64,000 nucleotides of DNA from Steroidobacteraceae bacterium. Lineage in GTDB: Bacteria; Pseudomonadota; Gammaproteobacteria; Steroidobacterales; Steroidobacteraceae. The position numbers and the translations under genes were made by a program. Of the stretch, positions 1 through 64,000 are shown piece after piece (the first letter of the stretch is position 1; every line of letters begins with the position of its first letter). Below the pieces are notes generated by a model. That model was not told the DNA's origin, did not search any database, and saw only the letters and a list, made by a program, of their open reading frames with translations. The stretch is taken from assembly GCA_025458865.1 (NCBI GenBank), contig JALORP010000001.1:62001-126000 (forward strand), read 5' to 3'.

Positions 1-2
1 TG

Positions 3-605
3 GCGCTCGGCAGCTGGTGCTGGGGCTTGGTCGCCCACGCCCAAGGCCTGCGCGAGGCCCTGACGTTGGCCGGGCTCTCGGCACTGGTGTCGCTCATCGC
101 CGCGCGCTGGCTGCCGGTGTCGGTCGCGCCGCTGGGGTCACTGGATCCGCGGGCGGGCGCGGCGCTGAACCCGCCCAGCGCCGCGATTCACTCGGCCTCG
201 GGGCCGATCGTCGTCACCATCGAGTACCGCGTCCCCGCGGAAAGCGCGGCCGAGTTCGTGGCCGTGGCGAATGAGCTTGGGCGGCTGCGGCGCCGGGACG
301 GCGCGCGCGCGTGGTCGGTGAGCCAGGACATCGATGCGCCAGAGGTGTGGGTCGAGCGGTTCGAGCACCCGACCTGGCTGGACTACCTGCGCTGGCGGAC
401 CCGGCCGACGCAGTCGGACCAGCTGGTCCGCGCGCGCCTGGCGAAGCTCGTGGTCGGCGAGCACGGCACCGTGCGCCGGCTCGTCGCGAGGCCCACCGGC
501 GCCGAGCCGCTCGGCGCCTCGTCCGGCCCCGAGCGCGAGGCGACGGCGGCCCGCCCGCTCGAGCGTGCCGTCGAGCGCGACCTGCACACCGACCTCACCG
601 CCTAG
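3..605 (+). CDS. MFS transporter, C-terminal part (cut by window edge)
   Basis: The reading frame is open to the left edge, so only the last 200 residues are present and the true start lies outside. The first part holds one hydrophobic helix (around LSALVSLIAARWLPV). The rest is a soluble tail with VTIEYRVPAE and WVERFEHPTWLDYLRW, typical of the C-terminal ferredoxin-like domain found in EntS-like MFS_3 exporters (DUF894 group). The family exports siderophores or drugs across the inner membrane, but the substrate cannot be told from this fragment. It converges on the next gene with a 19-base gap. Confidence 0.7.
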   Translation, partial: ALGSWCWGLVAHAQGLREALTLAGLSALVSLIAARWLPVSVAPLGSLDPRAGAALNPPSAAIHSASGPIVVTIEYRVPAESAAEFVAVANELGRLRRRDGARAWSVSQDIDAPEVWVERFEHPTWLDYLRWRTRPTQSDQLVRARLAKLVVGEHGTVRRLVARPTGAEPLGASSGPEREATAARPLERAVERDLHTDLTA

Positions 606-624
606 GGTTGGCGGCGGCCGACGA

Positions 625-1005
625 TCAGAGCTTTAGCGCGAGCGAGATCGCAACGAGCGAGAGCAGCCCGACGATGGCGAGGCAGTAGCCGAGTCGCAGC
701 ACCAGCACGCGGTTCATCTCGGCGCGCCGGATCAGGTTGGCGTTCTGCTCGGCCAGTTCCTTGATGAGCGTCGAGGATGCGAGCACCTGCTCGTTGAGGC
801 TGGCCACCGTTGCCTCGAGGGCGTCGACCCTCGCCTCTGGCGATACTGCGACGCCAGCAGCCGGCGTGGCGCCGGTGGCCTGCGTGCCAGACTTCCTGGC
901 GGCGGTGTCCCACAGCTTCCTGGCGCTGTCGAGCACCGCCGGGGCGTTCCGGATCACCTCGGTCCACGGCACCAGCTGGAGCACCGTCACCCACGGTATG
1001 GCCAT
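625..1005 (-). CDS. Small membrane-anchored coiled-coil protein, unknown function
   Basis: A 126-residue protein. Residues about 55-95 form a heptad-like amphipathic stretch (VDALEATVASLNEQVLAS) suggesting a coiled coil. A single C-terminal transmembrane helix (LGYCLAIVGLLSLVAISLAL) ends the chain, so it is probably a tail-anchored inner-membrane protein. An upstream in-frame GTG-type start would add 15 residues. The ATG at 1005 is chosen because GGGAG sits at a suitable distance before it and MAIPWVTVLQLVP looks like a natural beginning. I recognise no family. Confidence 0.6.
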   Translation of the reverse strand: MAIPWVTVLQLVPWTEVIRNAPAVLDSARKLWDTAARKSGTQATGATPAAGVAVSPEARVDALEATVASLNEQVLASSTLIKELAEQNANLIRRAEMNRVLVLRLGYCLAIVGLLSLVAISLALKL

Positions 1006-1104
1006 TGGCGTCTCTCTCCCGTCAGCGCGGCCCGGCGGGCCACCGTGCAAGGGTGGACCGCCGCGGCATCCGCGAAGTTCTTCCGTTCGCGTGGGCTCCG
1101 CGCA

Positions 1105-1926
1105 CTATTCCTCGTGCGCGTGCGCCTTCCTCATGAAGTCGTCGTTCACGCCCTTCTTGTGGCACTTCCCGCAGAAGCCCTTGTCGGGCATGACGAGGCC
1201 GGCGGCACGCGCCTTGTCGGGATCCTTCATGACGGACTTCGACTTGTACTCGCTGCCGGGGCCATGGCAACCCTCGCAGTCGAGCGGCGGCTTGCGCGCG
1301 GCATGCGGGTCCTTCGCCCAGGACTCGTACTGCACGTCGTGGCAGTCGCCGCATTCCTCGCTGCCGATCCGGGTCAGGCCCGGCTTGGTCGCGGCCACTT
1401 CCACGACACCACCCGGATCCACGATGTCCGCCGTCGGGGACGGGGCGGGCTCGTGCACCGCGGGCTTCGGTGCAGGCGCAGGCGCGGCGGCGAGCGCCGC
1501 GGGAGTGGCGGCGAGCGGCTGCGACGCCGTCGGTGCAGCCGGCCTCGGAGCAGTCGGCGCAGGCGCGACGGGCCTCGCGGGTGGCGTGACCGCTGGAGCC
1601 GCCATGGCGACAGGCGCCGGCGCGGCTGCGGCGGGCTTCACGGGTGGCATGGCGGCTGGCGTCGTGGTGCTCGGGGGCGCTGGCGTGGGCGCCAAGGCCT
1701 CGGCCGGCGCGAACGTAGCGGCGACCGCTTCCGGTTCCGGCGCGCTGGCGGGCTCGGCGGCCTCTTCCTGCGGCAGCGGCGCAGGCGCGGTCACGGCGGG
1801 TTCAGGGGCCTGGGCAGGCGCGGCGGTCGCCTCGGGCTGGGCGGGGCCGGATGATTCCTGCGAACAGCCGGCCATGAGCAGGGCGGCGAACAGGCATGCC
1901 CCGATGAGGCTGGTTCTCGTCCTCAT
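1105..1926 (-). CDS. Triheme c-type cytochrome lipoprotein with long Ala/Pro linker
   Basis: A 273-residue exported protein. The N-terminus is a lipoprotein signal with lipobox (LLMAGC), so Cys20 or so is probably lipidated. About 150 residues of Ala/Pro/Glu-rich low-complexity sequence follow, likely an extended periplasmic spacer. The C-terminal 90 residues hold three CXXCH haem motifs: CGDCH, CEGCH and CGKCH. It probably carries electrons in the periplasm, tethered to a membrane; the partner is unknown. The ATG at 1926 has a strong GGAGG eight bases upstream; a 50-residue upstream extension has no signal peptide and is rejected. Confidence 0.8.
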   Translation of the reverse strand: MRTRTSLIGACLFAALLMAGCSQESSGPAQPEATAAPAQAPEPAVTAPAPLPQEEAAEPASAPEPEAVAATFAPAEALAPTPAPPSTTTPAAMPPVKPAAAAPAPVAMAAPAVTPPARPVAPAPTAPRPAAPTASQPLAATPAALAAAPAPAPKPAVHEPAPSPTADIVDPGGVVEVAATKPGLTRIGSEECGDCHDVQYESWAKDPHAARKPPLDCEGCHGPGSEYKSKSVMKDPDKARAAGLVMPDKGFCGKCHKKGVNDDFMRKAHAHEE

Positions 1927-2110
1927 GCGCGGATCCTCCGTGCGAATGGCGGTCGAGAGGGGGGACGGCCCGATGGTAAGCCTGAACGCGCGCCGCCCGC
2001 GTGAGGGATCGCCGATGCATGACCTTGCGCTCGTCCAGGAACGCCCGGGTGGCGGCGCCCATGCCTGTTCGCGCATCTCTCGCGGCTGTCCCTCGCCATG
2101 ACCGCCGCGA

Positions 2111-2494
2111 TTATCCTTCGGAAGCGCAACGCAGAATCAGGCCGATTCGCCGGAGAGCGGCGGCGCAGACCGGCAGGTAGAAAGGCGCCCACCGCGGCAC
2201 CTCGAAGACGACCTCGCAGTCGGCTGGCCCGCGTGCGATGACCCGGTGGCCGGTTGCGGGAACGCCGGCGACGCGCCATCGCCAGTACGATCCCTCCTCC
2301 CACTCGGTGATCTGGAAACCGAGCCATGGCCCGACGCTCGTCTTCACCCGCCCGGTCGCGCCGGGGCCGACGAAACGGCGCGGGCAGTCGACCGCACGCA
2401 CGCTCGGACCCCATTCAGGCCAGCGGACGGTGTCCACGAGAAGGTTCCAGGCGAGGTCGGCACTGGCCTCGATTTGGCGGCGTGTCTCCAGCAT
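2111..2494 (-). CDS. SRPBCC-fold protein (polyketide cyclase/dehydrase-like)
   Basis: A 127-residue protein with the usual START/SRPBCC layout: an N-terminal strand and helix (RRQIEASADLAWNLLVDTVRWPEWGP), the central strand run (GATGRVKTSVGPWLGFQITEWE) and a C-terminal helix. The fold binds hydrophobic ligands in a cavity; no substrate can be inferred. A TATAGT hexamer lies six bases upstream of the ATG, with no Shine-Dalgarno between, so the message may be leaderless. It is divergent from the zinc-ribbon membrane protein at 2555. Confidence 0.75.
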   Translation of the reverse strand: MLETRRQIEASADLAWNLLVDTVRWPEWGPSVRAVDCPRRFVGPGATGRVKTSVGPWLGFQITEWEEGSYWRWRVAGVPATGHRVIARGPADCEVVFEVPRWAPFYLPVCAAALRRIGLILRCASEG

Positions 2495-2554
2495 CGCGTG
2501 ACTATACGTGCCGGGACGGGCGGGCCGCAGCCAGTCGCGCTAGGCTGGCGCCCC

Positions 2555-2929
2555 ATGACCCGCGAAGAGCTGACGCGCCGCCACGCTGACTACGGGCGCT
2601 GGCGCTGGATCGCCGGCGCCGTCGGCGCCATGCCGCTCCTGTCAGTGTATTTCCTCGTGCACACGCCTTACCTGAAGGGCTTCCTTCCGGGCGCGAAGTT
2701 CCTCGCGGTGCTGATCCTGTTCTTCGTTCCGCTCGGCTGGCTGCTTGCCGTGACGCGCCTGTACGAGCGGTGGGGCGCTACGCGCTACGGGCTGCGCTGC
2801 CCGCATTGCGGCGAGGCGCTGCTCGGCCAGGCGCTTCGCCGGGCCATCAACAGGGGCTCTTGCCTGCGCTGCGGTGGGGAAGTAATCGCCGACCCTGCTT
2901 TCCCGGACGCCGGCCGCCCGGGCACCTGA
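2555..2929 (+). CDS. Two-helix membrane protein with C-terminal zinc ribbon
   Basis: A 124-residue protein. Two transmembrane helices (about residues 18-38 and 48-68) are followed by a cytosolic tail with two CXXC knuckles (CPHCG near 87 and CLRCG near 109), a zinc-ribbon pattern. Function is unknown. The start ATG at 2555 is the natural beginning (MTREELTRRH); the longer upstream frame is the antisense of the SRPBCC gene. Confidence 0.65.
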   Translation: MTREELTRRHADYGRWRWIAGAVGAMPLLSVYFLVHTPYLKGFLPGAKFLAVLILFFVPLGWLLAVTRLYERWGATRYGLRCPHCGEALLGQALRRAINRGSCLRCGGEVIADPAFPDAGRPGT

Positions 2930-2939
2930 ACCGCGGCCG

Positions 2940-3686
2940 TCAGGCCGTGATCCACTCGACCATGGACTGCCAGCCCGGCGTCATGGCGACAGGGATGCGC
3001 CCGACCTGCAGGGCGACCCACAGCGCGCCTCCGATGACGTAGACCGGGTGCGGCCGTCCGCGTGTACGCCAGTCGTAGACGACGGCGGCCACCAGGAGCA
3101 GGTCCACGAACAGCGCCGGAACGATGGTTGCCTGCACGGGTGGGGGCGCGATGGCGCTGCTCCCGCCGGCGATGAACATCACCATCCGCGCGACTGCGGT
3201 GGCCAGCACCGCGAGCGTCGCCAGGACCATCAGCCGCTTGTGGGCCTCCGGCTGCCGCGCATTCAATGCGGCGACTGCCACCGCGCCGGCGAAGAACAGC
3301 ATGTTGGTCAGCGGTGCGATCAGGAACGGTCCCGCGCGCTCCGCGTGTCCCGCCGCCGACTGCACGTGGAAGGAATGGACGGCGGCCATCCAAGCCACGA
3401 CGAGCATTGACGCGGCCAGCAGCACGCCAATGACGCCGAGTGCGCGGTGGTGACCATAACGCCCGGCCGCCGCAAGGAAGGCTTGCGCGACGAACAGCAG
3501 GATCCAGGCGAAAAACAGCGCTGCGTGCAGGCCGATGATCGGAGCGAGTTCGAGGCGGCCTGAGGCGAGCGGCATCCAGAACGTCGGCACGAAGCCGAGG
3601 ATGGCGATGGATGCGCAGGCGATCGCGAAACCAGCGTAGAACCGGCGCGGCTCGACGGCGGGCGGCTCGGACAGCACGGCCACCAT
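2940..3686 (-). CDS. Seven-helix membrane protein of unknown function
   Basis: A 248-residue, very hydrophobic protein with about seven transmembrane segments, with His-rich spots in or near the helices (GLHAALFFAW, GRYGHHRALG, EAHKRLM). The arrangement resembles small haem- or quinone-binding membrane families, but I cannot assign one. The start at 3686 is preferred because a GGGGGG run lies six bases upstream; an in-frame ATG ten codons earlier is possible. It lies downstream of the GlxA-type regulator on the same strand. Confidence 0.6.
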   Translation of the reverse strand: MVAVLSEPPAVEPRRFYAGFAIACASIAILGFVPTFWMPLASGRLELAPIIGLHAALFFAWILLFVAQAFLAAAGRYGHHRALGVIGVLLAASMLVVAWMAAVHSFHVQSAAGHAERAGPFLIAPLTNMLFFAGAVAVAALNARQPEAHKRLMVLATLAVLATAVARMVMFIAGGSSAIAPPPVQATIVPALFVDLLLVAAVVYDWRTRGRPHPVYVIGGALWVALQVGRIPVAMTPGWQSMVEWITA

Positions 3687-3784
3687 GGTGGTCCCCCCAA
3701 CGACCGGCTGCGGCATTCTGCAGCCGGCGCAGCGACCCTGTCATCGGCCGTGTGTCTGCGTGTCCGCTGCCTGGACAGTCAGGA

Positions 3785-4837
3785 TCAGATCCGCGATGGC
3801 AGGCGGGTCGGCGCACGCGCTTGTCCGAGATCCTCGAACATCCGCCGGTACTGGCTCGGGCGCATCCCGGTGACGCGCTTGAAGAGCCGGCGGAAGAAGG
3901 ACGCGTCGGCGTATCCGACCTCGGCGCTGATCTCGTCCACCGGCAGTGCGCCGGACTCCAGCAGCCGCTTGGCCTCCTCGATGCGCAGGTTCTGCAGGTA
4001 GTCGATCAGCGGGCTTCCGGTCGCCGCCTTGAATCGCCGCTTCAGCGTCCGTTCGGGGACCTGCGACAGCGCGATGACCTGCCCGATGGCGTCGATCTCC
4101 CGGAAATGCCGCTTGAGCCAGTCCTCGCAGCGGCGGACTACGGCGTCCGCGTGCGGCAGATTGCGCGCGAGGTTCGCATAGGGGAGGTTGCCTTCGTCGT
4201 GCCACTTGAGCAGGTACACCTTGGCGATGCGCAGCGCCTCGCCGGGACTCGCGTGCCTGGCGATGATATGCAGGACGAGGTCGTGCCAGGACGTCGTGCC
4301 GCCGGCCGTGACGATGCGCCCGTCGGTGCGCGCGTAGGCGAGGTTCGGCGCCGGGTCGAAGCGCACGCGCGGATAGTGGCGGCGGAAGAGATCCTCGTAG
4401 CCCCAGTGCGAGGTCGCGTGACAGCCGTCGAGCAGGCCCGTTTCGGCGAGCATCACGGCTCCCGAGCAAGCGGAGTAGAGGGCCGAGCCCCCGCGATAGC
4501 GGCGGCGCAGCCAGTCGATGATGGAGGGGTAGCGGCCGTGGATCGTCTCGTCCGGGCCCAGCCATAGCTCGGGGACGATGACGATAGGCGCGGCAGGGTC
4601 GTCGCCGATCGAGCAGTCGGGCCGCACCGGGATGCCATTGCCGCAGGAAAAAGGCGTGCGGCGCGGGGAGACTACGCGCACGCGGAACAGCTGTCGCTCG
4701 TCGCCGCTGCGCGACAGCTGCTGCCACACGCTGCCGGCGGCGGAGAGCACGTCGAGCATGCCGTAGAGCGCAGAGCCGGCGGTCTCGGGCACCGCTACCA
4801 GGAGCACGTCGAGCGGCTGCCTGCCGGATCGCTTCAT
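3785..4837 (-). CDS. GlxA-family AraC-type transcriptional regulator
   Basis: A 350-residue regulator. Residues 8-190 form a DJ-1/PfpI-like domain (VLLVAVPETAGSALYGMLDVLS, SACSGAVMLAETGLLDG), where the Cys at the nucleophile elbow is kept (ACSGA). Residues 225-335 are an AraC helix-turn-helix pair (LSQVPERTLKRRFKAATG, ISAEVGYADASFFRRLFKR). Such proteins are usually activators sensing small metabolites. It is transcribed divergently from the OsmC gene at 4979 across 141 bases, so it may control that gene. Confidence 0.9.
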   Translation of the reverse strand: MKRSGRQPLDVLLVAVPETAGSALYGMLDVLSAAGSVWQQLSRSGDERQLFRVRVVSPRRTPFSCGNGIPVRPDCSIGDDPAAPIVIVPELWLGPDETIHGRYPSIIDWLRRRYRGGSALYSACSGAVMLAETGLLDGCHATSHWGYEDLFRRHYPRVRFDPAPNLAYARTDGRIVTAGGTTSWHDLVLHIIARHASPGEALRIAKVYLLKWHDEGNLPYANLARNLPHADAVVRRCEDWLKRHFREIDAIGQVIALSQVPERTLKRRFKAATGSPLIDYLQNLRIEEAKRLLESGALPVDEISAEVGYADASFFRRLFKRVTGMRPSQYRRMFEDLGQARAPTRLPSRI

Positions 4838-4978
4838 GGCGCCCCCGAATCAGTGGCACGAAAAGCCCGTTACTGTCAGAAAACCATCTTCTGGGCCTCG
4901 CCGTCAACGCCTAGCCTGTTCCCACGGCCGATGCCGCAAGGCGGCCGGCCAGCAACCAACCAGACGAGGAGAGCGATC

Positions 4979-5557
4979 ATGACCCAGACGATGCGAAAGG
5001 AAACCGCGGCGGCGAGCCGCATGATGAACGGCGTCAACCTCGATGCGCTGATGGCCACGGTGACCGCCATCAAGGGCGAGCCCGAGCTCGGCGCCTGCCG
5101 CTTCCGCGCGAGCAACACCTGGCTCGCCGGCAACCACAACCGCAGCACCGTGAAGGGCTTCTACGGCGCGAAGCAGGAGATGGTCCACAGGCAGACCTTC
5201 ACGATGGATGCGGACGAGCCGGCGATCCTGGCCGGCAACGATGACGGCGCGAACCCCGTCGAGCACCTGCTGCACGCGCTGGCCTCGTGCCTCACGACCA
5301 GCATGGTGGCGCATGCCGCGGTGCGCGGCATCCGTATCGAGTCGCTTGAGTCCGAGCTCGAGGGCGACCTGGACCTCAACGGGTTCCTCGGGCTCGACGA
5401 GTCGGTGCCCAAGGGCTACACCGCGATCCGCGCGAAGTTCCGCGTCAAGTGCGACCCGAAGGACCGGGAGCGCGTGCGGGAGCTGGCGCAGTTCTCGCCG
5501 GTGTTCAACACGCTGACGCGGGGAACGGAGGTCAGCCTCACGGTCGAGGGCCCGTAG
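4979..5557 (+). CDS. OsmC family protein
   Basis: A 192-residue OsmC-fold protein. The family comprises thiol-dependent peroxidases and related proteins that reduce organic hydroperoxides using a reactive Cys pair. The characteristic helix with the second Cys is present (EHLLHALASCLTTSMVAHA), and the domain ends with the usual FSPVFNTLTRGTEV. The first catalytic Cys of classic Ohr/OsmC is not evident, so peroxidase activity is uncertain. GAGGAGA precedes the ATG at 4979; the upstream frame lacks a signal. Confidence 0.85.
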   Translation: MTQTMRKETAAASRMMNGVNLDALMATVTAIKGEPELGACRFRASNTWLAGNHNRSTVKGFYGAKQEMVHRQTFTMDADEPAILAGNDDGANPVEHLLHALASCLTTSMVAHAAVRGIRIESLESELEGDLDLNGFLGLDESVPKGYTAIRAKFRVKCDPKDRERVRELAQFSPVFNTLTRGTEVSLTVEGP

Positions 5558-5570
5558 AGACGGGCGGAGT

Positions 5571-5597
5571 GCGCCGGGGCGGCTGCTGCCCCGGCGC
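5571..5597. terminator. GC hairpin after the OsmC gene
   Basis: A perfect 10-bp stem (GCGCCGGGGC / GCCCCGGCGC) with a 7-base loop starts 13 bases after the OsmC stop codon, in the gap before the convergent selO gene. There is no T-run on either side, so it is a weak intrinsic terminator at best, or an mRNA-stabilising hairpin. Confidence 0.45.
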
Positions 5598-5671
5598 GCC
5601 GGTCCCGCTGCTCCCCTGGGCGCGCCCTGCGTTTCGACGGCCACGCCGGGCGGGCCGAGCCAGGTTCGCGG

Positions 5672-7141
5672 CTAGGTGCCGCAGAAGGTCTGCAGCACCC
5701 GTTCTTCCGGCTGCGGTGGTGTCGAATAGCGCGCCAGCGCGGGCCGATCCTCGAATGGCCGGATCACCACTTCGAGAAGCTCTTCGAAGGGTGCGAGATC
5801 GCCGCGATCCACGGCGGCGTCGAGCGCCTGCTCCACGCGGTGGTTGCGGGGGATGAAGGCCGGGTTCACGGCTCGCATCCGCGCGGCGCGCTCCGGGGCC
5901 GCCAGCGGATCGCGTGCGAGGCGCTCGCGCCAGCGGACGAGCCAGGCGTCGCAGGCCGCCGGATTCGCGAAGAGCTTACGAAGCGCGGCGTCCGCAGCGG
6001 GATCCCGCGCGGCGCCGCACAGGCCCCGGAAGGTGAGCGTGAAGTCGGCCGACGACGCCTGCATCGCCTCGAGAAGGTCCTGCGCCAGTGCGACGTCACC
6101 GTCCTCCGCGGTCGCGAGTCCCAGCTTGCGGCGCATGCCCTCGAGCCACTGCTGGTCGAAGAGCGCCGCGAAGCTTCCGAGCACCGCGGTGGCCCGCTCG
6201 ATCGCGCGGTCCTCGCTGGGGTCCATCAGGGGCAGAAGCGTTTCCGCGAAGCGGGCGAGGTTCCACTGCGCGATCGCCGGCTGGTTGCCGTAGGCGTAGC
6301 GGCCGCGCTGGTCGATGGAGCTGAATACCGTTGCCGGGTCGTACTCGTCCATGAACGCGCAGGGCCCGTAGTCGATCGTCTCGCCGGAGATGGCCATGTT
6401 GTCGGTGTTCATCACGCCGTGGATGAAGCCGACGTGCAGCCACTGTGCTACCAGACGCGCCTGCCGCGCGACAACGGCCTCGAGCAGCGCGAGCGCAGGC
6501 GTCGCTGCGCCGGCGGCGTCCGGGTAGAGCCGGTCGATGACGTGCGCGACCAGCTCGCGCAGTCCCTCGGTGTCGCCGCGTGCGGCGAAGTACTGGAAAG
6601 TCCCGACGCGGACGTGGCTCGCGGCGACGCGCGTGAGCACCGCGCCCGGCAGCGCCTTGTCACGGTACACGGGCTCGCCCGTGGCGACCACCGCGAGCGA
6701 ACGCGTGGTCGGGATGCCGAGCGCGTGCATGGCCTCGCTGATGACGTACTCCCTGAGCGCCGGCCCGAGCGCGGCGCGGCCGTCGCCGCGGCGGGAGAAG
6801 GGCGTCTGGCCCGCGCCCTTGAGGTGGATGTCGCGGCGACGACCGGCGCGGTCGATCACCTCGCCGAGCAGGATGGCCCGCCCGTCGCCGAGCTGCGGCA
6901 CGAACTGGCCGAACTGGTGGCCCGCATAGGCCATCGCGATGGGCTCGGCGCCCTCGGGGATGCGGTTGCCGACGAGGATGGCGGCGCCGTGTTCCTCGAG
7001 CGCCGCGAGATCGAGGCCCAGCTCCGTCGCGAGTGGACGGTTCAGCGCGACGAAGCGCGGGTCTGCGACCGGCGTGGGAAGGACGCGCGCGTGGAAGCGA
7101 TCAGGCAGCCGCCGATAGCTGTTGTCGAAGCGAAACGGCAT
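5672..7141 (-). CDS. selO: Protein adenylyltransferase SelO (YdiU/UPF0061)
   Basis: A 489-residue pseudokinase of the SelO family (E. coli YdiU is 478). SelO transfers AMP from ATP to Ser, Thr or Tyr of target proteins, with a role in redox homeostasis. Family blocks are intact: [38 protein letters not shown], and the metal/ATP motif [19 protein letters not shown]. The chain ends FCGT; a Cys near the C-terminus replaces the selenocysteine of animal homologues. It begins three bases after the GGDEF-EAL stop codon, so the two are probably co-transcribed. Confidence 0.95.
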
Positions 7142-7144
7142 GGC

Positions 7145-9736
7145 TCAGCGACGCGTGGTGCCGGGTGCCGGGCGGAAGGGCACGACCGCGTCATCCCTTC
7201 GCGTGGCTCCCGTCTCGACCGTGGCGCTCGCCCGCAGCTCCCGCACCCACGCGGCGCTGCGGTGCGCGAAATCGGGCACGTCGGCCGCCGGCATCGGCCG
7301 CGCGATCAGGAAACCCTGCGCCTGCAGCGTCCCGAAGCCGCAGAGCCACGCGAGCTGCTCGGTACGCTCGATGCCCTCGACGGTGACCTCGAGCCCGAGC
7401 GTGTGGCAGACGCCGATGATGGAACGCGCGATGGATTCGGTTCGCCGGCTGCCCGGCGCATCGGCCACGAGGCTGCGGTCCAGTTTCACCCGGCGCAGCG
7501 GCAGTCGGGACAGCGAGTTGATCGAGGAGTAGCCGGTGCCGAAATCGTCGAGCGCGAGCCCGATGCCGTTCCCGCGGACGCGGCGCAGCGCCTCGACGGT
7601 CGCAGGCGAGGTCTGGAACGCCGTCTCGGTCAACTCGAGCTCGATCGCCTCGCCCGGCAGGCGATGACGTTCGAGGACCTCGGACAGCCGATCCACGAAA
7701 CGATTGTCCAGCAGCTGGTGCACCGACACGTTGATCGCCACTCGGGCGTCGCTCAGGCCCCGGGCCCGCCAGTCGGCAACGGCAGCGGCGGCGGTGTCCA
7801 GCACCCACTCGCCAACCTCGATGATGAGCCCGGACTGCTCCGCGATCGCGATGAAATCGCCCGCCGGGATCGCGGGGCCGCCATCGCGGCGCCAGCGCAG
7901 CAAGGCCTCGAAAATGATGGCGCTTCCGTCGGGCAGCGATACCTGCGGCTGGAACTCCAGCGCCAGCTCGCTGGCGTCGAGCGCCCGTCGCAGCGACTGC
8001 TCGAGGCGGAACCGCTCCTCGGAGCCCTCCAGCATGGTTCGCGAGAACGTGGAAATCCGGTTGCGCCCAAGGGCCTTGGCGCGAAACAGCGCGGTGTCCG
8101 CGGCCCGCACGAGGCCCGCCGCGTCTGCGGCGTGCTCAGGCATCAGCGCGACGCCTACGCTCACGCTCACGAGAATCTCGCGGCCGCCAAGGGCGAGCGG
8201 AGCGCGAAAGCCATTGACGATGCTCTCGGCCATCGCAGTGCTGGACTGGGCCGTAGAGCTTTCCTCCATTGCGACGACGAACTCGTCGCCGCCGAGCCGC
8301 GCGATGAAGCGCCCCTCGCCGGCGATGAGCCTCAGGCGGCCGGCGATGGCCTTCAGGAGCTCGTCACCGGTGGCGTGGCCGAAGCTGTCGTTGATGACCT
8401 TGAAATTGTCGATGTCGAGCGCGATGAGGCCGAGACCGGCTCCGCGCCGGGCCGCGGAACGCGCCGCCCGTCGCAGGTGGTTGAACGCGAACCGGCGATT
8501 AGGCAGCCCGGTCAGCGGGTCGTGGTGCGCGAGAAAGGTCAGCTTCCGGGTGCGGGCCCTGACCCGGTCCTCGAGCTGCTGCTGCTGGCGCGCGACCTCC
8601 TGGTCCGCCGCCGAGAGCCGCTCGGCCATCTGGTTAAAGGCCTGTGCGAGCTCGTCCAGCTCGCGCGGCCCGCCGCTAGGCACCCGCATGTTACGGCCAC
8701 CGCGGGCGAAGGCGCGGGTCGCGCGCGTCAGCCGGCTGACGGGGCGCAACACGGCGAGCATCGTCAGCAGCGACACCAGCAGGGTCACGCCCAGCACCTG
8801 GAAGGTGAGGCGGCTGATGGCGCGCTCGGCCGAGCGCGCCGCGTCCTCCGCGCTGCCGGCGGCATCCGCCACGGCGCGGCTGGCCGGAGCGGCGAGCGCG
8901 GCGTCCAGGCGCTCGGGCAGCTGGCGCCCCGACTCGGAGAAGCGTGCGCGCAGCGCCTCGAGCGACGCATCGAGCCCCAGCACCTCCTGCTGCAGCCGCT
9001 CGGCCGTGCCGAGGTCTTCCTCGACGAGGTCGAGCCAGGCGCGGCCCGGCGAACGCGCCAGCTCTCCGCGGAACTCCGCGAGGGTGGCCCGGAAGTGGCG
9101 CGTCGCGGCACGCAGCTCCGTGTCCGGCGCCTCGGGTCCGGAGACGAGGTAACTGTTGAGCGCCGAACGCAGGCGGCCGAGCGCCAGCTCGAGCTCGGCA
9201 TAGACACGCCGTGAGTGCACCGGGTCGGGCAGTGTCGAGTCCGCGGCGAACGCCGTGGATATGCGCCGCGCGAGCCCGTCGAGCGACTCGCGTATGCCGT
9301 TCAGCGCCGCCTGGCGCTGCTCGCCGACGTCGATCAGCGACCAGGCGAGGCCGGCGTGGCCTCGCGCTTCCTCGCGAAGGCGCGCCACGTCGCGCGAGGC
9401 GCCCGGCTGAAGTTCGGCGTAGGCATCGAGGCTGCCGAACATCGCGGCCTCGGCCTCGGTCACGTTGATGCGGCTGGCTTCGGTCGGGCGGCGGACTTCG
9501 GCGAGCACCGCGCGGTCGAAGGCCAGCACGCGGTAGGTCAGCGCCTCGGCGGCACGCGCGAGCGGCACCTGGGCGGTCTGTGCGCGTCCCAGCGTGTCGA
9601 TGGCCGCCCGCATGTCGCGCTGCGCGGCGGCGTGCCCGAGCAGCAGCACGGCGGCGATCGCGGTGAAGCCGAGGCCGAGGCGCGCGGCGAAGCCGAGGCG
9701 CCGGCGGCGAGGCCGTTCTGCGGGTGTAGGGGCCAT
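7145..9736 (-). CDS. Membrane GGDEF-EAL protein (diguanylate cyclase/phosphodiesterase)
   Basis: An 863-residue inner-membrane regulator of cyclic di-GMP. Order: a transmembrane helix near 20-40, a periplasmic helical sensor to about 345, a second helix and HAMP, a short coiled coil, GGDEF (about 415-580) and EAL (about 590-845). The GGDEF active site is intact (LGGDEFVV). The EAL domain keeps EALLRW, INVSVHQL, ELTETAF, DDFGTG, KLDRS and QGFLIARP, so it should bind and perhaps cleave c-di-GMP. The ATG at 9736 is preferred over a GTG three codons earlier. selO follows directly. Confidence 0.92.
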   Translation of the reverse strand: MAPTPAERPRRRRLGFAARLGLGFTAIAAVLLLGHAAAQRDMRAAIDTLGRAQTAQVPLARAAEALTYRVLAFDRAVLAEVRRPTEASRINVTEAEAAMFGSLDAYAELQPGASRDVARLREEARGHAGLAWSLIDVGEQRQAALNGIRESLDGLARRISTAFAADSTLPDPVHSRRVYAELELALGRLRSALNSYLVSGPEAPDTELRAATRHFRATLAEFRGELARSPGRAWLDLVEEDLGTAERLQQEVLGLDASLEALRARFSESGRQLPERLDAALAAPASRAVADAAGSAEDAARSAERAISRLTFQVLGVTLLVSLLTMLAVLRPVSRLTRATRAFARGGRNMRVPSGGPRELDELAQAFNQMAERLSAADQEVARQQQQLEDRVRARTRKLTFLAHHDPLTGLPNRRFAFNHLRRAARSAARRGAGLGLIALDIDNFKVINDSFGHATGDELLKAIAGRLRLIAGEGRFIARLGGDEFVVAMEESSTAQSSTAMAESIVNGFRAPLALGGREILVSVSVGVALMPEHAADAAGLVRAADTALFRAKALGRNRISTFSRTMLEGSEERFRLEQSLRRALDASELALEFQPQVSLPDGSAIIFEALLRWRRDGGPAIPAGDFIAIAEQSGLIIEVGEWVLDTAAAAVADWRARGLSDARVAINVSVHQLLDNRFVDRLSEVLERHRLPGEAIELELTETAFQTSPATVEALRRVRGNGIGLALDDFGTGYSSINSLSRLPLRRVKLDRSLVADAPGSRRTESIARSIIGVCHTLGLEVTVEGIERTEQLAWLCGFGTLQAQGFLIARPMPAADVPDFAHRSAAWVRELRASATVETGATRRDDAVVPFRPAPGTTRR

Positions 9737-9811
9737 GAGCTGCACTGTAAGCCCCCGCGCCTCCCGGCAGAAGCCCGGGGTGTGGGGTTTGTGCGACGGC
9801 CCCGCCAGGCC

Positions 9812-10528
9812 CTAGCCAGTAAAGCGAGAAACGAGCGGCTGGTCCTGCGGAACCTCCGGCTGGAACTGCCGCGCATCAGCGAAGGCGGCGACGAAGGCTG
9901 GGCGCTTGGCCAGCCGCGACAGGTAGGCGCGGAACAGCTCGTCGCGGCACATCCCGTAGCCGCGCGCCCAGGTAACGCAGTGGCCGATGACGCAGTCCGC
10001 CGCGGTGAATGCATCACCGCAGATGAAGGACGAGCGCTCGAGGCGGCGGGCCAGCTGGGGCTCGACCTCGCCAGTGAACTTGGCCCGGTAGCGGGCGACC
10101 GTGCGCGGGTCGCGCTCGGAGATCGGCAGCACGTGCTCGTGGATTCGCACCTGCCAGAGCATCATGTCCGCCCAGCTGCCGCCGAAGTGCAGCATCTGCA
10201 GGTAGTCGGCGCGCTCCGGGGAAGCCGCGGGCGGCGGGGCGAGGCCCCTCTCCGGGTAGGCGTCGGCCAGGAACGCGACCATCGCGGCGCTTTCCAGCAT
10301 GACCTGCACACGGCCGTCATCCCAGGTGATCTCGAGGACGGGCACGCCATGATTCGGGTTGAGCCGCAGGAATTCCTCGCCGTACTGCACGCCGTCGTAC
10401 AGGCCGACCGTCTCCACCTCGAAGGCGTCCCCGACCGTTTCGTGCAACGCCCACTTCACCCGGGCGCTGCGGGTGGCGGGGTAGTGGTAGAGCTTCAGGC
10501 GGCTGATCTGCATCGAGGCCTCGATCAT
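9812..10528 (-). CDS. Glutathione S-transferase family protein
   Basis: A 238-residue cytosolic GST. Residues about 8-90 form the thioredoxin-like domain (KLYHYPATRSARVKWALHE, LNPNHGVPVLE with the cis-Pro, and the glutathione-binding VMLESAAMVAFLADAYP). The rest is the helical domain (FICGDAFTAADCVIGHCVTWA). It conjugates or reduces electrophiles with glutathione. A GGAGG seven bases upstream selects the ATG at 10528. It is divergent from the flavin oxidoreductase at 10609. Confidence 0.88.
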   Translation of the reverse strand: MIEASMQISRLKLYHYPATRSARVKWALHETVGDAFEVETVGLYDGVQYGEEFLRLNPNHGVPVLEITWDDGRVQVMLESAAMVAFLADAYPERGLAPPPAASPERADYLQMLHFGGSWADMMLWQVRIHEHVLPISERDPRTVARYRAKFTGEVEPQLARRLERSSFICGDAFTAADCVIGHCVTWARGYGMCRDELFRAYLSRLAKRPAFVAAFADARQFQPEVPQDQPLVSRFTG

Positions 10529-10608
10529 AGCCGACCTCCGCGGAGGTGCGGGCTGGCACAATGCCGGCTGCGGCGCCCGCCGTGACGCAAAGCCGGACCC
10601 TTGCCCAC

Positions 10609-11682
10609 ATGTCTCTATTCGATCCCCTGTCGTTTTCCCGCGGCCCCGTGCTCAGGAACCGCTTCGCGCTGGCTCCGCTCACCAACCTGCAGAGCCACGA
10701 CGACGGGCGTCTGTCCGAGGACGAGTTCCGCTGGCTCACCCTGCGCGCGAAGGGCGGCTTCGGGCTGGTGAGCACCTGCGCCGCGCACGTGCAGGCGCAG
10801 GGCCTGGGCTTTCGCGGCCAGCTGGGGATCTTCGCCGACGTTCACCTGGAGGGCCTGACCCGCCTCGCCGCCGCGATCAAGGCCGCCGGCAGCGTCGCGG
10901 TGGTTCAGCTCCACCACGCCGGGCGGCGCTCGCCGCCGGACCTGGTCGGCGGCCGGCCGGTTGCGCCGTCGGAGGATGCCGAGACCGGCGCGCGCGCGCT
11001 GTCCCTCGGCGAGGTCGAGCAGCTGGCGGAGGATTTCATCGCCGCGGCGCTGCGCGCCGAGCGCGCGGGCTTCGACGGCGTCGAGCTCCACGGTGCGCAC
11101 GGCTACGTCATTTGCCAGTTCCTGAGCCCGCAGTTCAACCGCCGCGACGACCGCTATGGCGGTACGCCCGACAACCGGGCCCGCCTGTTGCTCGACGTGA
11201 TCGCCGGCGTTCGCGCTCGCTGCCGGCCGGATTTCCTCGTCGGCGTCAGGCTCTCGCCCGAGCGTTTCGGTCTCGCGCTAGACGAGATGCAGGCGCTGGC
11301 CGGGCGGCTGATGCGGGAGGCCCAGATCGACTTCCTCGACCTGTCGCTGTGGGACGTGAACAAGGAGCCTGAGGAGGAAGCGCATCGCGGCCGCAAGCTG
11401 CTCGCCTGCTTCACCGGGCTCGATCGCGGCGAGGTGCGCCTCGGTGCGGCCGGCAGGATCGACAGCGGCCCGGCGGCGGCGCGGGCGCTGGCCGAGGGCC
11501 TCGACTTCGTCATCGTCGGGCGCGCCGCAATCCTCCACCACGACTTCCCGCAGCGCGTCCGGGCCGACCCGTCGTTCATGCCGGTGCCGACGCCGGTTTC
11601 GGCCGGCTACCTGCGCGACGAGGGCCTCGGCGAGGCTTTCATCGACTACATGCGGACCTGGGAGGGCTTCGTCAGCGCCTAG
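10609..11682 (+). CDS. NADH:flavin oxidoreductase (Old Yellow Enzyme family)
   Basis: A 357-residue FMN-dependent TIM-barrel enzyme. It shows the family's FMN contact (FALAPLTNLQSH), the HHAGRRS segment, the active-site pair in ELHGAHGYVICQFLSP with FNRRDDRYGG, and the phosphate-binding end (LDFVIVGRAAI). These enzymes reduce activated C=C bonds of enones or similar compounds with NAD(P)H. The ATG at 10609 (MSLFDPLSF) matches the family start; an ATG at 10561 would add 16 residues. The end overlaps the convergent small gene by 11 bases. Confidence 0.9.
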   Translation: MSLFDPLSFSRGPVLRNRFALAPLTNLQSHDDGRLSEDEFRWLTLRAKGGFGLVSTCAAHVQAQGLGFRGQLGIFADVHLEGLTRLAAAIKAAGSVAVVQLHHAGRRSPPDLVGGRPVAPSEDAETGARALSLGEVEQLAEDFIAAALRAERAGFDGVELHGAHGYVICQFLSPQFNRRDDRYGGTPDNRARLLLDVIAGVRARCRPDFLVGVRLSPERFGLALDEMQALAGRLMREAQIDFLDLSLWDVNKEPEEEAHRGRKLLACFTGLDRGEVRLGAAGRIDSGPAAARALAEGLDFVIVGRAAILHHDFPQRVRADPSFMPVPTPVSAGYLRDEGLGEAFIDYMRTWEGFVSA

Positions 11683-11902
11683 GGTATTCGCGGTTTCGCC
11701 GCTGCGCGCACAGGTCGCACAGCAGGTCGCCGTCCACCCAGTGGTGGCTGGTGGTCGTGCCGTCCGCAAGCCTCGCCCAGTCGCCGAACCCTTCCACGCC
11801 GGGATCGCCGACGCGCACGTGGAACCTGCAGCGAGGATTGCTGCAGAAGAATTCGCTGGAGCCCCGTACGGGCGGGGCGAAGTGCAGGGGCTCGGCGGCC
11901 AT
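11672..11902 (-). CDS. Small putative zinc-binding protein
   Basis: A 76-residue protein with four Cys in two groups (CSNPRC around 20 and CDLC around 62) and several His between, a plausible single zinc site. No family is recognised. Its tail overlaps the end of the flavin oxidoreductase gene by 11 bases in convergent orientation. Support is only codon-like composition and the spaced Cys pairs. Confidence 0.5.
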   Translation of the reverse strand: MAAEPLHFAPPVRGSSEFFCSNPRCRFHVRVGDPGVEGFGDWARLADGTTTSHHWVDGDLLCDLCAQRRNREYPRR

Positions 11903-11958
11903 CGTCGTCTCTGGGGTCGGAGCCCGAGACTACGCCACGCGATCCGCGATGTGCACCC

Positions 11959-11968
11959 GTGTTAACAC
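11959..11968. promoter_or_regulatory. Palindrome GTGTTAACAC in a divergent promoter region
   Basis: A perfect 10-bp palindrome lies in the 183-base gap between the small zinc-binding gene (minus) and the M14 peptidase gene (plus), about 115 bases before the latter. It is AT-centred in very GC-rich surroundings, as a repressor site might be. No matching regulator is known in the window. Confidence 0.25.
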
Positions 11969-12085
11969 CTGTTGCAGACCGAGGCCACCGCAGGCGGGCT
12001 CTCGATGGCGCCACGGGCTTGACCGCGGCGCTGCGGCGACGGCTAATAGCGCCCCTGATCGGCCGGTCCGGAATCGAGGTGCAGC

Positions 12086-14875
12086 GTGGCGATGACGAGG
12101 CGATGGGTCGGTGTGCTGGCGGGCGCGATGCTCCTGCCGATGGCTTCGCTGCCGTCGACGAGCGCGGCGCGGCCGCCGCTGCCGGGCGACCCGGCGTCCG
12201 CGCGCGTGTCCTGGCCCGATGCGGACTATGATCCGTCGATTCCGACCGCCGAAGCTGTCCTCGGCTTCGAGATCGGCAGCGAGCTCGCGCGTCACGCCGA
12301 GGTGCGGCGCTACTTCGACGCGCTGGCTTCCGCGGCGCCGGACCGCGTGCGTCTGTTCGAAATCGGCGAGAGCTGGCAGGGACGCGGACTGTTCTACGCC
12401 GCGATCGGCAGCCCGGCCAGCATTGCGCGCCTCGAGCAGATCCGCACCGGCATGGCCCGGCTCGCGGACCCGCGCGGCCTCGCGCCCGACGAGCCCGCGC
12501 AGCTCGTGGCAAGCCTGCCCGCGATCGTCTGGCTGGCCTACTCGGTCCATGGCAACGAGCCCGGCACCACCGACGCGGCGCTCAAGACGGCCTACCACCT
12601 GCTGGCGAGCCGGGGCGACGCACGTGTGGCGCGCATGCGCGAGGAAACGCTGGTGCTGATCGCGCCGCTGCAGAACCCCGACGGCCGCGAGCGTTTCATC
12701 GAGAGCACCCGCGCCGGCCGAGGCCTCGAGCCGGACCCGAGCCCGCTCTCGGCCGAGCGCGACGAGCCCTGGCCGGGCGGGCGGTCGAACCACTACCTGT
12801 TCGACATGAACCGCGACTGGTTCACCCAGACCCAGCCTGAGATCCGCGCGCATGCGGCCGCGCTGCTGATGTGGAACCCGGTCGTGGTCGTGGACGTGCA
12901 CGAGATGGGGACGGACCGCACCTACTTCTTCCCGCCCGAGGCGGACCCCTTCAACCCGCACCTGACGGCCGCCCAGCTCGCCAACACCGAGCTGGTCGGC
13001 CGTAACAACGCGGCCTGGTTCGATCGCTTCGGCCTGCGCTACTTCACGCGCGAGGTCTACGACGGCTTCTTCCCGGGCTACGGCAGCGGCTGGCCGAACT
13101 ACCACGGCGCGAGCGCCATGGTGTACGAGCAGGCCTCCTCGCGCGGCCTCGTGGCGCGCCGCTCGGACGGATCGATCCTGCGCTTCGCGGACACGGTGCA
13201 GAGCCAGTTCATTGCCTCCCTCTCGGCCATCGAGGTCGCGGCGAATAACCGCGAGAAGTTCCTCCGCGACTTCGCCGATTACCGCGCGAGCGCGGTGGCC
13301 GAGGGCCGGCGCGAGCCGGTGAAGGCCTACGTCCTGTCGGCGGAGTCCGATGCCGACATGGCGGCCCGGCTCGCCGTGACGCTGGCGCGCAACGGCATCG
13401 AGGTCGGCCGCGCCGACTCGGCCTTCCAGGCCTGCGGTCGCCGCTTCCCGGCGGGCAGCTTCGTCGTTTCCGCGGCGCAGCCGGCAAAGCGCCTGGTGCG
13501 CACGCTGCTCGACGAGAAGACGCCGATGGACCCGGCCTTCCTGAAGAAGCAGGCGGAGCGCGTCTCGCGCGGCCTGCCGGACCAGATCTACGACGTGACG
13601 GCCTGGTCGCTGCCGCTCATGTTCAACGTGCCGGCCTTCAACTGTTCGTCGCTGCCGAACGTCGCGACCGCGCCGGTCGCGCCCGACTGGCAGCCGGCGG
13701 GACGAGTCGTCAATCCTGGCGCGCGCGTGGCCTTCCTCGTGCCCTGGGGAAACACGGCGTCGGCGCGCTTCCTGGCGGCGGCGCTGCGGTCGGGAATCAC
13801 GGTTCATTCGTCGAACAAGCCGTTCACCGCGGGCGGAGCCGCGTACCCGGCCGGCTCGCTGGTGATCCCCGTGGCGGGCACTGCCGGCCTCACCGCGCGG
13901 CTCGAGGCGCTGGCGGCGGAAAGCGGCGCCACGGTGACAGGGGTCGACGACGGCTGGGTCAGCGACGGCCCTGGCTTCGGCTCGCCGAGCGTGCTGTTCA
14001 TGCCTACGCCGCGCGTCGGCTTGCTGTGGGACGAGCCGACCGATCGCGGTTCCGCCGGTAGTGCCCGCTTCGTTCTCGAGCGCCAGTTTGGATATCCGGT
14101 CACGCCCATCAGGACCCGGCGCATCGCGAGTGCTTCGCTGGACGGTTTCGACGTGATCATCGTGCCGGGCGAGGGTGGCAGCTATCGGTCTACGCTCGGC
14201 AAGTCGGGCGCGGAGAACCTGAAGGATTGGGTTTCGCGGGGCGGCGTGCTCGTGGCGCTCGGCAGCGGGACGCGCCTGCTGGCCGACCCCGATGTCGACC
14301 TGCTGCCCATCCGGCTCGAGGACGGTGTGTTCGACCCGGAGGAGGGCGAAGCCGGGGAGAAGGGTGGCAAGGGAAGCGAGCCAGGCAAGGACGACGATGC
14401 GGATGACGGCCGCGTGCCGGGCACGATTCTCGCGACCGAGGCCGACCTCGAGAAGGCCACGCGGCCCGACAAGGAGCCGCCGCGCGTCGTTGCCGGCGTG
14501 CTGGCCGAGGCTCTCATCGCCGATCCGGAACACTGGCTGGCCGCGGGCGTGTCGCCGAAGCTCAATGTGCTGGTGACCGGCAACGACATCTACAGCCCCG
14601 CCCGCCAGAACGCGGCCGACACGGTCGTGCGCTTCGCCGGCCCGGATGCGGTCCTGAAATCCGGGGTGCTTTGGGAGGACAGCGGCAGGCAGCTCGCCTT
14701 CAAGCCCTTCGTGGTGTCACGCAAGCATGGTCGCGGGCTTGCCATCGGCTTCACCGCCGACCCGAATTTCCGCGCACATCTCGCGGGACTCAACCTCGTG
14801 TTCGTGAACGCCATCTTCCGCGGTGCGGCGGCCGTCTACGATGCGAACCGCACGCGCCAGTCGGAAGAGACCTAG
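12086..14875 (+). CDS. Exported M14 family zinc carboxypeptidase-like protein
   Basis: A large (929-residue) periplasmic or secreted metallopeptidase. A signal peptide (ending about STSA) precedes the M14 domain (about 60-380) with zinc ligands in SVHGNEPG and DVHEMG and the substrate-side FDMNRDWF segment. The C-terminal half (about 400-900) is the extra region found in this big M14 group and contains a glutamine-amidotransferase-like stretch (DVIIVPGEGG). It likely trims peptides outside the cytoplasm. A GTG at 12086 has GAGG six bases upstream; the ATG at 12092 is an equal alternative. Confidence 0.88.
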   Translation: MAMTRRWVGVLAGAMLLPMASLPSTSAARPPLPGDPASARVSWPDADYDPSIPTAEAVLGFEIGSELARHAEVRRYFDALASAAPDRVRLFEIGESWQGRGLFYAAIGSPASIARLEQIRTGMARLADPRGLAPDEPAQLVASLPAIVWLAYSVHGNEPGTTDAALKTAYHLLASRGDARVARMREETLVLIAPLQNPDGRERFIESTRAGRGLEPDPSPLSAERDEPWPGGRSNHYLFDMNRDWFTQTQPEIRAHAAALLMWNPVVVVDVHEMGTDRTYFFPPEADPFNPHLTAAQLANTELVGRNNAAWFDRFGLRYFTREVYDGFFPGYGSGWPNYHGASAMVYEQASSRGLVARRSDGSILRFADTVQSQFIASLSAIEVAANNREKFLRDFADYRASAVAEGRREPVKAYVLSAESDADMAARLAVTLARNGIEVGRADSAFQACGRRFPAGSFVVSAAQPAKRLVRTLLDEKTPMDPAFLKKQAERVSRGLPDQIYDVTAWSLPLMFNVPAFNCSSLPNVATAPVAPDWQPAGRVVNPGARVAFLVPWGNTASARFLAAALRSGITVHSSNKPFTAGGAAYPAGSLVIPVAGTAGLTARLEALAAESGATVTGVDDGWVSDGPGFGSPSVLFMPTPRVGLLWDEPTDRGSAGSARFVLERQFGYPVTPIRTRRIASASLDGFDVIIVPGEGGSYRSTLGKSGAENLKDWVSRGGVLVALGSGTRLLADPDVDLLPIRLEDGVFDPEEGEAGEKGGKGSEPGKDDDADDGRVPGTILATEADLEKATRPDKEPPRVVAGVLAEALIADPEHWLAAGVSPKLNVLVTGNDIYSPARQNAADTVVRFAGPDAVLKSGVLWEDSGRQLAFKPFVVSRKHGRGLAIGFTADPNFRAHLAGLNLVFVNAIFRGAAAVYDANRTRQSEET

Positions 14876-14903
14876 GAGTTCCGCCGATGCGCGAGTTGTC
14901 ACG

Positions 14904-15596
14904 GTGAGCACTGCCGGCCCGCTCGACCTCGCCGGCCGGCGCGTCCTCGTGACGCAGGGCAGTGAGTTCATGGGCCCCGCGCTTTGCGAGGTTTTCGCCG
15001 AGCTCGGCGCGGCCGTGATTGCGGACGACCGGCCGCTGCTGGACCCGCAGGCGCCCGCGGCGCTCGTGGCCGGCGCCGGGCACGTCGATGTGCTGGTCGC
15101 CAATCTTGCGCTGCCTGCGCCGTCCACGCCGGTGGCCCAGGTCACGGATGCGGAGTGGGCGCAGGTGTTCGAGCATCTCGTGCACCCGCTGCCGCGGCTC
15201 GTGCGCGCGGTGCTGCCGCAGATGACTGCGCGCCGCTCGGGCAGGATCGTCGTCATGGGCAGCGCCTCGGCGCTGCGCGGCATGAAGCGCGCCTCGACCT
15301 ACAGCGCGGCCCGCGGCGCGCAGCTTGCCTATGTGCAGGCGGCAGGCGTCGAGCTGGCTCCGCTCGGCATCCGCCTGAATGCCATCGCGCAGAACTTCGT
15401 GGACAACCCGACCTACTTCCCGCCCGAGGTGCAGGCGAACCAGGCGTTCCAGGAGCGCCTGAGGCGCGAGGTGCCCCTCGGCCGGCTCGTGTCGCCGCGC
15501 GAGGATGCGCTCTTCGCGGCCTACCTGTGCAGCGATGCGGCGGACTGCTTCGTCGGGCAGGTGTTCCCGGTGTGCGGCGGCTGGGCGCCGCGCTGA
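14904..15596 (+). CDS. Halohydrin dehalogenase (SDR-derived, HheC-like)
   Basis: A 230-residue protein of SDR fold lacking the usual features: there is no TGxxxGIG cofactor loop and no YxxxK. Instead it has the two diagnostic motifs of halohydrin dehalogenases: T17-X4-F22-X-G24 (halide pocket, in VTQGSEFMG) and S120-X12-Y133-X3-R137 (in GSAS...STYSAAR). The family turns vicinal haloalcohols into epoxides with release of halide, and opens epoxides with anions such as azide or cyanide, without NAD(P). A further match to HheC is N-x-x-D-N-P-T-Y-F-P-P-E near residue 165. A GTG start gives the family's normal length. The alpha/beta hydrolase at 15639 follows and could act in the same pathway. Confidence 0.85.
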   Translation: MSTAGPLDLAGRRVLVTQGSEFMGPALCEVFAELGAAVIADDRPLLDPQAPAALVAGAGHVDVLVANLALPAPSTPVAQVTDAEWAQVFEHLVHPLPRLVRAVLPQMTARRSGRIVVMGSASALRGMKRASTYSAARGAQLAYVQAAGVELAPLGIRLNAIAQNFVDNPTYFPPEVQANQAFQERLRREVPLGRLVSPREDALFAAYLCSDAADCFVGQVFPVCGGWAPR

Positions 15597-15638
15597 GCCG
15601 GCGTGTTCACGCACGATGGCGCCCTGTGCGGGAGGACG

Positions 15639-16424
15639 ATGGTGAAGAGGCGCTTTTGCGACACGAGCATGGGCCAGGTTCATGTCGTGACGGCGGGCGA
15701 GGCGCCCGGCACGCCGCTGCTGCTGCTGCACCAGACGCCGCGGTCGGTCGATGAGTTCGCCGAGGTCATCCCGCTGCTGGCCCGGTCGCGGCGCATGATC
15801 GCGGTGGACATGCCGGGCTATGGCTGCTCGGACCCGGTGCCGGGGCAGCCGGCCATCGAGGACTACGCCCGCGCCGATCTCGAGGTGCTCGACGCCCTCG
15901 GGGTGGAGCGCGCCATCGTCGTCGGTCACCACACCGGCGCGGTCATCGCGGTGGAGCTGGCCGCGATGGCGCCCACGCGCATCGAGCGCGTGGTCATGTC
16001 CGGGCCGGTGTATATGGATGCCGCGGGCCGGGCCGAGATCGCGCAGTTCTTCAAGCAGTGGCACGTCGCGGCCGACGGCAGCCACTTGCTCGACAAGTGG
16101 ACCAAGATGTACGCCTGGCTGCCGCGGGCCGACCTGGTGCAGCGCTTCGTCGTGGACCTCTTCCGCGCCGGCAAGCTGTCCGAGCAGGGGCACTTCGCGG
16201 TGGCCGGGTACCACATGGAAGATCGCCTGCCGCTCGTGCGCTGCCCGGCGCTACTGCTCTATTCGGAGCGCGACCCGTTCGCCACGCCGGCGCGCGCCGA
16301 GCCGTTGCGGCAGGCTTTCCGGCCGAACCGGGAAGTCACGCTGGACGCGGGCGTGTTCGTCGCCAACGAGGCGCCGGAGGCGTTCGCCCGCGCGGTGCTC
16401 GACTATGTCGAGGGGGAGCCCTGA
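15639..16424 (+). CDS. Alpha/beta-hydrolase-fold protein with altered catalytic triad
   Basis: A 261-residue alpha/beta-hydrolase. The fold markers are clear (LLLLHQTPRS oxyanion region, VDMPGYGCSD, LLYSERDPF acid). The nucleophile elbow at 96-100 reads GHHTG, with His98 where Ser, Asp or Cys is expected, and the C-terminal block reads GVFVANEAPEAF where a catalytic His normally stands. It may therefore work by different chemistry or bind rather than hydrolyse. GGAGG lies just before the ATG at 15639. It follows the halohydrin dehalogenase by 42 bases on the same strand. Confidence 0.8.
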   Translation: MVKRRFCDTSMGQVHVVTAGEAPGTPLLLLHQTPRSVDEFAEVIPLLARSRRMIAVDMPGYGCSDPVPGQPAIEDYARADLEVLDALGVERAIVVGHHTGAVIAVELAAMAPTRIERVVMSGPVYMDAAGRAEIAQFFKQWHVAADGSHLLDKWTKMYAWLPRADLVQRFVVDLFRAGKLSEQGHFAVAGYHMEDRLPLVRCPALLLYSERDPFATPARAEPLRQAFRPNREVTLDAGVFVANEAPEAFARAVLDYVEGEP

Positions 16425-16891
16425 TCCGCGAGGGGTCGTGGCCCCGGGTGCCGCGGCCCGGTGCCGGCTGACTGCAAGTCCCTCGTACCGCGTGAGCTGA
16501 GCACGGCCGGCAGTTCGGTGGGCGCGAGCAGGTGCAGGTGCGCGCGCTCGTCTCCGCCCGCGACGGCGTGGAAGGCAGCGGCTGCCGCCGCTCGCGCCGC
16601 TTCCGCGACATCGAGCGCGACGACGAGCCTGAAACGGTTCAAGCCGAGCGCGTCGCGCTGCGCGCGACCCTCGGCGGCGAGCGCGCGCACGGCCTCGGCG
16701 AGCCCCTGCGTACCCTCGGGTTCCACGATGCAGATGAGCAGGCGCTGCCCGATCAGCAGCCGCTGGTAACCGGGCCGGCCGGGCGTCGCGGGCTGCGCTG
16801 ACAGCTCGACCGACAGAAAGACGTCGTCGGGGCAGCCACAGCCCAGCGCGCCGCGGACGAATTGCTCGATGGACGGATCGGCCTGGGTCAT
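16403..16891 (-). CDS. Conserved-looking protein of unknown function
   Basis: A 162-residue soluble protein. Two closely spaced Cys near the N-terminus (GALGCGCPDDVF) suggest a metal or cluster ligand. The middle is alpha/beta in character (LLIGQRLLICIVEP, FRLVVALDV), with a HLHLLAP segment. No family is assigned. Its end overlaps the convergent hydrolase gene by 22 bases. The ATG at 16891 follows GGAGG at 11 bases; an in-frame GTG six codons upstream is possible. Confidence 0.55.
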   Translation of the reverse strand: MTQADPSIEQFVRGALGCGCPDDVFLSVELSAQPATPGRPGYQRLLIGQRLLICIVEPEGTQGLAEAVRALAAEGRAQRDALGLNRFRLVVALDVAEAARAAAAAAFHAVAGGDERAHLHLLAPTELPAVLSSRGTRDLQSAGTGPRHPGPRPLADQGSPST

Positions 16892-16947
16892 TCCTTGAGC
16901 CACCTCCACCCCTAGCCTAGCACCGGGATTGGCAATGGAGGCCCTTC

Positions 16948-17049
16948 ATGAAGGCAATCACTCTCGACCGTTTCGGGCAGCTGGTCGAGGCCGGTGTGAT
17001 CGGATTCGGGGCGCTCTGGGCGGCGTGGGCCGCGCTGTCGGCGCTGTAG
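16948..17049 (+). CDS. Putative 33-residue single-helix membrane peptide
   Basis: A short frame preceded by GGAGG at six bases from its ATG. It encodes an amphipathic start (MKAITLDRFGQLVE) and one hydrophobic helix (GVIGFGALWAAWAALSAL), then a stop. The good ribosome site and the clear transmembrane helix are the only evidence. It lies alone between two minus-strand genes. Confidence 0.4.
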   Translation: MKAITLDRFGQLVEAGVIGFGALWAAWAALSAL

Positions 17050-17110
17050 CGCCGGCGGCCTGGCAGGAGCGCGTGCGCGGCGCGTGGCGCCGCCACGGCG
17101 CCAACCGGTC

Positions 17111-17317
17111 CTAGTAATGCGGCGGGATCTCGAAGGGATCCTGCGGCTGTGCCGGCTGCTGCAGGTTCTCGAGCATCTGGTGCAGCCGGTCGAGGCGATC
17201 CTGCAGGCGCCGGAGGTCCTGCTGCTGGCGCACGAGCACGTCGCTCAGCTCCTGCTGGGCGCGCTCGAGGTGCGCCACCTTGAATTCCAGCGTGTCCAGC
17301 CGCTCGGCGTCCGTCAC
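17111..17317 (-). CDS. slyX: SlyX family protein
   Basis: A 68-residue coiled-coil protein matching SlyX in length (E. coli 72), in heptad pattern (LEFKVAHLERAQQELSDVL, QDLRRLQDRLDRLHQML) and in the conserved ending PPHY. The molecular role of SlyX is not established. The GTG start at 17317 has GGAGG seven bases upstream. Confidence 0.85.
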   Translation of the reverse strand: MTDAERLDTLEFKVAHLERAQQELSDVLVRQQQDLRRLQDRLDRLHQMLENLQQPAQPQDPFEIPPHY

Positions 17318-17385
17318 CGTCCTGCCTCCATCGCCTTCGCGCGGCCGCGAGCATAGCGTGCTCGGGCCGCAGTTATCATGTGGCC

Positions 17386-18168
17386 ATGCTCCGCACGCTG
17401 CTGACGCTGATCGCGGCCGCCGGCCTCGCCTATGTCTCCCTCTGTGCCTGGCTCTTCGCCACGCAACGCTCGCAGATCTACTTCCGGACCCCTGAGTCGG
17501 ATGCGCCGGGCGCCGCCGCGCTCTGGCTGGATAACGACGGGCTCAGGCTCAAGGTCTGGGCCGTCGAGCGCCCCGGGCCGCGGGCTGTCGTCTACTTCGG
17601 CGGCAACGCCGAGGACGTGGCGATGAGCCTGCCCGAGCTCGAGATCACGAGCCCCGGCCTGTCGCTTTACCTGATCAACTACCGTGGCTACGGCGGCAGC
17701 GAGGGCGCGCCGACGGAGGCCGGGCTCTACGCGGATGCGCTCGCACTCTTCGACCACGTCCGGGCGCGGCACCCGCAGGTCGCGGTGATGGGCCGCAGCC
17801 TGGGCAGCGCGGTAGCGGTGCACGTGGCCAGCGAGCGCGACGTGGACCGCCTCGTCCTCATCACGCCTTTCGACAGTTTCGTCAGCGTGGGCGAGGCGCA
17901 CTTCCCGGTGTTCCCAATACGCTGGCTGTTGCGCGACCGCCACGACGCGGCCAGCCGCGCCGGACGGGTGCGCGCGCCGGTGCTCGCCCTGATCGCGGGC
18001 GAGGACGAGATCATCCCGCGCGCGAGCGCCGAGGCGCTGGTCTCGTCCTTCGCGCCGGGCCAGGTGCGGGCCGTGCTGCTGGACGGCGCGACGCACAACG
18101 CGGCGAGCCTCGCGCGCGGCTACCTGACGGCCATCCGGTCGTTCATGGCGGACGGCGACGGCGCGTGA
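17386..18168 (+). CDS. Membrane-anchored alpha/beta hydrolase (BEM46/ABHD13-like)
   Basis: A 260-residue serine hydrolase. An N-terminal transmembrane helix (about 4-26) anchors the hydrolase domain. The catalytic site is intact: nucleophile Ser138 in MGRSLGS, Asp in AGEDEIIP, and His in DGATHNA. The NYRGYGGSEG segment is typical of the BEM46/ABHD13 group. Substrate is unknown, probably an ester or amide at the membrane face. The ATG at 17386 is preferred over a GTG two codons earlier. Confidence 0.85.
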   Translation: MLRTLLTLIAAAGLAYVSLCAWLFATQRSQIYFRTPESDAPGAAALWLDNDGLRLKVWAVERPGPRAVVYFGGNAEDVAMSLPELEITSPGLSLYLINYRGYGGSEGAPTEAGLYADALALFDHVRARHPQVAVMGRSLGSAVAVHVASERDVDRLVLITPFDSFVSVGEAHFPVFPIRWLLRDRHDAASRAGRVRAPVLALIAGEDEIIPRASAEALVSSFAPGQVRAVLLDGATHNAASLARGYLTAIRSFMADGDGA

Positions 18169-18177
18169 GGCGAGAAC

Positions 18178-18221
18178 GGGGACATCCCCTGTTTCGACGC
18201 AACGAAACAGGGGATGTCCCC
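18178..18221. repeat. GGGGAC-type palindrome (REP-like), 19-bp perfect stem
   Basis: Perfect inverted arms at 18178-18196 and 18203-18221 enclose a 6-base loop. The outer ends read GGGGACATCCCC and its complement. It lies between the convergent hydrolase and TPR genes. Palindromes with GGGGAC ends resemble REP elements mobilised by RAYT (Y1 transposase) proteins; no such transposase is in this window. It may also act as a two-way terminator. Confidence 0.65.
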
Positions 18222-18231
18222 ATGGCCCGGG

Positions 18232-19920
18232 CTACATGCGGGACCCTTCCAGGGAAACGTCGGCGTTGCTCCACGCCGCGGCGAAGCGCTGCCCGACCTC
18301 GCGCGCCTCGCTGTCCTTCCGCTGGGCCAAGAGGCTCTGCTCGAGGCCCTTCAGCGACCACCCGTTCTCCGGGTTGCGGCGGAGTTCCTCGCGATACACG
18401 GCTTCGGCTTCGGCCGGCTTGCCCATGGCGAGCAGGGTCGCGCCCAGGGTCTGCCGCACCGGCGCATGCCAGCCCGGTGGCTCGTCGTAGGGAATCCGAT
18501 CCTCGATTCCGACGGCCTCGCGCAGCGCTGCGATCGCGGTCGCGCTGTCGTCGCGCGCCAGCGCGAGCTCGGCGGTCACGGTGCGTTCGGCGATGCGCGA
18601 GGCCAGCGTCAGCGGATAGCGATCCCAGACGGTGAGCGTTTCGAGGACCGGGTCCTCGAGGATCTTGCGGATCGAGGCCAGGTGCCCGTCGGCGTCCTCG
18701 AGCCGGTCCTGGCGCACGGCCGCCATGCCTTGCGCGTAGTGCCAGATCAGCGTGACGTACGGCAGGTCTGGGGCTGGATTCGGCTTTGCCGCGATCTTGT
18801 CCCAGCGCCCGAAGCGGACGTCGTCGAACCAGGGCGTCATCCAGAAGTGCTGCAGGGTCGCGAAGCCGGGCTGGCGCATGAGTTCGGGCAGGTTCACGCG
18901 CTCGGCGGTATGTTCCGCCGCCACGCGCGCGATTTCGCTCTCGCCCACCATGCTCGCCGCGAACCAGAGGAAGTGATGGTTGTGCGGCACGTAGCCCAGC
19001 GGGTAGACGCCCTGGGCGTTCGCGCGGCACATCGCGAGGTAGGCATCGTCCGCCTCGATGGCGCGCTGGTTGGCGATGACGGCATCGTGCCAGCGGCCGA
19101 CGCGCGAGTAGATGTGCGCCGGCATGTGCACGAGGTGGCCGGACCCCGGGATCAGCTCGCGCAGCCGGTCCGCGGCGGCGACGCCGCGCTCGGGCGTGGC
19201 CGAGGCCTCGACGGCGTGCACGTACAGGTGCAGCGCGCCGGCGTGGTCGGGGTTTCGCGCGATCACCGACTCGAGCACCTGCACGATCTCGCCGGTGTGG
19301 CCCTTGGGCTCGAGGTTCTCGTCGTAGTAGTCCCAGGGCTGCAGGTCCATCAGCGCTTCCGCGTGCATCACCGCGGCGTCGAGGTCGTCCGGACGCGACG
19401 TGACGAGGCGTCGCGTCGCCTCGGCGTAGGCCTCGTCGAGCGGCCGGCGGTCAGGCGGCGGATTCTCCGCGTAGCGCGCGGTCAGCGCCTCGATGAAAGC
19501 CTGCTCCCGCTCGCTGGCCGCCGGGGCGAGTGCCACCGCTTTCTGAAGTCGGGCCCAGGCGGGCGCGTTCATGCCGGGGTCCATGGCCGCATTTACGTGC
19601 GGGCCGAGGACCAGCGCCGCGCCCCACCAGCACATGGCGCAGTCCGGATCGAGTTCGGCCGCCTTCAGGAAGGAGCGCTCGGCCGCGTCGTGATTGAAGC
19701 CGAAGGTGAGCATCAGGCCCTGGTTGAACCAGCGCTGGGCCTCGGGCTTCGAGGTGGTCACGGGAAATTGGTAGTCGCCGAGCCCTTCGAGCAGCGTGGC
19801 GCCGACGGGCGGTTCCAGCAACGTGGGTTCGGCCGAGGCATCGTCACGGCCGAGGCGTGCGTAGGCAAGCCCGGCAACGATGGCGATGGCCGCCAAAACG
19901 ACGACCGTCGTGCGGTTCAT
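18232..19920 (-). CDS. Exported tetratricopeptide repeat protein
   Basis: A 562-residue protein with an N-terminal hydrophobic anchor or signal (VVVLAAIAIVAGLAYA) and TPR-type helical pairs throughout (RWFNQGLMLTFGFNHDAAE, AALVLGPHVNAAMD, AIANQRAIEADD, PAEAEAVYREELRRNPENG). Conserved His-rich spots (HLYVHAVE, GHLVHMPAHIYSR, YVPHNHHF) suggest a metal or ligand site, as seen in a group of uncharacterised periplasmic TPR proteins. Function is unknown. It is flanked on both sides by GGGGAC-type palindromes. Confidence 0.8.
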   Translation of the reverse strand: MNRTTVVVLAAIAIVAGLAYARLGRDDASAEPTLLEPPVGATLLEGLGDYQFPVTTSKPEAQRWFNQGLMLTFGFNHDAAERSFLKAAELDPDCAMCWWGAALVLGPHVNAAMDPGMNAPAWARLQKAVALAPAASEREQAFIEALTARYAENPPPDRRPLDEAYAEATRRLVTSRPDDLDAAVMHAEALMDLQPWDYYDENLEPKGHTGEIVQVLESVIARNPDHAGALHLYVHAVEASATPERGVAAADRLRELIPGSGHLVHMPAHIYSRVGRWHDAVIANQRAIEADDAYLAMCRANAQGVYPLGYVPHNHHFLWFAASMVGESEIARVAAEHTAERVNLPELMRQPGFATLQHFWMTPWFDDVRFGRWDKIAAKPNPAPDLPYVTLIWHYAQGMAAVRQDRLEDADGHLASIRKILEDPVLETLTVWDRYPLTLASRIAERTVTAELALARDDSATAIAALREAVGIEDRIPYDEPPGWHAPVRQTLGATLLAMGKPAEAEAVYREELRRNPENGWSLKGLEQSLLAQRKDSEAREVGQRFAAAWSNADVSLEGSRM

Positions 19921-20024
19921 GAAAGTCCCCCCTCAGGTGCTTGTTGTATACGGATACGCCCGTACGGGTGCGGGTGCAACCATTCCGGCTACCCGTCGCC
20001 GTCTGGCGGTCACGCGACAATACA

Positions 20025-20066
20025 GGGACGCAAGCCTTGTTGCGCCGCCAAAAAAGTTTGCGTCCC
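20025..20066. repeat. Second GGGGAC-type palindrome (REP-like)
   Basis: Arms GGGACGCAA (20025-20033) and TTGCGTCCC (20058-20066, followed by another C) enclose 24 bases that include an A-run. It lies in the divergent gap between the TPR gene and the MazG-like gene. It shares the GGGAC/GTCCC ends of the element at 18178-18221. Confidence 0.5.
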
Positions 20067-20112
20067 CATTTCTGCTAACGTGCCCGCAGCATCCGCCGAG
20101 CGGACAGGAACC

Positions 20113-20469
20113 ATGACTGACGACTCGACTTTCGCCAGCCTCACCGACGCCCTCCGGGACTTCGCGGCCGAGCGCGACTGGGAGCAGTTCCACACGCCGA
20201 AGAACCTTGCCGCGGCGCTCGCCGTCGAGGCCGGCGAGGTGCTGGAGCATTTCCAGTGGCTGACGCCGGAGCAGAGCCTCGCGCTGCCGGAGGCGGAGCG
20301 CGCGCGCGTGGCGCTCGAGCTGGCCGACGTGCTGCTCTACCTGCTGCGCCTCGCCGACCGCAGCGGCATCGACCTCGAACGCGCGGCCTGGGAGAAGCTC
20401 GCGCTCAACGCCGGGAAGTACCCGGTGGACAAGGCGCGCGGCTCGGCCCGCAAGTACACCGAGCTCTGA
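20113..20469 (+). CDS. MazG-like nucleotide pyrophosphohydrolase
   Basis: A 118-residue all-alpha NTP-PPase. The Mg-binding pattern is present: EAGEVLEHFQW (ExxE type) and ELADVLLYLLRLAD (ExxD type), followed by a basic tail (NAGKYPVDKARGSARKY). These enzymes hydrolyse non-canonical or surplus (d)NTPs to the monophosphate, acting as housecleaning enzymes. Only one base separates it from the next gene, so the two form an operon. Confidence 0.88.
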   Translation: MTDDSTFASLTDALRDFAAERDWEQFHTPKNLAAALAVEAGEVLEHFQWLTPEQSLALPEAERARVALELADVLLYLLRLADRSGIDLERAAWEKLALNAGKYPVDKARGSARKYTEL

Positions 20470-20470
20470 C

Positions 20471-21718
20471 GTGAGCGACATGGCCCAGGTCCCCGACGGG
20501 CGGCTGCTCGCCCCGGGCGTGTGGGCGCCGGGAATGGCGGCTGCGCGCCCGCGCGACCTTTGCACGGACTGCGGCATCTCGCGCACGGCCGATCACCAGC
20601 GCTGCGGTCGCGCCTGCCAGTTCATCCGGCCGGATTACCCGGCGCTCGAGGCGCGCGTGCATGGCCGCGCGCGGGACACGGCGCGACCTGACGAGCTGTT
20701 CTTCGGGCCGTTCCGCCGCATGCTGCGCGCCTCGCTCCTGCCGCCGCGCGAAGGCGCGCAGTGGACCGGCATCACCACGCGCCTCGGCGAGCGCCTGCTC
20801 GAGACCGGCGCCGTGGATGCCGTGCTCGCCGTCGCGCCGCACCCGGATGACCGCTGGCGCCCGCTGCCGGTGATCGTGACGGAACCCGCGGGCATGGCGC
20901 AGTGCCGCGGCATGCGCATGGGCTATGCGCCGCTGCTGTCGCTGCTCGAGCCCGCGCGTGCGCGAGGCCATCGCCGCCTGGCGATCATCGGCATTCCCTG
21001 CCAGGTGTACGCGCTGCGCGCGCTCGAGGCGGAGCTCGGCTTCGAGCGCATCTACGTCATCGGCACGCCCTGCTCCGACAACACGACCACGGAGAACTTC
21101 CATCGCTTCCTTGGGCTCCTGTCCGAGCGGCCGGAGACCATCACCTACCTCGAGTTTCGCGCCGACTACCACGTGGAGATTCGCTTCGCGGACGGGCGCC
21201 GTCGCGAGATTCCGTTCCTCATGCTGCCGCTGTCCGAACTGCCGGGCGACTTCTTCCCGCTCACCTGCCGAAGCTGCGTGGACTACACCAACGTGCTCGC
21301 CGACCTGACGGTCGGCTACATGGGGGGCGAGGGCGAGCAGTGGATCATCGTGCGCAACGAACGCGGCGAGGAGATCCTGGGCCTGCTGGACGGCGAACTG
21401 CGCGCAGCGCCGCCCGGCAGCGCGGGCAACCGCAAGGGCCCCGTCGCCGGCTTCCTCAAGAACACCGAGCGCGCCGCCGGCGGGCTTCCGCTGCGGCGCA
21501 TGCCGCGCTGGCTGCGCCCCCTGGTCGGCTGGCTGATGCCGAAGGTGGGCCCCCGCGGCCTCGAGTTCGCCCGTGCGCGGCTCGAGATGAAGGCGATCGA
21601 GTCGGTGATCCACCTGAGGCGCGAGGCGCCGCGGCGCATGAAGCACATGATCCCGGCGCACGTCTGGGCGCTTGCGGCGCGCTACGGCCTTCGGTCCGAG
21701 CCGGGCGAACAGCCGTAG
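20471..21718 (+). CDS. FrhB-family iron-sulfur flavoprotein, HCAR/BciB-like
   Basis: A 415-residue protein of the F420 hydrogenase/dehydrogenase beta-subunit family. An N-terminal Cys group (CTDCGISRTADHQRCGRAC) and later Cys in IGIPCQVYALRALE, GTPCSDNTTTENF and LTCRSCVDYTNVLADLTVG fit cluster and FAD binding. GAQWTGI and the DYTNVLAD block match plant 7-hydroxymethyl chlorophyll a reductase and bacterial 8-vinyl reductase (BciB) more than archaeal FrhB. No pigment genes are nearby, so the substrate is open. Because the window also encodes F420 synthesis, use of F420H2 is possible. A GTG start is used; an ATG three codons later is an alternative. Confidence 0.8.
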   Translation: MSDMAQVPDGRLLAPGVWAPGMAAARPRDLCTDCGISRTADHQRCGRACQFIRPDYPALEARVHGRARDTARPDELFFGPFRRMLRASLLPPREGAQWTGITTRLGERLLETGAVDAVLAVAPHPDDRWRPLPVIVTEPAGMAQCRGMRMGYAPLLSLLEPARARGHRRLAIIGIPCQVYALRALEAELGFERIYVIGTPCSDNTTTENFHRFLGLLSERPETITYLEFRADYHVEIRFADGRRREIPFLMLPLSELPGDFFPLTCRSCVDYTNVLADLTVGYMGGEGEQWIIVRNERGEEILGLLDGELRAAPPGSAGNRKGPVAGFLKNTERAAGGLPLRRMPRWLRPLVGWLMPKVGPRGLEFARARLEMKAIESVIHLRREAPRRMKHMIPAHVWALAARYGLRSEPGEQP

Positions 21719-21771
21719 CGGCGGAAGTCCTGGGCCGCCCGCCGCCGGCGCATCGAGGCCGTCCAGCCCGA

Positions 21772-23253
21772 CTAGCGCATGGACACCGGACGGTGGGGCG
21801 AGCCAGGAGCCAGGTGGCTCCTGCGGTGGCCGTACAGGAAGTACACGGCGAGGCCGAGCACGGTCCAGCCGAGGAACAGCAGCTCGGTGTGGCCCGACAG
21901 GTTGAGGAACAGGAAGAGGCAGCCGAGGATGGCGAGCGGGCAGACGAGCCATGCGGCCGGCAGCCGGAAGTGGCGCTCCCGGCCGGGGTCCGTGCGGCGC
22001 AGGATCAGCACGGCGGCGGCCACCGCGGCGAACGCGAACAGCGTCCCCGAGTTGGAGATGTCGGCGAGCATGCGCACCGGGAACAAGCCGGCGAACAGCG
22101 ACACGGCGACGCCGGTGATCAGCGTGATGATGTGCGGCGTGTGGAAGGTCGGGTGCACTTCCGAGAGCCGCTCGGGCAGCAGGCCGTCGCGGCTCATCAC
22201 GAAGAAGATGCGCGTCTGCCCGTAGATCATCATGAGCACCACCGAGGGCAGCGCGAGGCCGGCGGCCAGCGCCACGGCCGTGCCCACCCACGGGTAGCCG
22301 ATCTCGCGCAGCACGAAGGCCAGCGGCTCCCTGGAGTTCGCGAGTTCGCCGCCGGGCTGCGCGCCCACGGAGCCGGCGGCGCCGGCCGCCACCAGCAGGT
22401 AGATCAGCGTGCAGATGCCGAGCGAGCCGATGATGCCGATCGGCATATTGCGGTTCGGGTTGACCGTTTCCTCGGCGGCCGTGGAGACCGCGTCAAAGCC
22501 GACGTAGGCGAAGAAGATCGTCGCCGCCGCCGCGGTGACGCCGACCGTCAGCACGGCGCCGCCGATCTCGCGCTCGTTGGCGAAGAAGCCGTTCGGCATG
22601 AAGGGCTGGAAGTTCGCGCCGTCGATCGCCGGCAGGGCCAGCGCGATGAAGACGCCGAGCGCGGCCAGCTTGATCGCGACGAGCACGGCGTTGAACTTGG
22701 CGCTCTTCGACGTGCCGAGCACCAGCAGGAGCGTGACCATGAGCGCAAGCGCCGAGGCCAGGACGTTGAAGGTGCCGGCGACGGTCGTCCCGTCCGCCAG
22801 CGTGATCGTGTCGAAGGGGCCGGCCATGAGGGCCGTGGGCAGGGACGTGCCGAGCTCCCTCAGGATGCCGTGGATGTAGCCCGACCAGCCGACGGACACC
22901 GCGCCGGCGGCAACGGCGTACTCGAGCACCAGCGCCCAGCCGACGATCCAGGCCACCAGCTCTCCCATCACCGCGTAGGAGTACGTGTAGGCGCTCCCGG
23001 CGACCGGGACCATGGAGGCGAGTTCGGCGTAGGCCAGGGCGGCGAGACCGCACACGACGGCGGCGATGACGAATGAGATCATCATCGCCGGGCCGGCGGA
23101 ATTAGCGGCGACCGACGTGAGGACGAAGATGCCGGTGCCGATGATGGCGCCGATGCCGAGCAGGGTCAGCTGCCAGGGGCCTAGCTGCCGGCGGAGGCTC
23201 TTCTTCTCGGCGGTGGCGAGGATCAGCTCGAGCGGCTTGATGCGCAGGTCCAT
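21772..23253 (-). CDS. APC superfamily amino acid permease
   Basis: A 493-residue inner-membrane transporter with 12 or more helices. Helix 1 has the substrate-binding break of the family (LGIGAIIGTGIFVLTSVAA), and the next blocks (LAALAYAELASMVPVAGSAYTYSY) match the cationic amino acid transporter (YfnA/CAT) group. It probably imports amino acids by proton symport. A run of G residues with AAGG before the ATG at 23253 supports the start. Confidence 0.9.
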   Translation of the reverse strand: MDLRIKPLELILATAEKKSLRRQLGPWQLTLLGIGAIIGTGIFVLTSVAANSAGPAMMISFVIAAVVCGLAALAYAELASMVPVAGSAYTYSYAVMGELVAWIVGWALVLEYAVAAGAVSVGWSGYIHGILRELGTSLPTALMAGPFDTITLADGTTVAGTFNVLASALALMVTLLLVLGTSKSAKFNAVLVAIKLAALGVFIALALPAIDGANFQPFMPNGFFANEREIGGAVLTVGVTAAAATIFFAYVGFDAVSTAAEETVNPNRNMPIGIIGSLGICTLIYLLVAAGAAGSVGAQPGGELANSREPLAFVLREIGYPWVGTAVALAAGLALPSVVLMMIYGQTRIFFVMSRDGLLPERLSEVHPTFHTPHIITLITGVAVSLFAGLFPVRMLADISNSGTLFAFAAVAAAVLILRRTDPGRERHFRLPAAWLVCPLAILGCLFLFLNLSGHTELLFLGWTVLGLAVYFLYGHRRSHLAPGSPHRPVSMR

Positions 23254-23316
23254 GGGCCCCCCCCTTGAGGTGGCCGGATTCTATCCGGGCGGGGCACGCG
23301 CCGGGCAATCATCGCC

Positions 23317-23356
23317 GCGGTGGCAGGGGGTGCCCAGCCGGGCACCCCGCCACCGC
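23317..23356. repeat. Imperfect 40-base inverted repeat in a divergent gap
   Basis: An inner perfect stem (GGGGTGCCC / GGGCACCCC, loop AGCC) is extended by an outer 7-bp stem (GCGGTGG / CCACCGC) across a small internal bulge. It lies between the APC permease (minus) and the S9 peptidase (plus). It could be a regulatory hairpin or an operator; nothing else in the 234-base gap is recognisable. Confidence 0.35.
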
Positions 23357-23487
23357 CACGGGCCGGCAGTCCGGTCCGTCGCCGGCCGCGGCCGCGGCTG
23401 CGGCGAGGCGACCGCTGGGCGCGACGAGTGGAGGCGAGTGACATTCCGCGTGGCGCTATGATGGGCTTTTCGTCAGGGGGGCTTCCG

Positions 23488-25515
23488 ATGAACCTTATCC
23501 GTGCGGGCGCCGTGGTGGCGCTCTGGCTGGCCGCCGGGTGCTGGACATTGCCCGCGCAGGCCGCAGCCGAGCTGCTGCCGCGCGCAGACATCTTCGGCAA
23601 TCCGGAGCGGACGTCGGCCACCATCAGCCCGGACGGCCGGACGCTGGCGTTCCTGGCCCCGCGCGAAGGCGTGCTCAACGTGTGGGTCGCGCCGGTCGGC
23701 GACCTCGCTGCCGCGAAGCCCGTCACGTCCGAGACGGTGCGGCCGATCCGGCAGTTCTCCTGGGCGCCGGATTCCTCGCGGATCCTCTACGTGCAGGACA
23801 AGGGCGGCGACGAGAACTACCTGCTCTACGGCGTTGACCTGGAGGGCAAGGAGACCCGCTCCTACACGCCCTTCGAGAAGACGCGGGTCCTGATCTACGC
23901 CATCAGTCCCGAGGTGAAGGACGCCATCCTGGTTGGCGTGAACAACCGCGACCCTCGGCTGCACGACGTACACCGGCTCGACCTGCGCACGGGCGAGCTG
24001 TCCCTGGTATACGAGAACCCGGGTTGGGCGGGCTTCGAGTTCGACCGCCAGCTCAACCTGCGCCTCGCCGTGCGGCAGACGCCCGGCGGCGGGTTCGAGG
24101 TGCACCGTTTCGAGGCGGATGGCAAGACCGTCCCGTTCATGAACGTCGGTCCGGAAGACAGCCTGACCACGAGCACCGTGGGCTTCACGAGCGACGGCAA
24201 GACCCTGTACCTCGTGGACAGCCGCGGCCGCGACACGGCAGCCCTCGTGGCGATGGATTTCGGAAGCGGCGAGCAGTCTGTCATCGGCCAGCATGCGAAG
24301 GCGGACGTCGCCGGCGCGCTCGCCGATCCGGCGACCGGCAGGATCCAGGCCTTCTCGGCGAACTACCTCAAGTCCGAGTGGGCGCCCATCGGCGACGCGC
24401 TGGCCGGCGACATCGCCTTCCTCAACGAGCGCACCGGCGGCAACTGGTCGGTCGCCAGCCAGTCCCACGACAACCGCTTCTGGACCCTCGGCGTGGACCG
24501 CGGCGTCGAGCCTTACGCCTTCTATCTCTACGACCGGCAGAAGAAGTCGCTGGAGCGCCTGTTCACCACGCGGCCGAAGCTCGAAGGCAGGACGCTTGCG
24601 CGGATGTATCCCCTCGAGCTCAGCAGCCGCGACGGCCTGACGCTGGTCAGCTACCTGTCGCTGCCGCCGGGCTCCGACCCGGATGGCGACGGCGTGCCGG
24701 ACAAGCCGCTGCCGATGGTGCTGAACGTGCACGGCGGGCCCTGGGCGCGCGATGAATTCGGTTACGACAGCGAGCACCAGTGGCTCGCCAACCGCGGCTA
24801 CGCGGTGCTGGCGGTGAACTATCGCGGCTCGACCGGCTTCGGCAAGAGCTTCCTGAACGCGGCCAACGGCGAGTTCGCCGGGAAGATGCACGACGACCTG
24901 ATCGACGCCGTGCGCTGGGCGATCGATCGCAAGGTGACGACTGCCGACAAGGTCGCCATCTACGGCGGTTCCTATGGCGGCTACGCGACGCTGGTCGGCA
25001 TGACCTTCACGCCGGAGACTTTCGCCTGCGGCGTGGACATCGTCGGCCCCTCGAACCTCGTCACGCTGATCGAGAGCTTCCCCGCCTACTGGCAGCCGTT
25101 CATGGAGGCAACCTGGTACAAGCGCGTCGGCGATCCGCGCACCGAAGCGGGCCGCAAGGACCTGCTGGCGCGCTCGCCGCTGACCCGCGTGGACCAGATC
25201 AGGCGGCCGCTGCTGATCGCCCAGGGCGCCAACGACCCGCGCGTGACGAAGCTGGAGTCGGACCAGCTCGCGGCGGCCATGGTCGAGCGAAAGATCCCGG
25301 TCACGTATGTTCTCTACCCGGACGAGGGCCACGGCTTCGCCGTGCCCGAGAACCGCATCAGCTTCTACGCCGTGTCGGAGGCCTTCCTGTCGCGCTGCCT
25401 GGGCGGGAGATTCCAGCCGGTGGGCGGCGACTTCCAGGGCGCGAGCCTGCAGGTGCTCGAGGGCGCCGACTTCGTGCCGGGCCTCGCGGAGGCGCTGAAG
25501 GCGACGTTCCAGTAG
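23488..25515 (+). CDS. Exported S9 prolyl oligopeptidase family peptidase
   Basis: A 675-residue periplasmic serine peptidase. A signal peptide (to about AQAAA) is followed by a beta-propeller region (about 30-390; repeated [10 protein letters not shown]-type blades) and an alpha/beta-hydrolase domain. The catalytic set is visible: NVHGGPW oxyanion, Ser in YGGSYGGYA, Asp in GANDPRV, His in PDEGHGFA. Members cut short peptides, often after Pro or as dipeptidyl- or acylaminoacyl-peptidases. The ATG at 23488 has a G-rich ribosome site and starts the signal peptide. Confidence 0.92.
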
Positions 25516-25552
25516 CTGCGCGGCCGGGCTGCGGCCCTGTGCCTGAAGTCGA

Positions 25553-25579
25553 CGGGCGGCGGCGCGCACGCGCCGCCCG
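25553..25579. terminator. GC hairpin between convergent genes
   Basis: Stem CGGGCGGCG / CGCCGCCCG with a 9-base GC-rich loop lies in the 65-base gap between the S9 peptidase stop and the SulP stop. It has no T-run. It may serve as a two-way terminator. Confidence 0.35.
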
Positions 25580-25580
25580 C

Positions 25581-27212
25581 TCAGATTCGTGCCAGCGCCT
25601 CGACGATGTTCTCGCAGAAGTTCTCGCGGCCGATGAGCGCGATCACGCCGGCCTTTTCGAGCTTGGCGGCCACGCGCGGGTTGGCGCCGGTGATCATCAC
25701 GCGCACACCGCGGCGCTGCAGGTCCTGGATGGCCTCCTCCAGCGCCTGCACGCCCGTGATGTCCATGAAGGGCACCCAGCGCAGGCGGATGATCAGCACC
25801 CGCGGGTCGGTGTGGGTGAAGGCCAGCGCGCGCTCGAAGTTCTCCACCGCCCCGAAGAAGAACGGCCCCTCGACCTTGTAGACCAGCACGTCCGGCGGAA
25901 GGGGGCCGGCGCCGCGGGCGGTGAGCTCATCCTGCAGTTCCTCCGCGCCGACCTGCTGGACCTCGACGCTCGCGGCCATGCGCCGGAGGAAGTGCAGCGT
26001 GGCGAGGATCACGCCGATGTTCACGGCCACCACGAGATCCACGAACACGGTGAGCCCGAAGGTCACGAGCAGGATCGCGACGTCGGCCCGCGGCGCGCGC
26101 CGCACCATGTGCACGACGTGCCGGACCTCGCTCATGTTCCACGCGACCACGAACAGGATCGCGGCGAGCGCCGCGAGCGGCACGTTCACGGCGAGCGGCG
26201 CGAGGAACAGGATCACCAGCACCAGCGTGGCGGCGTGGACGATGCCGGCCAGGGGGCTCGTGCCGCCGTTCCTGACGTTGGTCGCCGTGCGGGCGATCGC
26301 GCCGGTGGCGGCGAAGCCGCCGAAGAAGGGCGTGGCGATGTTGGCGAGGCCCTGGCCGACGAGCTCCTGGTTCGAGTCGTGGCGCGTGCCGGCCATGCCG
26401 TCGGCCACGACGGCGGACAGGAGCGACTCGATCGCGCACAGCATGGCGATCGTGAACGCCGGGCCCATGAGCTCGATCACCTTGGCCGCGGTGACGTCCG
26501 GGACGCCGACCGCCGGCAGGCCCGAGGGCACGCCGCCGAAGGCGGTGCCGATGGTCGCCACGCCCTCGAAGGCGAAGACGCTCTGCAGCCCGGTGGCGAA
26601 GAGGAGCGCCGCGAGGGGTCCGGGAATGCGCTTCAGGCCCGGCACCCGGCTGGCGAACACGACCACCAGCAGCGACGCGGCGGCGAGCGCCGTCGTCGCC
26701 GGGTGCAGGCCGGGCAGGGCGGCCAGCAACTCCGGCAGCTGCTCGTGGAAGTGCGCGCCGGCGGGCGCCGGCAGGCCGAAGAAGTCCTTCCACTGGCCGA
26801 CGAAAATGATGAGGCCGATGCCGGCGGTGAAGCCGACGATCACCGGCGCCGGGATGAACTTGATGATGCTGCCGAGGCGCGCGAGCCCGAGCAGCAGGAC
26901 CATGACGCCGGCCATGAGAGTGGCGATCTGCAGTCCCTCGATGCCGTGCGTGGCCGTGATCCCGGACAGGATCACGATGAAAGCGCCGGTGGGCCCCGCG
27001 ATCTGAAGGCGGCTGCCGCCGGCGGCCGAGACGATGAAGCCTGCGACGATCGCCGTGTAGATGCCCTGCTCGGGCTTCGCGCCGGAGGCGATCGCGAAGG
27101 CCATGGCGAGCGGCAGCGCCACCACGCCGACGGTCACGCCAGAAATGACGTTGGGCAGCCAGTGGCTGCGGCCGAGCAGGCCCTGGCGGTAGGCGTCGAC
27201 GATTGCGAGCAT
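25581..27212 (-). CDS. SulP family anion transporter with STAS domain
   Basis: A 543-residue inner-membrane transporter. About 12-14 helices occupy residues 20-410, opening with the family block [21 protein letters not shown] and [12 protein letters not shown]. The cytosolic STAS domain (about 435-540; [20 protein letters not shown]) follows. SulP proteins move sulfate, bicarbonate, molybdate or C4-dicarboxylates; substrate is not decided by sequence. It is divergent from the MgtA-like ATPase gene. Confidence 0.93.
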
Positions 27213-27396
27213 GGGACTGGAGATCGCTGGCTCAGCTCCGCCGCATTGTCACGCGCGGGCGGCACGGCGTCATCCCGGGGCATATGCGGATTCCGCCGGA
27301 ATGCCCGGAAGCTGCGGCGAGGGCCATAATGGACGGCGACCCGCGATGCGCGGCCGGGCCGGTCCCGCTCGCTGCCGCGCGGTCAGGAAAAGGTCG

Positions 27397-29943
27397 GTGC
27401 CCGAGGATCTTCCCTTCTGGAGCCGCGCCCCCGCCGAGTTGTTCGACGCGCTCGAGACGGGCGCGTCGGGCCTGACTGCGGCTCGTGCGAAGGAGCGCCT
27501 GGAGCGGGTCGGCCCGAATCTCGTCGCGCCCCGGAGCAGCGCCGGGCCACTGCGGCTTCTGCTGCGCCAGTTCACGAGCCCCCTGGTCCTGATCCTCGTC
27601 GTGGGTGCGGCGGTCTCGCTCGCGTTGCACGACTGGATCGACGCAACCATCATCCTTGTCATCGTCGCCGGCAGCGGCGTGCTGGGCTTCTTTCAGGAGT
27701 TCCGTGCGTCCCGAGCGATGGCAGCCCTGCAGCGGCGCCTCGAACTGACGACGATGGTGCTGCGCGACGGCCAGGCCATCCCGCTGCCGGTTAGCGAGGT
27801 GGTGCCTGGGGACGTCCTGCTCCTCTCCGCCGGCAATCTCGTGCCGGCCGACGGCCTCGTGCTGGAGGCGCGCGACTTCCTGGTCAGCGAGGCGGCGCTG
27901 ACCGGCGAGTCCTTCCCCGTCGAGAAGCAGCCCGGTGTCGCAGCGGCCGACGCCCCCCCGGCGGCACGGACCAATGCGGTTTTCCTCGGGTCCTCGGTCC
28001 GCAGCGGCACGGCGCGCGTGCTGGTGGTCAAGACCGGCATGAGCACGGCCTACGGAGCCATCGCCGCACGACTCGGCCGAAGGCCGCCGGAGACCGATTT
28101 CGCACGGGGGCTCCGGCATTTCGGCGGGCTGCTGATGCGCGTGATGCTCCTCGTGGTCCTGTTCGTGCTGGTGGTGAACCAGGCCGCCGACCGGCCGCTG
28201 GCGGAGTCGCTGCTGTTCGCAGTCGCGCTGGCGGTCGGCCTCTCGCCGGAGCTGCTTCCCGCCATCGTCTCGGTGACGCTGTCCGCGGGCGCCCGCCACC
28301 TGGCTCGAGGCGGGGTGCTCGTCCGGCGCCTCGAGTCCATCGAAAACCTGGGCAGCATGGACGTGCTGTGCACCGACAAGACCGGGACGCTGACGACCGG
28401 CGTGATGACGCTCGAATCCACTGCCGATCCTTATGGCGTGGCTTCGTCGGAGGTCCGCAAGCTCGCGTTCCTCAACGCTGCTCTCGAGACCGGCATCGAG
28501 AACCCACTCGATGCGGCGCTGGTGACGATGGGCCGCGCCGAGGGGCTGCAGACAGAGGGCGTGCGGAAGGTCGACGAAATCCCCTACGACTTTCACCGCC
28601 GCCGCCTGACTATCGTCGTCGAGGAATCCGGATCGGCCGGCCGCCACATGCTGATCACCAAGGGCGCGTTCGCAAACGTGCTCGAGGTCTGCGACACCGT
28701 GGCCGACGCGTCGGGCGAGCGGCCAGTGGACGACGCCGCGCATGCGGCACTCTCGGCGTGGTTCGAGGCGCAGGGTGCCAGGGGCTCGAGGGTGCTGGCG
28801 CTGGCGACGCGCGTGGTCGACGCGAAGCCCAGCTACGTCCGCGAGGACGAGTCGGCCATGACGTTCCGAGGGTTCCTGTGCTTCCTGGACCCGCCAAAAC
28901 CCGGAGCGGCACGTGCCATTGCGGCCCTCGCGGAGCGAGGCGTCAGCGTGAAGGTCGTGAGCGGCGACAATCGCTACGTCACCGCGCACCTGGCCTCCCT
29001 CGTGGGCCTGCAGCAGACAGCCATGCTCACGGGGGAGCAGGTCGCACAGATGCGCGACGAGGCGCTGTGGCACGAGGCGCCTCTGACCGACCTGTTCGTC
29101 GAGATCGATCCGCAGCAGAAGGAGCGTATCGTGCGCGCGCTGCAGCGCGCCGGGCATGCCGTCGGCTACCTGGGCGACGGCATCAACGACGCGCCGGCCC
29201 TGCACGCCGCGGACGTCGGCATCTCGGTCGACGATGCCGTGGACGTGGCGCGCGAGAGCGCGGACGTCGTGCTGTTGCGGCCCGACCTCGACATGCTGCG
29301 CCAGGGCCTGGAAGACGGCCGGCGCAGCTTCGCCAATACCCTGAAATACATCTCGATCACCACGAGTGCGAACTTCGGCAACATGATCAGCATGGCGCTG
29401 GTCATGCCGTTCATGCCGTTCCTGCCGCTCCTGCCGAAGCAGGTCCTGCTCAACAACCTCCTGTCCGACCTGCCTTCGGTCGCGCTCTCGACTGACAACG
29501 TGGACGCCGCGCAGGCGCGGGTTCCGCAGCGCTGGGACCTGCGCCGCCTGCAGCGCTTCATGGTGGTCTTCGGCCTGGCCAGCTCGGCCTTCGATTTGCT
29601 TACCTTCGCGGTGCTTCTGCTGGTGATCCGGGCCGGGCCGGAGGAATTCCGCAGCGCCTGGTTCGTCGTATCCCTGCTGACCGAGCTCGCGGTCGTGTTC
29701 GTGCTGCGAAGCCCCGGCCCGGCGCTTCGCAGTCGGCCCGGGTCGTTGCTTGTCTGGACGTCGGTGGCGATGTCGGCGGTGTGCCTTGCGCTTCCCTACA
29801 CCGGCCCGTTCGCCGCGCTGCTCGGCTTCACGCCGCTGCCGTGGCCGTTGCTCGCGTTCTCTCTGGCCGTCGTGCTCGCCTACGCAGCGACGACGGAGCT
29901 GCTCAAGCGGCGCTTGCCGGGCCTCGCGGCGCCACCGGCCTGA
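27397..29943 (+). CDS. mgtA: P-type ATPase, MgtA-like magnesium transporter
   Basis: An 848-residue inner-membrane cation pump of the P3B type, which takes up Mg2+ with ATP. Motifs: LTGES (near 169) in the actuator domain, phosphorylated Asp in CTDKTGTLT (near 327), and the hinge GDGINDAPAL (near 592), with ten helices including LPLLPKQVLLNN in the C-terminal group. The GTG at 27397, with AGGAAAAGG just upstream, gives the family's normal N-terminus; the longer frame (62 codons more) overlaps the divergent sulP promoter. The gene name is by family resemblance. Confidence 0.85.
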   Translation: MPEDLPFWSRAPAELFDALETGASGLTAARAKERLERVGPNLVAPRSSAGPLRLLLRQFTSPLVLILVVGAAVSLALHDWIDATIILVIVAGSGVLGFFQEFRASRAMAALQRRLELTTMVLRDGQAIPLPVSEVVPGDVLLLSAGNLVPADGLVLEARDFLVSEAALTGESFPVEKQPGVAAADAPPAARTNAVFLGSSVRSGTARVLVVKTGMSTAYGAIAARLGRRPPETDFARGLRHFGGLLMRVMLLVVLFVLVVNQAADRPLAESLLFAVALAVGLSPELLPAIVSVTLSAGARHLARGGVLVRRLESIENLGSMDVLCTDKTGTLTTGVMTLESTADPYGVASSEVRKLAFLNAALETGIENPLDAALVTMGRAEGLQTEGVRKVDEIPYDFHRRRLTIVVEESGSAGRHMLITKGAFANVLEVCDTVADASGERPVDDAAHAALSAWFEAQGARGSRVLALATRVVDAKPSYVREDESAMTFRGFLCFLDPPKPGAARAIAALAERGVSVKVVSGDNRYVTAHLASLVGLQQTAMLTGEQVAQMRDEALWHEAPLTDLFVEIDPQQKERIVRALQRAGHAVGYLGDGINDAPALHAADVGISVDDAVDVARESADVVLLRPDLDMLRQGLEDGRRSFANTLKYISITTSANFGNMISMALVMPFMPFLPLLPKQVLLNNLLSDLPSVALSTDNVDAAQARVPQRWDLRRLQRFMVVFGLASSAFDLLTFAVLLLVIRAGPEEFRSAWFVVSLLTELAVVFVLRSPGPALRSRPGSLLVWTSVAMSAVCLALPYTGPFAALLGFTPLPWPLLAFSLAVVLAYAATTELLKRRLPGLAAPPA

Positions 29944-29994
29944 GGGCGTCGACGCCGGACGGGCGGCCCTGCCTTTCGGTATGCTGCCGGCCCC

Positions 29995-30657
29995 ATGGAT
30001 CTGGTCAAGGAATTCATCACCTACGTCGCGGCGACCATTGGCGCGCTGTTGCCAATCGTGAATCCGTTTTCGGCAGTCGGGTTGGTGGTCGGGATCACCG
30101 CGCACCTGTCCGAAGACGAGCGCAACGACCAGGTGCGCCGCGCCTGCGTCTACATGTTCGCGATCCTCGTGACCTTCCTCGTCGCGGGCGGCGTGATCAT
30201 GAACTTCTTCGGCATCTCGATCCCAGGGCTTCGCATCGCCGGCGGCCTCGTGGTCAGCTACCTCGGCTTCCGCATGCTGTTCCCGGACGTGCAGGCGCTG
30301 CCGAGCGCCGCGCAGGCCGAGGCGATGACCAAGCAGGACCTGTCGTTCACGCCGCTCGCCATGCCTTCCCTCAGCGGGCCTGGCTCGATCGCGGTGGTGA
30401 TCGGCATCTCCTCGACGCTGCGCACGAGCCGCGGCTTCGAGATGGTCGTGGACTACGTGGCCGTCGCCGTCGGCATCGCGCTGACGGCGCTCATCTCCTG
30501 GCTCGTGCTGCGTGCGTCCGGTCGCCTGAACCGCCTGCTCGGCGCCAACGGCATCAACGCCATGTCGCGGGTGATGGGCTTCCTGCTCATCTGCATCGGC
30601 GTGCAGTTCGTGATCAACGGCGTGCTGGACATCGTCCGCGGCGCCGGGGATGCCTGA
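29995..30657 (+). CDS. MarC family membrane protein
   Basis: A 220-residue, six-helix inner-membrane protein of the MarC/NAAT family. Typical blocks are present: LLPIVNPFSAVGLVVGIT at the start, and FTPLAMPSLSGPGSIAVVIG in the middle. The physiological role of MarC is unsettled; a few relatives transport neutral amino acids. It lies 51 bases after the MgtA-like gene, possibly in one transcript. Confidence 0.9.
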   Translation: MDLVKEFITYVAATIGALLPIVNPFSAVGLVVGITAHLSEDERNDQVRRACVYMFAILVTFLVAGGVIMNFFGISIPGLRIAGGLVVSYLGFRMLFPDVQALPSAAQAEAMTKQDLSFTPLAMPSLSGPGSIAVVIGISSTLRTSRGFEMVVDYVAVAVGIALTALISWLVLRASGRLNRLLGANGINAMSRVMGFLLICIGVQFVINGVLDIVRGAGDA

Positions 30658-30675
30658 GCCGACGCGGCCGAAACC

Positions 30676-32037
30676 TCAGGCGGCCAGCTGCTTCATGGTC
30701 TGCCGGTAGACCGGGCGCACGAGTGCGAACAACAGCGCCGCCAGCGGGAAGGCGACGCAGGCGACCGCCGAGACCGAGTAGCGGATGCCGTCCGTGCCGA
30801 GCACGTGGTCGGACAGCGCCCCGACCACCACCGCGCCGAAGGCGCCCCCCGTCGTATTCATCAGCACCATGAAGATGCCGGTCATCAGGCCACGCATGTT
30901 GGTCGGCGTCACCAGCGCAATGCAGGCGAAAGCGAGGCTGATGGTCGCCGACCAGCAGAGCATGGTGATGACGAACAGCGCCAGGCAAGCGGCCGGAGAA
31001 TCCATCAGCGGGCCGAGGATGGACGGCAGCGCGCCCAGAAACATCGCCCCGAGGCACAGCAGCACCGGTGCATCGAGGTGGCCGCGTCGCTGCAGAAGTC
31101 GCGTGCCCGGTCCGATCAGCAGGGCGCCGCCGATGCCGGCGACGAGGAAGATGCCGCCGTAGCTCCACGAAACATCGGCCGGCGCGAGGCCGTAGGTGCG
31201 CATCAGGAAGGTCGGGTACCACCCGAGGACGCCGTACAGGTAGAAGCCGAAGGCCATGAAGCCGCCGAAGAGCAGAACGTAGAGGCGGGCGTTGGCGCGA
31301 AGGTAGTCGAGAACCTCCGCCAGGCTCGCCGACGCCGGGGCCTGGCCAGGCGACATGCCGCCCCGCGTCGGCTCGCGCACGGTGAAGTAGAGTATCGCGG
31401 CCACGAGGAATCCGGGCAGACCGGTGACGAGGAAGACCAGCCGCCAGCCCTCGATGTCCTGCCAGGGGCCGAGGCTGACGCTGCCCATCGAGGAGAACAG
31501 CTGTATGAGCTGTCCGCCGAGCAGGATCGCGAGGCCGCCGCCGATGTAGAAGCCGAGCGTGAACACGCCGATGGGCTTTGCCACGCGGTCGCGCGGGAAC
31601 ATGTCGCCGATCATGGACACGGCCGCCGGGTTGAGCGCCGCTTCTCCGGCGCCGACGCCCATGCGCGCGATGAACAGCGTGACGTAACTCCAGGCCGCGC
31701 CGCAGGCGGCGGTCATGGCCGACCAGACGACGATCGACGCCGACAGCACCGCCGTGCGCGAGCGAGTGTCCACCAATCGGCCCATGGGAATGCCCATGAG
31801 CACGAAGAAGGCGGCGAAGGCCAGTCCGTTCAGCGCTCCCGCCTCGGTGTCCGTCAGCGCCAGCGAACGCTTGACTGGATCCACCAGGAAGGCCATGACC
31901 AGGCGGTCGAGGTAGCCGACGACCGTCGCGACGAGCAGCACGCCGACCGCGTACCAGGCGCGGTCGGGCGGGTAGGGAGCCGCCGTGTCGGCGGCGCGCG
32001 CATCCTCGGACTGCAAGGATCCTCCCAGATGTGGCAT
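30676..32037 (-). CDS. MFS transporter (spinster-like group)
   Basis: A 453-residue, 12-helix inner-membrane transporter. The first helices and loop (GYLDRLVMAFLVDPVKRSLALTD, then PMGRLVDTRSRTAVL) match the spinster-like MFS group common in catabolic clusters of Pseudomonadota. It may move the island's substrate or an intermediate. The ATG at 32037 is chosen over an upstream start 37 codons earlier because that extension lies across a hairpin and a candidate operator. Divergent from the PQQ dehydrogenase. Confidence 0.88.
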   Translation of the reverse strand: MPHLGGSLQSEDARAADTAAPYPPDRAWYAVGVLLVATVVGYLDRLVMAFLVDPVKRSLALTDTEAGALNGLAFAAFFVLMGIPMGRLVDTRSRTAVLSASIVVWSAMTAACGAAWSYVTLFIARMGVGAGEAALNPAAVSMIGDMFPRDRVAKPIGVFTLGFYIGGGLAILLGGQLIQLFSSMGSVSLGPWQDIEGWRLVFLVTGLPGFLVAAILYFTVREPTRGGMSPGQAPASASLAEVLDYLRANARLYVLLFGGFMAFGFYLYGVLGWYPTFLMRTYGLAPADVSWSYGGIFLVAGIGGALLIGPGTRLLQRRGHLDAPVLLCLGAMFLGALPSILGPLMDSPAACLALFVITMLCWSATISLAFACIALVTPTNMRGLMTGIFMVLMNTTGGAFGAVVVGALSDHVLGTDGIRYSVSAVACVAFPLAALLFALVRPVYRQTMKQLAA

Positions 32038-32039
32038 TT

Positions 32040-32064
32040 CACCGGGTGCATTCTGCACCCGGTG
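32040..32064. promoter_or_regulatory. 11-bp perfect hairpin abutting the MFS start codon
   Basis: Arms CACCGGGTGCA and TGCACCCGGTG are separated by three bases and end two bases from the MFS ATG on the minus strand. In RNA it would fold over the ribosome binding region; in DNA it is a 25-bp operator-like palindrome. No clear Shine-Dalgarno stands outside it. Confidence 0.5.
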
Positions 32065-32111
32065 AGCGGCTGCGTCAGGCGGGCGGCCTCCGGTCGCCGC
32101 CGCGGTCTTGA

Positions 32112-32130
32112 CTTGTTGGCGACAAACAAC
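32112..32130. promoter_or_regulatory. Candidate TetR operator, site A
   Basis: CTTGTTGGCGACAAACAAC matches 14 of 16 half-site positions of the palindrome at the TetR promoter (54516-54534), with the same 3-base centre. It sits between the divergent MFS and PQQ dehydrogenase genes, 32 bases before the latter's start. Confidence 0.55.
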
Positions 32131-32162
32131 GCATTCTCGGGCCCGCATCCGAGGGGGTTCCG

Positions 32163-34319
32163 ATGCGAAACGCCGGTTCGATGATAGCGTTTTCCGTGCT
32201 GTTCGCCGCAGCCTGGCCCGCGGCCGCGGGCACGTATACGGAAATGCAGGCGGAGACGGGCCGCGAGGCCTATATCCGCTATTGCTCCGAGTGCCACCAT
32301 GCCAGCCTTCGCGGCAGCGCCCACGGTGCGCCGCTGACGGGGAGCGCCTTCCTCACCAGGTGGGGCGGGCGCAGCGCGTCCGAGCTGCTGGGCTACGTGC
32401 GCAAGGAAATGTCCACGACGGTGCCACGCACGGCGGACCAGGACGTCTACCTCGGCATCATCGCCCATATCCTCCGCGCGAACGGCGTGGCGGCCAGCGA
32501 GGTGGCTCTGACGGCCGACTCCGGGGTCCGTGTGGGCAGCGGCTCCGGCGAGGGGCCCGCCGTTGCTTCTGCCGCGTCGGGGTCAGCCGGCGCGGACGGC
32601 CCCGGCGCGGGCAGCGGCGACGAACGCCGCGAGTGGGAGGGCGCCAGCGGCATCGCCGAGGCTGCCATGCGCGCGGGCCAGTGGTCCAACCGCGAGACGA
32701 AGCCGCTCACGCCGGTCACCGACCAGCTGCTGCGCGATCCGCCGGCGTCGTCGTGGCTCAGTTGGCGCCGCACGCTCGATGGCCAGGGCTACAGTCCGCT
32801 CGACCAGGTCAATCGAGGCAACGTGAAGCGGCTGCGCCTCGCATGGGCGATGACCATGCGCGAGGGCAGCAACCAGGTGACGCCGCTCGTACACGACGGC
32901 GTGATGTTCCTGACCCACGCAGCCAACGTCATCCAGGCGATCGACGCGGCGACCGGCGACCTCATCTGGGAGTACGCCTACCAGTACCCGGCGGAGGCGC
33001 GCACCCTGGGCGGGCCGACGCGCAATATCGCCATCTACGGCGACAGGCTGTTCATGGCCACCTACGACGCGGCGATCGTCGCGATCGACGCGCGCTCCGG
33101 CCGCCAGCTGTGGCGCTCGGTCAAGGCCGACTACACCAAGGGCTACACGCACACGGCCGGGCCGGTGATCGCCGGCGGCGTGGTCGTGAGCGGTATCAAT
33201 GGCTGCGAGCGATTCAAGAGGGAAGGTTGCTTCATCACGGGCCACGACCCGGAGACGGGCCGCGAGCTGTGGCGCACCTCTACCATCGCGCTGCCGGGCG
33301 ACCCGAACGACGCAAGCTGGGCCGGCGTGCCGCCCGAGTTGCGCGGTGGCGCCGACAACTGGATCGCTGGCAGCTACGACCCAGAGCTCGGCCTCTACTA
33401 TCTCGGCACCGCGCAGGCGAAGCCCTGGCACGCGGCCAGCCGGCGCATGTCGCCGCTCGATGCCGCGCTCTACACCAACTCGACGCTCGCGATCGACCCC
33501 CGCACGGGGAAGATCCGCTGGCATTTCCAGCACATCCCGGGCGAGACGCTCGACATGGAGACGGGCTTCGAGCGCGTGCTGGTGGACCTGGATGGCGACA
33601 AACTGCTGCTTACCGTCGGCAAGGACGGCCTCCTGTGGAAGCTCGACCGATCCAACGGCCGCTTCCTCGGCTTCACCGAGACGATCTTCCAGGACCTGTA
33701 CGCCAAGCTCGACCATGAGAAGGGTCGGGTCCACTACCGCCAGGACATCATCGACGCGAAGGTCGGCGACTCGGTCTCCGTCTGCCCCAGCATCTACGGC
33801 GGCCACAACTGGCAAGCCACGGCCTATAGCCCCGAGACGCGCTCGCTGATCATCCCGCTGCACCAGCTGTGCATGGACTTCATCGGCCGCGAAGTCGAGA
33901 TGGTGGAGGGCGGCGGCGGCTATGGCGGCGAGTCCACCATGAAGCCGATGCCCGGAACCGACGGCAACTTCGGCCGGCTCAGCTCGTTCGACGTGAAGAC
34001 CCTCAAGCAGCGCTGGAGCCACGTGCAGCGGCCGATGTTCATCACGGGCGTGCTCACGACCGCCGGCGGCCTCGCTTTCGTCGGCGACGTCGACCGGCGT
34101 TTCAAGGCGTTCGACGTCGACACGGGCAAGCTGCTGTGGGAGACGCGCCTCGGTGCGCCGCCGCACGGCTATCCCATCACCTATGCCGTGGATGGCCGGC
34201 AGTATGTTGCGGTGCCGACGGGCATGGGCGTGTTCAAGCTGATGACGGCACAGCAGATGCCGGACATTTACCAGCCGAGCGGCGGGAACCAGCTGTACGT
34301 CTTCGAGCTGGCGGACTGA
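32163..34319 (+). CDS. PQQ-dependent alcohol dehydrogenase with N-terminal cytochrome c domain
   Basis: A 718-residue periplasmic quinoprotein. A signal peptide (to about AAAG) is followed by a single-haem domain (C41SECH45, about 25-110), a Gly/Ala/Ser-rich linker, then an eight-bladed PQQ propeller (about 190-715) with GGHNWQATAYSP and repeated W-docking strands (TGDLIWEYAY, TGKLLWETRLG). It oxidises an alcohol or aldehyde and passes electrons through its own haem to the respiratory chain. Quinohaemoproteins of this kind usually carry the haem at the C-terminus, so the order is reversed. The vicinal Cys pair of methanol dehydrogenase is not seen. GAGGGGG precedes the ATG. Confidence 0.9.
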   Translation: MRNAGSMIAFSVLFAAAWPAAAGTYTEMQAETGREAYIRYCSECHHASLRGSAHGAPLTGSAFLTRWGGRSASELLGYVRKEMSTTVPRTADQDVYLGIIAHILRANGVAASEVALTADSGVRVGSGSGEGPAVASAASGSAGADGPGAGSGDERREWEGASGIAEAAMRAGQWSNRETKPLTPVTDQLLRDPPASSWLSWRRTLDGQGYSPLDQVNRGNVKRLRLAWAMTMREGSNQVTPLVHDGVMFLTHAANVIQAIDAATGDLIWEYAYQYPAEARTLGGPTRNIAIYGDRLFMATYDAAIVAIDARSGRQLWRSVKADYTKGYTHTAGPVIAGGVVVSGINGCERFKREGCFITGHDPETGRELWRTSTIALPGDPNDASWAGVPPELRGGADNWIAGSYDPELGLYYLGTAQAKPWHAASRRMSPLDAALYTNSTLAIDPRTGKIRWHFQHIPGETLDMETGFERVLVDLDGDKLLLTVGKDGLLWKLDRSNGRFLGFTETIFQDLYAKLDHEKGRVHYRQDIIDAKVGDSVSVCPSIYGGHNWQATAYSPETRSLIIPLHQLCMDFIGREVEMVEGGGGYGGESTMKPMPGTDGNFGRLSSFDVKTLKQRWSHVQRPMFITGVLTTAGGLAFVGDVDRRFKAFDVDTGKLLWETRLGAPPHGYPITYAVDGRQYVAVPTGMGVFKLMTAQQMPDIYQPSGGNQLYVFELAD

Positions 34320-34322
34320 ACT

Positions 34323-35981
34323 TCAGCCGTCGGCGTCGGCGCCCGCGAGCGCCCGCAGCAGCCTCGGGTGCGCGGCGAGGCGCGTCACGTAGCCGGTCTC
34401 GCGCCGTGCAGCCTTGGCGCGCACCACGTCGGCGATTGCGCGCCGCTCGGCTGCGGTCCAGCGCGTGATGCCGGGCAGCGAGGCCACGAGCGGCGCCCAG
34501 CGAGACCACATCCGCCTCTCCTCGCGGCTGAAGCCAGCCAGTGAGGCGAGACCGGTAATCCTGAGCGCGTCGCGCTCGAGTGCTGCCAGCGCGTCCTGGC
34601 CGCCACCATGGCGAGCGAGCGCCGCCACGGCGCGCGCGAGAGCCTGCTGTGTCGCCGGCAGTCCGCGGTGCTGTCCCGGCTCCAGGTCGAAAAAGACGTG
34701 ATGCCGCGCCAGAATGCGCAGGACCCGGGCGGTGCTGCGGCGCGCGGGCCGCGCGCGCATCCTGGCCAGCTCATGGCGGACGTGCCGCAGCGCTTCGCCG
34801 GCCCGCGGCCGGAAACCGAGCTTGTAGTAGAACCACCAGGCGCCGGATTCGATGCCCTCTTCGTTGCCGTCGCCGAGCTGGTAGGGCTCGACGGAGAAGC
34901 TGGTCGCGCCGAAGACGTGCCGCGTGGCCGCCACGAGTCTGCCAAAGACGCGCGCGGCCTCCGCGCCGCGGAAGGTCGCGAAGGTGTTGAAGGCAAGCGA
35001 GGCATGGCGCCCGAGAACCTCGATCTGCGAGTAGCCGAGCGGCACGCCGTTCCTGAGCGTCAGGCCGCCGTAGAGGGCGGGGAGCAGGTAGCGACGCTCG
35101 GGGACGACGCCGCAGAGCGCAAACGCCAGCCCCTCCCCGTCGTCCACGAGGCGTACGTCGCGCGGGTCGGCATACTCGAAGGCCATGAGGTCGCGCTGGC
35201 GCGTGACCATCGCGCCGCGGGCGAGTTCGATGACCGCGGCACCCTCGCGGGCGGACAACAGCCTGACGCCGCGCGGAGGACTGGCCGCCGCGACGCGCAG
35301 GTCGGGGCGGCCGCGCTCGAGTGGCCCGGACTGGAAAGCGCGCGGCGCAAAGGCGAGTAGTGCCCGGGTGCGCGATGGCGTGTCGCGCCCAGGCGCGAGC
35401 GTGAAGGGCGTGTCGATCGCGTCCGCGAAGGCCTCGCGCGTGAAACCGTCGCCGGGCATCGCGGCTACCCGCTCCACCAGCCAGGCGGCGTCCGTGCGCC
35501 GCCCGCGCAGGCGATCGATGGCCGGAAGCGAGGGCAGGGTGCCGGCGTTGAACCACTCCGCCGCGGCGGCGGGCGCCACCAGCGGCAGCGCCTTGTCGAG
35601 GTTCGCGGCGGCCTCCTCGTCGTCGCGGCCGAGCGTGAGCTGCCCGGGCCAGCGGGTCGCGAGCCAGAGGGCGGTAGACCAGAAGAAGCGATAGTGGATC
35701 GCCGTGCCGGCGATGCCGCTGTCGGCGAGCGCCCTGCGGTGGCGGCGCAGGTCGGGCCGGCGGTCGAAGCCGTCGAGCATGCGCGCGACGCGTGCGAGCA
35801 CCTTTCGGTCATCCGGGTAGGCGCGCAGGAAGCACAGCACCTCGTGCAGCCGCGCAACCTGGGCGGCCGTCCGCAGCCGCGCCTTCTCGAGGCTGTCGAG
35901 CCGTGCGATCTTGTCCGCCGCGACCGTCTCGCCGTAGTCCGCCTTGATGCCTTCCAGCCGGGCGAGGTCGCGGGCGGCCAT
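34323..35981 (-). CDS. Unknown 552-residue protein coupled to an APH-type kinase
   Basis: A soluble protein of 552 residues with no family I can name. A segment near 370-440 (GNEEGIESGAWWFYYKLGFRPR) looks like the core of an acyltransferase of GNAT type, but the rest gives no clear domain. It starts two bases after the stop codon of the kinase-like gene upstream, so the two are translated together. Placement inside the candidate TetR regulon suggests a role in the same catabolism. The ATG at 35981 is the natural start; the longer frame is antisense to nothing real and overlaps the kinase gene. Confidence 0.7.
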   Translation of the reverse strand: MAARDLARLEGIKADYGETVAADKIARLDSLEKARLRTAAQVARLHEVLCFLRAYPDDRKVLARVARMLDGFDRRPDLRRHRRALADSGIAGTAIHYRFFWSTALWLATRWPGQLTLGRDDEEAAANLDKALPLVAPAAAAEWFNAGTLPSLPAIDRLRGRRTDAAWLVERVAAMPGDGFTREAFADAIDTPFTLAPGRDTPSRTRALLAFAPRAFQSGPLERGRPDLRVAAASPPRGVRLLSAREGAAVIELARGAMVTRQRDLMAFEYADPRDVRLVDDGEGLAFALCGVVPERRYLLPALYGGLTLRNGVPLGYSQIEVLGRHASLAFNTFATFRGAEAARVFGRLVAATRHVFGATSFSVEPYQLGDGNEEGIESGAWWFYYKLGFRPRAGEALRHVRHELARMRARPARRSTARVLRILARHHVFFDLEPGQHRGLPATQQALARAVAALARHGGGQDALAALERDALRITGLASLAGFSREERRMWSRWAPLVASLPGITRWTAAERRAIADVVRAKAARRETGYVTRLAAHPRLLRALAGADADG

Positions 35982-35983
35982 TC

Positions 35984-37042
35984 CTACGTCATCCTTTCGG
36001 TCTGCTTCCAGCCCAGCTCGGCGACCTGCTCGACAGCCGCAGCGTACTCGCGGGCCCGCGGGTTGACGGCATTGCCGCGCAGCATGCGGCCGCGGATTCC
36101 GTGAAAGATTGCTGCGAGGCGGAACATGTTGAATGCCGCGTAGAAGTCGAGGTCCGGGATACCCGCCCTTCCGGTGTGCTCGCAGTACATCGCAACGTAT
36201 TCTTCCTCGCTCGGGATGCCAAGTGCCGCGAGATCCTGTCCCAGCATGCCGGTCACGCCAAGAGGCGGCATGCGCCACGCCAGGAGGTGGTAGCCGAAAT
36301 CCGCCAGCGGGTGGCCAATGGTCGACAGCTCCCAGTCGAGAATCGCAGCCACCCGCGGCTCGGTCGGGTGGAAGATGATGTTGTCACAGCGGTAGTCGCC
36401 GTGGACGATCGAGGCGTCCTGCCCGGCCGGAATGTGCTGCGGCAGCCACTCGAGCAGCCGGTCCATCGCCTCGACCCGGCCCGCGTCCTGGTCCTCGAGG
36501 TACTGGCGCGACCAGCGGCTGATCTGGCGCGAAAAGTAGTCGCCCGGCTTGCCGAAGTCGGCGAGGCCGAGCGCCACGTGGTCGATCGAGTGCAGCGCGG
36601 CGATCGCGCCGACCATGGATTCGTAGTAGCGCCGGCGCTCCTCGCGCGGCACCTCGGGCAGCGTCGCATCCCAGAAGACGCGGCCCTCGACGAGGTCCAT
36701 GACGTAGAACGGGGTGCCGATCACCTCCGGATCGTCGCAGAAGACGTGCACCGGAGCGACCGGGAACCCCGGCACGCGGCCGAGCGCCTGCTGCACGCGG
36801 AACTCGCGGTCGACTGCGTGCGCGGAGGCGAGCAGGACGCCGGGCGGCTTGCGCCGCAGCACATAACGCCGCCCGGGCGTCTGCAGCCGGTAAGTGGGAT
36901 TCGACTGGCCGCCGGCGAACTTCTCGATCGTGACCGGGCCCTCGAACCCGGGCATCGCCGCGCCCAGGTATCGCTCCAGCCGGCCGGCGTCGATGGCGAA
37001 GCTGGCGGCCCCACCCGGCGCGTCCTGGTTGATGCCTGTCAA
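35984..37042 (-). CDS. APH-family phosphotransferase, ACAD11 N-terminal-like (1)
   Basis: A 352-residue kinase-like protein of the aminoglycoside phosphotransferase family. It has a Gly-rich nucleotide region (EKFAGGQSNPTYRL), catalytic loop VHGDYRCDNIIFHP and metal-binding ILDWELSTIGHPLAD. This exact style is shared with the N-terminal domain of eukaryotic ACAD10/11, which is implicated in phosphorylating 4-hydroxyacyl-CoA. A TTG start at 37042 is chosen because GGAG lies eight bases upstream. The next gene follows by two bases. A candidate operator lies 50 bases upstream. Confidence 0.85.
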   Translation of the reverse strand: MTGINQDAPGGAASFAIDAGRLERYLGAAMPGFEGPVTIEKFAGGQSNPTYRLQTPGRRYVLRRKPPGVLLASAHAVDREFRVQQALGRVPGFPVAPVHVFCDDPEVIGTPFYVMDLVEGRVFWDATLPEVPREERRRYYESMVGAIAALHSIDHVALGLADFGKPGDYFSRQISRWSRQYLEDQDAGRVEAMDRLLEWLPQHIPAGQDASIVHGDYRCDNIIFHPTEPRVAAILDWELSTIGHPLADFGYHLLAWRMPPLGVTGMLGQDLAALGIPSEEEYVAMYCEHTGRAGIPDLDFYAAFNMFRLAAIFHGIRGRMLRGNAVNPRAREYAAAVEQVAELGWKQTERMT

Positions 37043-37091
37043 GCGCTTTCTCCGTCGAGCGGTTTCGACTTGCCTGAGGGCCGCAAGAATA

Positions 37092-37110
37092 CTATCTTGC
37101 CGACAACAAG
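37092..37110. promoter_or_regulatory. Candidate TetR operator, site B (weak)
   Basis: Read on the minus strand, CTTGTTGTCGGCAAGATAG matches the TetR-promoter palindrome in 11 of 16 half-site positions; the left half is good (7 of 8), the right half poor. Its start CTTGTTGTCG is identical to that of site C. It sits between the divergent kinase-like and thiolase genes. Confidence 0.4.
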
Positions 37111-37188
37111 TAATTAGCGGACACGTCAGACCCGCCGCCATGCGCAGCCGCGAATCCGGCAGCCGTGGCGTGGTCCCAGGATTCGAGA

Positions 37189-38403
37189 ATGCCTGAAGCC
37201 TTCATCTTCGACCACGTCCGCACGCCGCGAGGGCGCGGCAAGCCGGACGGCGGCCTTCACGCGGTGACGCCCACCCAGCTCGCCGCGCAGGTGCTCGGCG
37301 CATTGCGCGACCGCAACGGCCTCGATACGGCGCTGGTGGACGACGTGCTGCTCGGCTGCGTCTCGCCGGTGGGCGAGCAGGGCGCCGACATCGCGCGCAT
37401 CGCCGCGCTTGTCGCCGGCTATGCCGAAACGGTCGCCGGCCAGCAGATCAACCGGTTCTGCGCGTCGGGCCTGGAGGCGGTGAACGCCGCCGCCGCGCAG
37501 GTCATGTCCGGGCAGTCGGTGTGCGCCGTCGCGGGCGGCGTCGAGTCCATGTCGCGCGTGCCGATGGGCGCCGACGGCGGCGCGTGGTATGCGGACCCTG
37601 CCGTGTCCTACCAGCTGCGCTACGTGCCTCAGGGCATCGGTGCCGACCTGATCGCCACGCTGGACGGTTATTCACGCCAGGACGTGGACGCCTACGCGGT
37701 CGAGAGCCAGCGGCGGGCAGCCGCGGCCTGGGGCGAGGGCCGGTTTGCGCGCTCGGTCGTGCCGGTGCGCGACCGCCTGGGCGGCGTGGTGCTGGACCGT
37801 GACGAGCACCTTCGCCCCGACACCACGCTTGCCTCGCTTGCCCAGCTGAAGCCCGCCTTCGCGGGGCCCGGTGAGAAGCTCGGCTTCGACACCGTGGCGC
37901 AGCTTCGCTACCCGGAGGTCGAGGCTATCCGGCACGTGCACACGGCCGGCAATTCGAGCGGTATCGTGGACGGGGCCGCAGCCGTCCTGATCGGCGGACG
38001 GGAGTTCGCCACGGCCTCGGGCCTCAAGCCGCGCGCCCGGATCCGTGCCTTCACGTCGATTGGCTCCGAGCCGACGATCATGCTCACCGGCCCCGCGCTC
38101 GTGACCGAGAAGCTGCTGAAGCGGGCCGGAATGGGCATCGGGGACATTGACCTGTTCGAGGTGAACGAGGCCTTCGCCGCGGTCGTGATGCGGTTCATGC
38201 GCCACTTCGGGCTGCCCCAGGACCGCGTCAACGTCAACGGTGGCGCGATCGCACTGGGCCACCCGCTCGGCGCGACCGGAGCCGTCATTCTCGGCACGGT
38301 GCTGGACGAACTCGAGCGGCGCGGCCTGGCGACCGCGCTCGTCACGCTCTGCGTCGGCGCGGGCATGGGCACCGCCACCATCATCGAGCGGGTGGAGGGT
38401 TGA
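37189..38403 (+). CDS. Acetyl-CoA acetyltransferase family thiolase
   Basis: A 404-residue degradative-type thiolase. Active residues are all present: nucleophile Cys in [11 protein letters not shown], His in [15 protein letters not shown], and second Cys in TLCVGAGMG. It cleaves a 3-ketoacyl-CoA with CoA as the last step of beta-oxidation. The ATG at 37189 has AGGA eight bases upstream. It heads a plus-strand run with the FadB-like, racemase, monooxygenase and SDR genes; the stop is two bases from the next start. Confidence 0.93.
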
Positions 38404-38405
38404 CC

Positions 38406-40562
38406 ATGGCGGTTTTCGAAGGCATCCGGCTCGAGTTCGGCTCCGACGGCATTGCGGTCATCGCGCTCGATGTTCCCGGCGCGCCGCTGAACCCGCTGTC
38501 CGACGCGATCGTCGCGGAACTCGACGGCGCGCTCGACGCCGTGGTTGCGCGCGAAGACGTGCGCGGCCTCGTGATCACCTCCGCCAAGCCCGCCTTCGCC
38601 GCCGGCTGGAACCTCAAGGAGCTCGTCGGCCAGATGGAGTCGGCACGCGATGCCGCCGACCTGTACGCGCAGACGCCCGGCCTCTCGCGCTTCCTGCGGC
38701 GTCTCGAGACCTGCGGCAAGCCCTCGGCAGCCGCCATCACGGGTCTTGCCCTCGGCGGCGGCCTCGAGCTGGCGCTCGCCTGCCACTACCGGGTGCTCGC
38801 CGACGATCCGTCGGCGGTGGTCGGCCTGCCGGAGGTCAAGGTGGGGCTGCTGCCGGGCGCCGGCGGAACCCAGCGCCTGCCGCGCTTGATCGGCGTGGAG
38901 AAGGCCCTGCCGCTCATGCTGGAGGGGCGTTCCGTTCCCCCGCGTGAGGCCCTCGCGCTCGGAATCGTGCACGAGCTGGCGCCAGCCGCGGATCTGCTCG
39001 CGCGGGCCCGCGCGTGGCTCGCCGCCGGCCCGGAGCCGCTGCAGCCCTGGGACCGCAAGGGTTTCGTGGTTCCGGGCGGCGCCTCCCTGCTCGATCCGCG
39101 CATGGTCGGCCTGCTCACCGGCGCGGTGGCCGGCGTGACGCGCGCGACGCACGGCAACTATCCAGCGCCGGCGGCGATCCTCGCGTCCGCCTACGAAGGA
39201 CTCCAGCTTCCGATCGACCGCGGCCTCGCGATCGAGCGGCAGTACTTCGCGGGCCTGGCCTCGGGCCCGGTTGCGCTGAACCTCGTGCGCACGATGTTCA
39301 TCAACAAGGGCAAGGCAGACAAGCTCGCCCGCCGTCCCGCCGGCATTGCGCCACGCGAGGTGACGAAGCTTGGCGTGCTGGGCGCCGGGATGATGGGTGC
39401 GGGCCTGGCCTATGCCGGGGCGCGCGCTGGCATCCCGGTGGCGGTGCTCGACACCACGCCGGAACTCGCCGCCCGCAGCCTCGACTACGCGGGCCGCGTG
39501 CTCGGGCGCGACCAGAAGGCCGGACGGATCAGCGCTGAGAAGGCCCAGCAGGTGCTGGCGCGTGTCCGGCCCACCACCGATTTCGCGGATCTCGCCGGCT
39601 CCGAGTTTGTCATCGAGGCGGTATTCGAGGATCGCGCGATCAAGGCCGACGTCACGGCGCGCGCCGAGGCCGTCATCGACGCGGACGCCGTGTTCGCGAG
39701 CAATACGTCGACACTGCCCATCTCCGGTCTCGCGGAGGCCTCAGCGCGGCCTGGCAACTTCATCGGCATGCACTTCTTCTCGCCGGTCGAGCGGATGCCG
39801 CTGGTCGAGATCATCCGTGGCCGCCAGACCGCCGACGTGGCGCTCGCCCGGGCGCTCGACCTGGCGAAGCGCCTTGGCAAGACGCCGATCGTCGTGAACG
39901 ACAGCCGCGGCTTCTTCACGAGCCGCGTCTTCGCGACCTACTGCTACGAGGGCCAGGTGCTGCTTTCGGAGGGCGTGTCGCCGGCGCTGATCGAGAACGC
40001 CGGGCGCTTCGCCGGCATGCCGGTCGGTCCGCTGGCCGTGATGGACGAGGTGTCGCTGGAACTTCAGTACAAGGTCGTCCAGCAGACGCGCGCCGATCTT
40101 GGCGCTTCCTTCGAGTACCCCGTGAGCTGGAGCGTGCTGCGCCGCTTCGTCGAGGACCTCGAGCGCACGGGCCGCAAGGCCGGCGCGGGTTTCTACGAGT
40201 ACCCGCCGGAGGGCCGCAAGTTCCTCTGGCCGGGGCTCGCGACCGAGTTCCCGCCTGCCGCCGTGCAGCCGTCGCTCGAGGACGTGAAGCGTCGATTGCT
40301 CTACATCCAGGCGCTCGAGGCGGCTCGCTGCCTCGAGGAGGGCGTGCTCACCCATCCGGCGGACGGCGATCTCGGATCCATCCTCGGCTGGGGCTTCCCC
40401 TCGTGGACCGGCGGCGTGCTCTCCTTCGTCGACACGGTGGGCGCGGCTCGCTTCGTCGAGGACTGTGAGCGGCTTGCCGATTGGCATGGCCCGCGATTCC
40501 GTCCGCCGCAGGTCCTCGTGGATCTCGCACGAGCCGGGAAGAGGTTGCATGCCGCCGCCTGA
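38406..40562 (+). CDS. FadB-like enoyl-CoA hydratase/3-hydroxyacyl-CoA dehydrogenase
   Basis: A 718-residue two-function beta-oxidation enzyme. The hydratase domain (1-190) has both catalytic Glu regions ([11 protein letters not shown] and [18 protein letters not shown]). The NAD-binding domain (about 315-490) has [17 protein letters not shown] and the catalytic [14 protein letters not shown]. The C-terminal dehydrogenase part runs to 718. It hydrates 2-enoyl-CoA and oxidises the 3-hydroxyacyl-CoA, feeding the thiolase encoded just upstream. GGAGGG precedes the ATG. Confidence 0.93.
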
Positions 40563-41790
40563 CGCAGCCGCGGCGCTCGCCCGCAACGCGGCATCGCGTC
40601 CCGACGACCGCCCTGCGCCGGCGGCCGCCAACGGTCCGCTTGCCGGCACGCGGGTGGTCGAACTCGCGGGCATCGGCCCCGGGCCTTATGCCAGCATGAT
40701 GCTCGGCGACCTCGGCGCCGAGGTCATCCGGGTCGAGCGTCCCGGAGGCTCCGCCGGCGCGGAGCGGGACCCGACGCTGCGCAACCGCCGCTCGCTTGCG
40801 CTCGACCTCAAGAACCCGGCCGCGGTCGAGGTGCTCCTCAGGCTGGTCGAGCGCTGCGACGTCCTGATCGAGGGCTACCGTCCCGGCGTCGCCGAGCGGC
40901 TCGGCTTCGGGCCCGAGGTCTGTGCCCGCCGCAACCCTCGCCTCGTGTATGGCCGCATCACCGGATGGGGCCAGGACGGTCCGCTCGCGCCGCGTGCCGG
41001 GCACGACATCAACTACATCGCGCTCTCCGGATTCCTGCACCAGGTGGGCGCGCGCGGCGGCAAGCCGGTGCCCCCCCTCAACGTCGTCGGCGACTACGGC
41101 GGCGGCGGCCTGCTCCTGGCCTTCGGCGTCGTGTGTGCGCTCCTGGAGCGCGGCCGGTCCGGGCGCGGACAGGTCGTGGATGCCGCGATGGTCGACGGCG
41201 CGGTGTCCTTCCTGGCGGCGACCATCGGCCTGAAGGGCATGGGCCTTTGGCGTGACGCGCCGGGCGCGAACTTCCTCTCGGGGGCGGCGCACTATTACGA
41301 CACCTACGAGACGGCGGACGGCAAGTGGGTTGCGGTCGGCGCGATCGAGCCGCAGTTCCATCGCCTCATGCTGGAGCGGCTGGGCCTGGACCCTGCCGAG
41401 TTCCGGCGGGGCGAGGGATTCGGCGGCGCCCCGTATGCCGAACTTGTGGACGAAGTCTGGCCCGCGCTCAAGGCCAAGCTCGCGACGGCGATCCGTCGGC
41501 ACACGCGCGATGAGCTCGAGCGGCTGTTCGAGGGCATCGACGCCTGCGTCACCCCGGTGCTCGGCCTCGACGAGGCGGCGCGCCACCCCCACAACGTGGC
41601 CCGCAGTGCCTTCGTGGAGGTGGATGGCGTCATGCAGAACGCCCCGGCGCCCCGCTTCAGCCGCAGCGTGCCGCCGGCGCCACGTCCACCACGGCAGCCG
41701 GGGCAGGACGCCCGGGACGTGCTGGCCGAGCTTGGCTACGACGCCGCCGGCATAGAAGACTTGCGGCGCGCGGGCGCATTGCCGGGCTGA
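40549..41790 (+). CDS. CaiB/BaiF family protein, alpha-methylacyl-CoA racemase-like
   Basis: A 413-residue family III CoA-transferase-fold protein. Of the subgroups it is closest to alpha-methylacyl-CoA racemase: the catalytic pair is His152 in GHDINYIALSG and Asp182 in VGDYGGGG, 30 residues apart as in the characterised racemase, and GQVVDAAMVDGAVS and VAVGAIEPQFHRLM also match. Racemases of this type epimerise 2-methyl-branched acyl-CoAs so that dehydrogenases can use them, a step needed for isoprenoid or sterol side chains. The start overlaps the FadB-like gene by 14 bases. Confidence 0.87.
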   Translation: MPPPDAAAALARNAASRPDDRPAPAAANGPLAGTRVVELAGIGPGPYASMMLGDLGAEVIRVERPGGSAGAERDPTLRNRRSLALDLKNPAAVEVLLRLVERCDVLIEGYRPGVAERLGFGPEVCARRNPRLVYGRITGWGQDGPLAPRAGHDINYIALSGFLHQVGARGGKPVPPLNVVGDYGGGGLLLAFGVVCALLERGRSGRGQVVDAAMVDGAVSFLAATIGLKGMGLWRDAPGANFLSGAAHYYDTYETADGKWVAVGAIEPQFHRLMLERLGLDPAEFRRGEGFGGAPYAELVDEVWPALKAKLATAIRRHTRDELERLFEGIDACVTPVLGLDEAARHPHNVARSAFVEVDGVMQNAPAPRFSRSVPPAPRPPRQPGQDARDVLAELGYDAAGIEDLRRAGALPG

Positions 41791-41904
41791 GGGGCGGCGT
41801 GCTTACCACGACCGCCGACTGGCGTCCGTGTCGCGGCGGATAGTCTTGTTACTCTATGAGGCCACTTGCAGGAGTGGTCGGTTCACTTTGTCGAGGAGGG
41901 GATC

Positions 41905-43536
41905 ATGGGATCGAAGCACAGCGCAGACTACGACGTAATCGCAATCGGAGCCGGCTTTGCCGGACTGGCACTGATCCACTACATCCGGGAAGCGGGGCTC
42001 TCGATAAAGGTCTTCGACAAGGCGTCCGATATCGGCGGCACCTGGACATGGAACCGTTATCCCGGCGCGGCCAGCGATAGCGAGTGCTATTACTACTGCC
42101 TGACCTTCTCCAAGGATCTGCTGCAGGACTGGTCGTGGTCGGTTCGCTACCCGAGCTGGGACGAGAACCTTCGCTACATGCACTTCGTCGCCGACCGCTG
42201 CAACATGTGGCCGCACATACAGCTCAATACCAAGGTCGTCAGCGCCGATTTCGAGGAGGACTCCGGCCTCTGGCGCATCCGCACCGAGGCGGGCGACGAG
42301 TACACCTGCCGGTACTTCGTGAGCGGCATGGGCATGATCTCGGAACCGGTGATTCCCAAGTTCAAGGGCATGGACCGGTTCAAGGGCCCTATGTTCCACT
42401 CCGCTCGCTGGCCTGCGGAGGGGATCGACTACGCCGGAAAACGCATGGGCATCATCGGCAGCGGTGCAACCACGGTACAGATGCTGCCGGTGGTGGCGCA
42501 GACCGCGGCCCACGTCACGGTCTTCCAGCGCACCGCAAACTTCATCATGCCGGCCGTGCAGAAACCGATGACGCCCGAGTGGGAACGGGAGATCAAGGCG
42601 AACTACGACGCAATCGTGAGCAAGTGCCGCAACCACGTCTTCGGGATGGCGTTCGACAGCCCGGTAGGCCGCAACCTCGCCGACACGCCGCCGGAGGAAG
42701 TCGAGAAGATCCTCGAGGAGCACTGGCCGAGGGGCAGCTTCCGATTCTGTTTCGAGACTTTCGACGACCTGTTGTCGAACCCGGAGTCGAACCGGATCGT
42801 CGGCGAGTTTGTCGTCCGCAAGATGCTCGAGCCCGTCAAGGATCCTGCGACGCGCGAAATGCTGACGCCGAAGGGCTATCCATTCTTCGCCAAGCGTCCG
42901 CCGCTCGATCATGGCTTCTTCGAGACGTTCAACCGCGACAACGTCAGCCTGGTCGATATCGGCCACGCGGAGCCGATCGTGGAGTTCACCGAGACCGGGA
43001 TCCGCACGACGAAGCAGGACTACGATTTCGACATCATCGTCCTCGCGACGGGTTTCCAGGCTTACACCGGCGCCCAGGAAGCGCTGCCCATACGGGGCCG
43101 CAACGGCCTGCTGCTGCGCGACAAGTGGGAGGACGTGTCGAGCTCGATCATGGGTGTGTTCGTCGCAGAATTTCCGAACCTGTTCATGGTCACCGGACCG
43201 CAGGCGCCTTTCGCCAACCTGCCAACGTCCATCGAGCAGAACGTCATCTACATTCGCGACTGCATCCGGAAGATGGAAGAGGAGGGCCACGACCTGTGCC
43301 TGCCCAGGCAGGATGCGGAAGACGCCTGGGTCGCCCACACCGCGGACATCCATCGCCAGACCCTGATGGCGCAGGGCGACAAGGTGCACTCGTGGATGAT
43401 GGGTGCGAACCTGGAGAAGCGGAAGCCGCGGGTGCTCATCTACTTTGGCGGCGCCAACGTTTACTACGACAAGATGCGCCACTCGGCGGAATCCGGATTC
43501 CCCGAGGTTGAATTCAAACGCCTGGGGGCGGCCTGA
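41905..43536 (+). CDS. Flavin-containing monooxygenase, Baeyer-Villiger type
   Basis: A 543-residue FAD- and NADPH-binding monooxygenase. Rossmann motifs (AIGAGFAG and IIGSGATT) flank the Baeyer-Villiger fingerprint FKGPMFHSARWP (F159, H165, W169). WTWNRYPGAASD near residue 50 is also typical. It likely inserts oxygen next to a ketone, turning a cyclic ketone into a lactone or a linear one into an ester. GAGGAGGGG before the ATG supports the start. The alpha/beta hydrolase at 52185 could open such a product. Confidence 0.9.
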   Translation: MGSKHSADYDVIAIGAGFAGLALIHYIREAGLSIKVFDKASDIGGTWTWNRYPGAASDSECYYYCLTFSKDLLQDWSWSVRYPSWDENLRYMHFVADRCNMWPHIQLNTKVVSADFEEDSGLWRIRTEAGDEYTCRYFVSGMGMISEPVIPKFKGMDRFKGPMFHSARWPAEGIDYAGKRMGIIGSGATTVQMLPVVAQTAAHVTVFQRTANFIMPAVQKPMTPEWEREIKANYDAIVSKCRNHVFGMAFDSPVGRNLADTPPEEVEKILEEHWPRGSFRFCFETFDDLLSNPESNRIVGEFVVRKMLEPVKDPATREMLTPKGYPFFAKRPPLDHGFFETFNRDNVSLVDIGHAEPIVEFTETGIRTTKQDYDFDIIVLATGFQAYTGAQEALPIRGRNGLLLRDKWEDVSSSIMGVFVAEFPNLFMVTGPQAPFANLPTSIEQNVIYIRDCIRKMEEEGHDLCLPRQDAEDAWVAHTADIHRQTLMAQGDKVHSWMMGANLEKRKPRVLIYFGGANVYYDKMRHSAESGFPEVEFKRLGAA

Positions 43537-43541
43537 GTGAG

Positions 43542-44303
43542 GTGACGACTGTGGCGGATGGTATCGCGGTCATCGGCGGATCCGGAGGGCTCGGCGAGGC
43601 GGTGGTGCGCCGCCTCGCTTCGCGTGCCCCGATCCTGGTGGGCTACCGGGCGAACCGCGAGCGCGCCGACGCGCTCGTTGCCTCGCTCGCGGCCCAGGGG
43701 GCGAACGTCCGGGCGGTGCAGCTCGACATCACCGTCGCCGACTCCGTGGCCGGCTTCTTCCGTGAGGCCGCGGGCTTCGCCGGCGGCGTCGCGCACGTGA
43801 TTTCCGCGACCGGCCCGGCGATTCCCCTGTGCCCGCTGCTCGAGGTCACGGAGGCCGACTTCCGCCGCATCATGGATACGGACGTGCTCGGCACCTTCAA
43901 CGTGCTGCGCCACGCGATTCCGCTCCTGCGCGCCCGCGGCGGTGGCTCGATCACCGTGTTCGTGACGACCGCGGTCCTGCGAACGCTCGAGAACGACGGC
44001 ATGTCGTCGGTGCCGAAGACTGCCGTGGCGGGACTCGTGAAGCTCGCCGCGCGAGAGGCGGGTCCGCACAACGTGCGCTGCAACGCCGTCGCCCCGGGCG
44101 TCATCGATGCGGGCATCGTGCACAGCTCGTTCACGGTCAGCGAAGTGGCGAAGCAGGTCATCGGAAACTGCCTCGACCGGACGCCGATGCCCCGCATGGG
44201 GCGGCCGGAAGAGGTCGCCGCGCTGGTGGACTACCTCTGCTCGGACGCCGCGGCCTACGTCAACGGGCAGGTGATCGGCATCGACGGCGGCTACAGCGCC
44301 TGA
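43542..44303 (+). CDS. Short-chain dehydrogenase/reductase family, catalytic Tyr absent
   Basis: A 253-residue SDR. The cofactor loop is intact (GGSGGLG at 12-18), and the C-terminal DGGY is normal. The active-site segment reads SSVPK (155-159): Lys159 is kept but the Tyr position is Ser, and the upstream Ser is replaced by Thr (FVTTAV). Ordinary NAD(P)-linked alcohol oxidation is therefore doubtful; an isomerase-like or binding role is possible. A GTG start lies five bases after the monooxygenase stop codon. Confidence 0.8.
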   Translation: MTTVADGIAVIGGSGGLGEAVVRRLASRAPILVGYRANRERADALVASLAAQGANVRAVQLDITVADSVAGFFREAAGFAGGVAHVISATGPAIPLCPLLEVTEADFRRIMDTDVLGTFNVLRHAIPLLRARGGGSITVFVTTAVLRTLENDGMSSVPKTAVAGLVKLAAREAGPHNVRCNAVAPGVIDAGIVHSSFTVSEVAKQVIGNCLDRTPMPRMGRPEEVAALVDYLCSDAAAYVNGQVIGIDGGYSA

Positions 44304-44333
44304 GGTCGTGCGCGGTCGCCTCGGCGCCCGCCG

Positions 44334-45977
44334 TCAGCGCGCCGGCTCCGCGGCGCGCTGCAGCTTCACCACCTCGAAGCGGCCCTCGCCGTGCAGCCGG
44401 CGCAGCTCCTTCTTGTCGAGCTTGCCGACGCTGGTCTTCGGCAGCTCGGCCGGGAAGGCGAAGTACTCCGGGAGCCAGAAGCGCGCCACGCAATTGGTCA
44501 GGAACTCGCGCAGCTCCGCTGCGGACACGCTGTGTCCCGGGCGCGGGACGACGAGCACCAGCGGCCGCTCCTCCCAGCGCGGGTCGGGAATGCCGATCAC
44601 GGCCACTTCGAACACGGAGGGGTGCAGCGAGATCTGGTTCTCGAGGTCCACCGACGACACCCACTCGCCGCCTGACTTGATCACGTCCTTGGAGCGGTCG
44701 GTGATCTGCACGTAACCCCGCGGGTCGATGGTGCCGACGTCGCCGGTCCGCAGCCACCCGTCGGCCGTGAACGAGGAGGGTGACGCGCCCTGGTGGTATC
44801 CGCCGGTAACCCACGGGCCGCGCAGCTGGAGCTCGCCGACCGTATGCCCGTCTTCAGGCAGTCGCGCGTCGGCCTCGTCCACGAGCCGCACCTCCATGCC
44901 GGGCACGGGCCGGCCGCTCTTCGCGCGCCAGGCAGGCTCCTCCTCGGCGCGTGCATCACGCGGCGGGTGGGACAGGCAGCACATCGGGCTCGTCTCGGTC
45001 ATGCCCCAGCCCTGCAGCATCGGGATGCCCCAGCGCTCGCGGATCCGGCCGATCAGTGCGGGAGATACGGCGGATCCGCCGGAAACGATCACGCGGAAGC
45101 TCGACATGTCGACGCGGTCGTCGAGGTCGGCCTGCAGCAGGTCGTTGGCGAGCGTCGGTACGAGGGCCGTGAACGTGGGCCGCGCCTCGCGGATCATCTG
45201 CCGGATGTTCATGGCCTTCAGGTGTGGCCCCGGCAACAGCAGGTCCGCGCCGGCGAACCAGGCCGAGAACGGCAGCCCCCACGCGTTGGCGTGGAACATG
45301 GAGGGCAGGAGCAGGATCCGGTCGTCCTGGCAGATGCCGAACGTGTCGTGGCCCAGCGTTGCCAGGGTGTGCAGGAAGATGCTGCGGTGACTGTAGACGA
45401 TGCCCTTCGGCTCTCCGGTCGTGCCCGAGGTGTAGCAGGCGACGGCCGCCTGCCGTTCGTCCAGCTCCGGCCAGTCGAAGCGGGTGCCGTGCGACGCAAC
45501 CAGCGCCTCGTAACCGATCACCCTGGCTTCGCCGGCGGAGGCCGGCATCGGACCGCCGACCACGATGACATGGCGCAGCGAGGGCACCCGGTCCAGCACG
45601 GGCGCAAGCTGCGGCAGCAGCGAGGAGTCCGCGATGAGCACCGTGTCTTCGGCGTGGGCCATGATGCCGGCAACCTGCTCGGGGAAGAGCCGGATGTTCA
45701 GCGTATGCAGCACGGCGCCCATCGCCGGAACCGCCAGGTAGGCCTCCAGGTGCTGGCGGTGGTTCCAGCAGTAGGTGGCGACACGGTCGCCCCGGCGCAC
45801 GCCGAGGCCGGCGAGGCCCCCGGCCAGCGCCTCGACGCGCTGCGCCACCTGCTCGAACAGCACCGTTTCGAAGCGCTCTCCGTCGAAGCTGCGCACGAGG
45901 CTCCCGCCGTGCAGCCGGCTGCCGTGCCGCAGGATCATCTGCGTGGACAGGGGCAGATCCATCATCGTGGCCTTCAT
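44334..45977 (-). CDS. Acyl-CoA synthetase (AMP-forming, medium/long-chain type)
   Basis: A 547-residue ANL-superfamily ligase. The adenylation motif YTSGTTGEPKGIVYS, GWGMTETSP, the hinge TGDVG and the catalytic Lys region TSVGKLDKKELR are all present. It activates a carboxylic acid to its CoA thioester at ATP cost, the entry step for beta-oxidation. GAGGAGG is seven bases before the ATG. It is the last gene of a minus-strand run after the SDR and second kinase-like gene. Confidence 0.93.
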   Translation of the reverse strand: MKATMMDLPLSTQMILRHGSRLHGGSLVRSFDGERFETVLFEQVAQRVEALAGGLAGLGVRRGDRVATYCWNHRQHLEAYLAVPAMGAVLHTLNIRLFPEQVAGIMAHAEDTVLIADSSLLPQLAPVLDRVPSLRHVIVVGGPMPASAGEARVIGYEALVASHGTRFDWPELDERQAAVACYTSGTTGEPKGIVYSHRSIFLHTLATLGHDTFGICQDDRILLLPSMFHANAWGLPFSAWFAGADLLLPGPHLKAMNIRQMIREARPTFTALVPTLANDLLQADLDDRVDMSSFRVIVSGGSAVSPALIGRIRERWGIPMLQGWGMTETSPMCCLSHPPRDARAEEEPAWRAKSGRPVPGMEVRLVDEADARLPEDGHTVGELQLRGPWVTGGYHQGASPSSFTADGWLRTGDVGTIDPRGYVQITDRSKDVIKSGGEWVSSVDLENQISLHPSVFEVAVIGIPDPRWEERPLVLVVPRPGHSVSAAELREFLTNCVARFWLPEYFAFPAELPKTSVGKLDKKELRRLHGEGRFEVVKLQRAAEPAR

Positions 45978-46002
45978 CGCCGGACCTCCTCGCGGTCTCC
46001 GC

Positions 46003-47016
46003 TCATCTCAGCCCCGCGCGCAGCGCCGACTCGAGCAGCAGCGCCGGAACGTCGTGCTCGAGGTTGCGCGAGTAGTCGTCGGTGACCAGCCCCTTGCGAT
46101 ACAGCACGTAGGCGCCCTCGACGATCGATGCAAGGCGCCAGAAGGCGAACACCAGGTAGTAGTCGAGATCATCGACATCTATGCCGGTGGTGCGCGACCA
46201 GCGCGCGGCCAGCGCCTCGCGCGTCACCAGCCCGGGCACGCCGCGAGTCACCGCCTGCACGAAGGAAAAGCCCGGTGGGTCCACCTGGCGGGGACCCCAG
46301 AAGGCCAGCATCAGGCCGAGATCGCTCAACGGGTCACCGACCGTCGACAGCTCCCAGTCGATGATGGCGGCAAGCGCGGGCGCGTCGCGGCGGAACAGCG
46401 TGTTGTCGAGGTGGAAGTCGCCGTGCATCACCGCGGCGCGCGGCGCCGCCGGCAGCCGTTCGAGCAGCCAGCGGCCGATCTCTTCCACGAGCGGCAGATC
46501 CCGCACCGCCTCGCCGGCGCGGGCCTTCAGCCAGCGCTCGACCTGCTTCTGCACATAGGCTGCCGGGTTCGAGGGACCCTCCAGCCCGAGGGCGCGCCAG
46601 TCCAGCGCGTGCACTGCGGCGATGCCGTCCACCAGTTCCTCGCCGATCCGGCTCAGCGTTTCGGCACCCTCGGCGTAGGCCGCGGGCAGGTCGCGGGTGA
46701 TCGCCACCCCATCGACGAACTCCACGACCAGGAAGGGCTGGCCGATGACCGACGCGTCTTCGCAGAAACCGAGTGCGCGGGGCACTCGGGCGTGCCCGGC
46801 GAGCGCCAGCAGCATGCGGTGCTCGCGCCGGACGCCGTTCGCGGCGCTGGCGGAAATGGCGTTGTCGGGCGGCCTGCGCAGGACGGCCTGCCCGCCGCGG
46901 TGGACGATGAGCTGCGTCACGTTCGAGTTGCCGCCACCGAGGCGCCGGCCGGGGACCGCGTCCTCCAGGCCGACGTGATCAGCGAGCCAGGCGGCCAGGC
47001 GCGCGTCGGCATCCAT
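46003..47016 (-). CDS. APH-family phosphotransferase, ACAD11 N-terminal-like (2)
   Basis: A 337-residue paralogue of the protein at 35984-37042, with nucleotide loop RRLGGGNSNVTQLI, catalytic loop MHGDFHLDNTLFRR and IIDWELSTVGDPLSD. It has the same family outlook: kinase of a small molecule, possibly a hydroxyacyl-CoA. The start ATG shares its A with the stop codon of the SDR upstream (TGATG), so the two are translationally coupled. The acyl-CoA synthetase follows. Confidence 0.85.
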   Translation of the reverse strand: MDADARLAAWLADHVGLEDAVPGRRLGGGNSNVTQLIVHRGGQAVLRRPPDNAISASAANGVRREHRMLLALAGHARVPRALGFCEDASVIGQPFLVVEFVDGVAITRDLPAAYAEGAETLSRIGEELVDGIAAVHALDWRALGLEGPSNPAAYVQKQVERWLKARAGEAVRDLPLVEEIGRWLLERLPAAPRAAVMHGDFHLDNTLFRRDAPALAAIIDWELSTVGDPLSDLGLMLAFWGPRQVDPPGFSFVQAVTRGVPGLVTREALAARWSRTTGIDVDDLDYYLVFAFWRLASIVEGAYVLYRKGLVTDDYSRNLEHDVPALLLESALRAGLR

Positions 47017-47729
47017 CACAGCTGGCAGAGCATGCCGCCGTCGGTCGGGATGACGGCGCCGGTCATGTACGTCGAGCCAGCCACCCACCAGATCACCTCG
47101 GCGATCTCCTCCTCGGTGCCGGTGCGCCGCAGCGGGATGCGTGCGACGAGGCGCTCGCGGGCCTTGTCGTCGAGCGCCGAGGTCATCTCCGTGATCACGA
47201 GGCCCGGCACGACGAGGTTCACGCGAACCTGCCGTGCCGCGAGTTCGACCGCCAGCACGCGCGTGAGGCCGGCGAGACCGGCCTTGGAGGCGCCGTAGGG
47301 GCTGTCGCCGGGGAAGCCGCGGAAGCCCACGACCGCCCCGACGTTGACGATGGAACCGCCCTCGCCCATGTGGGGCAGGACGGCGCGGATGCAGTGCAGC
47401 GGCCCGCCCAGGTTGGTGGCGAGGACCGCATCCCAGTCTTCGAGCGAGAGTCGGTGGACCTTGCCGCCGCGGTGGAGCCCTGCATTGTTGACCAGCACGT
47501 CCACGCCGCCCCAGGCGGCGGCGACCGTTTCGACCGCAGCCTGGACGGACGCGGGGTCGCTCACGTCGGCCGCGATGCCGAGGGCCTGCGGTCCGAGTGC
47601 GGCGGCGATCGCTGCCGGGTCCAGGCGACGGGCAAGGACGGCGACGCGGTCACCGCGCGACGCCGCGGCTCGTGCGGTCGCGAGGCCCACGCCGCGCGAG
47701 CCCCCGGTGACGATCCAGCGTCTGCTCAT
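47016..47729 (-). CDS. Short-chain dehydrogenase/reductase family, catalytic Ser replaced
   Basis: A 237-residue SDR of FabG style. TGGSRGVG, NNAG (81-84) and the active pair Y145-GAS-K149 are normal. The Ser that usually stands 13 residues before the Tyr is Ala132 (VNVGAVVGF). Activity may be reduced or altered. It probably handles a hydroxy/keto intermediate of the island. The ATG at 47729 begins the Rossmann fold naturally. Confidence 0.85.
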   Translation of the reverse strand: MSRRWIVTGGSRGVGLATARAAASRGDRVAVLARRLDPAAIAAALGPQALGIAADVSDPASVQAAVETVAAAWGGVDVLVNNAGLHRGGKVHRLSLEDWDAVLATNLGGPLHCIRAVLPHMGEGGSIVNVGAVVGFRGFPGDSPYGASKAGLAGLTRVLAVELAARQVRVNLVVPGLVITEMTSALDDKARERLVARIPLRRTGTEEEIAEVIWWVAGSTYMTGAVIPTDGGMLCQL

Positions 47730-47792
47730 GTGGTGTTCCGGTCCCCGATGAAACGGCGGCCGCGCCGTGTCCACGGGCGGCCGCTTGAGGAA

Positions 47793-47823
47793 GCCGGCGC
47801 GCGGATGCGTTCCGCGCGCCGGC
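47793..47823 (-). terminator. Hairpin after the TonB receptor gene
   Basis: A perfect 13-bp stem (GCCGGCGCGCGGA / TCCGCGCGCCGGC) with a 5-base loop begins ten bases after the receptor's stop codon. On the minus strand TTCC follows, a weak T-run. It probably separates the abundant receptor message from the SDR-kinase-ligase genes downstream. Confidence 0.6.
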
Positions 47824-47832
47824 GAGGCACTG

Positions 47833-50100
47833 CTAGAAGTTGTGGCTCAGTCGCAGGCCGTAGGCGCGCGGCGGCCGCGCCGTCGCGTAGGTCCAAAGGC
47901 CCGCGAAGTCGAGGCTGGTTCCGACGTCGTAGGCCTGGGTCCACGTGTCGTCGTCGGTGAGGTTGATGCCCCAGAGCGCGACGATCGTCTCCCCGAAGCG
48001 GTAGCTGATCGAGGCATCGAGCGTCTCGTGCGCCTTGGCCTTGCCCTGCGGCGAGTTCAGGAAAGTCAGCTCCTGGTCGCCGACGAGCCGGAAGTCCGCC
48101 TGGAGGGTGAACTTGCCGTTCAGCGCGTCGAACGTATAGGTCGGTGAGAGCGTGGCGGTGTAGTCCGGCGCGCGGCGCAGGCTGAGATAGGTCAGGTCGC
48201 GGTCGTCGCCCGGACCCACGTCCGTGCCCGGGTCAACCAACGTCTTGTACTCTGCATCGAGGAGCCCCAGGTTCGCCGACAGCGTGAAGTTGTCGGTGAT
48301 GACCGCGGCGAAGTCGATTTCGAGGCCCATGATGTCCACTGAAGACGCGTTGACGACGATCGTCTGCTGGCCGGTGCCGACGCCCGTCGGGACGCTCTGC
48401 TCCTCCTGCTTGTCATCGTATTTCATGAAGAAGACCGAGCCGTTGAGCCGCAGGCGCCCGTCCATCCAGGTGGTCTTCCAGCCGAGCTCGTAATTGTCGA
48501 CGGTCTCGGGGTCGTAGGGGATCGCCGCCGCGATGTAGGTGCCCGGGCGACCGCTGAAGCCGCCTGCGCGGAAGCCCTTCGAGTACAGGCCGTAGAGCAT
48601 CACGTCCTCGTTCATGCGGTACCGCAGGCTTGCCTTCGGCGTGAACTCGCTCCAGTCCTTCTTGAATGGATTGTCCAGGCTGCCTTCGACCGCGAGCTCG
48701 GGCATGGTCGGGTCGATAAGGCCGCTGTCCTTTTCGTCCTCGGTGTAGCGGCCGCCGAGTGTAAGTGTCCAGGCGTCGTTGATCCTGTAGTCGCCTTCGA
48801 TGAAGAACGCGGTGGACTCCGTGTTCTGCACGACCGTCTGCGGCACCTCGAGCACGGTGCCGGCAGGCAGGCCGAAGAGGATGTCGCCGAAACCGATATA
48901 GCTGTTCAGGTCGATGCGGTAGTTGGAATCCCAGTAGTAGAGGCCAGCGGTATAGCTCAGCCGGTCACCCCCGAAAGTCAGCCGCAGCTCGTGGCTTTGC
49001 TGCTCCCAGGTCGCCGGGCGGTCCGTGTGGTACAGCGTGAGAGAGGTGCCATCCCAGTCCTGATAGACCTTTTCGTCGGTCGAGAAGTCGCCGAAAACGT
49101 AGTCGACCGTGTACTGGTCATTGATTGCCCAGTTGATCGTGGCGATGTGCAGTTCGCTGTCGAAGTAGGTCTGGTAGGGCTCGCCATCGGCCGAGCCGTC
49201 GCCGTTCTGCAGCACCGTGTAGCGGTCACCCGACTGCGGCGTCTGTACGCCCTGCGCGCACTGGCCGTAAGCGATGCAGAACAGCTGGTCAGGCTGCGCC
49301 ATGTTGAGAGTGGTGTTTGCGTCCTGATCCTGCCAGGTCTTGTCGAAGCGGTAGTAGATCTCGAGGTTCTCGGTAGGCCGGAAGGTGAACGCCGGGCTCA
49401 CCGACTGGAACTCGGACTTGCCGACATCCCGGTCGAGCGTCCGGTTGTAGAACCAGCCGTCGTGCTCGCGAATCGCGCCGCCGAGCTTGAAAGCGAACTT
49501 GTCGTTCACCGGCACGTTCACATAGCCGTCGAGCTGCATGTCGCCATGGTTGCCCGCGCCAGCCCGCACCGCGCCGCCGAAGCCGTCGAAGCCCGGCTTG
49601 CCGCGCAGCACGTTGATGACGCCCCCGATGGAGTTGCGGCCGAACAGGGTTCCCTGAGGGCCGCGCAGCACCTCGATGCCCTCGATGTCGAGCGACTTGA
49701 TCATCGCGCCGGAGTTGACGCCAATAAAGATGCCGTCGACGACCACGCCGACAGTCGGGTCGAAGTTCTTCTCGACATCCGTTGTGCCGACGCCACGGAT
49801 GGAGATCGCGGCCGGACTGCCCGGTCCCTGCTGGATGTCATGGATGATCAGGTTTGGCGCAATGTTCGCCATCGACTGGAGGTCGGCATCGAACCGCCGC
49901 TCGAGCTCAGCGGCTCCCAGCGCGCTGATGGACGTGCCGACGTCCTGCAGGTTCTCGACGCGTTTGCGCGCCGTAACCGTGATTTCCTCGAGCGCCCCCA
50001 CCGTCGGCTCCGCCGCGCCGGCGACCGGTGCCGTCGCCGCCGAGCCGAGCGCCAGCGCTATCGCCATCGCAAGACGCGTGTTTGCCTTCGCAGTGATCAT
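47833..50100 (-). CDS. TonB-dependent outer-membrane receptor
   Basis: A 755-residue outer-membrane receptor. Signal peptide (to about AGAA), TonB box (LEEITVTARKR), plug domain (about 45-160; SIRGVGTTD, LRGPQGTLFGRNSIGG) and a 22-strand barrel ending in YGLRLSHNF with the usual terminal Phe. This Fe-unlike, GTLFGRN-type group is widespread for uptake of organic substrates in catabolic clusters. GGAGGGGG before the ATG at 50100 supports the start. It is divergent from the acyl-CoA dehydrogenase gene across a candidate TetR operator. Confidence 0.93.
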   Translation of the reverse strand: MITAKANTRLAMAIALALGSAATAPVAGAAEPTVGALEEITVTARKRVENLQDVGTSISALGAAELERRFDADLQSMANIAPNLIIHDIQQGPGSPAAISIRGVGTTDVEKNFDPTVGVVVDGIFIGVNSGAMIKSLDIEGIEVLRGPQGTLFGRNSIGGVINVLRGKPGFDGFGGAVRAGAGNHGDMQLDGYVNVPVNDKFAFKLGGAIREHDGWFYNRTLDRDVGKSEFQSVSPAFTFRPTENLEIYYRFDKTWQDQDANTTLNMAQPDQLFCIAYGQCAQGVQTPQSGDRYTVLQNGDGSADGEPYQTYFDSELHIATINWAINDQYTVDYVFGDFSTDEKVYQDWDGTSLTLYHTDRPATWEQQSHELRLTFGGDRLSYTAGLYYWDSNYRIDLNSYIGFGDILFGLPAGTVLEVPQTVVQNTESTAFFIEGDYRINDAWTLTLGGRYTEDEKDSGLIDPTMPELAVEGSLDNPFKKDWSEFTPKASLRYRMNEDVMLYGLYSKGFRAGGFSGRPGTYIAAAIPYDPETVDNYELGWKTTWMDGRLRLNGSVFFMKYDDKQEEQSVPTGVGTGQQTIVVNASSVDIMGLEIDFAAVITDNFTLSANLGLLDAEYKTLVDPGTDVGPGDDRDLTYLSLRRAPDYTATLSPTYTFDALNGKFTLQADFRLVGDQELTFLNSPQGKAKAHETLDASISYRFGETIVALWGINLTDDDTWTQAYDVGTSLDFAGLWTYATARPPRAYGLRLSHNF

Positions 50101-50122
50101 TGGCCCCCTCCAGAAGTTGTTG

Positions 50123-50141
50123 ATGCGTTGAGGCAACGCAT
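50123..50141. promoter_or_regulatory. 19-bp palindrome in the TonB receptor leader
   Basis: ATGCGTTG and CAACGCAT are perfect arms around a 3-base centre, 22 bases upstream of the receptor start. It has the same arm length and spacing as the TetR-type sites but a different sequence. It could be a second operator or a leader hairpin. Confidence 0.35.
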
Positions 50142-50173
50142 TCGCCGCCTCTCGACCGCGCCAAGATAATCGG

Positions 50174-50206
50174 CTTGTTGTCGTCTAGCAAGTGTGTCCC
50201 TATACT
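50174..50206 (+). promoter_or_regulatory. Candidate TetR operator, site C, over a promoter
   Basis: CTTGTTGTCGTCTAGCAAG (50174-50192) matches the TetR-promoter palindrome in 13 of 16 half-site positions with the same spacing. On the plus strand, TTGTCG (50178-50183) and TATACT (50201-50206) are 17 bases apart, giving a plausible promoter toward the acyl-CoA dehydrogenase that a bound repressor would block. The leader would be about 140 bases and contains a second interrupted palindrome (GTATGT/ACATAC). Confidence 0.55.
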
Positions 50207-50350
50207 CGGGCAAGACCGCGCGGCCGAAGCCGCAAAGCGGCGACACAGGGGGAGATCCTGTTGTTGCACCGCATACAAGGCGGTATGTCCTGTACATACG
50301 AATGCCCGGGCCCTGCGGCGCCGGGCACATAGCCCGGGAAGCGCAAGAGA

Positions 50351-51664
50351 ATGGCGTGGGATTTCGAGACCGACCCTGAGTTCCAGTCGAAGCTGGACTG
50401 GATGGATCATTTCGTCCGCGAGGAGGTCGAGCCGCTCGATCTGGTTTTCCGGGGGCCCGCGGACCCGTTCGACCCGGGCAGGCGCGGCCCGGCGGCGGCC
50501 ATGGCGCCCCTCAAGAAGATCGTCCAGGAGCAGGGCCTGTGGGCCTGTCACCTTGGCCCGGAGCTCGGCGGCAAGGGCTATGGGCAGGTGAAGCTCGGAT
50601 TGATGAACGAGATCCTCGGCCGCAGCCGCTTCGCGCCGACGGTCTTCGGCTGCCAGGCGCCGGATACCGGCAACGCCGAGATCCTGGCGCGTTTCGGCAC
50701 GCCCGAGCAGAAGCGCAAGTACCTCGAGCCGTTGCTGGCCGGGGAGATCGCCTCCTGCTACTCGATGACTGAGCCCCAGGCGGGCGCCGACCCGGGCCAG
50801 TTCACCTGCAGCGCGCGCCTCGACGGCGACGAATGGGTCATCGACGGCGAGAAGTGGTACGCCTCACACGCCGACTTCTCGCGCTTCCTGCTGGTCGTGG
50901 TCGTAACCGACCCGGACGTACCCATCCACCAGGGTGCGTCGATCCTCATCGTGGATCGCGATACGCCCGGACTCGAGGTCGTCCGCAACGTCGCCGTCGG
51001 CATGCACTCCGAGCCGGGCGCGGGCGTACACGGCCACCTGCGCTTCAGCAATTGCCGGATTCCGGCCGCCAACATCCTCGGCAAGCCGGGCCAGGGATTC
51101 GAGGTTGCGCAGTCGCGGCTCGGCGGCGGGCGCATCCACCACGCCATGCGCACGGTCGGGGTCATGAAGCGGGCGCTCGAAATGATGTGCGAGCGCGCCC
51201 TGTCGCGCACGACCAAGGGCGAGCTGCTATCGGCCAAGCAGCTGACGCAGGAGAAGATCGCGGACTCCTACACCCAGATCACGCAGTTCCGCCTGCACGT
51301 GCTGTATGCGGCCTGGCTCATCGACAAGCACCAGGCCTACACGCGCGAGGTCCGGCGCGAGATCGCGGCGGTCAAGGCCGCGATGCCAGGGGTGCTGCGC
51401 GACGTCGTGTACCGTGCGCTGCACCTGCACGGCTCGCTGGGCATGTCGAACGACACGCCCCTCATGGCCATGTGGTCCTACGTGCCCGAGATGGGCATCG
51501 TGGACGGGCCGACCGAGGTGCACAAGTTCACGGTGGCGAAGGAGCTGCTGCGCGGCCGGGCAGGCACGACGGCGCAGTTCCCCGATTACTACTACCCGAA
51601 CGCGATCGAGAAGGCGCGCGCCAAGCTGGCGCACGCCCTCGAACTCGAGGTCGGCAATCTCTGA
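50351..51664 (+). CDS. Acyl-CoA dehydrogenase, ACAD10/11-like
   Basis: A 437-residue flavoenzyme. The FAD/substrate segment (CYSMTEPQAGADPGQF, DGEKWYASHADFSRFL) and helical C-terminal domain are typical. The C-terminal GIVDGPTEVHKFTVAKELL has the ACAD10/11 form rather than the usual YEGT motif. That subfamily includes fusions to an APH kinase domain; here the kinases are separate genes (35984 and 46003). It introduces a 2,3 double bond into an acyl-CoA or, if like ACAD11, processes a phosphorylated 4-hydroxyacyl-CoA. Confidence 0.9.
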   Translation: MAWDFETDPEFQSKLDWMDHFVREEVEPLDLVFRGPADPFDPGRRGPAAAMAPLKKIVQEQGLWACHLGPELGGKGYGQVKLGLMNEILGRSRFAPTVFGCQAPDTGNAEILARFGTPEQKRKYLEPLLAGEIASCYSMTEPQAGADPGQFTCSARLDGDEWVIDGEKWYASHADFSRFLLVVVVTDPDVPIHQGASILIVDRDTPGLEVVRNVAVGMHSEPGAGVHGHLRFSNCRIPAANILGKPGQGFEVAQSRLGGGRIHHAMRTVGVMKRALEMMCERALSRTTKGELLSAKQLTQEKIADSYTQITQFRLHVLYAAWLIDKHQAYTREVRREIAAVKAAMPGVLRDVVYRALHLHGSLGMSNDTPLMAMWSYVPEMGIVDGPTEVHKFTVAKELLRGRAGTTAQFPDYYYPNAIEKARAKLAHALELEVGNL

Positions 51665-51687
51665 GAATCCCGCGGGGGGGTGATGCT

Positions 51688-52167
51688 GTGAGCAACGAAG
51701 GCGTCGTCAAGGAGCTGCTGCAGCGCATCGACCGGCTGGAGAGCCGCCAGGCGATGCGCGACCTCGTGACCGACTACTGCCAGGGCTTCGACCGGGGCGA
51801 TTTCGACCGCTTCCTGTCCATCTGGTGGGAGGACTGCGTGTGGGACATCGGCCCGCCATTCGGCGCCTTCGCCGGCCATGCGGGCATCGAGAAGGCCGTC
51901 AAGGAGGTGCTGTGGCCGGTCTGGCGCGAGACCCACCACCTGACGAGCAACCTCAAGGTCGCCTTCGAGGATGCTGACAACGCGCGCGGCGAGTGCGACG
52001 TGGACTGCATGGGGGCGACCCGCGACGACGTCGTGCAGATGATCAGTGCCACTTACCGCGACCACTTCCAGCGCCGCAACGGGGTCTGGAAGATCGCGCG
52101 CCGCGACGTCACGATCCACTACTTCAACCCGATCCCCGGCGCGCAGATGACGCCGCCGCCGGCCTGA
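51688..52167 (+). CDS. NTF2/SnoaL-like protein
   Basis: A 159-residue protein of the nuclear-transport-factor-2-like fold (RLESRQAMRDLVTDYCQGFDRGDFDRFLSIW split across the first helices, then WDIGPPFGAFAGH). Members in catabolic clusters include ring hydroxylase small subunits, dehydratases and isomerases; the site residues do not settle which. A GTG start at 51688 follows a long G-run. It lies between the dehydrogenase and hydrolase genes in one plus-strand run. Confidence 0.78.
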   Translation: MSNEGVVKELLQRIDRLESRQAMRDLVTDYCQGFDRGDFDRFLSIWWEDCVWDIGPPFGAFAGHAGIEKAVKEVLWPVWRETHHLTSNLKVAFEDADNARGECDVDCMGATRDDVVQMISATYRDHFQRRNGVWKIARRDVTIHYFNPIPGAQMTPPPA

Positions 52168-52184
52168 CCCGCACGGAGGTCCCC

Positions 52185-52991
52185 ATGGCCTATCTCGCCG
52201 TTGCCGACGACCGCAAGATCTACTTCGAGCACTACCCGGGCAAGGGGCTGCCGGTGGTGCTGATCCACGGGTGGGGCATGAGCTGCCGCGTCTGGGACAC
52301 CACGCTCGTCGCGCTGCAGGAGGCCGGCCACGCGGTGGTCAGCTTCGACCAGCGCGGCTGCGGCAGTTCGGACAAGGACTTCCCGGTGATCTCGATCGAG
52401 CAGTCGGCTGCCGACGCGGTGGCCCTGCTCAGGCACCTCGGCATCGGCCGTGCGGCCGTGAACGGCTGGTCGCTCGGCGGCGCCGTGGCGGTCGAGACCG
52501 CCAGGCTGCTCGGCCCGGCCTGCGCCGGCGTGGTGGTGACGGCGGGCGCGACGCCGCGCTACGTGCAGGCGCCCGACTTCCCGCAAGGCAACCCGCCCGG
52601 CAGCACCGCGCAGACCGTGGCGATGCTGCGGGCCGACCGCGCGAATTTCCTGTACGCCCTCTCGCAGGGCGTCTGCGCCGTGCCGCAGTCCCCGCAGATG
52701 ATCGAGTGGATGTGGTCCATCTTCATGCAGGCGGGTCCCGGTGCCGACGCTGCGCTGCTGCAGCTCGACACGGTCGACCAGCGCGCGACCCTGGCCGCGC
52801 TCGAAGCCCCGCTGCTGTCCATCGTGGGAGCGAAGGACGCCATCGTCCCGCCCGACATCTGCCGCGCTGCCGGGCGGCTCGCGAAGCGCGGCTCCGTCGT
52901 CGAGTTCGAGGAGTGCGGCCACGCACCCTTCATCGAGGACGGCCCGCGCTACCGCAGCGTGCTGCTCGACTTCCTCGCCAAGATCGCCTGA
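52185..52991 (+). CDS. Alpha/beta hydrolase
   Basis: A 268-residue hydrolase with an intact triad: nucleophile Ser96 in NGWSLGGA, acid in VGAKDAIVPP and His in EECGHAPFIED, plus oxyanion segment LIHGWGMS. Substrates in such clusters are often esters or lactones, so it could open the product of the Baeyer-Villiger-type enzyme at 41905; this is inference. ACGGAGG precedes the ATG. Confidence 0.88.
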   Translation: MAYLAVADDRKIYFEHYPGKGLPVVLIHGWGMSCRVWDTTLVALQEAGHAVVSFDQRGCGSSDKDFPVISIEQSAADAVALLRHLGIGRAAVNGWSLGGAVAVETARLLGPACAGVVVTAGATPRYVQAPDFPQGNPPGSTAQTVAMLRADRANFLYALSQGVCAVPQSPQMIEWMWSIFMQAGPGADAALLQLDTVDQRATLAALEAPLLSIVGAKDAIVPPDICRAAGRLAKRGSVVEFEECGHAPFIEDGPRYRSVLLDFLAKIA

Positions 52992-53003
52992 CCGGGGGAT
53001 GCC

Positions 53004-54014
53004 ATGCCTCGCCACGTGAACTTCGGGCTCTGGTACGACTTCCGGAACCCCGAGCCCTGGACCATACCGTTCGAGCGACTCTACGCGCAGGCGATCGACC
53101 AGATCGTCGAGGCCGAGCGGCTCGGCTTCGACTCGGTGTGGATCACGGAGCACCACTTCTGCGATGACGGCTACACGCCGTCCCCGCTGGTCATGGCGGC
53201 CGCGATCGGCGCGCGCACGCGCCGCATGCGCCTCGGCACCAACCTGATGATCCTGCCGCTGCACAACCCGGTCCGGATCGCCGAGGATTCGGCGACACTG
53301 TCGCTGCTGACGGGTGGCCGGTTCGACCTCGGTGTCGGCATCGGCTACCGGGAGCTCGAGTTCCGCGAGTTCGGGCGCGAGCTGAAGCAGCGGCCCAGCC
53401 TCATCGAGGAGGGGATCGCCATCATCCGCAAGGCCTGGGCCGGCGAGCGCATCAACTTCGAGGGCAAGCGCTTCAAGGTTGGAGACCTCAGGATCACGCC
53501 CGTACCCGAGCACCCGCCGCGGATCTTCCTCGGCGGCATGGCGGAGCCGGCGATCGACCGGGCCGCGCGCATCGCCGACGGCTTCCTGTCGACGGGCGGG
53601 ATCGGCCAGGACGTCTACGTGGAGTGTCTCAAGCGGCACGGCAAGGCGCCGGAGGACGGCGTCATCATCGCCGGCCACTGGGCGATCATTTCCGACGACC
53701 CGGAGCGCGAGGCTGCCATCGTCGGGCCGCACGCGCTCTACCAGGGCAACCAGTACATCGAATGGGGTGCGTTCGGCCCGCCGGAGACGACGCCGCGCTT
53801 CCCGGACGCCCAGACCGCGCTCGCGCAGGGTCTCTACGAGCTGTGGGACGGCGATACCGCGGTGGCGAAGCTCACCGAGCTACTGCGCAGGTACCCGCAG
53901 ATCAAGGACCTGCATCTGTGGGCGCAATTCCCGGGCGAGCCTGTGGAGTCGGGGCAGCGGCGCATCGAGTATGTCGCCAGGCACGTGCTGCCGCGGGTGC
54001 GCGCGGCGCTCTGA
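53004..54014 (+). CDS. Luciferase-like (LLM) flavin-dependent oxidoreductase
   Basis: A 336-residue TIM-barrel monooxygenase of the bacterial luciferase family (FDSVWITEHHFCDDGYTPSP split around residue 45, then LGTNLMILPLHNPVRIAED and GVGIGYRELEF). The family uses FMNH2 with O2 or coenzyme F420. A flavin reductase gene follows nine bases after the stop codon, favouring a two-component FMNH2 monooxygenase like the diketocamphane enzymes. The F420 genes 1.3 kb downstream keep F420 use open. Confidence 0.88.
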   Translation: MPRHVNFGLWYDFRNPEPWTIPFERLYAQAIDQIVEAERLGFDSVWITEHHFCDDGYTPSPLVMAAAIGARTRRMRLGTNLMILPLHNPVRIAEDSATLSLLTGGRFDLGVGIGYRELEFREFGRELKQRPSLIEEGIAIIRKAWAGERINFEGKRFKVGDLRITPVPEHPPRIFLGGMAEPAIDRAARIADGFLSTGGIGQDVYVECLKRHGKAPEDGVIIAGHWAIISDDPEREAAIVGPHALYQGNQYIEWGAFGPPETTPRFPDAQTALAQGLYELWDGDTAVAKLTELLRRYPQIKDLHLWAQFPGEPVESGQRRIEYVARHVLPRVRAAL

Positions 54015-54023
54015 GGCGCGCCG

Positions 54024-54506
54024 ATGTCGCGGCAGTTGCGCAGCGCGTTCGGGCACTACGCGACCGGGGTCACCGTTATCACCACACGCGGCGCGGCCGG
54101 CGAGCCGGTCGGCATTACGGCTAACAGCTTCTCCTCGCTGTCGCTCGACCCGCCGCTGGTCCTGTGGAGCATTGCGCACACGTCGAGCAACTACGAGGCG
54201 TTCCGGGCCGCGGGCTGCTTCGCCGTGCACGTTCTGCACGCTGGGCAGGGAGAACTGGCGCGCGTCTTCTCGACCAGGAACATCGACCGCTTCGCGGGCG
54301 TGCCGACCTCGGCCGGGGCCAGCGGGGCCCCGCTGCTCCCCGACTTTCACGCGCGCTTCGACTGTGAGACGCACGCCCAATACGAGGGCGGCGACCACCT
54401 GATCATCGTGGGGCGGGTGCTCGCGGTGGAGGAGCGCGCGGGCGTTCCGCTGCTGTTCTATCGGGGACGTTTCGCGGCCGTTGCCGAGCCGCCTGCCGCC
54501 GTATGA
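54024..54506 (+). CDS. Flavin reductase (HpaC/DIM6-like)
   Basis: A 160-residue flavin reductase. HYATGVTVITTR and TANSFSSLSLDPPLVLWSI are the FMN-binding signatures of the family, with the C-terminal HLIIVGRVLAVE strand. It uses NAD(P)H to make free reduced flavin for a partner oxygenase, most likely the LLM protein encoded just upstream. Confidence 0.9.
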   Translation: MSRQLRSAFGHYATGVTVITTRGAAGEPVGITANSFSSLSLDPPLVLWSIAHTSSNYEAFRAAGCFAVHVLHAGQGELARVFSTRNIDRFAGVPTSAGASGAPLLPDFHARFDCETHAQYEGGDHLIIVGRVLAVEERAGVPLLFYRGRFAAVAEPPAAV

Positions 54507-54513
54507 GCGCCGT

Positions 54514-54545
54514 CCCTTGTTGGTATCCAACAAGGGTCATATAGT
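54514..54545 (+). promoter_or_regulatory. TetR promoter with embedded perfect operator (site D)
   Basis: TTGTTG (54517-54522) and TATAGT (54540-54545) are 17 bases apart, a good sigma-70-type promoter. Between and over them lies a perfect palindrome with 10-bp arms (CCCTTGTTGG / CCAACAAGGG) and centre TAT, at 54514-54536. The TetR ATG at 54552 falls at the expected transcription start, so the message would be leaderless or nearly so. The layout is classic autorepression. Confidence 0.7.
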
Positions 54546-54551
54546 TGGGGC

Positions 54552-55271
54552 ATGAACAAGAAGGCGGCGAGCGCCCCTCGGGGCCGCAAGCAGGCAGAAA
54601 GGACGGCGCTTTCCGACCGCCTGCTCACCGAGGCGGCGATCGAACTCCTCGTCAAGCATGGTATCCAGGGAACCACGCTGCAGGCGGTCGGCGAGCGCGC
54701 CGGTTACAGCCGTGGCCTCGCCACGCATCGCTTCGGATCCAAGGCTGGCCTGTTCGGCAAGGTGCTGCAGGTGGCCAGCATGGACTGGCTCGAGCGGGTG
54801 CAGGAGGCGGTGGGGCCCCGCGTGGGCGCCGACGCGCTCTGCGCCGCGACGGACGCTGCGGAGAAGTTCTTCCGCGAGCGGCCGGACGAGGTCCGCGCCA
54901 TGTACCTGCTCTGGTTCCTCAGCATAGACCCGAGCGCTGACTACCAGTCGAACATCGCCAACGTGCACCACGCTCAGCGGCGCGACGTTGCCCAGTGGAT
55001 AAAGGCCGGCCAGAAGGCGGGACTGGTGCATGCGGACGTCGACCCGATGCGCGCGGCCGAGCAGTACGCCGCCTCGATGGCGGGAATCGCCTATCAATGG
55101 CTCGCGAACCCCCGCATGCCCCTGTCGCTGATGTTCCGCCAGCTCAAGTCGGACGTGCGCGCGCGCCTGGAGGTTCGCGACGACGACCGTGCCGCATCCG
55201 CGCGCAAGCCGCGCTCCGCCGGTGCAGCCGACCGCGAAGAACCGCGCCCGCGCGTGGCCGCGGCCCGTTGA
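54552..55271 (+). CDS. TetR family transcriptional regulator
   Basis: A 239-residue regulator. The N-terminal helix-turn-helix is clear (AAIELLVKHGIQGTTLQAVG, then GYSRGLATHRFGSKAGLF), and the ligand-binding domain runs to about 205, followed by a basic, disordered tail. Its own promoter holds a perfect 23-bp palindrome, and related sites lie at 32112, 37092 and 50174 in the catabolic island. The ligand is probably a pathway acyl-CoA or substrate. It converges on cofD. Confidence 0.93.
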   Translation: MNKKAASAPRGRKQAERTALSDRLLTEAAIELLVKHGIQGTTLQAVGERAGYSRGLATHRFGSKAGLFGKVLQVASMDWLERVQEAVGPRVGADALCAATDAAEKFFRERPDEVRAMYLLWFLSIDPSADYQSNIANVHHAQRRDVAQWIKAGQKAGLVHADVDPMRAAEQYAASMAGIAYQWLANPRMPLSLMFRQLKSDVRARLEVRDDDRAASARKPRSAGAADREEPRPRVAAAR

Positions 55272-55297
55272 CCGCGGCCGCCGCTGAGCCGGACGGT

Positions 55298-56242
55298 TCA
55301 GAGAGACCTCGCGAACCGGAGAACCGCCTCCGCAAGCGCCACGCGTCGGGCGTCATCACTCATCAACGTCTGTGCCACTGCGGTCGGAAGCCCGCAGCGG
55401 CTCGCCCAGTCGCGGTCGGTTTCGTCGATCACCATGCCGTCGAGCAGATCGCCGTAGTGCGCGGCGATCGCGGCCGGCGTCGCCTCCAGGCCGAGTTCGG
55501 CCATGATCTTGCCGGTCGGACCCTTCACCGCCCGGCCGCCGATCAGCGGGCACACGGCGACGACGGGCACGCCGCGATCGCGCAACGCCTCGCGCAGCCC
55601 GTGCACCGCGAGGATCGGATCGACGCTGAGCCACGGATTCGACGGGCAGACCACGATGGCCTCCAGTGCAGGTGAGGCGAGTGCCTCGATCACCGCGGGC
55701 GAAGGGCGCGCGTCGGTCGCGCCGGCGTACTCGAGCGCGGTGACGACCGGGGCGGCGCGCCGGCGCACGAAATAGTCCTGGAACTCCAGGATTCCCTCGC
55801 GCGTATGCACCAGTGTCCGTACCGGCGCCTCGGTCATCGGCAGCAGGGCGCTGGCCACGCCGAAGCTCGCGCACAGGTCGCGCGTGACGACGCTCAATGG
55901 CACGCCGCTGCGAAGGCGCCGCGTACGCTCGACGTGAAGGGCGAGGTCGCCGTCGCCGAGGCGGAACCAGTCCGGCCCGCCGAGCTGCGCCAGCACCGAC
56001 ATGAAGGTCCAGGTCTCGTCGCGCCTTCCCCATCCGGTCCCGGGGTTGTGGCAGTCCGCGAGCGTATAGAGCACCGTGTCGAGGTCGGGGCAGACGTATA
56101 GCCCTAGATGCTCGAAGTCGTCCCCGGTATTGACGATGCAGGCGAGCTGGCCGGGCGAGAGGTGCAGGTGCAGGCCTCGTGCGAGACGCGCGCCGCCGAC
56201 GCCGCCGCTCAGGGCGACGACCGAAGGGAGGTCGCCGCTCAC
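55298..56242 (-). CDS. cofD: 2-phospho-L-lactate transferase (F420 synthesis)
   Basis: A 314-residue CofD/FbiA protein. It joins the activated phospho-acid-guanosine from CofC to the deazaflavin Fo, giving F420-0 (or a variant). Family blocks: VALSGGVGGARLARGL at the start, CPDLDTVLYTLAD, and CPSNPWLSVDPILAVHGLR. A GTG start at 56242 overlaps the cofE stop codon by four bases (GTGA), so cofE and cofD are coupled. It converges on the TetR gene. Confidence 0.93.
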   Translation of the reverse strand: MSGDLPSVVALSGGVGGARLARGLHLHLSPGQLACIVNTGDDFEHLGLYVCPDLDTVLYTLADCHNPGTGWGRRDETWTFMSVLAQLGGPDWFRLGDGDLALHVERTRRLRSGVPLSVVTRDLCASFGVASALLPMTEAPVRTLVHTREGILEFQDYFVRRRAAPVVTALEYAGATDARPSPAVIEALASPALEAIVVCPSNPWLSVDPILAVHGLREALRDRGVPVVAVCPLIGGRAVKGPTGKIMAELGLEATPAAIAAHYGDLLDGMVIDETDRDWASRCGLPTAVAQTLMSDDARRVALAEAVLRFARSL

Positions 56243-57015
56243 CGGAACATGTCCTCCTCGAGCGGGCGCAGAAGCGCCCGGGCCGGCTGCGTAGTCAGCG
56301 TCCAGCGGAGGCCCCGCACGAGTACCGCAGGCGTGCCCTCCGCAGCTTCGCCCATCGCGAGGCCTGCTGCCGCAGCCACGGCGTCGGCCCAGGCAACCTG
56401 AGTGGTCTCCAGAATGCGACCCTCGCGGTCGACTTCGCCGCGACGGTCCCACAGGGCAGGCACGCCAGCCGCCCCGATGGCCACATTCGTCGTGCCCAGC
56501 CGCCATGGGCGGCCAAAGCTGTCGGAAACAATGACTCCGACCTCGACGCCGCAGGCCGCACGCAGGCGATCACGTAGCCTTTCCGCCGAACCGTCAGGGT
56601 CGACCGGCAGCAGCAGCACACGATCGTCGCCCGGGACGTTCGAACGGTCCACCCCGGCCTGTGCCATGACGTAACCGAGGCGATGGCGCACGATCATCAC
56701 GTTCGGCCGGGCGCGCAGCACCTCGCTCGACTCGCCAAGGATGACCTCCACGAGCCGCGGGTCCTTGCCCGTGACCCTCGCGAGTTCGACCGCGCGGGGA
56801 GATGGCTCGACCTCATCGAGGCGGAGGAACCGGCCCTCGGCCTTGGAAACTGCCTTCTGTGCAACGACCAGCACGTCCTGCGGCTCGAGGCGCAGGCCTC
56901 CGGCCGACAGCGCGTCCATGATCGTGGCGGCAAGGTCGCAACCCGGCAGGATCTCGCCGACGCCCTGCAGGGCGCGCACGGTGAGCGAGGCTCCGGTTAC
57001 AGCTGTGCTGGACAC
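56239..57015 (-). CDS. cofE: Coenzyme F420-0:L-glutamate ligase
   Basis: A 258-residue CofE protein. It adds glutamate residues to F420-0 with GTP. Family blocks: VLVVAQKAVSKAEGR, DPRLVEVILGES, SDSFGRPWRLGTTNVAIGAAG. It stands alone: the C-terminal nitroreductase domain of mycobacterial FbiB is absent, and no such gene is nearby. An in-frame stop directly upstream limits the start to the GTG at 57015 or later. It is divergent from cofC. Confidence 0.94.
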   Translation of the reverse strand: MSSTAVTGASLTVRALQGVGEILPGCDLAATIMDALSAGGLRLEPQDVLVVAQKAVSKAEGRFLRLDEVEPSPRAVELARVTGKDPRLVEVILGESSEVLRARPNVMIVRHRLGYVMAQAGVDRSNVPGDDRVLLLPVDPDGSAERLRDRLRAACGVEVGVIVSDSFGRPWRLGTTNVAIGAAGVPALWDRRGEVDREGRILETTQVAWADAVAAAAGLAMGEAAEGTPAVLVRGLRWTLTTQPARALLRPLEEDMFR

Positions 57016-57121
57016 GGGTCGATTCTAGCCGGGCTGCTCGTCGCAAGTCCTTGCCCTATACTTGCTGAACGCCAGCAAATGTCGGCGGACGGCCGGCCCG
57101 CGTGGCGCGAAGGGGGACAGG

Positions 57122-57748
57122 GTGGCTGAGCAGGCCTGCGTCGCGATCATCGCCGTCAATGAGCGCAGACGCTGCAAGACGCGGCTCGACGGGCTGCTCG
57201 GCCCCGATGGACGGGTCGAGCTGGCGCGCGCGATGCTCGATCGGGTGCTCGCTGCCGTGCGGGCGGTGCCCGGGCTGGACGCAGTGCTCGTGGTGAGTCC
57301 AGAGCGCGACCGCGTTCCCGACTGCATCCCGGTGCTGCACGATAGCGGCGACGACCTCAACGCGGCGATGGACGCAGGCCGCCGCGAGGCTGTCGCGCGC
57401 GGCGCGCGCGAACTCCTGGCGCTGCCCGCCGACCTGCCGCTGCTGCGTCCCGTCGACGTGGTTCGGCTCCTGGCGGCTGGAAGGCGTAGTGGCGTCGCGA
57501 TCGCCATGGACCGTCGGTGCCTCGGAACGAACGGCTTGTACCTTCCCGCGGGGATGCCTTTCGGTTTCCGTTTTGGCGCCGGCAGCTGCGCTCGTCACGA
57601 AGCCGAGGCGACACGGCTCGGCCTCGGTGTTCGTCGGGTGCGTTCACCAGGGCTCCTGGCCGACCTCGACACCGCCGAAGACCTGCCGGACATACTGGCG
57701 CGCCCGCGCGTGGGGGAGCGTCTGCCTTTCGCGGTCGCCGCGTCATGA
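57122..57748 (+). CDS. cofC: Phospholactate/phosphoglycerate guanylyltransferase (F420 synthesis)
   Basis: A 208-residue CofC protein with nucleotidyltransferase fold. RRRCKTRLDGLL, SGDDLNAAMDAG, LPADLPLL and GTNGLYLPAG are family signatures. It activates 2-phospho-L-lactate, phosphoenolpyruvate or D-3-phosphoglycerate with GTP; which one is used here cannot be read from sequence alone. The GTG at 57122 follows a strong G-rich site. The stop codon overlaps the fbiC start (ATGA). Confidence 0.9.
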   Translation: MAEQACVAIIAVNERRRCKTRLDGLLGPDGRVELARAMLDRVLAAVRAVPGLDAVLVVSPERDRVPDCIPVLHDSGDDLNAAMDAGRREAVARGARELLALPADLPLLRPVDVVRLLAAGRRSGVAIAMDRRCLGTNGLYLPAGMPFGFRFGAGSCARHEAEATRLGLGVRRVRSPGLLADLDTAEDLPDILARPRVGERLPFAVAAS

Positions 57749-60153
57749 GCGAGCGACGGGCCAGGCAGCCGCGCAATCTGGTGCGCCTGCTCGCCGACTG
57801 CGCAAGTGGCGGCCGGCCGACGGCTGGCGAAGCGCTCTCACTTCTGGCGGAGGCGCCGCTCGAGGCGCTCCAGCCGGTGGCCGAGTCGCTGGCGCTCGAG
57901 GGCCACGGGCGAACGGTCAGCTATTCCCGCAAGGTCTTCGTCCCGCTCACGCGGCTGTGCCGCGACGTCTGTCACTATTGCACCTTCGCCCAGGCGCCGC
58001 GCCATCTGCCCACACCCTACCTGTCAATCCGGCAGGTGCTGGAGATCGTGCGCGCTGGCGAAGCACAGTCCTGCAAAGAGGCCCTGTTCACCCTGGGCGA
58101 CAAGCCGGAGCTGCGTTACGCGGCGGCGCGCGAGGCGCTGGCCGGATTCGGCTACGCGCGCACGGTCGACTACCTCGAGGCAGCCGCCCGCGCGGTGCTG
58201 CGCGAGACGACGCTGCTGCCTCACCTCAATTCCGGCGTGATGAGCGAGGACGACTTGCGTCTGCTCAAGCCAGTCGCCGCGTCGATGGGACTCATGCTCG
58301 AGTCGGCCGCCGAGCGGCTCTGCGAGCGTGGCGGACCGCACCATGGCTCGCCGGATAAGCGGCCGTCGCTGCGCCTCGCCACCCTGCACGCGGCCGGACG
58401 TCTAGGCATTCCGTTCACCTCCGGCATCCTGATCGGCATCGGCGAGACGCGCCGCGAGCGTCTGGAGTCGCTCCTTGCGCTGCGCGACCTGCACGATGAG
58501 TTCGGCCACCTCCAGGACCTGATCATCCAGAATTTCTGCGCCAAGCCGGGCACGGCGATGGCGCGATCACCCGAGCCTTCGCTCGAGGAGCAGCTCTGGA
58601 CCATCGCGGCCGCCCGCCTGCTCTTTGGTCCTTCCATGTCCATCCAGGCGCCGCCCAACCTGCGTCCGGGCGCGCTCGAGCGGCTGGCGGTGAGCGGCAT
58701 CAACGACTGGGGCGGCGTCTCGCCGGTCACGCCTGACCACGTGAACCCCGAAGCGCCCTGGCCGGAGCTGGAGGCGCTCGAGCGGATGACCCGCGCGGCC
58801 GGCCGCGAGCTGGTCGAGCGCCTCGCCATCACCCCGGCCTACGCGCGCGAACCGTCGCGCTGGCTGGATGCGGACCTTGCCGTGCGTGTCCGCCGCTTTA
58901 CCGATGCCACGGGGCATGCTCGCAGCGACGCCTGGTTCGCTGGCGTCGCCTGCGAGGTCCCGAAGCCCGTGCGTCCAGGACGCGGCCGTCCCGCTGCGCG
59001 TGGCGCGGTTGCGCGGGCGCTGCGTGCGGCTGCGGCCGGGCGGGAGCTCGCCGAGGCGGAGGTCGTCGCGCTGCTCACCGCCCGCGCCGACGACCATGAG
59101 GCCGTGCTGCGCGCGGCCGATCGGCTTCGCCGCGAGCGTGTCGGCGACGCGGCCAGCTACGTCGTCAACCGCAACATCAACTACACCAACATCTGCACGT
59201 ACTCCTGCGGCTTCTGCGCCTTCTCGAAGGGTCGCTCGGCCGACAGCCTGCGCGGGCCGGGTTACCTGCTCGACCTCGACGAGGTCGTGCGACGCGCCGT
59301 CGAGGCTCGCCAGTGCGGCGCCACCGAGGTCTGCCTGCAAGGCGGCATCCACCCCTCGTTCACGGGCCGCACCTACCTCGATATCGTCGCGGCGATCAAG
59401 GCGGCGGTGCCGGAGATCCACGTGCATGCCTTCTCGCCGCTCGAGGTGCAGCACGGCGCCGCCACTCTCGGCCTGCCGCTCGAGGACTACCTGCACGGGC
59501 TGAAGCGCGCCGGGCTGGCCTCGCTTCCGGGGACCGCCGCCGAGATCCTCGACGACGAGGTGCGCGCGGTGATCTGCCCGGACAAGCTCGACACCGCCGG
59601 CTGGCTCGAGGTGATGCGCTGTGCCCACCGGGTCGGGCTGTCGAGCACCGCGACGATGATGTTCGGTCACGTGGACGGGGTGCAGCACTGGGCACGGCAC
59701 CTGCTGCGAGTGCGCGCGCTGCAGGAGGAGACGGGCGGATTCACCGAGTTCGTGCCGCTGCCGTTCGTGCACACCGAGGCGCCGCTGTGGCGAAAGGGCC
59801 TCGCGCGCAGCGGCCCGACCTTCCGCGAGGCCGTGCTGGTACATGCCGTGGCCAGGCTCGTCCTGCACCCCGTGATCGGCCACATCCAGGCGTCATGGGT
59901 GAAGATGGGCCTCGAGGGCCTGGAGGCCTGCCTGAACGCCGGTGCCGACGACATGGGCGGCGTGCTGATGAATGAGTCCATCACCCGAGCAGCGGGCGGC
60001 GCGCATGGCCAGGAAATGCCGGCCGCGACTCTCGAGGACTTCGCGCGGCGAATGGGACGAAGGCCCTGGCAGCGAACGACGCTCTACCGGCCGGCCACGT
60101 TGCGCGCCGGCCATGAATCTACGTATCGACCGACTGCAGGAGACAGCAGGTGA
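57745..60153 (+). CDS. fbiC: Fo synthase, fused CofG-CofH radical SAM protein
   Basis: An 802-residue enzyme making the F420 core Fo from tyrosine and the flavin precursor 5-amino-6-ribitylaminouracil. Two radical SAM domains are present: CofG-like (C72, C76, C79 in CRDVCHYC; about 1-400) and CofH-like (C484, C488, C491 in CTYSCGFC; about 430-795). The fused form is the one seen in actinobacteria, whereas archaea and cyanobacteria have separate genes. It overlaps cofC by four bases and npdG by four (GTGA), so all three form an operon. Confidence 0.96.
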   Translation: MSERRARQPRNLVRLLADCASGGRPTAGEALSLLAEAPLEALQPVAESLALEGHGRTVSYSRKVFVPLTRLCRDVCHYCTFAQAPRHLPTPYLSIRQVLEIVRAGEAQSCKEALFTLGDKPELRYAAAREALAGFGYARTVDYLEAAARAVLRETTLLPHLNSGVMSEDDLRLLKPVAASMGLMLESAAERLCERGGPHHGSPDKRPSLRLATLHAAGRLGIPFTSGILIGIGETRRERLESLLALRDLHDEFGHLQDLIIQNFCAKPGTAMARSPEPSLEEQLWTIAAARLLFGPSMSIQAPPNLRPGALERLAVSGINDWGGVSPVTPDHVNPEAPWPELEALERMTRAAGRELVERLAITPAYAREPSRWLDADLAVRVRRFTDATGHARSDAWFAGVACEVPKPVRPGRGRPAARGAVARALRAAAAGRELAEAEVVALLTARADDHEAVLRAADRLRRERVGDAASYVVNRNINYTNICTYSCGFCAFSKGRSADSLRGPGYLLDLDEVVRRAVEARQCGATEVCLQGGIHPSFTGRTYLDIVAAIKAAVPEIHVHAFSPLEVQHGAATLGLPLEDYLHGLKRAGLASLPGTAAEILDDEVRAVICPDKLDTAGWLEVMRCAHRVGLSSTATMMFGHVDGVQHWARHLLRVRALQEETGGFTEFVPLPFVHTEAPLWRKGLARSGPTFREAVLVHAVARLVLHPVIGHIQASWVKMGLEGLEACLNAGADDMGGVLMNESITRAAGGAHGQEMPAATLEDFARRMGRRPWQRTTLYRPATLRAGHESTYRPTAGDSR

Positions 60154-60827
60154 CAGCCACGGGAAAGCCGGTAATCGGCGTGATTGGCGGCACGGGACAT
60201 CTCGGCGGGGCGCTCGCCGGGCGCTGGTGCCAGGCGGGCTACCGGGTGGTGATCGGCTCGCGCGACGCGGAGCGCGCGCGCGCCGCCGCCGCGGCACACG
60301 CGCCCGCGAACGGCGGGGCGGTCAGCGGGGCCAGCAACCGCGAGGCGGCACGGGAAGCGACGGTCGTCGTGGTGGCGGTGCCGTTCGCTTCGCAGGAGGC
60401 GACCCTCGCCGAGATCCGCGACGAGGTCGCCGGCAAGCTGGTCGTGGACACGACCGTCCCGCTGGTGCCGCCCAAGGTGATGCGCGTGCAGCTGCCGCCG
60501 GAGGGGTCGGCCGCGGTCCGCGCCCAGGCGCTGCTCGGCGAGGCGGCGACCGTGGTGTCCGCATTCCACAACGTCGCGGCGCACCGGCTCGCGACCGGCG
60601 AGCCGGTCGACTGCGACGTGCTCGTCTTCGGCGAGAAGCGCGAGGCGCGCGAGCGGGTCGTGGAACTGGCCCACGCGGTGGGCCTGCGAGGCCTCCACGC
60701 AGGCTCGCTTGCCAACTCGGCAGCGGCAGAGGCCCTGACTTCGATCCTGATATTCATCAATAAGCATTACTCGGCGGATGGCGCGGGCCTGCGCATCACC
60801 GGCGACCTGAAGTCCGGGGCCGGCTGA
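60150..60827 (+). CDS. npdG: NADPH-dependent F420 reductase
   Basis: A 225-residue F420:NADP oxidoreductase. The Rossmann start (IGVIGGTGHLGGALAGRW, VVIGSRD) and the substrate-side AFHNVAAHRL block match the family. It reduces F420 with NADPH or the reverse, so the cell can both make and charge the cofactor. A GTG start overlaps the fbiC stop codon. Confidence 0.93.
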   Translation: MTATGKPVIGVIGGTGHLGGALAGRWCQAGYRVVIGSRDAERARAAAAAHAPANGGAVSGASNREAAREATVVVVAVPFASQEATLAEIRDEVAGKLVVDTTVPLVPPKVMRVQLPPEGSAAVRAQALLGEAATVVSAFHNVAAHRLATGEPVDCDVLVFGEKREARERVVELAHAVGLRGLHAGSLANSAAAEALTSILIFINKHYSADGAGLRITGDLKSGAG

Positions 60828-60851
60828 CGCGCAGCGCCGCTTCCTCGGACC

Positions 60852-60873
60852 GCTGCCCCGCGCCCGGGGCAGC
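60852..60873 (+). terminator. Hairpin after the F420 operon
   Basis: Stem GCTGCCCCG / CGGGGCAGC with a 4-base loop lies 24 bases after the npdG stop codon. A C-run rather than T-run follows, so it is a weak intrinsic terminator at most. Confidence 0.45.
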
Positions 60874-60955
60874 CCCCATGAGCCATTTCTCCGGCCGCCC
60901 GCGCATGGGTGGACATACGGGGCGCTCGAGCCCCGAAGCCTACCGGAGAACCGAC

Positions 60956-61045
60956 ATGGAGCTCATGACACTTATCGCCGTCTTCTTCATCGTGGCCACG
61001 GTTGCGCTCATGGCGCTGACCGCCTACGCGGCCGACGGCCGCTGA
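60956..61045 (+). CDS. Putative 29-residue single-helix membrane peptide
   Basis: A short frame with GGAGA at a good distance before its ATG. It codes for one continuous hydrophobic helix (MELMTLIAVFFIVATVALMA then LTAYAADGR). It lies 24 bases before the cysteine synthase-glutaredoxin gene, whose own ribosome site follows, so it could be the first gene of that operon. No family is recognised. Confidence 0.5.
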   Translation: MELMTLIAVFFIVATVALMALTAYAADGR

Positions 61046-61069
61046 CCGGCCGGACAAAGGGAGACCGCC

Positions 61070-62566
61070 ATGGCGCGCTTCGACAACGTCCTGGCCACGA
61101 TCGGCGGCACGCCGGTCGTCCGGCTGAACCGGCTCTCGCCGCCCGGCGTGACGGTCTGGGTGAAGACGGAGTCGCGCAACCCGGGCGGGTCGGTCAAGGA
61201 CCGCATGGCGCGGGCCGTGATCGAGGCGGCCGAGCGCAGCGGCGCGCTGAAGCCGGGCCAGACGGTGGTCGAGGCGACGAGCGGCAATACCGGCATCGCG
61301 TTGGCCATGGTCTGCGCGCAGATGGGGTATCCGCTCGTCGTCACGATGGCCGAGAACTTCTCGATCGAGCGGCGCCGGCTGATGCGCTTCCTCGGCGCCA
61401 AGGTGGTGCTGACGCCCGCGGCGGAGAAGGGCAGCGGCATGCTGGCGAAGGCCGTCGAGCTTGCGCGAACGCACGGCTGGTTCCTCTGCCGCCAGTTCGA
61501 GAACGAGGCGAACGCCGACGCGCACAGCGCGACCACCGCCCGGGAGATCCTCGAGGACTTCGACGGCCAGCGCCTCGATGCCTGGGTGACCGGCTTTGGC
61601 ACCGGTGGAACCCTGAAGGGTGTCGCGCGGGTGCTCAAGGCCACGCGTCCCGGGATCCGCATCGTGGCCTGCGAGCCGGACAACTCGCCGGTGATGGCGA
61701 GCGGCGTGCCGCAGCCGCGCGGCGCGGACGGCGCGCCGGCTGCGAGCCACCCGCATTTCCGGCCGCACCCGATGCAGGGCTGGAGCCCTGACTTCATCTC
61801 CCGTCTCGCCGAGGATGCGCGTAACGACGGCCTGATCGACGAGATCCGGCCGGTGAGCGGCCACGACGCGCTCGCGACCGCCCGCGCGCTTGCCCGGGAG
61901 GAGGGCATCTTCGCCGGCATCACGAGCGGAGCAGCGCTGGCCGGCGCGCTCGCGCTGGCCGGCGAACTGCCGGCGGGCAGCCATGTGCTGTGCATGCTGG
62001 CCGATACGGGTGAACGTTACCTGAGCACGCCGCTCTTCGCGGACATCGAGGCAGACATGGACGCCGAGGAGCTCGCGATTTCGCGTTCGACGCCGCTCGC
62101 ACGCTTCGACGCACCGCCGCCCCCTGCGCCCGTGCCGGCCCAGGCCGAGACGCCGCCGGCCGATGACGAGGCCGAGGCCTTCGTGACCGCGGCGATTGGC
62201 GACCCGGCCGAGCCGGTCGTGATGTTCGCGCTGGAGTACTGCGAGTTCTGCTGGTCTTTGCGCAAGCTCTTCGCCCGGCTCGGCATGCGCTACCGCTCGG
62301 TCGACCTGGACTCGGCGGCGCTGCAAGCCGGCGACCTCGGCGTGCGGGCCCGACCCGTGCTCAAGGCCCTGACCGGCGCGCCGACCATCCCCCAGGTCTT
62401 CATCGCCGGTCAGCTGATCGGCGGCTGCACCGAGGTCTTCGACGCCTTCAAGGCGGGACGCCTGCAGTCCGCACTGTCCGCGGCGGGCGTCGCCCACGAG
62501 CCCTGCCCAGGCCTCGATCCCTACCAGCTGCTGCCCACCTGGCTGCACCCCCGCAAGACGGCCTGA
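61070..62566 (+). CDS. Cysteine synthase-glutaredoxin fusion
   Basis: A 498-residue two-domain protein. Residues 1-340 are a PLP fold type II cysteine synthase: catalytic Lys43 in GGSVKDR, SGNTGIAL for the carboxylate, and GFGTGGTLKGVARVL for the phosphate. A Pro/Ala linker (about 345-370) leads to a glutaredoxin domain with redox pair C391EFC394 and cis-Pro in APTIPQVFI. It should join a sulfur nucleophile to an activated serine, with an attached thiol-disulfide unit that could deliver or protect sulfur. FRPHPMQGWSPDFI places it in a CysK side branch. GGGAG precedes the ATG. The decarboxylase gene follows by nine bases. Confidence 0.9.
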   Translation: MARFDNVLATIGGTPVVRLNRLSPPGVTVWVKTESRNPGGSVKDRMARAVIEAAERSGALKPGQTVVEATSGNTGIALAMVCAQMGYPLVVTMAENFSIERRRLMRFLGAKVVLTPAAEKGSGMLAKAVELARTHGWFLCRQFENEANADAHSATTAREILEDFDGQRLDAWVTGFGTGGTLKGVARVLKATRPGIRIVACEPDNSPVMASGVPQPRGADGAPAASHPHFRPHPMQGWSPDFISRLAEDARNDGLIDEIRPVSGHDALATARALAREEGIFAGITSGAALAGALALAGELPAGSHVLCMLADTGERYLSTPLFADIEADMDAEELAISRSTPLARFDAPPPPAPVPAQAETPPADDEAEAFVTAAIGDPAEPVVMFALEYCEFCWSLRKLFARLGMRYRSVDLDSAALQAGDLGVRARPVLKALTGAPTIPQVFIAGQLIGGCTEVFDAFKAGRLQSALSAAGVAHEPCPGLDPYQLLPTWLHPRKTA

Positions 62567-62575
62567 GTCGCGGCG

Positions 62576-63982
62576 ATGAATTCCTGCATGCAGACGGCCA
62601 AACCCCTCGATCTTCCCGTCAGCGACGGCCTTGCCGACCTGCTGATGGATGCCGCGCGCCGTGCGCTGCGCTACCGCGAGCACCTCGCGACGCGCAGCGT
62701 CTGCCCGCGGCCCGGCTCGACGGCGCGCCTGCTCGATCGGCTCGGCGGACCGTTGCCCGAGCGGCCCGCAGATCCGGCGGAGGTGATCGGCGCGCTGGAC
62801 AGCTACGGATCGCCGGCGACCATGGGTTCGGCCGGCGGACGCTTCTTCGGCTACGTGATCGGCGGCTCGCTGCCGTCCACCGTCGCGGCGAGCTGGCTCG
62901 CCACCGCCTGGGACCAGAACACCGGGCTGATGTCGGCCGCACCGGCGACGACGCTGATCGAGCAGATCGCGCTCGACTGGGTTCTCGAGGTGCTCGACCT
63001 GCCGCGAGGCTCGGCGGGCGCCTTCGTCACCGGCTGCCAGATGGCCAACTTCACGGGGCTTGCCGCGGCGCGCCACGCGCTGCTCGCCCGGCAGGGCTGG
63101 GACGTGGAGGCGGACGGCCTCATCGGGGCGCCGCCTCTCCCGGTCATCGTCGGGGAGGAGGCGCACAGCACGATCTTCAAGGCGCTGGCCCTGCTGGGTC
63201 TCGGCCGTGATCGCGTGCTGCGCGTCCCGGCGGACGGACAGGGCCGGCTGCGGCCGGAGCGGCTGCCTGACATCGCGGGCCCGGCCATCGTCTGCCTGCA
63301 GGCCGGCAACGTGAACACCGGCGCCTTCGACCCGGCTGGCCCGGTGATCGAGTGGGCGCGCGAACGCGGCGCCTGGGTGCACGTGGATGGCGCCTTCGGG
63401 CTGTGGGCGCGCGTGGCGCCAGCGCGGCGCTCGCTGGCGGCAGGCTTCGAGGACGCCGACTCCTGGGCGACGGATGCGCACAAGTGGCTCAACGTGCCCT
63501 ACGACTGCGGCATCGGGCTGGTGCGGGACCCGGCGGCGCTGCGCGGCGCGATGGGCACCGGCGCGGCCTACCTGCAGGAGTCGCCGGTGCGCGAGCCGAT
63601 GCAGTACACGCCGGAGCTGTCGCGTCGCGCGCGGGGCGTCGAGGTCTGGGCGGCGCTGCGCACGCTCGGCCGCCAAGGCGTCGCCGACCTCGTGGAGCGC
63701 TGCTGCGTGCACGCGTCGCGCTTCGCGGCGGGCCTGCGCGAATCGGGCCACGAGGTCCTGAACGAGGTGAGCCTGAACCAGGTGCTCGTCGCCTTCGGGG
63801 ACGACGAGCGAACCCGGCGCGTGATCGAGGCGCTCCAGCGGGACGGCACCTGCTGGTGCAGCGGGACGATCTGGCGCGGACGGGCGGCGATGCGCATCAG
63901 CGTCAGTTCGCACGCTACGAGCGGCGCGGACGTGGAGGCGAGCCTCGCCGCCATGCGGCGCCTCGCGAACGCCGCGGCCTGA
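62576..63982 (+). CDS. PLP-dependent group II decarboxylase
   Basis: A 468-residue fold type I enzyme of the aromatic-L-amino-acid/glutamate decarboxylase family. The PLP Lys is K303 in TDAHKWLNVPYDCG, preceded by WVHVDGAFG. The GSAGGRFFGYVIGG region is typical of a large uncharacterised bacterial branch. Substrate is not fixed; its pairing with the cysteine synthase fusion raises a sulfur amino acid such as cysteine or cysteate. It ends 18 bases before the window edge. Confidence 0.88.
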   Translation: MNSCMQTAKPLDLPVSDGLADLLMDAARRALRYREHLATRSVCPRPGSTARLLDRLGGPLPERPADPAEVIGALDSYGSPATMGSAGGRFFGYVIGGSLPSTVAASWLATAWDQNTGLMSAAPATTLIEQIALDWVLEVLDLPRGSAGAFVTGCQMANFTGLAAARHALLARQGWDVEADGLIGAPPLPVIVGEEAHSTIFKALALLGLGRDRVLRVPADGQGRLRPERLPDIAGPAIVCLQAGNVNTGAFDPAGPVIEWARERGAWVHVDGAFGLWARVAPARRSLAAGFEDADSWATDAHKWLNVPYDCGIGLVRDPAALRGAMGTGAAYLQESPVREPMQYTPELSRRARGVEVWAALRTLGRQGVADLVERCCVHASRFAAGLRESGHEVLNEVSLNQVLVAFGDDERTRRVIEALQRDGTCWCSGTIWRGRAAMRISVSSHATSGADVEASLAAMRRLANAAA

Positions 63983-64000
63983 GCAGGTCGCGGGCCGGGT

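Follow-up and report, generated by a model that had tools for sequence, protein, structure and literature searches.

The gene at positions 14904-15596 on the forward strand of the window, by which we mean the whole 64,000-nucleotide stretch of DNA analysed, almost certainly encodes a cofactor-independent halohydrin dehalogenase (HHDH) of subtype D (HheD). The preliminary description of this DNA had proposed a halohydrin dehalogenase here, and the proposal is borne out by the signature motifs, a 72% identity to HheD2, a phylogenetic tree and a predicted structure. Read from a GTG start, the gene gives a protein of 230 amino acids. A second in-frame GTG lies upstream at 14823; because that codon falls inside the preceding gene, and because HheD2 is likewise 230 residues long, we take 14904 as the better start.

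HHDHs carry two published signatures, T-X4-F/Y-X-G and S-X12-Y-X3-R, in contrast to the T-G/A-X3-G/A-X-G and S-X10-14-Y-X3-K of ordinary short-chain dehydrogenases/reductases (SDRs) (PMC4989007, PMC11976700). Both HHDH signatures are present in the translation, at the residues reported earlier, 17-24 and 120-137. Motif 1, T17-Q-G-S-E-F22-M-G24 (positions 14952-14975, forward strand), would form the nucleophile-pocket loop in the place of the glycine-rich NAD(P) loop of SDRs, and motif 2, S120-X12-Y133-X3-R137 (positions 15261-15314, forward strand), would supply the catalytic Ser-Tyr-Arg. When the protein was shuffled 200,000 times, motif 1 arose in 2.8% of the shuffles, motif 2 in 1.3% and the two together in 0.035%. 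We further compared it with 40 SDR domains drawn from a further 30 SDR loci of this genome, some of these domains being doubled where loci overlap. None of the 40 had motif 1 near the N terminus and none had motif 2; Y-X3-K was found in 36 of them and G-X3-G-X-G in 34. A motif test on whole frames had returned two matches, in frames of 815 and 928 amino acids, and both disappeared once the test was restricted to SDR domains. Moreover, in an alignment of 81 D-type sequences, made up of this protein and the best 80 of 472 relatives (69-80% identical), T17, F22, G24, S120, Y133 and R137 are invariant in all 81, with 55 positions invariant overall.

Comparison with solved structures gave HheD2 (PDB 7b73; PMC9629495) as the top match, with 72% identity over 221 amino acids and an E value of 8e-104, followed by HheD8 (8xxb; 62% identity, E 3e-89) and HheB (4zd6; E 3e-54), whereas no ordinary dehydrogenase did better than E 8.5e-22. 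The sequence of 7b73 is that of a gene of the marine gamma proteobacterium HTCC2207, identical at 221 of 221 residues. HheD to HheD6 are given as experimentally verified HHDHs, and new members of the D subtype share 57-95% identity with the verified HheD enzymes (PMC4989007). In a maximum-likelihood tree, the protein fell within the D clade (support 98/93), the D sequences grouped with HheB (100/98), and the HHDHs split from the SDRs of the same genome (97/89); this tree took in only HheB, HheC, D-type sequences and 20 SDR domains of the genome itself, its bootstrap was not yet completely converged, and the branch leading to HheC is long. The identity to HheD2 and the position within the D clade thus place the protein in subtype D. 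It is clearly a new D-type HHDH and, since the subtype has already been described, one of low surprise.

The predicted structure agrees with this placement. An AlphaFold model (pLDDT 85.1, pTM 0.86) fitted HheD2 best, with a Z score of 31.8 and 2.4 A over 220 residues, then HheD8 (Z 30.4) and HheB (Z 30.0), as against Z 26.9 or less for ordinary SDRs; the model has low confidence in the active-site loops (residues 123-128 and 166-170), and the ranking of matches speaks to the fold rather than to pocket geometry. HheC had been suggested as the structural model for this protein, yet HheD2, HheD8 and HheB are the closer templates.

From the 72% identity and the full conservation of the key residues, we infer that the protein has dehalogenase activity. 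Its catalysis and mechanism would follow the scheme established for HheC and relatives (PMC4989007). By analogy with those enzymes, Ser120 would bind and position the substrate hydroxyl, and Tyr133, its pKa lowered by Arg137, would take up the hydroxyl proton. The resulting alkoxide would then displace the vicinal halide and close the epoxide, with the halide leaving into a pocket whose lining would come from T17, F22 and G24 of the motif-1 loop, which stands where SDRs have their NAD(P) loop. In the reverse direction, epoxides could be opened with halide, azide, cyanide or nitrite.

We next turn to where such genes occur. About 85,000 GTDB species genomes were scanned, and these gave the 472 relatives mentioned above. 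The best 80 of these come mostly from Beta- and Gammaproteobacteria, and some carry the labels Deltaproteobacteria, Alphaproteobacteria, Acidobacteria or Phycisphaerales; strains of Noviherbaspirillum and Curvibacter are among the carriers. Closer to the present genome, 4 of 368 further genomes from the same class have such a gene, as does one of 58 close relatives, where it is 77% identical. D-type HHDHs are therefore patchy in distribution, uncommon rather than rare, and well represented, and the earlier characterisation of the family as rare was an overstatement. We also considered a mobile-element origin and rejected it, the single plasmid relative being distant (47% identity) and no phage relative being found.

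To look at genomic context, we compared the 80 D-type loci together with flanks of up to 8 kb in either direction. No conserved neighbourhood or common operon emerged across these loci outside close lineages. Apart from the HHDH gene itself, the sizeable blocks in common were the synteny of the Porticoccaceae/SAR92 lineage, seen in about 10 loci, and, in 4 loci with the window included, a MazG-like gene; a 20-locus cluster was set aside as a mixture of unrelated long frames. With only these two recurring among the 80 loci, neighbourhood conservation was rejected as a clue to the substrate. In the window, the MazG-like nucleotide pyrophosphohydrolase gene lies at 20113-20469 on the forward strand, about 4.5 kb downstream of the HHDH gene, and in three proteobacterial loci (L020, L035, L048) such a gene stands directly upstream of the D-type gene; its presence near D-type genes probably reflects lineage synteny. 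In the Porticoccaceae/SAR92 group (L042, L044, L060, L067, L072-L076, L086), the D-type gene immediately follows a GNAT acetyltransferase-like gene and, in nine loci, immediately precedes a same-strand gene for a protein with repeated DnaT-like segments, both attributions being made by eye. For comparison, HheC and an epoxide hydrolase are encoded in one operon (PMC11976700), and only two of the HHDH genes known in 2016 had such an arrangement (PMC4989007). We searched the genome, which is 87% complete, for a dehalogenation pathway elsewhere and rejected the idea, as it yielded no EHN-type epoxide hydrolase, and nothing in it passed the curated cut-off for a haloacid dehalogenase.

Given that no canonical epoxide-hydrolase partner adjoins the gene and that no operon is common across the subfamily, our guess is a stand-alone role, for example the handling of reactive epoxides or halohydrins. 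An explanation that overlaps with ours, and that we consider unlikely, is that the enzyme has the HHDH fold and naturally catalyses something other than dehalogenation, such as the opening of epoxides with a different anion or a lyase-type reaction of another kind, with dehalogenation as a side activity. The same lack of a canonical epoxide-hydrolase neighbour and of a common operon across the 80 relatives is in keeping with it, as are the wide, patchy distribution of D-type genes and the view of a review that other physiological functions are possible (PMC4989007); nothing positive, however, points to any particular other reaction. For the D-type HHDHs as a group, we can tentatively imagine a natural, non-xenobiotic reaction that needs no partner, either epoxide opening with an endogenous anion or the turnover of natural halohydrins, the dehalogenation of industrial compounds being a side activity, but we would not regard this as the likelier state of affairs. 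Several hundred D-type genes with no conserved partner bear on the question of the natural substrate and do not answer it.

Much less probable is a two-gene pathway in which the D-type dehalogenase works with its immediate neighbour as an epoxide hydrolase. This neighbour, an alpha/beta-hydrolase-fold gene at 15603-16424, lies on the same strand only 6 bases 3' of the HHDH gene, and its product shows remote similarity to epoxide hydrolases and haloalkane dehalogenases. Its nucleophile elbow, however, is G-H-H-T-G: the position normally taken by the nucleophile holds neither Ser nor Cys nor Asp, so that the Asp required by alpha/beta epoxide hydrolases is lacking, and the oxyanion stretch has HQTP in place of HGXP. 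We therefore conclude from the elbow and the missing HGXP stretch that it is not a canonical epoxide hydrolase. Its candidacy was rejected also because, among the other loci of the 80 compared, none has this hydrolase directly beside the HHDH gene. Relatives of the hydrolase occur at E <= 1e-20 in 94 of 246 genomes of the same order, and the G-H-H-T-G elbow is invariant in 19 same-order relatives. Of 11 aligned relatives, most apparently have G-G-T-x-D in place of the catalytic His that is usual near the C terminus. The members of this family may be something other than classical hydrolases, or may use an unusual nucleophile.

The preliminary description had also anticipated that automated annotation would call the D-type dehalogenase an SDR oxidoreductase, and this is indeed what generic resources suggest. 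In Pfam, only adh_short_C2 and adh_short matched, starting at residue 50. The adh_short_C2 alignment covers residues 50-227 and begins only at position 61 of the 236-position profile, which indicates that the cofactor part has been lost, in line with the earlier claim of a lost cofactor loop. NCBIfam gave matches to 183 models; among the matches listed (25 of 183), all were of SDR type and far below their cut-offs. The plasmid relative is annotated as 'SDR family oxidoreductase', and even HheD2 bears the PDB molecule name 'Short-chain dehydrogenase/reductase SDR'. That the protein is in fact an ordinary NAD(P)-dependent SDR oxidoreductase is nevertheless scarcely credible, for although it has the fold of the SDRs and matches only their generic models, the scores of the NCBIfam matches listed are far too low, the T-G-X3-G-X-G loop is replaced by T-Q-G-S-E-F-M-G and the catalytic Lys of Y-X3-K by Arg, and both tree and identity put it among characterised HHDHs. 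The gene is one confident addition to the list of D-type HHDHs, for some of which a higher thermostability than that of HheC has been reported (PMC4989007), and a further case of HHDHs sitting unnamed among SDRs.

Among known systems, HheC of Agrobacterium radiobacter AD1 (PDB 1pwx) has the family motifs and mechanism in common with our protein and differs in its weak sequence similarity (E 7e-17) and in its C-terminal extension, which reaches into the neighbouring active site (PMC4989007) and is absent here; the epoxide hydrolase of its operon likewise has no canonical counterpart adjoining 14904-15596. HheB of Corynebacterium sp. N-1074 (PDB 4zd6) represents a sister subtype with about 45% identity and the same motif spacing, but it belongs to another subtype and has Tyr for Phe in motif 1. 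HheD8 (PDB 8xxb) is of subtype D, as is our protein, yet it is more distant than HheD2, and its crystal holds an engineered form, a triple mutant with chloride according to the entry title. The closest known system is HheD2 of HTCC2207 (PDB 7b73), which matches our protein in subtype, in both motifs and in length and is its best structural match; although the host lineages differ, the two enzymes are separated only by ordinary ortholog-level divergence.
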